Of a DNA stretch of 36,685 bases, positions 1 through 36,685 are shown one piece after another. Within the stretch, counting starts at the first letter, position 1; every line of letters begins with the position of its first letter. A model generated the notes under the pieces. The model saw nothing but the letters and a program-made list of their open reading frames with translations, ran no database searches and was not told the DNA's origin. The position numbers and the translations under genes were made by a program. The stretch comes from a virus. Location: the IMG/VR virus record IMGVR_UViG_3300006790_002367, positions 1 through 36,685 of that record; one strand, written 5' to 3'.

Positions 1-204
1 ATGGAAATGCCGCCAGAAGTTAAAGAGCAATTGGAAGCACTTGAAAAAATAGTGAACGAATTGCAGCTAAAATATCACGAGGAACTGTACAGAGTAACTA
101 AGCCCTACGTTGAAGAAATTATCCGCATCCGTAATTGGTATCCAGCGCCATTTGTAGTTGATTTGAGAGCTTTAACCCACCCCCAGCCGAAAGCTGGTAA
201 ATAA
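1..204 (+). CDS. Small hypothetical phage protein
   Basis: A 67-residue protein, mostly helical and charged in the first 45 residues (ELEALEK-type amphipathic pattern), ending in a short YPAPFVVD segment and a Pro/Lys tail. The window begins on its ATG, so its ribosome site and promoter cannot be seen and a longer start upstream is possible. It is followed after 12 bases by the next plus-strand gene, which suggests cotranscription. I do not recognise a family; no catalytic motif is visible. Confidence 0.6.
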   Translation: MEMPPEVKEQLEALEKIVNELQLKYHEELYRVTKPYVEEIIRIRNWYPAPFVVDLRALTHPQPKAGK

Positions 205-216
205 GGAGAAGAGAAG

Positions 217-630
217 ATGAAAGTAACTTTGAAAATTGAAAAAGAATATGACGCTGTTTATCTAGGCGCACAATGCGAAGTTCGCTATTGGGAAGATGCG
301 AAGGTTAATGGTGTTGAAGATGAAAATGGCGACCTTATCCCATGCCGTTCTGGCGACACTTGGGAGCCTAAAATAAGGCTAGAAGACGGAAAAATAATGA
401 ACTGGAAAGACGGTGTATCCGCTGAAATCCATTACAAAGTATGTGATGCGGGTGTTTACATGCTTCTTGACGGTGCGGAGGATTTAATTGTCGAAAAAGA
501 TGGTTATGTACCTTCTATGATGTGCCCAGAAGGAGGCGGTTACGGCGACTACATTATCATGAATGTAAATGCAGACGGCATGATTGATAAATGGAAAGCT
601 GATTTTGACGATTTTCAAGAGGAAGACTAA
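217..630 (+). CDS. Acidic hypothetical protein
   Basis: A 137-residue, strongly acidic protein: by my count about 32 Asp/Glu against 14 Lys/Arg, ending in QEED. Glycine-rich turns and alternating hydrophobics suggest a mainly beta fold. A good ribosome site (AAGGAGAAGAG) lies just upstream of the ATG. No signal peptide, membrane segment or known motif is seen. It precedes a structured non-coding block. The charge would fit a soluble DNA-mimic-like or moron protein, but that is only a guess. Confidence 0.75.
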   Translation: MKVTLKIEKEYDAVYLGAQCEVRYWEDAKVNGVEDENGDLIPCRSGDTWEPKIRLEDGKIMNWKDGVSAEIHYKVCDAGVYMLLDGAEDLIVEKDGYVPSMMCPEGGGYGDYIIMNVNADGMIDKWKADFDDFQEED

Positions 631-636
631 CACCCA

Positions 637-888
637 GCGGACGGTGATATGTCCGCGCTATTATGGGGGCTGTAGCTTAAATGCCTAGGGGTAATCAATG
701 CGACATCCCGAAGTCTAGTTGGGTAATGCCATAGACCGCCCCCACCAATAGCCCCTTGCATGGAGTGCATCTGTTCCCGTTAGCGGGTGTACTCCATGGA
801 ATGGGTAAACTGTGCAGATGGCAGAGGGCTAAGCGGGATTCGTCACCCGTGAACACCGAGAATGACAATATCTCTGGTCTCGCCCTGC
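637..888 (+). ncRNA. Candidate structured RNA (unclassified)
   Basis: This gene-free block contains several stems that can be read directly: GCGGAC 637-642 with GTCCGC 651-656; GGGGGC 665-670 with GCCCCC 738-743, enclosing GGGGT 688-692/ATCCC 705-709 and GTCTA 713-717/TAGAC 732-736 (a three-way junction); CATGGAGT 759-766 with ACTCCATG 791-798, enclosing CCCG 776-779/CGGG 784-787; CATCTG 768-773 with CAGATG 815-820, which would be a pseudoknot; and GCA..GGGC 821-829 with GCCCTGC 882-888, enclosing CGGG 834-837/CCCG 846-849 and ACC..AGA 855-861/TCT..GGT 871-878. GGGTAA occurs three times (689, 721, 803). It matches no RNA class I can name. The strand is inferred from the flanking plus-strand genes. 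Confidence 0.42.
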
Positions 889-915
889 CCCGTTCCAACC
901 ATTAACGCCTACGGG
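889..915 (+). promoter_or_regulatory. Leader hairpin before the 930 gene
   Basis: CCCGT (889-893) can pair with ACGGG (911-915) around a 17-base loop. It ends four bases before the AAGGAG ribosome site of the gene at 930. There is no T-run after it, so it is not an intrinsic terminator. It may simply be the last stem of the preceding structured block or a translational leader. Confidence 0.3.
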
Positions 916-929
916 CAGAAGGAGATTTT

Positions 930-1139
930 ATGTGTGAAGAGTTAGAATATAGCCGTGATCTACATAGGGCTATCGAGTCTTTTAAAAAATTAAAAAACCT
1001 ATCAACGCATGACCCATTTTTGGAAGTGTATTCTGATAACAACCGATTAGTTGCAAGAGTAAGTGAAGCAGACTTTGATTTAGTCATTGCCGCCGCTGAA
1101 AAGATAATTTTCGAACACAAACCAAGGATTGAACCATGA
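930..1139 (+). CDS. Small hypothetical protein
   Basis: A 69-residue protein with a helical N-terminal half and a C-terminal segment (SEADFDLVIAAAEKIIFE) of alternating acidic and aliphatic residues. The start is supported by AAGGAG located 7 bases upstream. Its TGA overlaps the ATG of the next gene (ATGA), indicating translational coupling. No known domain recognised. The gene sits directly downstream of the structured block and may be cotranscribed with it. Confidence 0.65.
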   Translation: MCEELEYSRDLHRAIESFKKLKNLSTHDPFLEVYSDNNRLVARVSEADFDLVIAAAEKIIFEHKPRIEP

Positions 1140-1507
1140 CCACCCTAAAAGACAACCTAACCCAAATCCTAACAATCGCGGCAGACTGTGACGATGATGT
1201 AACAGCCGATCTAGCGCAAAAGGCGTTGGATTGTTTGAGCGTTGATTTGGAGGGGTTGAAAATGGACGCGCTTAGAACCTACAAAAACAAAAGTGGCTAT
1301 CAGATTGAAGATGGATCACATGATTGGGAAAACTGTGCGTTATTTTTTGACCACCTATCCCCTCTAATCACAAGAGCGCCGAATGAGGATGCTTTGCGGG
1401 CGCTAGATCGTTTTAATATAAATTGCCTTGGTTTTATTGACGGTTATAAAACAGTTGAGGAGGATTTTGAAACAATTCGCGCCGCACTGGGAGGGAATAA
1501 TGAGTGA
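1136..1507 (+). CDS. Hypothetical phage accessory protein
   Basis: A 123-residue protein, coupled by 4-base overlap to the gene before it and overlapping the next gene at its end. Acidic and helical, with a central HDWENCALFFDHL segment. It resembles the class of small Ea22-type accessory proteins found in temperate phages only in size and composition. No function can be assigned. Its own Shine-Dalgarno is poor, which fits coupled translation from the upstream gene. Confidence 0.6.
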   Translation: MTTLKDNLTQILTIAADCDDDVTADLAQKALDCLSVDLEGLKMDALRTYKNKSGYQIEDGSHDWENCALFFDHLSPLITRAPNEDALRALDRFNINCLGFIDGYKTVEEDFETIRAALGGNNE

Positions 1508-1751
1508 TATGCCTGATGAAATTTACGCTATACCGTATACAGAAAAAACCGATAAAGAAAGCCCTGATTGGTGGCATTCTTCATGGGGTCCAGACGGAAA
1601 GAACGGCACAAAATACGTCCGAGCCGACCAACTCACCACCCTAACCGCCGAAAACGAGCGGCTTAAAGAACTGCTTGCTCAAGTACGCAAGTCCGAAGCG
1701 CGTGGTGTAGATATGAAATGGATTGATGAAGCGAAAGGCGCGGACACATAA
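1500..1751 (+). CDS. Small hypothetical phage protein (MSD-MP-EI type)
   Basis: An 83-residue protein. I place the start at the ATG at 1500 because GGGAGGG lies directly upstream and the gene then overlaps the previous one by 8 bases; a longer in-frame reading starts at 1428 but has no comparable ribosome site. The N-terminus (MSDMPDEIYAIPYTE) and the following YVRADQL-TTLTAENERLKELL coiled-coil pattern resemble the protein at 33421, which opens MSDEMPKEIW and continues YTRSDQ. Both may belong to one family of short phage accessory proteins. Function unknown. Confidence 0.6.
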   Translation: MSDMPDEIYAIPYTEKTDKESPDWWHSSWGPDGKNGTKYVRADQLTTLTAENERLKELLAQVRKSEARGVDMKWIDEAKGADT

Positions 1752-1782
1752 AATCTATACCTAATTATACCTATGCTTTACA

Positions 1783-3783
1783 TTAACCCCGAGCCACAAG
1801 CCCATCTGATACATCGCCAATAGCCGCTATGTTCGCAGTAGGCACGATTGCTATACCGTATACAGTACCGTCAATGTCGAAGGAAGCAGACGCGCCGCCC
1901 CGTCCGAATTGGTCAAGGTCTGATAGATCAACCCCATCTATCCTGATAACCGCATTTCCATTGCCTTGTATGGCGCTATAGGCATCGGCTCGCGTTGTTA
2001 TCTCCTGCTCGACACCGTTGACGTATAGTGTCGGCGTTCCTACATTCCTGAACCACTCCTCACTTGTAGAACCCGACTGGCATATCAATAAAAAGGTGGA
2101 TGGGGAATCGTTTCCAGCGAATGAAAAGCTGGTAGGTAATGTATCAGTATTCATGTAAATCAGAATGGAACAATCACTCGACCATCCAGCGGCCATTTCA
2201 AACAACTCACTATTAACGGCATCAAAATCAACACCGCCCGATACTTTCTCCGGCTCTTTACCAGAGAAGCCTGTTATATCATTACCGCCGCGAATATCCA
2301 GCCACGTATTAACACTTGTCCCTGTGGCTTCAATCGTATCGGCCAATGCGCCATCATACCAGTTTGCAATATTATCCCATTGCGCGAACATTTCCATGTA
2401 GTCGTAGTCAATGTCGGATACATCAAACAATGCGGGCAGCACCAAAGCAGATTCATTCACGGCGCGGCGCATATACCCGATATCATCCATATGAGCCGTA
2501 GTGCCGTCACCATTGATATCGGAATTGTCCACAAACACATATCCGCCAGCCGTTGCAACATTCTCTAAGGCTGTATTAATTGCGTTCCATTGCGCTTCGG
2601 TCACTCCGAATGTGCTTTCTAAATACGCTTCCCAATTCATGAGAGAGCTGATAACCCAGTTGTAAGTTTTACCCATAGCGGCGTGGATTTCAGCAATCGT
2701 TGTCGTCATATAGGCTTGATAATTAGCGGTAGAGAGAGCGCCAATAGCATCACTTTCTCCGTGCGCCCAATCAATAAAGCTTAATGTCCCGATCTGTTCA
2801 GCGGCCTGCAAACGTAATAATGCAGCCTGTAAATTAATCCCGATCTTGAAAAATCCGCTCGTTACTCCCGCGTTATCCGCCCGCCATTCGCCATCGCCCC
2901 CCAAGCGTGTTGACCCCTTTGCGGCAGGCACAGCAAAGAACTCGTTTGCGACATTCGCTTCTAAAATATCGAGGAAAAAGCCCGTAGTAGATACCGTGCC
3001 AATTGTGTCGTTATCCAGCGCATCACCGTATAAATTCCCAGTCGGATCGTGGGAGTTGTCGGCGTAATCCGTGTATGTTCCGTTTAATTTCAGAAGCTTC
3101 CCGCCGTTGTAAGATACTGTGTACGTAGTTAATGGACCGTATTGAGGGGATTGACCGAGAAGCGCCACACCCTTGCGATCTGCGTCATATGATACAGGCG
3201 GCGTTGGAAGTGAAATAGGCTGTCTGGTTAATTTGCGCGTTGCTGTCGCGCCAAGGTCTTGATCGTATATCTCGAATTTAATCAAGGTCACATCTTCGGT
3301 TATGCCCGTACCGTCTGAAAGAGCTTGCAGGATATTAACTTTATTCAGGCTTGAGAAGTCTGGCGCGTCATAGCTATCTGGCGTCCAAATTGCGCGGAAT
3401 CCATTCTCATAAAACTCGATCAGTCCTGTGGAGCTATCAACCCGTACGGCTGTTCTGTACAGGTTCGCCGTGAAAACAGTTGCATTGATTGTGTCGTTAA
3501 TTTTCTCAACACCCGCTTTTTTAGAACGCGTTGCCTTTGATCCGCCCGCATTACGCCATATTCGCAAATCGTTATTAGTGGAAGATCCATCATTAATAGC
3601 AAATAAGTGTGACCCATTCACCGCTGTTTGTGGGCTGGTATCCGTGTACTCAATGAAAATAGTAAACTGGTCGCCAAAAGTATGATCGAGCGTTGTCGCT
3701 TCATTTGTTGTGTAGCTTAGGGATGGCTGCACACCCACAGTTCGCGAGCCGCCCATAAGCTGTAAATTTAATCTTCCTAACAT
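1783..3783 (-). CDS. Tailspike with SGNH/GDSL esterase domain
   Basis: About 666 residues from the ATG at 3783, which has AAGGAG 8 bases upstream; a GTG nine bases further out is less likely. Residues 1-190 form a beta-rich laminin-G/concanavalin-like part. Next comes an SGNH-hydrolase core: block I LLGQS (Ser about 212), WAHGESD (about 339-345, equivalent to the QGESD motif of sialate/acetylxylan O-acetylesterases), and TTAHMDD with the likely catalytic His about 431. The last 200 residues are another beta-sandwich (ConA-like). In podoviruses such proteins deacetylate surface polysaccharide during adsorption. It is the last gene of the late operon, overlapped by a small Cys-pair gene. Enzyme class is well supported; the sugar substrate cannot be told. 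Confidence 0.85.
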   Translation of the reverse strand: MLGRLNLQLMGGSRTVGVQPSLSYTTNEATTLDHTFGDQFTIFIEYTDTSPQTAVNGSHLFAINDGSSTNNDLRIWRNAGGSKATRSKKAGVEKINDTINATVFTANLYRTAVRVDSSTGLIEFYENGFRAIWTPDSYDAPDFSSLNKVNILQALSDGTGITEDVTLIKFEIYDQDLGATATRKLTRQPISLPTPPVSYDADRKGVALLGQSPQYGPLTTYTVSYNGGKLLKLNGTYTDYADNSHDPTGNLYGDALDNDTIGTVSTTGFFLDILEANVANEFFAVPAAKGSTRLGGDGEWRADNAGVTSGFFKIGINLQAALLRLQAAEQIGTLSFIDWAHGESDAIGALSTANYQAYMTTTIAEIHAAMGKTYNWVISSLMNWEAYLESTFGVTEAQWNAINTALENVATAGGYVFVDNSDINGDGTTAHMDDIGYMRRAVNESALVLPALFDVSDIDYDYMEMFAQWDNIANWYDGALADTIEATGTSVNTWLDIRGGNDITGFSGKEPEKVSGGVDFDAVNSELFEMAAGWSSDCSILIYMNTDTLPTSFSFAGNDSPSTFLLICQSGSTSEEWFRNVGTPTLYVNGVEQEITTRADAYSAIQGNGNAVIRIDGVDLSDLDQFGRGGASASFDIDGTVYGIAIVPTANIAAIGDVSDGLVARG

Positions 3784-3920
3784 TGCTCGCACTCCTTACA
3801 AATTACCCGTGGCGCTCCGTCTGCGTGCAGCGCCGATTGTTTCAATATCCCCGTCATGGTGAAATTACAGATAAGGCAGGGGAGGAAGCCATCACTGTTT
3901 ATTACGAGCGTTTGCGTCAT
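3777..3920 (-). CDS. 47-residue Cys-pair (zinc-ribbon-like) protein
   Basis: A short open frame of 47 residues. It has two cysteine groups, CLIC near residue 15 and CKECEQC at the C-terminus, as in a treble-clef or zinc ribbon. It is linked on both sides: its ATG overlaps the stop of the outer spanin (ATGA), and its 3' end runs over the ribosome site and first codons of the tailspike. The AAGGAG for the tailspike lies inside this gene, so its translation must affect tailspike initiation. Phage Mu Com is a precedent for a small zinc protein acting on translation of the next gene, but no sequence match to Com is claimed. Confidence 0.6.
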   Translation of the reverse strand: MTQTLVINSDGFLPCLICNFTMTGILKQSALHADGAPRVICKECEQC

Positions 3921-4138
3921 TTCACTCTCACTTGATCGCGTAAAACTTTATAATCTTTCAGAAACTCCACCGTCATTGGCGCAATCACTTTTCCCTCTTT
4001 ATCGGTAATTTCATCATGAACTTGCGCGCGCTGCTCTTTCGTATAAGCAGGAACGCTAAATCCGTTGTTACCAGTTGTCGTCTTGAAGCAGCCCGTTAAG
4101 AAAAGTATTGGTATCAGGGCGGTTATTAGCAATTTCAT
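3917..4138 (-). CDS. Outer-membrane spanin subunit (Rz1-like lipoprotein)
   Basis: A 73-residue protein from the ATG at 4138 (a GTG at 4150 adds four residues). MKLLITALIPILFLTGC is a lipoprotein signal peptide with lipobox LTGC; the mature part is only about 57 residues, hydrophilic and charged. Its first 71 bases overlap the inner-spanin gene in another frame, the hallmark arrangement of Rz/Rz1 pairs. In the last step of Gram-negative lysis the o-spanin bridges to the i-spanin and fuses inner and outer membranes. The mature part is not very proline-rich, unlike lambda Rz1. Confidence 0.75.
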   Translation of the reverse strand: MKLLITALIPILFLTGCFKTTTGNNGFSVPAYTKEQRAQVHDEITDKEGKVIAPMTVEFLKDYKVLRDQVRVK

Positions 4139-4295
4139 TTCGTTTCTCACTTACTTCTACAGATTTAACCAGAGCGTCCTTTTCAGCGGCTTTGTAGCCC
4201 TCGTTGTGGATATACCAGACAGAGAACGCTAAAGCCGCTACAGCAAGCCCGTAGCCTATCCAGTGGCGGTATTTAATAATGAATGGTAATATCAT
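4068..4295 (-). CDS. Inner-membrane spanin subunit (Rz-like)
   Basis: A 75-residue protein with one N-terminal membrane anchor (about residues 11-29, IGYGLAVAALAFSVWYI) followed by a charged helical periplasmic part (NEGYKAAEKDALVKS). It starts by a 4-base overlap with the endolysin stop and contains the start of the lipoprotein gene in another frame. Position, topology and nested partner indicate an i-spanin. It is short compared with the approximately 150 residues of lambda Rz, so the bridging coil would be short; a truncated or compact spanin is possible. Confidence 0.7.
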   Translation of the reverse strand: MILPFIIKYRHWIGYGLAVAALAFSVWYIHNEGYKAAEKDALVKSVEVSEKRNEIANNRPDTNTFLNGLLQDDNW

Positions 4296-4693
4296 GTTCG
4301 TTTATCCCAGTATGCAGGGTAATCCCGCGTGTCTATGTGTACAAAGCTGTCATAATCCCCAAATCCCTTGAACCCTGCCTTACGTGCGGCGGCGTGGATT
4401 TTATGCCTTGGAAGCCACTCTGTAATGGGTATGTCAAACGCTATACCCTGTAGGTGCATACTGTTCTTTGCTCCCCCTACATTGGCGTTGTGGACTTTGC
4501 AGCGGTATGCGGAGTTGATAGAGATAGGCACCTTCAAATCATCCCGCATTACCTGAATAGCATCCCAAGCCTTTACCGTGTCTTGTGTGAACAGGATATT
4601 CCCGCAGCACTTACAGGCGAACTCTCTAGGCTTAAATCGCGGCCAGTTCCACTCTATGTACTTTTTGGCTTCATCGTGGGGAAAGGTTGTCAT
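4292..4693 (-). CDS. Endolysin, peptidase M15 family
   Basis: 133 residues. The zinc-peptidase signature of M15 (D-Ala-D-Ala carboxypeptidase/L-Ala-D-Glu endopeptidase) is visible: SAYRC about 61-65, SMHLQGIAFDIP with His80 and Asp87, and FVHID with His119. A CKCCG pair at 27-31 is typical of the N-terminal half of M15_3 phage and bacterial proteins. It cuts peptide stems in murein. No signal peptide, so it needs a holin. It is translationally coupled to the small holin candidate upstream and to the inner spanin downstream, forming a compact lysis cassette. Confidence 0.88.
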   Translation of the reverse strand: MTTFPHDEAKKYIEWNWPRFKPREFACKCCGNILFTQDTVKAWDAIQVMRDDLKVPISINSAYRCKVHNANVGGAKNSMHLQGIAFDIPITEWLPRHKIHAAARKAGFKGFGDYDSFVHIDTRDYPAYWDKRT

Positions 4694-4860
4694 TTGTCCC
4701 CCTTATTGATAAACACCGCAGTATTGCCCAGAATAGGCGTGATAAAGGCCGCAGCGCCTAATAGGTCAATGCCATTATCAATGCAGTAAAACCCAAAGGC
4801 GAATGATGCGAGCGTTGCTACGCCGCCGATCACAACTACAGGGGTTAGGAATTGCTTCAT
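4690..4860 (-). CDS. Two-TM holin candidate
   Basis: A 56-residue open frame starting at the ATG 4860-4858. It has two hydrophobic stretches, roughly residues 5-27 (LTPVVVIGGVATLASFAFGF) and 32-51 (DLLGAAAFITPILGNTAVFI), with short charged ends (NKGDK). Size, two-helix topology and ATGA couplings to both the upstream coiled-coil membrane protein and the endolysin downstream point to a class II-like holin that releases the M15 enzyme. No family signature is recognised, so the assignment rests on topology and position. Confidence 0.62.
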   Translation of the reverse strand: MKQFLTPVVVIGGVATLASFAFGFYCIDNGIDLLGAAAFITPILGNTAVFINKGDK

Positions 4861-5189
4861 TTCTTCACCTCTAAGTCACGAATACGCTTCTCTACGTTGT
4901 CCATCCACAACTCACGCTTGCTCAACTTCCCTTGATTGTCCTCGATGCGCTGGACGTATGGTTGTAAAAGAGAATGAAAGTCCTCCTTGGTAAAGCGGGG
5001 CTGCCTTGCGAACTCTTTCAAGTCTGAAATCTGCGCGTTTAATGCTTGTATCTGCACCGTTAAAACCGCGATCTGCTGGCCTTGTGTCGATACATTCATC
5101 CCCGCCCAGCCAATCAAAGCGGCAACAACACCCGTTAGTATGGTCTGCGCGTGCTTTTCGAAGAGTGTTATGTCCTTGCGACCTTCCAT
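4857..5189 (-). CDS. Membrane-anchored coiled-coil protein of lysis cassette
   Basis: 110 residues with a short cytoplasmic N-terminus (MEGRKDITLFEKH), one membrane helix at about residues 15-32 (TILTGVVAALIGWAGMNV) and a long C-terminal coiled coil (VQIQALNAQISDLKEF, then VQRIEDNQGKL). This layout is common among phage holin accessory or XhlA-like proteins. It starts by sharing a base with the stop of a small membrane protein and ends by overlapping the holin candidate. It could be a holin itself, an antiholin, or a scaffold that clusters holins. Confidence 0.6.
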   Translation of the reverse strand: MEGRKDITLFEKHAQTILTGVVAALIGWAGMNVSTQGQQIAVLTVQIQALNAQISDLKEFARQPRFTKEDFHSLLQPYVQRIEDNQGKLSKRELWMDNVEKRIRDLEVKK

Positions 5190-5323
5190 TATTTATTAAG
5201 TCCCTCGAATCCATCATGCGATACGCCGAAAAACACCATCACAAGGATAAGCGCTGCCAGTGATACACCTACGATAATACGGCCTTTTTTCGTCAGGCTG
5301 TTTGTCCAAAAATCTTTAATCAT
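5189..5323 (-). CDS. Small single-TM protein
   Basis: A 44-residue open frame with a strong ribosome site (GGAGGAAT) and ATG at 5323. Residues about 15-32 (IIVGVSLAALILVMVFFG) form one membrane helix; the N-terminus is basic (TNSLTKKGR), giving N-in topology. Its stop overlaps the start of the coiled-coil membrane protein. It could be a lysis timing factor or an unrelated small membrane protein of the late operon. Confidence 0.6.
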   Translation of the reverse strand: MIKDFWTNSLTKKGRIIVGVSLAALILVMVFFGVSHDGFEGLNK

Positions 5324-5689
5324 TTATTCCTCCATTGCTTTGTTAAAGGCGGTTTCTAAATCTTCGATTGTATCGAATGCCTGGGATGAAAGCGCGGCTT
5401 CCACGGCAAAGCATTTCTGTATATGCGTTCCCACCGCTACGGCCACGGCTGATACTTGTTCTGGCGATAAGGTCACAAATCCTTCGGGTGTTTTCCACTT
5501 GATAGAAATACCGAGTTGCTTGGCTCCAAGGATATTGGCACGGCTAGCGGGATCTGTTTGTATCTTTATGCCATTGATCTCAATACCGCCTGTCTCGACC
5601 TTATAGCGGTATGCGGATAGGTGGTTATCGATTTGGCTTCTTAAATTCCGTGCGTCTTCTAAATCACGCTCTTCTTGTGTCATTGGCAT
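5324..5689 (-). CDS. DUF4376-type tail-fibre assembly protein
   Basis: 121 residues. The central part (VETGGIEINGIKIQTDPASRANILGA) follows the DUF4376 pattern, a domain found in phage tail-fibre assembly chaperones and proteins next to fibres. The N-terminus is a charged helix (EERDLEDARNLRSQID) and the C-terminus is helical. It lies directly after the tail-fibre gene, the expected place. The likely role is assisting folding or attachment of the fibre. GGAAAG precedes the ATG. Confidence 0.65.
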   Translation of the reverse strand: MPMTQEERDLEDARNLRSQIDNHLSAYRYKVETGGIEINGIKIQTDPASRANILGAKQLGISIKWKTPEGFVTLSPEQVSAVAVAVGTHIQKCFAVEAALSSQAFDTIEDLETAFNKAMEE

Positions 5690-5701
5690 GTCATAACTTT
5701 C

Positions 5702-7774
5702 CTAGGTTTTTGTTATTCCGTATAAGTAAAATTCTGCGCTTAATATGTTACCAGTGGCGAAAAATATTCTCAGCGCATTCACATCAGATTGCGCAAGACG
5801 TATACCTGTACCGCCTACGTTAGTTATGTTGGCGCTTTGATTGAGTTGCGTTCCAGATATATCAAAATACGTATATTCAGCATCGGAAGGGGCTAAAATT
5901 TTAATTGTGAAATTAGATAACTCACCAGTTGAATTACCATTTCCAAGGGCGCTTAATTTTATAAATGAATCCGCCGCATCACTACTGATAGAGGGGTTAG
6001 CATCACCCTGTACAGAGAAGGTTGAAACCCAAGCATAATCCGATGCACCGCTATCAAATGTAGAGCCGTCTGTAGATGTCCTCATTTGTAAGGGAGTATT
6101 ATCATTCTGAGATTTTACAGAGACACACTCCAAAATATACAAATCATAAGTTCCATCAATCGCAGCATCTAAGTCTAAACCAGAGCCGATATCGACACTC
6201 GTATCGCTGCTTGCTGTATAGGAACCCAATAATACAACTCCACCCCCGTTACCATCAACATAAGCCTTGGTAGCCGCATCCTGATCGTTTTCGGGATCTG
6301 CAACGTCCACTATCTTCTGTGAGTTTACTGATACGCTTGCCGTGGCTCCTGCGAGGGCTGCGCGGGTAATAGCGTCTTGGGTTGCTTCACTCAGGGCATC
6401 GCCATTGTCTATGTCTTTAAAAAGACCCAAATCTAACGCCGTTGGTGTTGCTGCGCTTGCGCCTGATACCGTGCCTGCCACGCCTTGCGCGCCCTTAACG
6501 CCTGATACTGTGATTTTCCAATCATCCAATGTTCCAGAGCCGCCAACGCTTGTGACTTCCACGGTTAAATCCGTACCAGAATACGCCGTGACTTGGCCAT
6601 GCATATAATTAGTTTCGTCTGCATCACTTGCGATTAAAACGAAAACGCCAACATCAAATAGCTTGCCCGCTTGAGTGGTAAAAGCCTTTGATCCTGTCGC
6701 GATTTCTACACTTGTTGTAGAGGTGCCTGATAGTCTGGCCGCGCTTAGGGCTGCTGCTGCTTCGCTGGCTGCTGCGTTTGTTTCCGCTGTCTCCGCGTTT
6801 GTCTCGGCCAGTTCTGCTGCTGTCTGTGCTGTCTCGGCTAGTCCTTGGGCTGTTTCCGCTGCTGTCTTTGCCGCGATAGCATCATCTGCCGCAACCTGAG
6901 CCGCGCCCGCTGCGCCAATCAATGAGAATGGCGCTCGAACCTTAATATTATTATTCCCGCTTGCAGGGGGAATTGTGAATGTTAAAGCCGTACCGCTTAC
7001 CGTATAGAAGGACGGGTCTATCAGATCAATACCACTGACCTCGCGAATGCTCACATCATCCAGTGTTCCAGTAAAGCTTGATGTACCGAAGGAGATAGTT
7101 TGAGTAGACCCCGCAATGATTGTCTCGTGATACGTGCCTGATGCGCTTCGAGCAGTCCCAGCCGTACCGCCGAGGGATAAAGTAATACTACCTGCGCTTC
7201 GTGTGATTGTGTAGGTTACAGAATAAGGCTTGCCCTCGATAAGTGTGAGCGTAGAGGATTGCTCAATAGCGGTAGAGATTGCCCCCGTTGCCGTGGCTGT
7301 ACCTGATGCGATTGTCCAACCTGTGCCTTTTGTCCAATCCGTATCGGCTGCGAATGTACCGTTTTTAACGCATTCCAACTCCGCAGAGATAAATAGGGCT
7401 TTTTCGTCATTACCGAGATTCTCGGATAAGGTGAAAGACGTCTCGATGCCATCCCCCGAGAATGATTGAAAGAACCCCTCATTAGTCTCGGTGGCCGCAG
7501 AGAACGCCGTTACGTTGTCCGTGGTGCCGTTGTCTATATCCGCATCGTTTACATCACGTAAAACGAACTTATACGCCCCTGTAAGGAAGATAATCGCCCG
7601 CCCCGCTGCATCCAGAATAATCGGGTTTGTGTGGGATACATTACCCGCCGCTGTTGTATACGTGTCCTTAGGCGTAGAAGTACCCGCTGCATAGGTGTAT
7701 AGCTTGCCGTATGATAAAGGATTACCGTCATCGTCTAGGGCCTGGAAGTAGTGCTGTGTGAAAAGTACTGCCAT
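5702..7774 (-). CDS. Tail fibre with podoviral N-terminal anchor
   Basis: 690 residues. Residues 1-90 (ALDDDGNPLSYGKLYTYAAG, then TNPIILDAAGRAIIFL) match the common podoviral fibre or spike head-binding domain. Residues about 104-282 form a beta domain (FSGDG..TSFTLS ... FYTVSGTALTFTIPP) interrupted by a carbohydrate-binding-module-like insert at about 136-247. An alanine-rich coiled coil (AETAQ and AETNA repeats, 290-348) leads to a distal beta region with a TKAYVD trimeric-fibre element. It probably binds the host surface along with the separate esterase tailspike. Preceded by an intrinsic terminator and GGAGAAATC ribosome site. Confidence 0.82.
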   Translation of the reverse strand: MAVLFTQHYFQALDDDGNPLSYGKLYTYAAGTSTPKDTYTTAAGNVSHTNPIILDAAGRAIIFLTGAYKFVLRDVNDADIDNGTTDNVTAFSAATETNEGFFQSFSGDGIETSFTLSENLGNDEKALFISAELECVKNGTFAADTDWTKGTGWTIASGTATATGAISTAIEQSSTLTLIEGKPYSVTYTITRSAGSITLSLGGTAGTARSASGTYHETIIAGSTQTISFGTSSFTGTLDDVSIREVSGIDLIDPSFYTVSGTALTFTIPPASGNNNIKVRAPFSLIGAAGAAQVAADDAIAAKTAAETAQGLAETAQTAAELAETNAETAETNAAASEAAAALSAARLSGTSTTSVEIATGSKAFTTQAGKLFDVGVFVLIASDADETNYMHGQVTAYSGTDLTVEVTSVGGSGTLDDWKITVSGVKGAQGVAGTVSGASAATPTALDLGLFKDIDNGDALSEATQDAITRAALAGATASVSVNSQKIVDVADPENDQDAATKAYVDGNGGGVVLLGSYTASSDTSVDIGSGLDLDAAIDGTYDLYILECVSVKSQNDNTPLQMRTSTDGSTFDSGASDYAWVSTFSVQGDANPSISSDAADSFIKLSALGNGNSTGELSNFTIKILAPSDAEYTYFDISGTQLNQSANITNVGGTGIRLAQSDVNALRIFFATGNILSAEFYLYGITKT

Positions 7775-7785
7775 GATTTCTCCAT

Positions 7786-7808
7786 AAAAAAAGCCCCGCT
7801 AGGGGGCT
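7786..7808 (-). terminator. Intrinsic terminator before tail fibre
   Basis: On the minus strand AGCCCC and GGGGCT form a 6-bp stem with a 5-base loop, followed by seven T. The T-run flows straight into ATGGAGAAATC, the ribosome site of the tail-fibre gene. The same module occurs before the coat and scaffold genes. Confidence 0.85.
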
Positions 7809-7832
7809 GTGTCATTCTGAATGTTTGATTTG

Positions 7833-9275
7833 TTAGGGTTTTATTTGACGCGCTTCTTTAGTGGTAAGCCTTAAAAGCTGCTCGAGTGATATTCTAGGCT
7901 GTGTTCGCATTAATTCTGGGGCGATCTCGACTGCGTCTTTGCTAACCAAGCGCCCTACTCTTGAAGCATCAGCGCCCTTTAGGACTGACGCGCCGCCTCT
8001 TGCTGCCTGTGATGCTGCATATCCTGCCGCTGCACCTGCTGGGCCACCTTTAACAGCGCCACCGATTACCATTAACCTGCTGCCTAGAGTACGCAGTACA
8101 CCTTCAACATTCCCTGTTTTGGCTGCTTTTTGTATGGCTCTTACTTGCTTGGGTGAATATTGATAGAGCTTATTGCTCTTAGCTAATCTTGTGAATCCAG
8201 CTTTAATACCTGAAGCTTCGCCACCTACATAGTATTGTGCGTTTTCAAGAATTTCTTCAATGTCTTTTAATTTAGCTTGATTAGCCCATAGTTTAGTTGC
8301 TTTTCTATATGCTTCGACACCCTCTGTTGTGCCTTTAATATTATCGGGGTTTTCAACAATTCCCCTTAGTTTTGATTGGATTATATCGTAGCGCCTTGCT
8401 ATATCATCGTCACCTGTTTTATAGGCCTGATTGACAAGCGATCCGAGCCTTTTATCTATATTCTCGAAGCTTTCAAGGGTCATATTAATATCACTCGCAG
8501 AATCAATATTTTTAGAAAATGCGTCTATAGCATCCTCACCTAAGGCCTTCTTTGCGAAGGGGTCTGATATTACTTGCTCTTGAACGGCTTTTTTAAGTCC
8601 GGTTGTGGCATCTTCGGTAAAGTCCGCACCTTTTTCACGTCCCACCTTGTAAAGCTTTTGTGCGGCTTCTTTCACTTTTTGCCTGTCGGGGAGGGATTTT
8701 TTTGTATTTAGCTTGGAAGCCCCACGTAATGCCGCAGGAAGGCTACCACCAATAGCGGCACCCACAGCGGCGCTGCTAGCAGCAGACGGGAGGCGGTCCA
8801 TAAGCTCGCCCTCTTCACTGCCCAAACCGTATAATCCACTGGATGCGGCACCTGAAGCTGCACCTTTAACACTTTGTGCTGCCAGTCCACCACTGCCAAC
8901 CCTAGCAAGTAATGCCTGACCTGCGGGCGTGAAAGCGGGCGCGACCGCTCCGACCACTGCGCCTGATCCTGTTGAAAATGGGCGTTGCTCATAAGACTGT
9001 TCTAACTCATTTCTTATGTCTTGTGTAGCATTTTGTCTAAGCTGGGAAAAGTCTTCTTCATTTCCCCTAAGTTTTTGACCGATAGCCCGACCAAATCCGC
9101 GCATTTCATCATCTAGACCAAATGAGGTCATGTCTTTCATGCCGCGTGTAAATGCTTCTGGCCTACTAATGGTTTGCGAGCCTTGCTTTAAAAATCTTGC
9201 TATCTTTCTAGCAGAATCTGTATCACCAGCCTTATGAGCATTTAAAAGGGCTTTTTCTGCCTGTTCTCTATTCAT
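7833..9275 (-). CDS. Ejection-type virion protein 3
   Basis: About 480 residues from the ATG at 9275 (GAGAGA upstream; a TTG at 9290 is less likely). The N-terminus (NREQAEKALLNAHKAGDTDS) is a helical Ala/Asp repeat seen in phage ejection proteins. Two Gly/Ala-rich hydrophobic stretches, about 95-200 and 400-440, could insert into a membrane. The middle is long helices. As the third large protein after the gp10-like gene it takes the place of P22 gp16 or gp20, which leave the capsid to make a DNA channel. Assignment is by position and composition; no enzymatic motif is visible. Confidence 0.6.
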   Translation of the reverse strand: MNREQAEKALLNAHKAGDTDSARKIARFLKQGSQTISRPEAFTRGMKDMTSFGLDDEMRGFGRAIGQKLRGNEEDFSQLRQNATQDIRNELEQSYEQRPFSTGSGAVVGAVAPAFTPAGQALLARVGSGGLAAQSVKGAASGAASSGLYGLGSEEGELMDRLPSAASSAAVGAAIGGSLPAALRGASKLNTKKSLPDRQKVKEAAQKLYKVGREKGADFTEDATTGLKKAVQEQVISDPFAKKALGEDAIDAFSKNIDSASDINMTLESFENIDKRLGSLVNQAYKTGDDDIARRYDIIQSKLRGIVENPDNIKGTTEGVEAYRKATKLWANQAKLKDIEEILENAQYYVGGEASGIKAGFTRLAKSNKLYQYSPKQVRAIQKAAKTGNVEGVLRTLGSRLMVIGGAVKGGPAGAAAGYAASQAARGGASVLKGADASRVGRLVSKDAVEIAPELMRTQPRISLEQLLRLTTKEARQIKP

Positions 9276-10623
9276 AAGAATATCTCTCAATTAAACTTTG
9301 AATATCATCATCTTTGGTCTGGTTTCTTCCGAACTCATCAAAGCTTAAAGGGTAGCGGAAGCTTAACTCTTCCGCTCTTTCTGGATCAATCGCTCCTTGT
9401 GCAGCCATTTGTGATATTTCTTGTGGTGAGCCATGAACTATATCCATGGATGTGTTCCAAACTCTTTTCATATTTTCTTTTAAAACATCGGGCTTTTGAC
9501 CCACTTGTAAGGAGCCACGCAATTGCATTAAGTATTCTTGCTGCTGAACTGGTACCTGACCCAAAGCTCCACCTGTAGGGGATGATTCCCGCATAGCCTG
9601 CAATTCTTGAATTGATATATTCGATTTGGCAGATTCTACCATTTTATCTAAATTATAGGCAGGTGTACCCGGTATCCAGCTTGTAGCTGCACCGGGCATT
9701 CCTGCTGCGCCCGTAATGAAGCCTTTTTCTGACTCTTCAAGCATCTCTATCGCTCGACCCATGTCTTGAATAATATTCCCCTCTGCGCGGGAAAGCTGGT
9801 CTTGTTTCATCTCTGATTTAGCTTGTGCATTTTGCAGCTCTAATTCAAATTTGTCCCTTTGTAACTGCTCTGCTGATGTCGGAATATCCTGCTGCACTTG
9901 CCTTAATTGGCGTTGCTTTTCTACCTCTATAGGAAGCATATCCCCCGCTTTTTGCACATCAACCTTAGCCTTGCCTGTCTCAATGTTTCCTGCTGGGGTA
10001 TTAAAGAACGGCCCCGTATCTCCCAAGGTCGGCACCCCGTAATTTCTAGGGTTTTGATTAACCATTTCAAAATCAGTTTGTTGGTCTGCCATAGGATTGC
10101 GGGGCATTTGCTCTGGAATATTCTGCTGTCCATCTACAGGCGTACCCCTTAACTGCGCTTCCATATCAGCCATGTTCATATTCTTTAAATCGGCAATACT
10201 GAAATCATTCAGGCTTCTAGGGCTTTGGTTTGGATTTACACCAATTTCCTGCTGTCTTTGCCCTATGGCCTGTTGTGATGCCTGCACAGGGTCAAGAACG
10301 GTAGAATATGGGTTTGGCTGCGTTCTGGCCACAATCTGCCCGTATTCGTTTGGCTCCCAAGAGGTTTTATCACCCTCAATCGTGGACATTGTGCGGATAG
10401 CCGCTTCATCTTCAGGCGAAAGTGGTTGGCCTAATGACTTCTTATAAATTGCCACTGTTGCCGCTTGTTTGGGGTCAAACGGGTCAGGCTGATTCATTTT
10501 TTTAATCTGGGCTTGCTTTAATTGCATACCCAAGGAATTGCGCTGTTTACGCATTTTAAATTCATCTTGAAGCTGCTGGTATTGATTAACCGATGGTCGA
10601 GAGTAAAAATCTTTATATTCCAT
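9268..10623 (-). CDS. Ejection-type virion protein 2 (Gln/Met-rich)
   Basis: 451 residues, very rich in Gln, Asn, Met and Pro and mostly helical (QYQQLQDEFKMRKQRNSL). No membrane segment or catalytic motif. The start overlaps the preceding stop (TAATG), and the 3' end overlaps the next gene. The position between two Ala/Gly-rich proteins in the P22-type order suggests a DNA-injection protein corresponding to gp20 or gp7. Composition supports an internal virion protein; exact equivalence is uncertain. Confidence 0.55.
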   Translation of the reverse strand: MEYKDFYSRPSVNQYQQLQDEFKMRKQRNSLGMQLKQAQIKKMNQPDPFDPKQAATVAIYKKSLGQPLSPEDEAAIRTMSTIEGDKTSWEPNEYGQIVARTQPNPYSTVLDPVQASQQAIGQRQQEIGVNPNQSPRSLNDFSIADLKNMNMADMEAQLRGTPVDGQQNIPEQMPRNPMADQQTDFEMVNQNPRNYGVPTLGDTGPFFNTPAGNIETGKAKVDVQKAGDMLPIEVEKQRQLRQVQQDIPTSAEQLQRDKFELELQNAQAKSEMKQDQLSRAEGNIIQDMGRAIEMLEESEKGFITGAAGMPGAATSWIPGTPAYNLDKMVESAKSNISIQELQAMRESSPTGGALGQVPVQQQEYLMQLRGSLQVGQKPDVLKENMKRVWNTSMDIVHGSPQEISQMAAQGAIDPERAEELSFRYPLSFDEFGRNQTKDDDIQSLIERYSYE

Positions 10624-12263
10624 TATGCAAACATCCCCGTTAGAGAGGCAATTAATTCAGAGCGGCTGTCTCTATTTTTATTGAGACGATCCGCTTGAGC
10701 TTGCCCAGAATTGTATTGTAATTCAGCCAAGCCGCCTGCAGCGCCCATACCAGTATTGGCCACGCCTTGAAGCTGCTGGTTTTGCTGTAGCCACTGATTA
10801 TAAGCATCGTTATATCTCGTGGAGGCTACGCCCTGACCATGTTCCTGTAGGGCTTTCAGGGCTGCGCCTGATTGCGTCATACCTTGCGCCGACATACCCC
10901 GCCCTAATGCTCGCTCGCCCTGTTCAAGCTGGAACTGATAGCCCGGATCGTTCTGTAAGTCCGATGGATTAAATCCTGCTGCGAGTGCTTGGGATAGTTG
11001 GTTTTGCGCCGACAATCCTGCCTGCTGATAGGGCTGCATCTGTTCTGCTGCTTGTGAGTTAGCATCCAAAAGCCTGCGTTCAATGTCTTTGTTTGTTTGC
11101 CTGTTTGTGTAGTCGCCATAGATAGAGCCGCCTAGCTTCAAAGCCTGACCTAAGTTATTCATATTACCTCCTGTGAATGAGCTGCCGCCGCCGCCTGTAA
11201 AGTTAGAAAGAGAATTAGTGATTGGATTGGTTGTTCTTGTGACTGCGCCTGCGAGGCCTGTTCCCTGAGTGGGACCCTGTGCGCCTGCAATGCCCGATGC
11301 TTTGTCTAATGCTGTTCCTGCGGTGTTTCCGAAGCCACCGCCTTGGTAGTACCCCATACCAGCGCCAGCCGCCCCGCCGAGTGCAGCGCCGCGAATATCA
11401 CCGTTTGCTAGTGAGCCTGATGCGCCGACTAAACCGCTAGTCAAGGCTGATCTGCCTGCTTCACCTAGTTCCGCTGCTGTTCCCAGAGCATTACCGTATC
11501 CACCTGTGAGGCCACCTAGCCCAGCACCTTTAAGAGCGGAGGACAGATCACCGCCCGATGCATAACCGCTTATGCCGCCTTTGACTGCGCCAGATAGAGC
11601 CTGCTTTGATGCAAAATTACCTAGCGTTGCGCCAAGGCCACCAGCCGCAGCTGAGCCTAGAGTTGCTGAATATCCAGCTCCTGCGCCTAAACCTGATGGA
11701 GCTGCTAATAGTGCATTTGATAGACCGCCAGCACCTGAAATCGTCCCCGCAGAGGTTGCCGCACCTCCCGCCGCTGCCCCGCCCGCCGCTGCCGGAGCCG
11801 CTAATGCTAAAGCCCCACCAAACCCCGCCAAAGCAAGGGGAGCCCATTTCATAAACCCGCCAAATGCCTCAGATTTCTGGGAGTTTACGTATTCATCACG
11901 CGCTGAGTGTACGTCACCCATCATCCCTTGGCTCGTGAGAATTTGATTTGCTATCTCGTTCTGATAACGCTCATCTAAGTTATAAGGATCAAGCTTGACA
12001 GACTGTCCCGCCGCTAGATCTCTTTGCTGCGTGACGCCACTGACCCCGCCCAGAAGCTCAACAAGTTTTGTATTTTTACCTTGTGCGTAATCATCTAGAA
12101 TTTTTTGAAAATCAGAAGCGCCACTTTGGCCAGCCCGCTCATATCTTGCTATTTGCTCATCAAGTAAGGCTCTGGGTAATTGTGTCGGGGCTAAATAATT
12201 CTCGCCAGAAATGGTGATGTAGTCACCATCAACACTCATTCTAAGTTGATCTGCTAAACCCAT
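10623..12263 (-). CDS. Ejection-type virion protein 1 (Gly/Ala-rich)
   Basis: 546 residues. After a hydrophilic helical N-terminus (ARDEYVNSQKSEAFG) comes a long Gly/Ala tract, about 135-330, with hydrophobic segments (LALAGFGGALALAAPAAAG). The C-terminal 170 residues have the Gln-rich pattern QPYQQAGLSAQNQLSQALAA ... DPGYQFQLEQGERALGR seen in many podoviral DNA-transfer proteins. It should be packed inside the capsid and ejected with DNA. Strong AGGAGAAAC ribosome site and ATG at 12263. Confidence 0.68.
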   Translation of the reverse strand: MGLADQLRMSVDGDYITISGENYLAPTQLPRALLDEQIARYERAGQSGASDFQKILDDYAQGKNTKLVELLGGVSGVTQQRDLAAGQSVKLDPYNLDERYQNEIANQILTSQGMMGDVHSARDEYVNSQKSEAFGGFMKWAPLALAGFGGALALAAPAAAGGAAAGGAATSAGTISGAGGLSNALLAAPSGLGAGAGYSATLGSAAAGGLGATLGNFASKQALSGAVKGGISGYASGGDLSSALKGAGLGGLTGGYGNALGTAAELGEAGRSALTSGLVGASGSLANGDIRGAALGGAAGAGMGYYQGGGFGNTAGTALDKASGIAGAQGPTQGTGLAGAVTRTTNPITNSLSNFTGGGGSSFTGGNMNNLGQALKLGGSIYGDYTNRQTNKDIERRLLDANSQAAEQMQPYQQAGLSAQNQLSQALAAGFNPSDLQNDPGYQFQLEQGERALGRGMSAQGMTQSGAALKALQEHGQGVASTRYNDAYNQWLQQNQQLQGVANTGMGAAGGLAELQYNSGQAQADRLNKNRDSRSELIASLTGMFA

Positions 12264-12692
12264 TTATGTTTCTCCTGCGAATGCAAGGCCGATAACCGTG
12301 AGCGGAACCGTCACGGCTGACCAAGTGGGGGGGTAAATTCGATTGGTTGCGGCTTCGATCATCCCGACCTCAGCGCCGCCGCCTGCAACGGCAAAGCAAA
12401 CACCGTCCGCATTACTGAGAAGGGGGAAGTTGTCGATATACGTAACGCCAGCCGTGGAGCTGGTATTCGTGCCGGGTATGACCTTTACCCAGAACACCGC
12501 GATTTGATTTGAAAGCTGGAAGTAACGCCCTGAGATACTCGGAGCGCCTGAAACTGAGAGGTTTACAAAGTTAGGCAACCAATCAATCCCGTAATCACCC
12601 TCACTTACAGAGAGGAAGAAGTTCACCCATGACAAATTGGCCTTACCAGTTTCATCAGTAAGGGGGTCGGCAATCGGTGGCTCGTCTATCAC
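12264..12692 (-). CDS. Structural protein in tail-needle position
   Basis: 142 residues starting with GTG that overlaps the gp10-like stop (GTGA). The first 35 residues (PPIADPLTDETGKANLSWVN) form a short anchor seen in small podoviral tail proteins; the rest is beta-strand-rich (FQLSNQIAVFWVKVIPGTNT) and looks like a globular knob. In P22 the gene after gp10 is the coiled-coil needle gp26, but no long coil is seen here. It may be a short needle tip, head-fibre or receptor-binding protein. Confidence 0.5.
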   Translation of the reverse strand: MIDEPPIADPLTDETGKANLSWVNFFLSVSEGDYGIDWLPNFVNLSVSGAPSISGRYFQLSNQIAVFWVKVIPGTNTSSTAGVTYIDNFPLLSNADGVCFAVAGGGAEVGMIEAATNRIYPPTWSAVTVPLTVIGLAFAGET

Positions 12693-14086
12693 GTTAGATA
12701 AGAGCCTGTAATTGCTATTTTGGTCTTGCCTGTAATTCTAAGCTTGAAGGTTAGCTGTTTGGTAATTCCGATCCTGCGGAACATCACCTCTTTAAGATAT
12801 TCCCCAACCCGTCCTATAGACTTCGCAATGGGGTTTGAATAGGTCTTTCCCCCATCCCGAGAGAAGGATAATTCCGCGATAGGATTAGGCGTGTCTGCAT
12901 TTCCTACACCGACCTCAAAGCCTACGTGAAGGGCTGTAAAGCGTGTGCGCTTCATTTCATCGCTGATATGGGTGTAAACTCTCTCCCGTGCGATTTCTCG
13001 TCCGTTATCGGAGTAGTAATCCATATCCATGTGATAGATATTGCCGTTCCTGCGATCTCCGACTAAATGCTTACCAAAGGCGTAAATATGACAGCTTCCA
13101 AGGTGCTGCTCGAAATTACCGTCTGCATTTAAAAACGCTCGTTCGTGCCATTGCTGGGTAGAAAGGTCATAAACAAGGGAAGTCTCTAAACCGCCACCGC
13201 TAAAGACGATATGAACTGCGCCCTCTTCCTGATATGCCCACGTATAAATGTCCTGAGGGCTTGAGGCCTCTTGTATTTTCTTCTCAATCGGAGTTGTTGA
13301 AATCCTACTAGGGCTAAATCCGTTCGCTCTAAACACAACGCCAGCGCCGAACTTATCGCGCCCGACCCATATTAATGTATTGTCAATTTCCAATACTGAA
13401 TGTTTCGCGTATAAACCTACGGCGATAACATTCGATCCAACCCGCCTAAACGGGAAATCCGCAGCCCCTCGGTTGCTCCAAGGCTCCAACGTAGTCTCGC
13501 CAAACAACCATAACTGACCCAAGGCACTAACAGGCGCAACAAGGTAATCAGGCCTACTCTCTGCCGTGGCAAAGTCTAAAGGATTCCAAGTTGATAGATT
13601 GTTAATCCCAGAGATATAAAATCTGCCGCTGTCATTCTCGTTTACAATGAAGTACCCATCGAGATTAGTGACATACCCAACCGATGCGGGAAGCCCCGAG
13701 GAAAAGACTTTCGTAAATACGTTCGAGTTATACGTGAATGAATAAAGATTATTCCCATCACATATTGCGAGTTCTCCAACGCCCTCGGCCATTGAGACCG
13801 TACCACTGGAAGACAGTAAGGAGCCTCTATTCTCAAAGCTGCCATCTTCCATAACCTCGACCAAAGAAATACCCGAGACGAAGAACGCTCTATTATCGCC
13901 TGATTTAAAGGCTCCGCGGTGTGGACCCGATCCCGAAGTAGAGAACTCCAAAAGCCCGGGCGTTCCATACATTGATGAAACTTCTTTCCCCTGCTCGTCC
14001 ATTACGGGATAAAGGTTAATACTTCTCTGCGCGTTAAATGGTAAGGATCGTTGGTCATGGGTCGGGCCGACTAAACCTATCTTCAT
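12689..14086 (-). CDS. P22 gp10-like packaged-DNA stabilisation protein
   Basis: 465 residues matching the phage stabilisation protein family: the N-terminus with VGPTHDQRSLPFNAQRSINL and YGTPGLLEF, followed by a repeated beta-propeller-like pattern, and conserved LWLFGETTLEPWSNRGAADF and NTLIWVGRD segments. In P22 gp10 binds below gp4 at the portal vertex and helps keep DNA inside. ATG overlaps the gp4-like stop. Length is close to the approximately 470 residues of P22 gp10. Confidence 0.9.
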   Translation of the reverse strand: MKIGLVGPTHDQRSLPFNAQRSINLYPVMDEQGKEVSSMYGTPGLLEFSTSGSGPHRGAFKSGDNRAFFVSGISLVEVMEDGSFENRGSLLSSSGTVSMAEGVGELAICDGNNLYSFTYNSNVFTKVFSSGLPASVGYVTNLDGYFIVNENDSGRFYISGINNLSTWNPLDFATAESRPDYLVAPVSALGQLWLFGETTLEPWSNRGAADFPFRRVGSNVIAVGLYAKHSVLEIDNTLIWVGRDKFGAGVVFRANGFSPSRISTTPIEKKIQEASSPQDIYTWAYQEEGAVHIVFSGGGLETSLVYDLSTQQWHERAFLNADGNFEQHLGSCHIYAFGKHLVGDRRNGNIYHMDMDYYSDNGREIARERVYTHISDEMKRTRFTALHVGFEVGVGNADTPNPIAELSFSRDGGKTYSNPIAKSIGRVGEYLKEVMFRRIGITKQLTFKLRITGKTKIAITGSYLT

Positions 14087-14760
14087 CTATAACCTGAATA
14101 GATATTGAAGTTATAAGTGCCTTTCGGCCAATCCATCGTTCTGGACTTGGATACTTGTTTAAGAAGCACCGCTTTAGCCTTTTGTGCGCTGTCTGCTAAT
14201 TCTGGGGAGATTGACACGTTATAATCAGGTGCCTGCTCAATACCGAGCAACTTAACAAGCATTCTCTTCCAACCAGGGGGAAGATTAATCACTGTATTCA
14301 GTGTAAATTCTGTAATGGGCTTTTCAGACAGTATATAAAGCGTCCCTGATGGGCGTGGGTAGAGTTTAAGAACCCCAATAGGAAAGCCGTTGTTGTAATT
14401 GTAAAACTCGCCTGTAGAGCCTTGTGTGTCTTTAGAGGCTATGTCAGCGTATTGCTGGTCACTCAATGATGTGAGGGGATAATCGGTCGTTCCACTACGG
14501 ACATAAGCGGAGATAATCTGAATGAACGGGACTGTATCGAAGTCCTGCCCTGCGCCTACCGTGTATTGAATAGCGCCCGTTAATGGGAAATTCTCTTCGG
14601 TCCGTGAGAACACCATAAGACCTTCATTCGCCAATGATTCCATAAGGAAATTAAGCGCATCGAGGCCGTCTGTAATCTCAATAGCATCGGGGGTTTCCCC
14701 TGAGGATATCGCCCCGATGCCTTGTAGAGATTTGGTGATTAAATCACGCGCTGTGGTCAC
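14083..14760 (-). CDS. P22 gp4-like tail accessory factor
   Basis: 225 residues starting with GTG, which overlaps the stop of a 36-residue gene (GTGA). The N-terminal helical part (ARDLITKSLQGIGAISSGET, then DGLDALNFLMESLANEG) is the usual opening of gp4-type head-completion proteins, and the segment FPLTGAIQYTVGAGQDFDT is conserved in podoviruses. It docks on the portal ring and extends the DNA channel. P22 gp4 is 166 residues and also has muramidase activity; no catalytic residue can be identified here. Confidence 0.85.
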   Translation of the reverse strand: MTTARDLITKSLQGIGAISSGETPDAIEITDGLDALNFLMESLANEGLMVFSRTEENFPLTGAIQYTVGAGQDFDTVPFIQIISAYVRSGTTDYPLTSLSDQQYADIASKDTQGSTGEFYNYNNGFPIGVLKLYPRPSGTLYILSEKPITEFTLNTVINLPPGWKRMLVKLLGIEQAPDYNVSISPELADSAQKAKAVLLKQVSKSRTMDWPKGTYNFNIYSGYR

Positions 14761-14867
14761 TTAGATGCCTTTTTTGGCTCGTCAGTTTTCCAGCCATCTT
14801 TTTTAAGGCGCTCAATGACCTTTGGATTTTTGATATCTTTCTCGATACCGTCTTTCGTCAGCTTCAT
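14757..14867 (-). CDS. Small head protein (KDGWK motif)
   Basis: A 36-residue, lysine-rich open frame with a clear ribosome site (AGGAG) upstream of the ATG at 14867. The pattern PKVIERLKKDGWK resembles the short proteins found between major capsid and head-completion genes in many tailed phages. Its stop overlaps the GTG of the gp4-like gene, so it is coupled to it. Role unknown. Confidence 0.65.
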   Translation of the reverse strand: MKLTKDGIEKDIKNPKVIERLKKDGWKTDEPKKASK

Positions 14868-14875
14868 AATAACTC

Positions 14876-15199
14876 CTAGTCGATTACATAAGTTGTGGGA
14901 ACGCCGTTTTCAGGGCGTGAGATTTTGAAAATGTAATCCCCAGCCGTTGGTGTAACACCGCCAGCAGTAGGGTTTACAAAGGTGATACCAACGGTATTAG
15001 CCGCAGTAACACGAGCAGCAGCAGCCACAACACCTGTCTCATGACCAGGTGGGGACACTGTTACATGATCGTTTAGATTGACACCCGGAACGGTGAAGGT
15101 TTGCTCCGCTGTGGTGATGGTCGCAACTTCGGCAGGGGTAATTGTTGCTTTAACAATGTAACTCCCTAAAGTGTTGCCTTGTGTGATTCCTGTAGACAT
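14876..15199 (-). CDS. Decoration-like head protein
   Basis: 107 residues from the ATG at 15199, which has GAAAGGAAAATCT upstream; an upstream in-frame reading to 15277 runs through a terminator and is rejected. Composition is Thr/Val/Ala/Gly-rich, beta-type, with VVAAAARVTAANTVGITFVN, typical of small capsid-decoration or stabilising proteins placed just after the major coat gene. Probably on the outer capsid surface. Family membership is inferred from fold pattern and position. Confidence 0.6.
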   Translation of the reverse strand: MSTGITQGNTLGSYIVKATITPAEVATITTAEQTFTVPGVNLNDHVTVSPPGHETGVVAAAARVTAANTVGITFVNPTAGGVTPTAGDYIFKISRPENGVPTTYVID

Positions 15200-15216
15200 A
15201 GATTTTCCTTTCAAAG

Positions 15217-15241
15217 AAAAAGGGAGGCCGTTAAGCCCCCC
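15217..15241 (-). terminator. Intrinsic terminator after coat gene
   Basis: Minus strand: GGGGGGC pairs with GCCTCCC (7 bp with one G-T wobble) around TTAACG and is followed by TTTTTC. It separates the coat gene from the decoration-like gene and ends just before GAAAGGAAAATCT, the ribosome site of the latter. Confidence 0.8.
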
Positions 15242-15248
15242 TAAGTAA

Positions 15249-16502
15249 TTAACCCGCTGCGCGAACCGCCCATTCATCTGCTCGAACAGGTGCTAAGCCA
15301 GCAAGAATATCAAAGCGCATGATGCTCTCGGATGTCTTGATGTCAAAACCACGCAATGCGCGTACTGAAATACCATCAACGGTTTCAGTCGCCGCGAAAT
15401 CCATACCCTTTGGTGTATACAAAGGAACAGATACAAAGCGGAATGCGTCTTTGTGGTAGCAGAGGTTTTGCTGGTAGGCCGTGGAAGCGTTACCGAAGAA
15501 TGTCAGTGTGCCTGTTTCATCAACAGGTGCAGCTGATACATTCTGACGTGAGTCGGTGGATGTATAGTAAATCGCTGGGGAAATCTTCAGTGTTACAGAG
15601 TTACCAGCGGTTTCAGTTACATCTTCCGTTACAGTGAACTGCTTCAAGTTAGGCAAAGCCTGCTTTGTCAAAGGATGGACATCATACACTCCAGCAATAG
15701 TAAATACTGTACCGCGTGTGATTGTCGCACCTGAACCAACGCCATCAACACCCAGCGTTGTCATCCCATTAGAGATAGCAACAACAGAGGCCTCAACCGC
15801 GACGCCAGATACATCGGCACCATTTGTGAAAGTCGGCAAAAGATTAGAGCGCAGATAAGTGAAGCCCTCTCCAACGCCGATAAAGCCTTTCTTATAGATT
15901 TTAGCGATTTCTTCTGATGATTGGAATTGACCCTTACGAGCATTTGAAGTTGCTGTATTTGTCTTTGGGTTAATCATTGCAAAAAGCTGATCATCTTCTG
16001 GTGCTAAGTTTTCAAACAGTCTTTCACCAGCTTCTAAGAACTGGGCGATAGAGCCAGATTGAACGCCCGCAGTACCGACAAGGTTAGAGGTCAAGGCGCA
16101 AGCCTTCTCTAGAGCCCACTGATCCATATTTGCAGCTAAAGCATTCATTGCGGGAGCAACAAACTCGTCATTCCAATACTTGATTGGTTTGTCATATGCT
16201 GTTTCCAGAGAGTTCATCTTGAAAGACACATTGGCTAGCTTATCAAGTACAAGAGCTACCTTCTCTTGCTTTACGTCTTCCATTGAGGACGTAATATCAA
16301 GTGTTGAACCAACAGAGAATTTTGTGGGCTTCTTGATATAAACAGTATCGCCCGGGCTTGCGGACTCATACTGCTTGCGGAAAGTGGCATCGTCTTCTTT
16401 AGAGATAGAACGAATGAACTTTGCTTTTTCTTTAAGGTGTGCCGCAACGAGCTTGGCTGTTACACCGGGCGCGTTCTTGGCGGTTAATACTTCATTTGAC
16501 AT
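15249..16502 (-). CDS. P22-type major coat protein
   Basis: 417 residues, close to the 430 of P22 gp5. The opening (NEVLTAKNAPGVTAKLVAAH) and segments FRKQYESASPGDTVYIKKP, VALVLDKLANVSFKMNSLE and YWNDEFVAPAMNALAANMD follow the P22 coat family, with HK97-fold N-arm, E-loop and a central insertion domain. It forms the icosahedral shell around the scaffold. It has its own GGAGAAAATAA ribosome site immediately after an intrinsic terminator. Confidence 0.9.
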   Translation of the reverse strand: MSNEVLTAKNAPGVTAKLVAAHLKEKAKFIRSISKEDDATFRKQYESASPGDTVYIKKPTKFSVGSTLDITSSMEDVKQEKVALVLDKLANVSFKMNSLETAYDKPIKYWNDEFVAPAMNALAANMDQWALEKACALTSNLVGTAGVQSGSIAQFLEAGERLFENLAPEDDQLFAMINPKTNTATSNARKGQFQSSEEIAKIYKKGFIGVGEGFTYLRSNLLPTFTNGADVSGVAVEASVVAISNGMTTLGVDGVGSGATITRGTVFTIAGVYDVHPLTKQALPNLKQFTVTEDVTETAGNSVTLKISPAIYYTSTDSRQNVSAAPVDETGTLTFFGNASTAYQQNLCYHKDAFRFVSVPLYTPKGMDFAATETVDGISVRALRGFDIKTSESIMRFDILAGLAPVRADEWAVRAAG

Positions 16503-16515
16503 TTATTTTCTCCAT

Positions 16516-16537
16516 AAAAAAGCCCCAGAAAGGGGCT
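16516..16537 (-). terminator. Intrinsic terminator before coat gene
   Basis: Minus strand: AGCCCC/GGGGCT stem with loop TTTCT, then six T leading directly into ATGGAGAAAATAA, the coat ribosome site. Second copy of the terminator-plus-ribosome-site module. Confidence 0.85.
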
Positions 16538-16544
16538 GTTGTGT

Positions 16545-17354
16545 TTAAGAAACGGAGGCGAGTAATTCGTCTGCCGTCATGCTGTTGATGTCCTTTGAAG
16601 CCTTACCAGTGCCTTTTGCTCCCTTGAGTGGGGCAGGCGCTTGTGTTGTGGGCTTCGTAAGGTATTTCTGGCCTGCGTACTCCGCTCTTGCTACGGCCAT
16701 AGCGGCTTGAGTCGGGCTCATGCTCGCAAGGCTTTCAAGCTCTCCGGTCTTAACGAGGTGATAAAGGGCAAGTGCGCCTTGATCTGCCTCTTGGATGGCT
16801 TGGGCTACAAATGGGGGTAGGTCTTCCAGTGCTTCTCCGCCGCTTTGAAAAGCCATAGCGGCATCGGGTATTTTCTGTGATAACTCTTGGGCTTGCGTTA
16901 CAACGGTTTGAACCTGTTGTTCTGCGTAGAGTTTCGCTCGAAACTGTTGCTCCAATTGCTCTTGGGATAGTGGCTGCTCACCTTGTGGCTGCCTGCCTTG
17001 TTGAGCTTGATACTCAATTTTGGCGTTGATGAAATCCATTACGGAATCAAATTCATCTTCTTTTGGTGGTTTAGGTGCTTTGAATGCTTCAAGCTCCTTG
17101 CGCGTTGCTTCATATTGCTCACGCTCTTGTTGCTGCTGACGCTTAAACTCCTTAAACTGGTGCTTCTGCTTTTTCGCGAGGTTGCTTACAGTCTTGTACT
17201 GTTGCTGTATTTCTTCATAGCGGGCTTTGTAATCCACATCGGATTCGCCCTCCTGTTGCTCCTCGGCAGCGTTTTCTTCGTTAGGGGTTTCGGTTTGCTC
17301 GACTTGTGGCTGCTCCGCTTGGGCTTCCACCATTTCGGCTACTTCTTCAGACAT
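16545..17354 (-). CDS. Scaffolding protein
   Basis: About 269 residues from the ATG at 17354. The frame is open to an ATG at 17366, but that ATG is part of the ATGGAGAAA ribosome-site module shared with two other genes. The sequence is highly charged, Glu/Gln/Lys-rich and coiled-coil (YEEIQQQYKTVSNLAKKQKH, EFKRQQQQEREQ), with an acidic start and a basic C-terminal part (APLKGAKGTGKASKD), as in P22 gp8, which uses a basic end to bind coat. It lies between portal and coat as expected. Leaves the procapsid during DNA packaging. Confidence 0.83.
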   Translation of the reverse strand: MSEEVAEMVEAQAEQPQVEQTETPNEENAAEEQQEGESDVDYKARYEEIQQQYKTVSNLAKKQKHQFKEFKRQQQQEREQYEATRKELEAFKAPKPPKEDEFDSVMDFINAKIEYQAQQGRQPQGEQPLSQEQLEQQFRAKLYAEQQVQTVVTQAQELSQKIPDAAMAFQSGGEALEDLPPFVAQAIQEADQGALALYHLVKTGELESLASMSPTQAAMAVARAEYAGQKYLTKPTTQAPAPLKGAKGTGKASKDINSMTADELLASVS

Positions 17355-17366
17355 AGATTTCTCCAT

Positions 17367-17392
17367 AAAAAAAAGCCCCCAGAACAGGGGGC
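17367..17392 (-). terminator. Intrinsic terminator before scaffold gene
   Basis: Minus strand: GCCCCC/GGGGGC stem, 6-base loop, eight T, then ATGGAGAAATCT ATG. Third copy of the module, between portal and scaffold genes. Confidence 0.87.
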
Positions 17393-17413
17393 ATAAGGTG
17401 GGGCTAACTTTCG

Positions 17414-19339
17414 TTAGATCGTGACGTTTGTCCCGATTTCTTGGCTGAGGGCTAAGCCACTCTGCTCAACTTGTAATCTCGCTTGTTCGTATGCGAGTTT
17501 TTCTCTTTCGAGGTTTAATTTCTGCTGTTCCATCTGTGCTTCAATACGGGTTTTCTCAAGGTCTGCCTGTATCTTCATTACATCGGTCTGGTTCTTGGTT
17601 TGCTTCTCTTCAAGCTGTGCTGACATCTGCTGGAGCTGCATTTGAGATTGTTCTAATTGCTGTTGAAGCATCATTAGACGTGGATCGTCCCCGCCCTCTT
17701 CCAAGAGTTTTGGATCAATGATTTTCTTCATACGCTCGGCCATAGCCTGAGCCCCTTCAACGTCCGAATTTTCGAACATCAAATCACCAACGACATTCAT
17801 CATTTCAGGGGAGCGAACGATTACGTTTTCATAGAACTGTGCGGAGGCTTGGCGCTTCGTGGCGTAAGACGTACCCGTAGTGACACGAACATCAAACTTA
17901 CCCGTACGAAGATCGACTGTTTGTTCCTGCTCTTCACCCAAGGCACCATTAACGCCAATCTGCTGGGGCTTGTCCTCGCCATCAATAATACGAATAACGC
18001 GCTCGCTGTCATATATCTCTGGGATTGCGTGAACAAGAATGCGCCCGACATGGGTTAGGGATTTAATCAGGTTATCGCCAAAGTGATAAGTCGCTGTATC
18101 GGATTCCAGTTTGCGGCTGTCAATAGCCACGCCTGAGACTTCGTTCGTTCTATCCCCTACCCCTGCGCCGTATATACCCAAAGTGGAGCGGATATGGTCA
18201 ACTGATTGGACAAGGGCTTCAACATAACCCATAGGGGATGGAGGGGGGGCAATGGGTATTGGTGGAGGGAGAGGCTTGCCAGCATCATCATAGGGCTCAT
18301 AACGCAATGCGGCTGCTTTATGGGGGGAGAGGTAATCGTCTTTATAATCGTCAATCTGACCTGACGCAGCCTGCCACTTCGCGCTGGTCTGTTTCATCAA
18401 TGAATCAGCTTGCAAGGACTGCCAGAGGTTATGCATTCTCTGCGCTTCTTTGGACTTGCGAATAAGGGAATATATCTCGCGCTTACCGTCTACCCATGCT
18501 TCCTCTCCGTAGACAGGAACGATAGGAATGTATTTGCCGGGGAAGATTGTCTTTTCTAATTCGTCCTGACCAGAGAGCATACAACGATGCACAACACGTT
18601 TCTTGACTGTGCGAGTCGGGACTTCCCCCATATCTTCGGTGTAATCAGTAACCTCACCATTGATCGAGGTAATAACGCGGTCTTGCTCTTCAATATAGAA
18701 GTATTCAGCAATAACGACTTCATCATCCTCGCCCTTACATTCCTTACCCTCATCAGTGAAAGAGACAGGTGTGAACTTGGGGTAACGCTTTTTGAACTCG
18801 GCAACGGATAATGTCTCTAATACCCATCCTTCCATTGCATCCGATCCATCAGGCTCTATGCAGTCGTCAAGATAAACAGCCAAAGGATTAACAACGCGCT
18901 TAATAAATAAGGCCTGCTCTAACCCATCATCGTTCTCATAGTCATGGTCAACACGAATAAACCCGAGTGAACACTTGATGGCGTTATTAACGGCCATATC
19001 ATAAGCATTGTCGGCGTTTGATTTGTATTCGATATTGCGAATAAGACCCTTGTATATCTCGGCTGTCTCTTTGTCCGCGCCCGTGGCTGGTATGACATTA
19101 ATCGAGGGAGTGTTCATGCGAATGTCATTTGAGACTTGATGCACGAACTGGTTTAATTGGTCTATTTGAATAACAGGAAGGTCGGCTTGTCGTCTGGCTT
19201 CTGCTACCCCCTCGTCCCATTGAGAGTGCTTCTCGTCAGATTGGAATTTCAGGTCGTCTTTGGCCTTGTCGTAAATATCATGCCAGTATTGTTTTTTGGT
19301 CTCGAAGCTCTTATGGGCTTTCTTTACTATGTCTTCCAA
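17414..19339 (-). CDS. P22-type portal protein
   Basis: About 641 residues if translation starts at the TTG at 19339, 13 bases inside the terminase gene with AGGA upstream. The frame stays open to an ATG at 19456, but those 39 residues are Arg/Pro-rich and read through terminase coding sequence out of frame. The core (YWHDIYDKAKDDLKFQSDE, then QLNQFVHQVSNDIRMNTPSI) fits the P22 gp1 portal family; YGAGVGDRTNEVSGVAI is the conserved crown-side segment. A long C-terminal coiled coil (LEQSQMQLQQMSAQLEEK) forms the barrel. The dodecamer is the DNA channel and packaging motor dock. Confidence 0.87.
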   Translation of the reverse strand: MEDIVKKAHKSFETKKQYWHDIYDKAKDDLKFQSDEKHSQWDEGVAEARRQADLPVIQIDQLNQFVHQVSNDIRMNTPSINVIPATGADKETAEIYKGLIRNIEYKSNADNAYDMAVNNAIKCSLGFIRVDHDYENDDGLEQALFIKRVVNPLAVYLDDCIEPDGSDAMEGWVLETLSVAEFKKRYPKFTPVSFTDEGKECKGEDDEVVIAEYFYIEEQDRVITSINGEVTDYTEDMGEVPTRTVKKRVVHRCMLSGQDELEKTIFPGKYIPIVPVYGEEAWVDGKREIYSLIRKSKEAQRMHNLWQSLQADSLMKQTSAKWQAASGQIDDYKDDYLSPHKAAALRYEPYDDAGKPLPPPIPIAPPPSPMGYVEALVQSVDHIRSTLGIYGAGVGDRTNEVSGVAIDSRKLESDTATYHFGDNLIKSLTHVGRILVHAIPEIYDSERVIRIIDGEDKPQQIGVNGALGEEQEQTVDLRTGKFDVRVTTGTSYATKRQASAQFYENVIVRSPEMMNVVGDLMFENSDVEGAQAMAERMKKIIDPKLLEEGGDDPRLMMLQQQLEQSQMQLQQMSAQLEEKQTKNQTDVMKIQADLEKTRIEAQMEQQKLNLEREKLAYEQARLQVEQSGLALSQEIGTNVTI

Positions 19340-20601
19340 TGTCCTGCCGCTATTTGCATTGATACTGCCTTTGGTTTCTTGGTGGGGGTTATCTCTAGTG
19401 CTTGGGCGAGGTATCGAAACGCCGCCGCGCTGTCGTCTTCGTGGATTTCTTTCCACTTGCCTGTTTTCTCGTTACGCTCTGCCTTTTCATGCCTTAACGC
19501 TTGAAGCCCGTCCTGACACTTTGTCTCGTCAATGTAAGCTTCTTTTATTAGCTGCTTGGCCTGTCTACGCCCTGCGTCTACCGAGAGGGCTGGCATTACA
19601 CGGGACTTGGTAAGCCCGTATGTTCTAAGCTGGTCTTGAATTGACCCCTTCATGCCTAGGCGGGTATGCCCTGCATCGTGGGGTAAGTTGTGAAAGCCGT
19701 TGTAACCCTTTTCCTTGATCCAATCAGCGTAGAAATCAAGGTCTTTAAAGTTATCGGATATGTGATCTATTATGCGGGTTTCTCGCCCTACTATCTGCGC
19801 TACCCATATGGCCGTTGCATCTGCTCTCCCCAAGTCCCAAGCCGTGATAATATCAACACCCGCCTTTTTGGGGACGCATGTTATTCTTTCCTCGGCCTTA
19901 GCATCTTCTAACAGCTTGGCGTAGTAATGACCGTGGAAGGATGTGTCGTACTCACCAAGCCAAATATGCCCAAAGTCCTCAGGGTTGTTCTTCTTATCAA
20001 GTTCAACTTCCCTTAATACTTCCGAAGAGAGAAAAGGATTGTCCGTATAATTTACGTGAATAACCAGAACATCAGGCTCATTCCTGACCTGATTGCAAAA
20101 CTCGTCAATAGCATCTTCGGGAAACTTTGGGTTCCATGTGAAGATAAGCTGTGATCCTTCCGTCCTGATTGTAGGGCGGAGAACCTTTAATGTGTTCCGT
20201 GTGCAGTTCTGGGCTTCTTCAAACCATGCAATCTTAAACCCCTCTAAGGATTTAATGTTGTCGGCTGTTAGATCATTCATGCCCTGAAAGTAAAAAAGGC
20301 CGGAATCTTTCCCAATCTGTTTACGAACTTCGCTCTGCACTGATTTGTATAGGGAGGAAATCCCCATTTCTTTAACTTTATTATCAACCAAGGACTTCGA
20401 GGACTTATCAATTGATTTCTGGATTTCTCTCAATCCAACAATCTTTAGGTCTTCCTCTTCGATAGAACGCTCTATCAGGTAATTAACCACCTCGTGTGAT
20501 TTTCCCGAACTTCTACCGCCTTTGATGAATATGTATCTATGCTTAGGGTCTAGCGCCTGCGCCCAATCGGCACTGGAGAAGTCAATCTCTATCTCTGGCA
20601 C
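19327..20601 (-). CDS. terL: Terminase large subunit
   Basis: 424 residues of the PBSX/Terminase_3 type. ATPase: Walker A GGRSSGKS (28-35), Walker B IAWFEEA (124-130), coupling motif FTWNP (155-159). Nuclease (RNase H-like): AWDLGRAD with Asp256, PHDAG with Asp309, and HEDDSAAAF with Asp389/390. It cuts concatemeric DNA and pumps it through the portal. It overlaps terS by 20 bases upstream and the portal gene downstream. All key residues are present, so it is expected to be active. Confidence 0.95.
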   Translation of the reverse strand: MPEIEIDFSSADWAQALDPKHRYIFIKGGRSSGKSHEVVNYLIERSIEEEDLKIVGLREIQKSIDKSSKSLVDNKVKEMGISSLYKSVQSEVRKQIGKDSGLFYFQGMNDLTADNIKSLEGFKIAWFEEAQNCTRNTLKVLRPTIRTEGSQLIFTWNPKFPEDAIDEFCNQVRNEPDVLVIHVNYTDNPFLSSEVLREVELDKKNNPEDFGHIWLGEYDTSFHGHYYAKLLEDAKAEERITCVPKKAGVDIITAWDLGRADATAIWVAQIVGRETRIIDHISDNFKDLDFYADWIKEKGYNGFHNLPHDAGHTRLGMKGSIQDQLRTYGLTKSRVMPALSVDAGRRQAKQLIKEAYIDETKCQDGLQALRHEKAERNEKTGKWKEIHEDDSAAAFRYLAQALEITPTKKPKAVSMQIAAGHWKT

Positions 20602-20980
20602 TAATGATATTCTTTTTGATCGAGAGCCTTATCTCGCCGTCTATATCTACTTTGTCGTTCAATAAGCCGTGCAGCTTGGCCTTACTGTTGGAAGCGCTAA
20701 CAGCCGATGCCGCTTGCTTTTCCATCATGGCCAATATGCGGGCTTGTTCCAGTTCTGCGGTGATAGAATCTACCGTGACTTCGTGGCGCTTTTGCAGCCG
20801 CTCTTGTAATTGTTTTATCCTTGCAGCAACCTTGCTGTCGTTTAATAGCCTCGAAGCCGCCTCATTAATTGTTTTTGTTGTCATATTCTTGGCGTTGTAT
20901 GATTGCCTATATGCTTCGCTGGCATTTCCTAGTTCAACGTATTTTTGGGAGAACTTCTCTTTCTTAGGCGTTATCTTCAT
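20582..20980 (-). CDS. terS: Terminase small subunit
   Basis: 132 residues of the Terminase_2 family: FSQKYVELGNASEAYRQSYN is the helix-turn-helix DNA-binding start, followed by TINEAASRLLNDSKVAARIK and a coiled-coil oligomerisation part (QERLQKRHEVTVDSITAELE). It recognises the packaging site, often located within or near its own gene. The ATG overlaps the end of a 48-residue gene. Partner of the large subunit directly downstream. Confidence 0.9.
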   Translation of the reverse strand: MKITPKKEKFSQKYVELGNASEAYRQSYNAKNMTTKTINEAASRLLNDSKVAARIKQLQERLQKRHEVTVDSITAELEQARILAMMEKQAASAVSASNSKAKLHGLLNDKVDIDGEIRLSIKKNIISARDRD

Positions 20981-21110
20981 TAGCCTGCACCATCAACTGC
21001 TTTACATACGCTCTGCGGCCTTTCTTGTGCTGGTCGTCAATTAGGCGCTTGTCTTCGTCCGTCCATAGCTCTGGAGGGTTTTTCAGTATATCGAGTAGTC
21101 TTTCTTCCAT
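20964..21110 (-). CDS. 48-residue protein before terS
   Basis: An open frame of 48 residues with AAGGAAACACC before the ATG at 21110. It is helical and charged, with ELWTDEDKRLIDDQHKKGRR in the middle. It overlaps the terS start by 17 bases in another frame. A short basic DNA-binding or terminase-accessory role is possible but no family is recognised. Confidence 0.55.
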   Translation of the reverse strand: MEERLLDILKNPPELWTDEDKRLIDDQHKKGRRAYVKQLMVQANEDNA

Positions 21111-21154
21111 GGTGTTTCCTTTGCCTTGTGGCTGCTCCGAATGGGCAGGAGGGG

Positions 21155-21469
21155 TTAAGCGATCCTCGCCGCTATTGTGTCGTTGTTTTTGTCGTTAATA
21201 CCTGTGAAGTCTATTTTCTGGCCAAGGTCGCACTTTAATGCTTGATGCGAAGTCGTGGCGGTTGCTGAACCCTTACCAAATGTGTAATAGACCCGCACTG
21301 TGGCATCACTGGATACTTCTACGTATTTCGTGCCAGTAGGAAGTTCAGTGCTGTTTGTGCCTGTTGTGGAAAGAGTAGAAATCGTCGCCGTGCCAAGATA
21401 TTTATCCTTTACGGGAATATTCCCATCGTTGTTTATGTCGCCATAACATTCTACTGTGAGGTTGGCCAT
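21155..21469 (-). CDS. First late gene, beta-type hypothetical protein
   Basis: 104 residues with AAGGAAATGAA before the ATG. Thr/Ser/Gly-rich with alternating strands (YLGTATISTLSTTGTNSTEL, ATVRVYYTFGKG). This composition is typical of small virion surface proteins, but no family is recognised. It is the first gene transcribed after the candidate late promoter and terminator, about 150 bases downstream of the terminator. Confidence 0.65.
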   Translation of the reverse strand: MANLTVECYGDINNDGNIPVKDKYLGTATISTLSTTGTNSTELPTGTKYVEVSSDATVRVYYTFGKGSATATTSHQALKCDLGQKIDFTGINDKNNDTIAARIA

Positions 21470-21626
21470 TTCATTTCCTTATTGTTAAATCTCCCCCCGT
21501 AACTGCGTAGAGGCATGTGAACAACTCGCTCGAATGGCGGTTGGGGGATTCAATGTTACGAGGGGAGGAATATTGCCAGCGCTCAATCAGTTGTATAAAT
21601 CAGGCCAGCAATATTATTTGAATAAT

Positions 21627-21664
21627 AAAAAACCCGCAGCGCTTCTATGATTGGCGTGGCGGGT
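21627..21664 (-). terminator. Leader terminator of late operon (tR'-like)
   Basis: Minus strand: ACCCGC/GCGGGT outer stem, internal loop, CGC/GCG inner stem, 11-base loop, then TTTTTTATT. It lies between the gene ending at 21718 and the first late gene. It ends the early leftward transcript, and since a promoter-like pair lies just upstream (21689-21717), it could also be the site where antitermination decides late expression. Confidence 0.82.
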
Positions 21665-21688
21665 GACGTACCTACTGGGTACTATAGT

Positions 21689-21717
21689 ACTTTACACCAT
21701 GATTTCGCGGATTGCAA
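21689..21717 (-). promoter_or_regulatory. Candidate late promoter
   Basis: Minus strand TTGCAA (21717-21712), 17-base spacer, TAAAGT (21694-21689). Each hexamer matches 4 of 6 consensus bases, so it is weak by sequence. It begins directly after the stop codon of the regulator gene. A perfect palindrome GTACTATAGTAC (21679-21690) overlaps its -10 and start region and might be a binding site. Confidence 0.35.
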
Positions 21718-22185
21718 CTATAATTGATTACCCATCCCATTTAATATTGCATACTCATTCAGGCCGCGCTTGTACCAGCTTACAATTGTGCTGTGATGCG
21801 CTCCAAAGCGGGTTGCATACTCACTGGCCGTCATACCATGTTCTTCAATTGCACTCACTGCGTCAACCCATTGCTTTTTTGTCTGGAATTGCCAGCTATG
21901 CAGCTTACCGATTTTCTTGCGGATAGTATCAATCATTTCCTGTGATGGCTCCCCTCGCCCTCCTACGCGCCCCATGTTCGTTGTTTTAATTCCAAGCAAG
22001 GCATATCCCCATCCCTTTTCCACCAGATCATAGGCAATGGCTATTTCCCGCTGACAGTCTATCAATGCCGGAGTTAATGATTTGAGAAGCCGCGCTCTGG
22101 ATATTCTCATGCCGTGGGTTTTAATGTACCGCTGAGAACCCTTTACGTGTTCGGTGTATTCCCATTGTTGTCCGTTATCGCTCAT
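21718..22185 (-). CDS. Late regulator candidate (HTH, Q-position)
   Basis: 155 residues from the ATG at 22185, which overlaps the preceding stop (ATGA) and has GGAG six bases upstream; a GTG at 22197 is less likely. The C-terminus, EHGMTASEYATRFGAHHSTIVSWYKRG, has a helix-turn-helix pattern; the middle is basic (RVGGRGEPSQEMIDTIRKKI). It is the last early gene, directly before a promoter-like pair and a strong terminator, as lambda Q lies before pR' and tR'. It is probably an antiterminator or late activator. No direct Q family match is claimed. Confidence 0.55.
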   Translation of the reverse strand: MSDNGQQWEYTEHVKGSQRYIKTHGMRISRARLLKSLTPALIDCQREIAIAYDLVEKGWGYALLGIKTTNMGRVGGRGEPSQEMIDTIRKKIGKLHSWQFQTKKQWVDAVSAIEEHGMTASEYATRFGAHHSTIVSWYKRGLNEYAILNGMGNQL

Positions 22186-22463
22186 GTATTGCTCCACTGT
22201 TGATAGTCTTGGGTTAGGCCGCGCTGTTCGAGGAATGCTAATGCGGATAGTTCTTGACTTGAAACAGGCTTTAAATTCCTATTGCTACTGTACGGGATTA
22301 ATTCTAAATACCCCTTTTTCACAAGTCGCTGGGCAATGGTGTAGGGCAAGGATGTCGAACTCACTCCGGTGCCTTCCATCATATCCCGATAGCTCGGCGC
22401 GAATCCGTTTTCCTCCCAGTACAGGGATATGTAGTCCTTGAGTTGTTTTTCTTTGGGGGTCAT
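22182..22463 (-). CDS. LexA-like winged-helix protein without protease
   Basis: 93 residues. The N-terminal 65 residues (KEKQLKDYISLYWEENGFAP, SYRDMMEGTGVSSTS, then RLVKKGYLEL) follow the LexA DNA-binding winged helix. There is no Ser/Lys autoprotease domain, so it cannot self-cleave. It sits between helicase and late regulator genes. Possible roles are control of the SOS response or of phage promoters; it could also be a replication accessory. Confidence 0.7.
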   Translation of the reverse strand: MTPKEKQLKDYISLYWEENGFAPSYRDMMEGTGVSSTSLPYTIAQRLVKKGYLELIPYSSNRNLKPVSSQELSALAFLEQRGLTQDYQQWSNT

Positions 22464-22472
22464 GCTGCTCTC

Positions 22473-23621
22473 CTATTCAAAAAAGTACGGGCCGGATTTT
22501 AAATCCATCATTACCCATCCGCGTTCTTCACTGCCAAGATTAGCCTTGATCGTGTACCGTGATGCGTCCATTTCTAACCAGCGGGTGTGTTCCTGTCCTT
22601 CGGGCTGGCGTATCATGTAAAGCTGGTCACAAGCCTTTCTAAGCCCGTTACCGCCAAACAGTTTCCCGTCCTGATTCATCTGCGCCAATAGAACGCACCA
22701 AAGCTTGTTCTTACGGGCAAAGTTGGCAACGCCCTGTGCAACGTCCCGAAGGTGCTTCTCTTCGCTCTGGCCTCTCTCCTGCCCCTGTACTAGCTGCCAG
22801 TAGTCCAGAATAAAGCCCGTAATTTTGTATTTTATTTTGGCAACGCGGATTTCAGATAGTATCTCGTCAAGATTTGCCCCTATCAGGTCGGCGTAATAGG
22901 CGTTATCGTTCGTCTTGGCGGTTTCAATCGTGCCTTTTTTCACGGTGCCTTTGTAAAACTCCAATGAGTTAAATCCGGCTGCGCGCGCAATGTTTCTTTG
23001 GTGTATCTGCTTTGCGCCCATTTCCATGGCAACGTACAAATGCGGGGTATTAAGCTGGAATGACAGGGTATGTGCTAACGTGGTCTTTCCCATCTTCTCG
23101 GCACCGCAGAACCCGTATGTAAATCCTTCATACAAACCGCCGCCGGTTACGTTATCCAGCCCCTTAAACCCTGTAGAAAACTTATTCGGGGGAAGCTCGG
23201 TTTCATTCGCGATGATCTGCGTTAGCTCTTGCGAGGTCATGATTTTGTTTGTCGAGATTGTGTTTTCTAAGCGGCCTTGCGCATACGCTGCTACTTCGGT
23301 TGCGTCTTTCCCGTCCAGCATTTCCAGCATGGTCTTGGCCGTGTCGTGAAGTTTGCGTTTCTGCGTTAAACCTTTCAGAACATCGGCGTAATCCTGCAAG
23401 CTCTCTTCGAAATGCGTGATTGTTCCATCCACCAGTGAGCGGACATAATCAAACTCTTTCGTGCCTACGTAATCCTTTACACGCTTGCCGCCCTGTATAT
23501 CTCTGAACAGGCGGTAATGTTCGATGTCGTGAAAGTCCTCTTCACTGAGTTTCAGCGGTACAGGGTTTGCCAGTAACCCGCCAAGCAAACACTGCTCGAT
23601 TTCGATGTCGTAAAAATTCAT
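22473..23621 (-). CDS. DnaB-like replicative helicase
   Basis: 382 residues, shorter than the approximately 460 of bacterial DnaB. N-terminal IEQCLLGGLLANP is the DnaB N-domain start. RecA-like core: STGFKGLDNVTGGGLYEG (149-166), Walker A GAEKMGKT (173-180), YVAMEM (196-201), Walker B ILDYWQL (271-277), LLAQMN (311-316). It unwinds the phage fork as a hexameric ring. Coupled by ATGA to the initiator-like gene upstream, forming an O/P-like replication pair. Its N-terminal domain is trimmed. Confidence 0.9.
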   Translation of the reverse strand: MNFYDIEIEQCLLGGLLANPVPLKLSEEDFHDIEHYRLFRDIQGGKRVKDYVGTKEFDYVRSLVDGTITHFEESLQDYADVLKGLTQKRKLHDTAKTMLEMLDGKDATEVAAYAQGRLENTISTNKIMTSQELTQIIANETELPPNKFSTGFKGLDNVTGGGLYEGFTYGFCGAEKMGKTTLAHTLSFQLNTPHLYVAMEMGAKQIHQRNIARAAGFNSLEFYKGTVKKGTIETAKTNDNAYYADLIGANLDEILSEIRVAKIKYKITGFILDYWQLVQGQERGQSEEKHLRDVAQGVANFARKNKLWCVLLAQMNQDGKLFGGNGLRKACDQLYMIRQPEGQEHTRWLEMDASRYTIKANLGSEERGWVMMDLKSGPYFFE

Positions 23622-24259
23622 AGTGCTATCTCCATGCCGTTTATGGCTTGATTTTCTTTACGCTTCACCCACTCGGCTTTAAAACCCTGCCAGTTGCGGA
23701 TAATCATTTCTTTCAATGCTTCTTCCAAAGACCAGTTAACTTTTTCACTTTCACGAACGATGCTATCAAGAACGGTTTCGGTTATTTCTGCTTTTTTGTT
23801 TTCACGGTGTGCTACAAAATCATTCCAAGTCTGCTCTGAAACATTTTCAGGTTTTTTTATTTTTAATTTTTTTATTCTTCCCTTCTTCCCTTCTTTATTG
23901 TTGTTAGTTGTTTGTTGTTTGTTTGTTGATTGATTGTTAGGTTGCTTGTCGATGTCCTGATATTCGGTGTACTTAGTTATTGATATTATTGAATATTTAT
24001 TGGTTGAAGTGATTGTTATTTCGTTTGTTGATTTTAAGTGTTTTAGGCTTGTGCGAACGGACTGTATCGAAATGCCTGTTGCCCTTGCTATAGAATCCAA
24101 TGAAACCGCCAGTTGCCCACGTTTTATGGTGCGTCCTTCGAACGTATTTTGCTCATAATTCGCATTTGTAAGCAGATACAAAAACACGGAAAAAGTGTTA
24201 GGCTTATGCCTCCATCCCCACGTGTTTATTGAGCGGTATAATTTTATAAATCCAGCCAT
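23618..24259 (-). CDS. Replication initiator (lambda O/DnaD-like)
   Basis: 213 residues. Residues 1-95 form a winged helix typical of phage replisome organisers (FIKLYRSINTWGWRHKPNTF, LDSIARATGISIQSVRTSLK). Then a low-complexity Asn/Gln/Thr/Lys linker and a C-terminal domain (SEQTWNDFVAHRENKKAEIT, then EALKEMIIRNWQGFKAEWV) shared with O-like and DnaD-like initiators. It should bind the origin and load the helicase encoded just downstream. The linker is coded by a highly biased AT-rich, repeat-containing stretch that may be the origin. Confidence 0.78.
   Translation of the reverse strand: MAGFIKLYRSINTWGWRHKPNTFSVFLYLLTNANYEQNTFEGRTIKRGQLAVSLDSIARATGISIQSVRTSLKHLKSTNEITITSTNKYSIISITKYTEYQDIDKQPNNQSTNKQQTTNNNKEGKKGRIKKLKIKKPENVSEQTWNDFVAHRENKKAEITETVLDSIVRESEKVNWSLEEALKEMIIRNWQGFKAEWVKRKENQAINGMEIAL
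23855..24035. other. Candidate replication origin within initiator gene
   Basis: Very AT-rich stretch with strong strand asymmetry. It contains repeated TTTGTTG/GTTTGTT words between about 23905 and 23945, a pyrimidine run around 23870-23900, and nearly GC-free sequence at 23975-24030. It lies inside the initiator gene, as the lambda origin lies inside O. Iteron boundaries cannot be fixed by eye. Confidence 0.35.
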
Positions 24260-24423
24260 TCTTCCTCCCGATCAAACTCATTTAAAACATGCTCGGCTTC
24301 GCTCTTTTCAAACAAGCCGGATTCAACACTAAGAGCGACACGCGCCCTAAATTCTTCCCTGCATGGCGTTGCAAGGCACATATTCATTACAATCTCTTTC
24401 ACAACTACGCTGATATGCCTCAT
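24244..24423 (-). CDS. 59-residue hypothetical protein
   Basis: Open frame from ATG 24423, overlapping the preceding gene's stop (ATGA) and running 16 bases into the initiator gene. It has a short Val/Ile-rich start (SVVVKEIVMNMCLATPC) and an acidic helical end (EHVLNEFDREEEWLDL). Its 3' end contains the GGAGGAAG ribosome site of the initiator. Function unknown; coupling makes it likely to be translated. Confidence 0.55.
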   Translation of the reverse strand: MRHISVVVKEIVMNMCLATPCREEFRARVALSVESGLFEKSEAEHVLNEFDREEEWLDL

Positions 24424-24641
24424 ACCGCCCTCATTTCCGCTTCGGACATGCCGAAAACCTTGTTTAAATCATCCAGTTTCCCAAAGCGCACGTTTAACGC
24501 CTTTATAAGCCCCCTGCGGAGTTGTTTGCTCTTCTCGGTACGGGCGTTGCGGAGGTTGTAAATCGTTGTGCCATGCTCCGTGCAGAAGTCGTTCATGAAG
24601 TGCTGGACTATTAGGGGGAGGTTGGTGAAATGCTCATTCAT
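24420..24641 (-). CDS. Small helical hypothetical protein
   Basis: 73 residues, all-helical with a basic centre (RNARTEKSKQLRRGLIKALN) followed by FGKLDDLNKVFGMSEAEM, which looks like a helix-turn-helix. A weak resemblance to the DnaA C-terminal DNA-binding pattern is possible but not firm. It begins by one-base overlap with the upstream gene and ends coupled to the next. Situated in the replication block, so a DNA-binding role is plausible. Confidence 0.55.
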   Translation of the reverse strand: MNEHFTNLPLIVQHFMNDFCTEHGTTIYNLRNARTEKSKQLRRGLIKALNVRFGKLDDLNKVFGMSEAEMRAV

Positions 24642-25060
24642 TATTTCCCAGCCCTGTTTATTACCGTTCTAATTTCTGATTTATTGCGCTTACTACTGGA
24701 AATTCTATAATGATAGCTTTGAACTGGCTTTTTGAAATGCTCGATATAATCGGAATTGTCCGGCTCGCGTAATTTACTTTCATGCACGATTACATGCTTA
24801 CATTTCATCGTTGAAACCCACACATAACCGTCTTCTAAGAAAGCGGAACCCTCGGGTTTTAGATCACCAATCCAACACGGCTCATCGTTGTACATTCTAG
24901 GACGGGGCATCTCATACCGTGGCCCAGCCTCTTGGACATGCTTAAAAAAATGCTTGTACCATTTATGCGCGGATTGCTCTGGTGAAATCTGATGCGATAG
25001 GGCATTTGAATAATCAAATTCAGGCGATAAGGCTATGTCACCTCGAAACATTGTAAACAT
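24641..25060 (-). CDS. Hypothetical protein of early operon
   Basis: 139 residues with an excellent ribosome site (GGAGGAAAAG). His/Tyr/Trp-rich, with WIGDLKPEGSAFLEDGYVWV in the middle and a basic tail (SSSKRNKSEIRTVINR). No domain recognised. About 55 AT-rich bases separate it from the preceding gene. Confidence 0.65.
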   Translation of the reverse strand: MFTMFRGDIALSPEFDYSNALSHQISPEQSAHKWYKHFFKHVQEAGPRYEMPRPRMYNDEPCWIGDLKPEGSAFLEDGYVWVSTMKCKHVIVHESKLREPDNSDYIEHFKKPVQSYHYRISSSKRNKSEIRTVINRAGK

Positions 25061-25114
25061 ATTAACTTTTCCTCCATAATGTATGATTAAACCGTATGTT
25101 TTCAGGGGTGTAGT

Positions 25115-25354
25115 CTACCATGTGTCCCCTGTGAATTGGCCTTTAGCGTTGCGTTTCTTAAGGGCTTGGGGGGCTGTTTTAGCAACATGTCTGCGAAACT
25201 CTAAAAACTTCATTGCTTGCATATTTGTATTTTGCATATAGTTATGGAACTCTTGCGCCCACTCCCGTCTAAGCTCAACACACTCTTTGGCGTACTCGTT
25301 CTTAACTTGAACAATAAGGTCGTATTTTTTTCTGCTTACAAATGGCCATTTCAT
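25115..25354 (-). CDS. Small basic coiled-coil protein
   Basis: 79 residues, helical and basic (YDLIVQVKNEYAKECVELRR) with a C-terminal Lys/Arg-rich tail (LKKRNAKGQFTGDTW). It overlaps the VRR-NUC gene stop by 4 bases, suggesting coupling to the nuclease. Function unknown. Confidence 0.6.
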   Translation of the reverse strand: MKWPFVSRKKYDLIVQVKNEYAKECVELRREWAQEFHNYMQNTNMQAMKFLEFRRHVAKTAPQALKKRNAKGQFTGDTW

Positions 25355-25722
25355 GCTAATTTCTCCTTCATGATTGCTTCGATCTGGTCTACCCCGTCCC
25401 GCTTGTCGTGAGCCGTTAGAATTAGAACTTCGTAATTCAGCTCTTTAAGCTGGGCGTGGTATTCTTTTTGATTGACGTTCAAGCTGCCCTTCCCTGCTTT
25501 CAACTCAATGAATAGAGGGGGCGCGATAATGGAATTGAAAAATATAATGAGATCAGGTACGCCAGCGCGAACGCCCATAGCCTTTAACTTCGCTGCTTCG
25601 GACTTACCCCGCTTGCCCCCATTGGGAACGTGGAAGAAGGTAAACCTCTTGCGAGTGTGCGCCTCTAAACCCTTTAGGTAGTGCGCTATGGCAATTTGAA
25701 TTTCTTGTTCTAGAAATCGCAT
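25351..25722 (-). CDS. VRR-NUC nuclease
   Basis: 123 residues from the ATG at 25722 (GGGGAAC upstream). Family motifs of the PD-(D/E)XK VRR-NUC type: EQEIQ at the start, FFHVPNGGKRGK about 29-40, GVPDLII (catalytic Asp about 57), FIELKAGKG (Glu/Lys about 73-75) and NQKEYH (Gln about 85). In phages these cleave branched or flapped DNA during replication and recombination. The frame is open for 53 further codons to a GTG at 25881 that lies in a hairpin; family members usually start near this ATG, so I prefer the shorter form. Confidence 0.82.
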   Translation of the reverse strand: MRFLEQEIQIAIAHYLKGLEAHTRKRFTFFHVPNGGKRGKSEAAKLKAMGVRAGVPDLIIFFNSIIAPPLFIELKAGKGSLNVNQKEYHAQLKELNYEVLILTAHDKRDGVDQIEAIMKEKLA

Positions 25723-25902
25723 AGTGTTCCCCAACACGTAAATGGTGGGAGAAGCCCGTTGCTTAAACGCTACCTCTCCCTGAGTTGATTTGAGTAATGA
25801 ACCTCGGTGCTTCACGCTGGATTGTCTCGAATGGATATCCGGTTTCGTCGCAAGGTAAATGCCGCTTTTTTGTTTAGACACCGTAGGCGGTAACGGTGTT
25901 TA

Positions 25903-26184
25903 TTAGGGCTGGCAGGGCTTGACACCTGCTTTACTGGGAGACGCTTTCAACTCCCTAATGCCTTTTTGTTTTGCTATGCCGCCAGTTTCGGCTAACTGGT
26001 CACGTTTGTTCTGCGTGTCCTTCCACGCCGCAGCCCCATAATCTTTTCGAAGAACTCTCGGAGTGTTTGAGAGTGAGAGCGCTTCGAGAAAACTATTGAC
26101 GCTGTGGATAACTTGTGCTTTAACCCCTTTTATTACTGGTAAATTTATGAAAACCGCATTGGCGTGCGGCCTTGGTAAATTCAC
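25903..26184 (-). CDS. Hypothetical protein after cro-like gene
   Basis: 93 residues from a GTG that overlaps the cro-like stop (TAGTG). The ribosome site is poor, in keeping with coupling. Sequence is basic, with VKAQVIHSVNSFLEAL and a Lys-rich C-terminal half (NKRDQLAETGGIAKQK). No family recognised. In lambdoid maps the second early-operon gene is often a cII-like regulator, but no clear helix-turn-helix is visible here. Confidence 0.45.
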   Translation of the reverse strand: MNLPRPHANAVFINLPVIKGVKAQVIHSVNSFLEALSLSNTPRVLRKDYGAAAWKDTQNKRDQLAETGGIAKQKGIRELKASPSKAGVKPCQP

Positions 26185-26378
26185 TAGGCAGACGTTGGCG
26201 CGTCTGGTTGTAGTTCCTCATATGGAAGCGGCGTTCTGGTTTTTTTTGCCTCTTTCAAAAGTTTGGAATGATGTTTTGGGGGTACATAACCCCGTGTTTT
26301 CATTTTCTCAATATTGACCCTGGTAAGCCCTATGCGCTCACCGAGAAAAAATATCTTTGTCCAAAAATCATCACTCAT
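26184..26378 (-). CDS. Cro-like DNA-binding protein, leaderless
   Basis: 64 residues from the ATG at 26378. The sequence FLGERIGLTRVNIEKMKTRG followed by VPPKHHSKLLKEA fits a Cro/YdaS-type helix-turn-helix with the PP.HH capping pattern. A longer frame to 26408 passes through the promoter itself, so it is rejected. The promoter -10 ends at 26385, putting transcription start on the A of this ATG; no ribosome site exists. Expected role: early switch protein competing with the repressor at shared operators. Confidence 0.72.
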   Translation of the reverse strand: MSDDFWTKIFFLGERIGLTRVNIEKMKTRGYVPPKHHSKLLKEAKKTRTPLPYEELQPDAPTSA

Positions 26379-26384
26379 AAAAGC

Positions 26385-26413
26385 AGTATTGGACAATCTG
26401 TCTAACATGTCAA
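26385..26413 (-). promoter_or_regulatory. Leftward early promoter with internal operator
   Basis: Minus strand TTGACA (26413-26408, 6/6 consensus), 17-base spacer, AATACT (26390-26385, 4/6). The spacer holds operator GACAATCTGTC. It differs from the rightward promoter at 28178 at only a few positions, so the two are evident duplicates under one regulator. Confidence 0.78.
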
Positions 26414-26417
26414 TAAA
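26389..26417 (+). promoter_or_regulatory. Candidate repressor promoter
   Basis: TTGGAC (26389-26394), 17-base spacer, AATAAA (26412-26417) reading toward the repressor. It occupies nearly the same DNA as the leftward promoter, so polymerases firing in the two directions would exclude each other. Confidence 0.45.
26392..26402. promoter_or_regulatory. Operator O1 (GACA-N3-TGTC)
   Basis: GACAATCTGTC, one mismatch from a perfect palindrome in the centre, flanked by G and T. Lies between -10 and -35 of the leftward promoter, overlapping the repressor promoter. Confidence 0.72.
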
Positions 26418-26423
26418 TAATTC

Positions 26424-26434
26424 GACAATTTGTC
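26424..26434. promoter_or_regulatory. Operator O2 (GACA-N3-TGTC)
   Basis: GACAATTTGTC, a perfect palindrome around the central T, 32 bases from O1 (three helical turns). It would cover the expected start of the repressor transcript, suggesting autoregulation. Confidence 0.72.
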
Positions 26435-26471
26435 AAATGACATGGAGGACTGAATCAGGAATGAATACATT

Positions 26472-26834
26472 ATGGAAGAAATCTGGGACAGAACGAAGCA
26501 GGCGCGCGAAGGCTTAGGTATTGACGCAAAGGAAATGCCAGCCAAATTTAAGGCTCTAGGCATAGAAATGACCACTGATGCTTATTACAAATATGAATCA
26601 CGCAGCCCCCTAAAACAGCACCTTATAACCCCGTTTTGTAAAATAACTGGCGTAAATGAGAAATGGCTTCTCTCTGGTGAGGGTGATATGAATGCGAATT
26701 CAACACAAATATTATCAAAAGAGCAGCGACTTGTAGAACTGCTCAAACAATCAGCAGGCCTTATGCCAGAAGAAGATCCGCATAAGGCTTTTTTAAATGC
26801 TATAATTCAACAAAAAGAGAAAGAAAAAAAATGA
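26472..26834 (+). CDS. Phage repressor, XRE type without protease domain
   Basis: 120 residues. An N-terminal XRE-type helix-turn-helix (RTKQAREGLGIDAKEMPAKF, then TTDAYYKYESRS) is followed by ITGVNEKWLLSGEGD, the classic end of cI-type DNA-binding domains. Residues 75-120 are a short helical part that may oligomerise. There is no LexA/S24 autoprotease, so RecA-stimulated cleavage is not expected. Divergent from the cro-like gene and facing O1 and O2. Coupled by ATGA to a lipoprotein gene, so these are lysogen-expressed together. Confidence 0.83.
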   Translation: MEEIWDRTKQAREGLGIDAKEMPAKFKALGIEMTTDAYYKYESRSPLKQHLITPFCKITGVNEKWLLSGEGDMNANSTQILSKEQRLVELLKQSAGLMPEEDPHKAFLNAIIQQKEKEKK

Positions 26835-27142
26835 GATATATTTTAATAGCCGGGCTTTTGCTTTCAGGCTGCGCTACTCAAAACTATACCGCGTCATGTA
26901 ACATGCTTGCTACCGATATGGGTAAAGATCAGACTTGGTTGGAGAGTTGTTATAAAAATGAAAATGTTTGGAAAAGCGGGATATATGAGCGCGCCGAAAC
27001 AGCTACTCCCAAAGACCTATGCGCAGGAATATCTATAAACTATGAAAAGGAAATGGGGCAGAAATTCAAAGAAATAGCAGACGCCCGCGGGATTGAATGT
27101 ACCGATGATAGTTTAAATAAGTCATTTGTGGTCAGAGATTAA
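26831..27142 (+). CDS. Lipoprotein 1, cotranscribed with repressor
   Basis: 103 residues. Signal peptide MRYILIAGLLLSGCATQ with lipobox LLSGC; +2 Ala after the Cys predicts outer-membrane sorting. Mature part about 90 residues with four further Cys (SCNMLA, ESCYK, DLCAG, IECTD), which could form two disulfides in the periplasm. ATG overlaps the repressor stop, so it is made in the lysogen. Lysogenic-conversion or superinfection-exclusion lipoproteins are known in such positions (for example Ltp of TP-J34, Llp of T5); no sequence match to these is claimed. Confidence 0.75.
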   Translation: MRYILIAGLLLSGCATQNYTASCNMLATDMGKDQTWLESCYKNENVWKSGIYERAETATPKDLCAGISINYEKEMGQKFKEIADARGIECTDDSLNKSFVVRD

Positions 27143-27143
27143 A

Positions 27144-27488
27144 ATGAAAAAGCTTACTTTTATTATCGTGGTTATACTTTCAGGCTGCGCGCATCAAACG
27201 CCAATCAAACCCGCTGCACAAAATCAATATGAGAGTGATTTGCAACTATGCGAAAGCATGGCAGGACATGTAAAGGCCGCTACAGTTAATTCTGCTGCTG
27301 GCCAATCAGATACTATGAGCTTCGGCCTTGGTATTGCTGGCGGCGCAGTTGGGGGCGTTATAGGCAGTTTAATGGATACCCACATGACCGCCAGCAAAGA
27401 CCCCAACTACCACAAATCGAAAGACGACCTGATAGCGGAATGTATGGCTAATCAGGGTTATTCAGAATCCGCTCCGCTTCCTCTATAG
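27144..27488 (+). CDS. Lipoprotein 2 with glycine zipper
   Basis: 114 residues from the ATG at 27144, two bases after the previous stop. Signal peptide MKKLTFIIVVILSGCAH, lipobox ILSGC. A Gly-zipper-like hydrophobic segment GLGIAGGAVGGVIGSLMD lies near residues 67-84, and two Cys (QLCES, AECMANQGY) flank it. The pattern is like outer-membrane Gly-zipper lipoproteins that insert into or span membranes. It forms a pair with lipoprotein 1 and the repressor. Confidence 0.75.
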   Translation: MKKLTFIIVVILSGCAHQTPIKPAAQNQYESDLQLCESMAGHVKAATVNSAAGQSDTMSFGLGIAGGAVGGVIGSLMDTHMTASKDPNYHKSKDDLIAECMANQGYSESAPLPL

Positions 27489-27558
27489 TCTCGTTTATTT
27501 TCCTTTGCAGGCTGTATAGTATCTGCATTGCCGCGGTAACTGCTTCGTCTTTTCCCAT
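27448..27558 (-). CDS. 36-residue minus-strand protein
   Basis: A short open frame with good ribosome site AAGGGG five bases before the ATG at 27558. It is an amphipathic helix (MQILYSLQRKINETIEEAE). It overlaps the 3' end of lipoprotein 2 by 41 bases on the opposite strand, so it is convergent. It may be the last gene of the small minus-strand cluster beginning at 28112. Confidence 0.4.
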   Translation of the reverse strand: MGKDEAVTAAMQILYSLQRKINETIEEAERILNNPD

Positions 27559-27571
27559 GTATTCCCCTTTT

Positions 27572-27766
27572 CTAATAATGTTTTTTACAACCATAATATG
27601 TTTTATTTAATAAATTCATAACCCGAACCAATGCGAACGGATCGGGAACATAACCCATGATTTTATGTGCTGTCAATATATTTTGGGATTGTGGCGGGGG
27701 TGTGTAATTTGTGGGGTTATTCGTGGGTACCAGGGTATCTTTTGCCGTAGCTGGCCTCTTTATCAT
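27572..27766 (-). CDS. Hypothetical protein, weakly supported
   Basis: 64 residues with an N-terminal Thr/Pro-rich segment (NNPTNYTPPPQSQN) and a basic C-terminus. The start overlaps the previous gene by 50 bases and the ribosome site is poor (AAGGG next to ATG). It may be real as the middle gene of a three-gene cluster, or it may be chance; the region otherwise holds no gene. Confidence 0.3.
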   Translation of the reverse strand: MIKRPATAKDTLVPTNNPTNYTPPPQSQNILTAHKIMGYVPDPFALVRVMNLLNKTYYGCKKHY

Positions 27767-28112
27767 CCCTTGTAATGCGTGAGAATTGATCTATTGCATC
27801 CATAAGCATTTGAAGCTGTTCCTTGTCGATACGGCCTTGGTTATAGATTTGCTCGACATTACGCTTAGGCACTGTTGTGTTCTCCCCATGTATCAATGGT
27901 ATATCGTACCACTCCATCCATGAGCCCTCTACGGCCTTAATACGTATGCTTATTTGTGCGTGGGAATCAGCTTTATGCGGGCGGATAATTCTTACATCAT
28001 CCAAAACTTCATTAATGGTGCCAGTGATTGTCATTTTTACAATCGGCGGCTGCTTTTGCTTCTCTCTCATAAGGAGATTTTTAAAGCGATTCTTTAGTAT
28101 TTGCAATCCCAT
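27717..28112 (-). CDS. Hypothetical protein opposing both early operons
   Basis: 131 residues from the ATG at 28112; a longer reading to 28202 starts with TTG inside an operator and is rejected. Basic N-terminus (LKNRFKNLLMREKQKQPP), a beta-type middle (IVKMTITGTINEVLDDVRII), and a helical end (RIDKEQLQMLMDAIDQFSRI). The stretch VKMTITGTI..DDVRII resembles a small OB- or beta-barrel pattern but I cannot assign it. Transcribed divergently from the rightward operon, 44 bases from its operator. Confidence 0.6.
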   Translation of the reverse strand: MGLQILKNRFKNLLMREKQKQPPIVKMTITGTINEVLDDVRIIRPHKADSHAQISIRIKAVEGSWMEWYDIPLIHGENTTVPKRNVEQIYNQGRIDKEQLQMLMDAIDQFSRITRDDKEASYGKRYPGTHE

Positions 28113-28155
28113 ACCCCACCCTACCCCTTGTGTTTCCTGATGTGAAGAAAAAATA

Positions 28156-28166
28156 GACAAAATGTC
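28156..28166. promoter_or_regulatory. Operator O3 (GACA-N3-TGTC)
   Basis: GACAAAATGTC, within the 15-base inverted repeat 28154-28168 (TAGACAA...TGTCTA). It lies 33 bases upstream of O4, the same spacing class as between O1 and O2. Confidence 0.68.
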
Positions 28167-28177
28167 TAATTTAGTTG

Positions 28178-28206
28178 TTGACTTGGTGGACAATTTGTCC
28201 AATACT
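28178..28206 (+). promoter_or_regulatory. Rightward early promoter with internal operator
   Basis: TTGACT (28178-28183, 5/6), 17-base spacer containing operator O4, AATACT (28201-28206). Same architecture and same -10 as the leftward promoter. Start would fall near 28213, giving a roughly 20-base leader with AAAGGGAAC before the first ATG at 28232. Confidence 0.78.
28189..28199. promoter_or_regulatory. Operator O4 (GACA-N3-TGTC)
   Basis: GACAATTTGTC, identical to O2, inside the 15-base perfect palindrome TGGACAATTTGTCCA (28187-28201), located between -35 and -10 of the rightward promoter. Confidence 0.75.
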
Positions 28207-28231
28207 CAATTCAACAAAAGGGAACAAACAA

Positions 28232-28456
28232 ATGACGACCATCCAGACAGTAGAAGCAGCACTAAACGAGTTCAGCACGAACTACCTAGAAGAGCGCTTT
28301 GACCTAATCAAAACAGACATGGAAAGCGGCGAGGATATGCAGATAGACCTTGAAGAGCTTCTTGGTGAGATCGAATACCTGAAAGATCAGGAAGCCGCCG
28401 ACAATTACACATACCAATCACATGAAAGCATCTTCGGATGCCCTGCGAGGATTTAA
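28232..28456 (+). CDS. First rightward early gene, acidic protein
   Basis: 74 residues from the ATG at 28232 (AAAGGGAAC upstream); a longer frame to 28175 would start in the promoter. Acidic and helical (IDLEELLGEIEYLKDQEAAD). As the first gene of the lytic rightward operon it is where anti-host or anti-defence proteins often lie. No family recognised. Confidence 0.65.
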   Translation: MTTIQTVEAALNEFSTNYLEERFDLIKTDMESGEDMQIDLEELLGEIEYLKDQEAADNYTYQSHESIFGCPARI

Positions 28457-28563
28457 TGACCCCTCAATCATACAACATATTCCCCCTCTTGAAACTAAGA
28501 GGCAACCAACCACCACCAGCAGCCAATCAGAACGGCTACACACAAATGGAGACAAGAGCATGA
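28456..28563 (+). CDS. 35-residue protein between coupled genes
   Basis: The ATG shares a base with the preceding stop (TAATG) and the TGA overlaps the next ATG (ATGA). The exact fit at both ends supports translation. It has a short hydrophobic start (YNIFPLLKLRG) and a Pro/Gln/Asn-rich second half. Function unknown. Confidence 0.5.
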   Translation: MTPQSYNIFPLLKLRGNQPPPAANQNGYTQMETRA

Positions 28564-28751
28564 AATTATACGACACAACAGAACAGGAAGTACACGAAGG
28601 AACGCCCTCTTCCTTAGAGCGCAGAATTGTACGGGACAAGCTGGATAAAATCCAAGCCGCCGCCGCAATCGTTCAATCCTTTGGATATGACGTATCAGAC
28701 ATTCAGGAAACTGTAAGAGACATTAACGAAGCAATGATGGAGGCAGCATGA
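28560..28751 (+). CDS. Small helical early protein
   Basis: 63 residues from the ATG at 28560, with GGAGACAAG upstream and ATGA coupling to the previous gene. Acidic and helical (LERRIVRDKLDKIQAAAAIV), ending in a second acidic helix. No known domain. Confidence 0.6.
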   Translation: MKLYDTTEQEVHEGTPSSLERRIVRDKLDKIQAAAAIVQSFGYDVSDIQETVRDINEAMMEAA

Positions 28752-28966
28752 CACGCTTAGGAACAATACCCATTTACTTCCCTACCGAAGACAAGCGCAT
28801 TCAGGAGTATCTAAACAAGAATATAGCGCATCACCAGTTGCACGTTAAGCCTGAAAGCAATGGAAACATTCGCGCATGGGTTAAAGACACACTGACCGCA
28901 ATCCTGTTCGTAGGGGTTATATACGCCCTGTTCGTTCTATCTGCTGCTTTTGAGGTGACGCTATGA
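28748..28966 (+). CDS. C-terminally anchored membrane protein
   Basis: 72 residues, with a soluble N-terminus (YFPTEDKRIQEYLNKNIA) and one C-terminal membrane helix (TAILFVGVIYALFVLSAAF). Coupled at both ends by ATGA. Tail-anchored small membrane proteins of this kind in early operons may alter host envelope or defence; function unknown. Confidence 0.6.
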   Translation: MTRLGTIPIYFPTEDKRIQEYLNKNIAHHQLHVKPESNGNIRAWVKDTLTAILFVGVIYALFVLSAAFEVTL

Positions 28967-29091
28967 TCGGGATTATTTTAGCATGTGCTTGGTTATTGTG
29001 GGCTGGTTATTTGCTCTTTTACAAGAAAGATGACGGGATTTGCTTTTATGCGTCTGTGATTATAGCAAACGTATGGGCGGCACAATCATGA
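28963..29091 (+). CDS. 42-residue two-helix membrane protein
   Basis: Open frame with ATGA overlap at both ends. Two hydrophobic stretches, IGIILACAWLLWAGYLLFY and ICFYASVIIANVWAAQ, separated by KKDDG, make a hairpin in the membrane. It follows another membrane protein in the same coupled run. Confidence 0.58.
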   Translation: MIGIILACAWLLWAGYLLFYKKDDGICFYASVIIANVWAAQS

Positions 29092-29243
29092 TCCCCTTCG
29101 AAACTTTGTACACCCAGAGCGAAGTAGCAAACGACAACAACGCCATTCACGCAATGGCAGGAATTACCGTTCGCGGTAAAGAGGCGGGGTTTGTTCCCCT
29201 GACGACCCGCCTCGCACTTATTTGGAGGTGGATATGGAGCTAA
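29088..29243 (+). CDS. Small hypothetical protein
   Basis: 51 residues from the ATG at 29088, coupled to the previous gene. A stretch AIHAMAGITVRGKEAGFVPL is followed by a Trp-rich tail (LIWRWIWS). No family recognised; the last codons overlap the next gene. Confidence 0.5.
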   Translation: MIPFETLYTQSEVANDNNAIHAMAGITVRGKEAGFVPLTTRLALIWRWIWS

Positions 29244-29458
29244 TACCCCGAAGACATATCCGCGCCCTACCCTATGAAGTCCTGAAAGAGCTTGAAAGCC
29301 GCATTAAAGGCAAATTCGAGCAACGCCCAGAGAATTACATATGGGCAAAATCTAACCACTGGGTGCGCCTGAACAGATTGAAAGGCCGCATTAGCGTGGA
29401 ACTTAACCGAAGACACTTTAACCCATGGAGGCAAGAATATGAACAACAAAACCATTGA
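29234..29458 (+). CDS. Small basic protein
   Basis: 74 residues from the ATG at 29234, which has GGAGGTGG upstream; a TTG at 29222 is less likely. Very basic (RRHIRALPYEVLKELESRIK), probably nucleic-acid binding. It overlaps the Rad52-type gene by 20 bases and so is linked to the recombination block. Confidence 0.6.
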   Translation: MELIPRRHIRALPYEVLKELESRIKGKFEQRPENYIWAKSNHWVRLNRLKGRISVELNRRHFNPWRQEYEQQNH

Positions 29459-30092
29459 AGAGCTTAAGAAAAAGCTAGACCCCAAACACGTTGCAGCACG
29501 CAAGCAAGGCGGCGCACAGGTCTCATACATCGAGGGCTGGCATGCTATCGCCGAGGCCAACCGTATATTCGGCTTTGATGCCTGGATGCGCGAAACCGTC
29601 TTTCTAAATGTTGTAAGCGAGAGAGAACGTAAAATCGGCCAACAACAAAAAGAAGGTTGGGGCGTTACTTACATTGCCCGGGTGCGCATCACAGTTGGCG
29701 ATATTATCCGCGAGGGTGTAGGCGCTGGCCACGGTATTGATGTTGATCTAGGCCAAGCCCATGAGAGCGCCATCAAGGAAGCAGAGACCGATGCAATGAA
29801 GCGCGCCTTTATGACGTTTGGCAATCCCTTCGGCCTAGCCCTGTACGACAAGAGCCGCGAAAACGTGGGTGTTGATACGTACTTTCAAACCAGCGAACAG
29901 CGCGTTGAATGGATGAAGAAAGCCAAGGAAGCCATCGACAAGCTTGAAAGCCCCGAGGAAATCACAAAATGGATGGGTGAAAATGCGCATATCATTTCAG
30001 AACTCGGTGAAAAGCAACAGGACGCAATGAATAAGGTTGCGGTAGATCGCAAGACCGCCGTTAGCCAAGCCCCATTGGAGGCCGCAGAATGA
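29439..30092 (+). CDS. Rad52-type ssDNA annealing protein
   Basis: 217 residues. The N-terminal 140 residues (AARKQGGAQVSYIEGWHAIA, EANRIFGFDAWMRET, then QAHESAIKEAETDAMKRAFM, FGNPFGLALYDK) match the Rad52/Rad22 family used by phages for single-strand annealing. The C-terminal 70 residues are a charged helical tail, as in phage recombinases where it contacts SSB. It sits with Gp157-like, SSB and NinB-like genes, forming a recombination module. GGAGGCAAG ribosome site upstream. Confidence 0.88.
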   Translation: MNNKTIEELKKKLDPKHVAARKQGGAQVSYIEGWHAIAEANRIFGFDAWMRETVFLNVVSERERKIGQQQKEGWGVTYIARVRITVGDIIREGVGAGHGIDVDLGQAHESAIKEAETDAMKRAFMTFGNPFGLALYDKSRENVGVDTYFQTSEQRVEWMKKAKEAIDKLESPEEITKWMGENAHIISELGEKQQDAMNKVAVDRKTAVSQAPLEAAE

Positions 30093-30568
30093 AGCTAGTC
30101 GATACACTCAAACGCATACGCGAAATAGCTGAAACGCTACCAGACGATGACCCCGACAAGCTGGAAATGCTCAATACCGAAGCCGACTATGACGAGCTGA
30201 TGGAATGGGCATTAACCAAGCGCAACGAACATATGGCAATGGCCGAAGCAAACAAAAGCCTGTCCGATACCTACGCCAAGCGTAAAAAGTCATTCGAGAA
30301 CAAAGCAGACAGCATGAAAGATATTGTCCGCTGGATATTGAGTGAGGCGAAGGAAAGGAAATTCCAAGGCGCTGCCGGTACGGTGTCAATCGGGCAAAAA
30401 CCGCAGGGCGTGAAAATAACAGACGAGAGCAAGATTCCAGAACGGTTTTTCAAAACAGAGAGAACACTCATGAAAGCCGAACTAAACAAGGCCGTATTAG
30501 GCGGCGAAACAATCAAAGGTGCCATTAAAGACAATGGCGGCGAAACATTGATCATAAGGAGCAAGTAA
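30089..30568 (+). CDS. Siphovirus Gp157-like protein
   Basis: 159 residues. Coiled-coil N-terminal half (EHMAMAEANKSLSDTYAKRK) and a C-terminal part with VSIGQKPQGVKITDESKIPE and FFKTERTLMKAELNKAV, the Gp157 signature. Gp157 proteins accompany phage recombinases; streptococcal members were linked to phage resistance. It is coupled to the Rad52-type gene by a 4-base overlap. The biochemical role is not established. Confidence 0.75.
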   Translation: MKLVDTLKRIREIAETLPDDDPDKLEMLNTEADYDELMEWALTKRNEHMAMAEANKSLSDTYAKRKKSFENKADSMKDIVRWILSEAKERKFQGAAGTVSIGQKPQGVKITDESKIPERFFKTERTLMKAELNKAVLGGETIKGAIKDNGGETLIIRSK

Positions 30569-30569
30569 A

Positions 30570-31454
30570 ATGAAGGCAAAAACAATAAACAAGGTTTTAA
30601 GTAAAAAATTATCAGATTGGTTATCAAATATTGACGACATTAGCCTGATTAAAAAGATTGAAGATGACGCTATCATAACTGGCGGCAGCATCGCCTCAAT
30701 GTTGCTTAACGAAGATGTTAATGACTATGACGTTTATTTTAAGACAGAGGAAACAGCGCTTGCCGTAGCAAAATATTATGTTTCCAAGTTTAATGACGCA
30801 AATCGAGATTCAAAGGCTTCGATTAAGCATGAAGAAGGCCGTATTAAAATCCATATTCAATCAAATGGCGTGGCAACCGAGGACGGTGGAGAGGATATAC
30901 TTGAGACTTCATTTGATGATGCTGTTGAGGCGCTGAGCCAAGCCGATGATTGCCCTGTTCCTGTAATTGAAGAAAAGCCAAAATATAGAGTTGTTTTTCT
31001 TTCATCAAACGCCATAACGCTATCCAACGACATACAGATTGTAATTCGCTTCTATGGTGAGCCATCAGAAATACATAAAAATTATGACTTCGCACATTGC
31101 ACTAACTACTGGACAAAGAGCGGCGGGGTAATCCTAAACCAAGATGCGCTAGAGGCTCTATTAACAAAAGAGCTTGTGTATATGGGTTCAAAATATCCTC
31201 TTTGTTCGATCATAAGAACAAGAAAATTCATCAAGCGCGGCTATCAAATAAACGCTGGCCAGTACCTGAAAATGTGCTTTCAGCTTAATGACTTGGATTT
31301 AAACAACATTGAGGTTCTAGAGGATCAGCTTGTTGGCGTGGATAGCGCATATTTCATGATGCTTATCAACGGTATCAAGAAAAAGACCGAGAATGACCCA
31401 AGCTTCAAAGTTTCAACCCCCTACATCGTTTCAATAATAGACAAAATTTTCTAA
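30570..31454 (+). CDS. Nucleotidyltransferase-like phage protein
   Basis: 294 residues. [12 protein letters not shown] (38-40 GGS) followed by NDYDVYF (Asp52, Asp54) is the Pol-beta-superfamily hG[GS]...DhD pattern. The C-terminal half has a conserved block, [10 protein letters not shown], then [20 protein letters not shown] and [13 protein letters not shown], that I associate with a family of phage and T4-like proteins of unknown substrate. A third carboxylate is not obvious. An acidic linker lies at about 100-135. It sits within the recombination module, one base after the Gp157-like gene. Substrate (tRNA, nucleotide or protein) unknown. Confidence 0.62.
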
Positions 31455-31465
31455 AGGAGAAAAAA

Positions 31466-31927
31466 ATGGCTGGATCAGTAAACAAAGTAATTTTAATCGG
31501 AGGCTTGGGGAAAGACCCTGAAATCCGCACAATGCAGACAGGCAAGAAGGTTGCCAACCTATCCCTTGCAACGTCCGAAACATGGAAAGACAAACAGACA
31601 GGCGAACGCAAGGAAAAGACCGAATGGCACCGCGTTATAATTTTCAACGAAGGACTTGTAACCATTGCCGAGCAATATCTAAAGAAAGGCTCCAAAATAT
31701 ACATTGAAGGCCAGCTTGAAACCCGAAAATGGACAGACCAATCAGGAACAGAGAAGTTTACCACCGAGGTAGTACTGCGCCCGTTCAGGGGTGAGTTGAA
31801 CATGCTGGATACGCGGGGCGGTGATGCCTTTGCAGACCACAATCAAGAAACCTCCATAGCTCGCGCTCAAACCTCCACAGCTAGCTCTGTAGGTATTGAC
31901 GAAATGGAAGACGAGATCCCGTTCTAA
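31466..31927 (+). CDS. ssb: Single-stranded DNA-binding protein
   Basis: 153 residues with the complete bacterial OB fold: [51 protein letters not shown], then a disordered linker and the acidic tip DEMEDEIPF used to recruit repair and replication proteins. The style ([20 protein letters not shown]) is that of alphaproteobacterial SSBs. AAGGAG precedes the ATG. It works with the annealing protein and helicase. Confidence 0.96.
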
Positions 31928-32259
31928 TGCTGATGTTCCCCAAGCAATCAACCTTACAGGATAAGAAACACATTACGTGGATCAAAACCCTGCCCTGTAT
32001 TCTAACAGGAACTAACGAGGTTGAGTGTTGCCACATACGCGAAGGTGAAAACGCAGGCTTGGGGAGAAAGCCATCCGATGAAATGACTGTGCCTATGCAT
32101 TATTTGCTTCACAAGGCGCAACACGCGGCAGGAAGTGAGTCCAAGTTCTACGCCGCGCACGGTTATTCATTGAAGGAGGTAAAGCAGCTTGCCAGAGATT
32201 TATACGCAGTAAGCGGCAACACCGATAAAGCACTAGAGATAATAGCGAGGTTCAGATGA
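31927..32259 (+). CDS. HNH-type (Ref/DUF968-like) protein
   Basis: 110 residues. The pattern LPCILTG..NEVECCHIR, a glycine-rich GLGRKPSDEMTVPMHYLLHKAQHA and a helical end resemble small HNH/Ref-like phage proteins: H in CCHIR, H in LLHKAQH. The second zinc Cys pair of standard HNH enzymes is missing. TAATG overlap with ssb shows coupling. A nuclease processing recombination substrates is likely. Confidence 0.62.
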   Translation: MLMFPKQSTLQDKKHITWIKTLPCILTGTNEVECCHIREGENAGLGRKPSDEMTVPMHYLLHKAQHAAGSESKFYAAHGYSLKEVKQLARDLYAVSGNTDKALEIIARFR

Positions 32260-32648
32260 TCTACCAACTATCCAGAGAGAAGCCATACGTATTCAATAAC
32301 CTGTTACGGGATCTGGCCAACCTACCGAACAAGCCTATGACGGTTGAAATCAAAGATCGGAAAATCACCCGTTCAGTCATGCAAAACGCTTTGATGTGGA
32401 AGTGGTACACAGTTCTAGGGGATCACTTCGGATACACCAAGGATGAAATGCACGAGGAACTGGCCACGCGCTTTCTGGGTATCGTTGAAAGAAAGACCAT
32501 AGGCGGTAGGCTATTAATCGAACCCCGCTCTACTGCAAGCCTGAACACCAAGGAAATGACCGAGTATTTAGACAAGATTCACGCGCTGGCATTAAATCAG
32601 GAAATCAAACTTCCCCAGCCGGATTATTACGGATTAACAGGAGAATAA
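32256..32648 (+). CDS. ninB: NinB-like recombination protein
   Basis: 130 residues. The segment NKPMTVEIKDRKITRSVMQN followed by WKWYTVLGDHFGYTKDEMHE and SLNTKEMTEYLDKIHALA follows the NinB/lambda Orf layout (short beta start, Q-N-x-x-W/M helix, then a helical domain). Orf loads recombinases at SSB-coated DNA, matching the neighbours SSB and Rad52-like protein. ATGA overlap with the HNH-like gene. Confidence 0.66.
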   Translation: MIYQLSREKPYVFNNLLRDLANLPNKPMTVEIKDRKITRSVMQNALMWKWYTVLGDHFGYTKDEMHEELATRFLGIVERKTIGGRLLIEPRSTASLNTKEMTEYLDKIHALALNQEIKLPQPDYYGLTGE

Positions 32649-32649
32649 T

Positions 32650-32823
32650 ATGAGAAACGAATTTGCATACGGCCTGATAGCAGGAGCCATGATGATGATG
32701 TTAGCCCTCTCAATGCAGAGCAAACAGATCACCCATAACGTCAATTTGACATTGGAAAAACCGATTGAAGCACGGCTTAAAATGGAAGCAGTAAATTGCT
32801 TAACCCAGATATGCGAAGACTGA
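32650..32823 (+). CDS. 57-residue protein with N-terminal hydrophobic segment
   Basis: An open frame following NinB by one base. Residues about 5-22 (FAYGLIAGAMMMMLALSM) are hydrophobic and Met-rich, followed by a hydrophilic beta/helix part and two Cys near the end (AVNCLTQICED). It could be exported or inner-membrane anchored. Ribosome site GGAGAAT is close to the ATG. Confidence 0.5.
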   Translation: MRNEFAYGLIAGAMMMMLALSMQSKQITHNVNLTLEKPIEARLKMEAVNCLTQICED

Positions 32824-32867
32824 GAAAGCCCGAAGAGATTAACGATTAACGATTTGGAGAGATTGAT

Positions 32868-32981
32868 ATGATTGAAATGTTCACTGCCTTAGCAATGCTT
32901 CTGGGCGCAATAGCTTGGCCAGCCTGCATAGTGGCTGTCTGCATTATGATAAAGAAAGAAATGGAGAAAAACCAACCATGA
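32868..32981 (+). CDS. 37-residue single-TM protein
   Basis: An open frame with GGAGAGATTGAT before the ATG at 32868. One membrane segment (LAMLLGAIAWPACIVAVCIM) and a basic end (IKKEMEKNQP). Its TGA overlaps the start of the next gene. Confidence 0.5.
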   Translation: MIEMFTALAMLLGAIAWPACIVAVCIMIKKEMEKNQP

Positions 32982-33424
32982 CCCCCACCCGAGAACAAAT
33001 ACGCGCGCTATGTGATGCGGCTACGGATGGGGAGTGGCACGTTGTCGGCCTTCCTTGGAATAATGGGCTACCGTATATTATCGCCGGACATTATGACCCG
33101 CACGTTGGCAAAGCAATCATTGACTTGCTGGATCAGGACGAATTTAGCGGTGAGGATGATGAAGATATTGAACGCCAAATGGCTCAATTTGAAGCAGAGC
33201 AACACGCCAACGCCCGTTTCATAGCAGCATCCCGCGCCATAATCCCGCACCTCCTTGATGAAGTGGAGCGGCTGGAAAAGGCTTTGGAGGAATATTCTAA
33301 ACCTGAAAATTGGACTGTTACAGATGAGGGCATGAATCGTATATGGCTTGAGCCCGATAGTGCAACACCCGAAGCATACCATGGCTACGAGTTAGCCCAA
33401 CAAGCACTAGGAGAGAAAACATGA
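32978..33424 (+). CDS. Ea22-like accessory protein
   Basis: 148 residues from the ATG at 32978 (ATGA coupling). A longer frame to 32915 crosses the preceding gene. The block NARFIAASRAIIPHLLDEVE followed by a coiled coil is the common Ead/Ea22-like pattern. These small phage proteins are expressed early and are often dispensable; molecular function unknown. N-terminal half has a Trp/Gly-rich domain (DGEWHVVGLPWNNG). Confidence 0.65.
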   Translation: MTPTREQIRALCDAATDGEWHVVGLPWNNGLPYIIAGHYDPHVGKAIIDLLDQDEFSGEDDEDIERQMAQFEAEQHANARFIAASRAIIPHLLDEVERLEKALEEYSKPENWTVTDEGMNRIWLEPDSATPEAYHGYELAQQALGEKT

Positions 33425-33729
33425 GTGATGAAATGCCGAAAGAGATATGGCTAAATAAGTCAATTATTACCGATGAATATCTTAACGATATAGTTGAAGT
33501 TGGCGATATCAAATATACCCGATCCGACCAAACCGCCGAAATGCAAGCGGCTATTGTGGAGTTGAGGGAAAGAACCATTGAATTATCCGCAAATGTTCAG
33601 GTCTTGACGAACATAATTAATGAGCCAGATGGCGGCACTGCTTTGCAGAAGCTATTCCTTCTACGTGTAGCAAAAGACACAGTGGACGAAGCCGACCAAG
33701 CCATAGCAAATACAGAGAAGTGGGTGTGA
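33421..33729 (+). CDS. Small hypothetical phage protein
   Basis: 102 residues, coupled to the preceding gene by ATGA and to the next by TGATG. MSDEMPKEIW and YTRSDQTAEMQ recall the protein at 1500-1751. The rest is a coiled coil (IVELRERTIELSANVQVLTN). Function unknown. Confidence 0.6.
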   Translation: MSDEMPKEIWLNKSIITDEYLNDIVEVGDIKYTRSDQTAEMQAAIVELRERTIELSANVQVLTNIINEPDGGTALQKLFLLRVAKDTVDEADQAIANTEKWV

Positions 33730-34322
33730 TGAAGGTATTAATAGCTTGTGAATATTCTGGTGCTGTTCGGGATGCGTTTATTGCGCGCGGAATTTGGGCA
33801 ATATCTTGCGATTTACTTCCAACCGACAGACCGGGACCGCATTACCAAGGCGATATACGCGACATTATAAATGATGGTTGGGATTTAATGATTGCACACC
33901 CACCTTGTACATATTTAACCAATGCTGGTGTGTGCCATTTGCACAAAGACTTAGGCAGGTGGGATAAAATGCGTGACGGCGCGGAGTTTTTTAAAATGCT
34001 ACTTGATGCGCCCATTGCAAAAAAATGTATTGAAAATCCTATTATGCATAAATACGCGGTTGAGATTATAGGCCGCAGACAAGATCAAGTTGTGCAGCCT
34101 TGGATGTTTGGACACACAGAACAAAAAGCGACTTGTTTATGGTTGCAAGGATTACCAAAGTTAATGCCAACAAATAATGTAAAAGACGAAATGATGTTAT
34201 TACCGGCAAATCAAAGGCAAAGATTGCATTATTTACCACCTTCAAAAAATCGGTGGAAATTAAGATCAACAACTTACAAAGGAATTGCCGAAGCAATGGC
34301 AGAACAATGGAGCGCCCAATGA
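33729..34322 (+). CDS. Cytosine-methyltransferase-like protein
   Basis: 197 residues from the ATG at 33729. KVLIACEYSGAVRDAFIARG is motif I of a SAM-binding fold, DLMIAHPPCTYLTNAG holds the PPC of motif IV (Cys60), and CIENPIMHKYA corresponds to the ENV motif. It is shorter than usual C5 DNA methyltransferases (over 300 residues), and the target-recognition region is reduced to PWMFGHTEQKATCLWL. This form is widespread in phages. It could modify phage DNA to escape restriction, or act on another substrate. Confidence 0.68.
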   Translation: MKVLIACEYSGAVRDAFIARGIWAISCDLLPTDRPGPHYQGDIRDIINDGWDLMIAHPPCTYLTNAGVCHLHKDLGRWDKMRDGAEFFKMLLDAPIAKKCIENPIMHKYAVEIIGRRQDQVVQPWMFGHTEQKATCLWLQGLPKLMPTNNVKDEMMLLPANQRQRLHYLPPSKNRWKLRSTTYKGIAEAMAEQWSAQ

Positions 34323-34705
34323 ACACCAAATACAGACAAGACGCGAGCATTGCAGCTATGGCGGGGATTTTATCAAGCCTTGCGCCCGACCAAAAGATTA
34401 CACCTGAGCAGTTATCATGTGAAGCACACGATTACGCCGAAGCCATGCTTGCCGAGGAAATCAAGCGGCATGGGGAGGAAGCGGAGTTGCAAAAACAGTA
34501 TGACGAAGATTTGCTAAAGCTTAAGGCTGCTATGGATAAAGACTGGATCACATGGAACGGCGGGGAATGCCCTGTTAGCCCTGATACGGTTGTGGAGGTG
34601 GAGTTGCGGAATGGTGTTTTTCGCAAACGCGTGGCGAAGTCTTTCCATTGGCATCACGCAAAAAAAGGCGACGACGTCATCCGTTACCGCGTTGTGGAGG
34701 GGTGA
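34319..34705 (+). CDS. Ea22-type hypothetical protein
   Basis: 128 residues from the ATG at 34319 (ATGA with the methyltransferase-like gene). Helical acidic N-terminus (ITPEQLSCEAHDYAEAMLAE) and a basic beta end (VEVELRNGVFRKRVAKSFHW). No assigned function. Confidence 0.6.
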   Translation: MNTKYRQDASIAAMAGILSSLAPDQKITPEQLSCEAHDYAEAMLAEEIKRHGEEAELQKQYDEDLLKLKAAMDKDWITWNGGECPVSPDTVVEVELRNGVFRKRVAKSFHWHHAKKGDDVIRYRVVEG

Positions 34706-34706
34706 T

Positions 34707-34820
34707 ATGGGACATAATTGCATATTACACGGGCACAAATGGTGCTGGCCTAATACATACACTGAAGTCGTAAAATGCGAGAAATGTGGAGAAATATTGA
34801 AAGGAATAACCCCAAAATGA
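34707..34820 (+). CDS. 37-residue zinc-ribbon-like protein
   Basis: An open frame with GGAGGGGTGAT before the ATG at 34707. HNCILHGHKWCW and VKCEKCGEILKG give Cys/His pairs that could bind one zinc ion. Its stop overlaps the next ATG. Common as a small phage accessory protein; no known role. Confidence 0.58.
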   Translation: MGHNCILHGHKWCWPNTYTEVVKCEKCGEILKGITPK

Positions 34821-35104
34821 CTAACACAAAACAAGCGATTGATTACATGGTTTCGTACGGATTAGAAGCCCAAGAAAGCACTAGCGGTAAATCCTCAATG
34901 GAAATAGCCCTGATTGAACTGACCATACGTGATGCCCTCAAGACCCAAGAGAAGCTTGAGAACGGGGAAGTTGTGATGGTGCCTAGGCTGGCTACGTGCG
35001 AAATGCTTAATTGCCTGTTAAGAGGAACAGCATCGCCCGATAAGCTAGACATGGCGGCGAACTATCAAGCAATGATATCAGCACAGGAGAACGATGATGA
35101 ATAA
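34817..35104 (+). CDS. Hypothetical protein
   Basis: 95 residues from the ATG at 34817. Helical, with KQAIDYMVSYGLEAQESTSG and LATCEMLNCLLRGTASPDKL. The end overlaps the DUF551-type gene by 11 bases. No family recognised. Confidence 0.58.
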   Translation: MTNTKQAIDYMVSYGLEAQESTSGKSSMEIALIELTIRDALKTQEKLENGEVVMVPRLATCEMLNCLLRGTASPDKLDMAANYQAMISAQENDDE

Positions 35105-35471
35105 AGCACAAAAGGCAGCGCAGATATTAATAGATCATCAAGCATGGCGTTTGGGCGGTGATGGTGAGCCTACAAACCCGCAAGTATTAACCAGTGCAAT
35201 TAACCACGCTATAGAAGCCCTGCAATCAATGCAATGGCAACCAATTGAGACTGCGCCTAGCGATGGGACTGAAATTATTATCACCAATGGTTTTGAGGTT
35301 TACACAGGTAAATATAGAAAATCGCATATTACAAATTACCAACCTTATTTCTGTAAATCATGTGATGGATATGAACTAAATGATGGTCACGATTACCAAC
35401 ATATTCCCATTTATATGTATAACCCGACCCACTTCATGCCCCTCCCCACCCCACCAGAAGGAGCGGAATAG
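35094..35471 (+). CDS. DUF551-type protein
   Basis: 125 residues. WQPIETAPSDGTEIIITNG with a C-terminal PTHFMPLPTPP is the DUF551 signature, seen in many temperate phages near accessory genes. A CKSCDGYELN Cys pair lies between. Function of the family is unknown. ACGATG start is overlapped with the previous gene. Confidence 0.78.
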   Translation: MMNKAQKAAQILIDHQAWRLGGDGEPTNPQVLTSAINHAIEALQSMQWQPIETAPSDGTEIIITNGFEVYTGKYRKSHITNYQPYFCKSCDGYELNDGHDYQHIPIYMYNPTHFMPLPTPPEGAE

Positions 35472-35795
35472 ATGTTAGATGAATTTGAAGTTGCCGAGCG
35501 CCTTGATTTGCCGGATGGTCTAACAGACTTGCAGATCAAGCGCAGAGTGCGGGGAATAATTGAAGAAGTTGGAATAACGCCCTTTAAATTTGACCGCAAA
35601 ACGTGGTTAATACCAGAAGGACACATTGAATTTATAAAGGCCGAACTATGCCCCTTAAAGTCGAAAAGCGCAAATTCAAAGACGGTAGCGAGTCAAAAAC
35701 ATACTGGGTTCGCGGCACAATCGCGGGAAACGAGGTATTCAGAAGCACTAAAACTTCTAAACTCGCAGCCGCCAGAAAATTCGCGGACGAATTAG
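35472..35795 (+). CDS. Excisionase-like HTH protein
   Basis: 107 residues. The first 60 residues (EFEVAERLDLPDGLTDLQIK, VRGIIEEVGITPFKFDRKTW, LIPEGHIEFIKAEL) have the layout of small winged-helix DNA-binding proteins such as Xis/AlpA. The last 50 residues overlap the integrase in another frame by 148 bases and are low-complexity, so the functional part is probably only the N-terminus. Next to integrase, as expected for a directionality factor. Confidence 0.6.
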   Translation: MLDEFEVAERLDLPDGLTDLQIKRRVRGIIEEVGITPFKFDRKTWLIPEGHIEFIKAELCPLKSKSANSKTVASQKHTGFAAQSRETRYSEALKLLNSQPPENSRTN

Positions 35796-36685
35796 TAAAA
35801 GAAGCCGAGCAAGCGCGGATAGAAAGCAATGAAAAGCTATTTGTTGAAGCGGCAGTGCAGTACATTTTAAACGGTGGTGAGCGCCGATACCTTGAAAGAA
35901 TAATGAATTTTATGAGTACAACTTTGCTTAATGATATAAATCAGGAGTATTTAGAGCGGGTATCCAAGCAGATGTTCCCCAATCATGCTAATTCGACCAT
36001 CAAGCGTCAATTCTGGACACCTGTATGCTCTGTAATGAACTTTGCGGCCGAGCGTGAATGGTGCCCGCTTAAGAGGTTCCGCAAGCCCAAGGTAAAAGAA
36101 ACAGTAATCAAGTGGGCAGAGACAGACTGGTATGAAGCCCTTTGGAAGCATTGCAGTGATAACCTCTACCGCACCACTGCCTTTCTGGGCTGGACTGGAT
36201 GCCGTGTATCCGAAACGATCAACCTGACATGGGATAACGTATCTCTAAGCGGCCAGTGGGCTTACATCGAGAAAACAAAGAACGGTGAGTCCCGTACAGT
36301 ACATCTTCCTGAAATTGTCATTGAAGCTTTGGAGACGGTTCCAGAGAACGAGCGCCACGGCAAGGTGTTTAAATACGAACACGGCAACTCGGTAAACAAG
36401 GGTATTGAACGCGCCGTTAAGATTGTAAACAGGCACCGCAAAGAGGAAGGTTTACAGCCTATCCCCTACCTTTCATCACATAAGATTGGCTCTCATTCAT
36501 ACGCTACCAGAATGATGCGTGACGGGGGCTTGGATATTAAGGGTTTGACCGATACAGGACGCTGGAAAGACATTAGAATGGCGGCGCGATATTCACACAC
36601 AAGTAAAACGACCGCCAGTCAAAAAAGTGACTTGCTTCCTAAAGTAGAACGTGCAAAAATCGTGCATAAGAGGATAAAACATTGA
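35648..36685 (+). CDS. int: Tyrosine integrase
   Basis: 345 residues. N-terminal arm-binding strands (VEKRKFKDGSESKTYWVRGT), SAM-like core-binding helices (to about 150), catalytic domain: Arg186 in GCRVSET, Lys211 in EKTKNGES, HKIGSHSYATRMM (His278/His283), Tyr315 in MAARYSH. The related phage pattern in box II is H-x-x-G-R-H, but here the residue before the second His is Ser282 (TCT), so the second catalytic Arg is missing at its usual place. Otherwise the protein is full length. It should recombine attP and attB; attachment sites are not visible in this window. Confidence 0.92.
   Translation: MPLKVEKRKFKDGSESKTYWVRGTIAGNEVFRSTKTSKLAAARKFADELVKEAEQARIESNEKLFVEAAVQYILNGGERRYLERIMNFMSTTLLNDINQEYLERVSKQMFPNHANSTIKRQFWTPVCSVMNFAAEREWCPLKRFRKPKVKETVIKWAETDWYEALWKHCSDNLYRTTAFLGWTGCRVSETINLTWDNVSLSGQWAYIEKTKNGESRTVHLPEIVIEALETVPENERHGKVFKYEHGNSVNKGIERAVKIVNRHRKEEGLQPIPYLSSHKIGSHSYATRMMRDGGLDIKGLTDTGRWKDIRMAARYSHTSKTTASQKSDLLPKVERAKIVHKRIKH

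Follow-up and report, generated by a model that had tools for sequence, protein, structure and literature searches.

The question raised by positions 631-929 of the virus record analysed here is whether a gap of about 300 bases between two small phage genes encodes a structured RNA and, if so, what that RNA would do. The record, referred to as the window at its full length of 36,685 bases, belongs by gene content to a temperate P22-like podovirus. It encodes P22-type coat and portal proteins and a Terminase_3 large subunit, and an integrase gene is also present. As the integrase ORF terminates at the last base of the window and the first gene begins at base 1, the record is probably a provirus that was cut to gene boundaries.

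The locus and its neighbouring genes

The genes on either side of the block were assigned as follows.

217-630, plus strand: upstream gene, an ORF of 137 aa from a widespread phage family of unassigned function
930-1139, plus strand: downstream gene, an ORFan of 69 aa
919-924, plus strand: Shine-Dalgarno AAGGAG of the gene at 930, read from the sequence

A first-pass annotation had described the interval as a gene-free block between plus-strand genes, and this description held. Both flanking genes are on the same strand, and none of the three ORFs inside 631-929 matched a PHROG. The minus-strand ORF was additionally scanned against IMG/VR, where no relative was found, and a protein-coding gene within the block was rejected on these grounds. 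The G+C content of the block was 54% compared to 41% in the flanking genes; together with its length, this is unusual for such a compact genome. Structured bacterial RNAs have been both sought and found in long GC-rich intergenic regions, at least in the one study drawn on here (PMC8723152).

The 137-aa product of the upstream gene had 194 relatives in IMG/VR, and no Pfam or PHROG model matched it. Its core (RYWED, HYKVCD, GYGDYII) is strikingly conserved across phages that differ widely in G+C content. The 69-aa product of the downstream gene had no relatives in the phage records or IMG/VR, and when the two genes downstream of the block were tested in the collections searched for them, neither had any.

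Folding of the block

The predicted fold consists of the following parts.

637-656, plus strand: 5' hairpin of 7 bp (637-643 with 650-656), pair probability 0.98
657-752, plus strand: multi-branched domain, closing-stem probability 0.96-0.99, domain z -1.75
753-805, plus strand: long hairpin (753-757 with 800-805; 759-775 with 782-798), seen in the fold and as an inverted repeat
768-820, plus strand: 768-773 complementary to 815-820 in the sequence, as a pseudoknot or as an alternative pairing that rivals the long hairpin
820-889, plus strand: possible second three-way junction, from suboptimal and constrained folds; z -0.96 for 820-894
878-925, plus strand: helix (878-890 with 913-925) covering the Shine-Dalgarno of the gene at 930, an inverted repeat with a probability of ~0.8

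Comparison with shuffled sequence, which the first-pass annotation had named as one way to disprove its reading, showed the whole block to be more stable than the shuffles. The plus strand of 637-915 had a predicted fold of -108.3 kcal/mol (z -3.0), which one shuffle in 200 equalled, and ranked second by z and second by energy among the 262 genome windows of 279 nt. Folding of the minus strand was weaker (z -2.2). At least eight complementary stems had been proposed; nine perfect 6-bp stems were counted in 637-915 against 4.3 +/- 2.0 in shuffles, and nine or more were reached in 51 of 2000 shuffles and in 5 of 381 other pieces of the window.

Most of the stability signal was contributed by the hairpin at 753-805 (z -6.4 for 752-808, with boundaries picked after folding), the other main source being the multi-branched domain, closed by 6+7 bp (657-662/747-752 and 664-670/738-744). 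This domain contains two good inner hairpins, 688-709 and 713-736. Of the two three-way junctions that had been claimed, the second, closed by 820-829 with 882-889 and carrying hairpins 833-850 and 855-877, folded no better than chance. For the suggested pseudoknot, the complementarity is present (CATCTG/CAGATG); however, it would form at the expense of the long hairpin, in which 759-775 is paired. The hexamer GGGTAA was found three times as stated, at 689, 721 and 803, but when the window was divided into 381 pieces of equal length, 172 of them had some hexamer at least three times, and the triple occurrence was rejected as a motif.

By these predictions the block is strongly foldable but short of a proven RNA architecture, since it was not outstanding at the 120-nt scale (best z -2.2), the second junction was at the level of chance and the GGGTAA repeat was of a usual kind.

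Search for relatives

No Rfam 15 family matched the block at the curated gathering threshold, and nothing relevant was found in 600-960 when the search was relaxed to E 10. At the nucleotide level, no match was found among phage and plasmid records. Three DNA patterns from the block were run against IMG/VR; one gave 13 hits lacking extended similarity and two gave zero. The translated minus-strand frame, aimed at diverged DNA, likewise retrieved nothing from IMG/VR. The whole records of 23 relatives contained no counterpart, and a 14-nt match in one of them (G011) was rejected because it sits within a reading frame. Single-sequence covariance models of 655-808 and 820-894, run against the retrieved sequences that share a related terminase or a related upstream gene, matched the window alone; the one extra match in the window, 749-848 on the minus strand, is the self-complementary hairpin.

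The sole host lead was an Alteromonadaceae MAG contig whose terminase is 65% identical, so the genome searches that followed this lead may have targeted the wrong group. About 760 genomes were searched in total. The block had no counterpart in 397 genomes of the family of this MAG, the only one with a related terminase, when searched by DNA, and no relative in 369 genomes of its class when searched by covariance model. Contigs L051 and L052 showed a short match only, and that in L051 was rejected as lying inside a host reading frame. Three contigs (L023-L025) encode terminases 98-100% identical at the protein level, and none of them covers the block locus. Conservation of the block could thus not be demonstrated from the available sequences, and it stands as an orphan candidate represented by one sequence.

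The empty searches lend some weight to a rival reading, in which the block is a spacer, gained recently or diverging fast, that happens to fold well through its long hairpin and G+C-rich sequence and has no RNA function. This would also fit the absence of an outstanding signal at 120 nt and the finding that 16381-16659, within coding sequence, folds better still (z -4.9). It is less easily reconciled with the whole-block z of -3 and the nine perfect stems, or with a length and G+C content so out of keeping with a compact genome.

Acceptor-like stems followed by ACCA, at 664-670/738-744 and at 797-803 with 892-898, could indicate a degenerate tRNA or tRNA-like element. Such acceptor and NCCA pairs occur 0.28 times per 300 nt across the window, however, and neither a canonical T loop nor a canonical anticodon loop was present. 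ARAGORN reported none, with low-scoring candidates appearing only at lowered thresholds, and Rfam tRNA was absent even at E 10. A tRNA or tmRNA gene was rejected, as no cloverleaf with canonical loops was found by ARAGORN, including its relaxed settings, or by Rfam, and a degenerate remnant is highly improbable.

Hairpins behind relatives of the upstream gene

Among the genes related to 217-630, the closest is carried by L005 (IMGVR 3300032272_000014), which is AT-rich and matches Cellulophaga phages. It is followed by a G+C-rich folded block of 286 nt (5421-5706, z -5.8) with the paired core boxes CTACAAC/GTTATAG and inner boxes GCTCACG/CGTGAGC, as in integron attC sites. This block was not matched by the single-sequence models from the window. 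Two further relatives are also followed by long imperfect hairpins. That at L110:1450-1640 has attC-like paired core boxes in the same relaxed test, whereas that at L079:1920-2090 fails it. All three contigs are AT-rich phage contigs. Short inverted repeats ending in AAC/GTT were also seen in several other gaps of L005:300-6000 and are suggestive of cassette-like borders.

These hairpins, together with the attC-like boxes in L005 and L110, raise the possibility of a DNA-level element, in which the block would be a recombination hairpin or cassette border working as folded single-stranded or cruciform DNA. The block resembles an attC site in that a small accessory gene is directly followed by a long imperfect hairpin. 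It differs in having no core boxes: paired RYYYAAC/GTTRRRY boxes were absent from 600-960 even in the relaxed test, a loose one that gave 43 hits across the 36.7-kb window, and an integron attC site was accordingly rejected there. No target-site repeats were noticed either, and a DNA-level element is considered improbable. Travel of the block with the upstream gene was also rejected, as among the best 80 relatives fetched a folded block of similar size follows the gene only in L005, a contig identical to L114.

Pairing of the Shine-Dalgarno region

Three observations bear on a role in translation: the fold potential of the block, two mutually exclusive pairings of one strand at its 3' end and the high predicted cost of exposing the ribosome-binding site of the gene at 930. 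The last helix, 878-890/913-925, covers the Shine-Dalgarno, and its strand 882-889 (GCCCTGCC) can pair alternatively with 820-829. The competing pairing arises because 820-828 (GGCAGAGGG) is a direct repeat, nearly copying the Shine-Dalgarno region 914-922 (GGCAGAAGG). Opening of the ribosome-binding site costs 9.5 kcal/mol, second of 37 genes (median 4.0). Burial to this degree is only modestly unusual, being reached in 17 of 200 cases when the local sequence was shuffled and in 16 of 100 when the full leader was. Holding 913-925 single-stranded costs ~13 kcal/mol in the predicted fold, and the open state is far from the optimum.

From this modelling of one sequence, the block may be a cis-acting folded 5' leader in the accessory-operon transcript, with its last helix burying the Shine-Dalgarno of the ORFan. 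Because the burial statistics are modest, this leader model is put forward with only limited confidence. It would involve an untranslated spacer, transcribed within the accessory-gene operon of the P22-like prophage and working in cis on the small ORFan gene at 930, whose Shine-Dalgarno would be hidden by helix 878-890/913-925. As the masking strand has two exclusive pairings, refolding towards 820-829 could open or close translation, as could the action of a ribosome or factor on the helices further upstream. Transcription, switching and any trigger are those parts of the model that we infer. The better folding of the plus strand relative to the minus strand and the shared strand of the flanking genes are consistent with a leader.

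Neither a promoter scoring above chance nor a plus-strand intrinsic terminator was found in the block, and membership of the operon transcript is therefore the simplest view. The same two absences count against a separate trans-acting RNA, a phage small RNA binding host or phage RNA or protein through a folded body at 637-805. Although both of the best helical domains lie within 637-805, distant from the next start codon, a conserved single-stranded seed is not definable from one sequence, and this reading is regarded as unlikely. The leader model was ranked first, closely followed in likelihood by a foldable spacer without function, and the trans-acting RNA third.

Comparison with known systems

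As a leader, the block is similar to ribosomal-protein leaders and translational riboswitches in being a long structured stretch before a start codon, with an anti-Shine-Dalgarno strand that has two possible partners. Unlike them, it has no known ligand- or protein-binding domain, no Rfam match and no relatives, and the function of the gene is unassigned.

GOLLD, ROOL and similar RNAs are orphan structured RNA candidates of phages, and what defines each of these classes is covariation across many homologues. The block is comparable in being a multi-stem RNA candidate of a temperate phage, located beside small genes, but is much shorter and known from one sequence. It is rather improbable that this sequence represents a first-seen phage RNA class, with a multi-domain fold and a rearranging 3' part, that regulates the downstream ORFan or acts in trans; nothing found lifts the reading of an undescribed class above other orphan foldable spacers. 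Should the block function as an RNA, it would join the many structured RNAs of temperate phages that still await description, and its pairing may have two states. Being a lone sequence with no relatives found, it changes no view yet, and serves as a lead for when related prophages are sequenced.

Other folded regions of the window

Around the coat-protein gene, the plus strand (antisense to the gene) folded about as well as the block or better, with z -4.9 at 16381-16680 and z -3.1 at 15401-15679. By far the costliest ribosome-binding region of the 37 genes, at 16.8 kcal/mol, was that of the minus-strand gene 16545-17366 (CTGGGGGCTTTTTTTTATG), where the region around the start at 17366 looks like an overlap with the end of a terminator hairpin.
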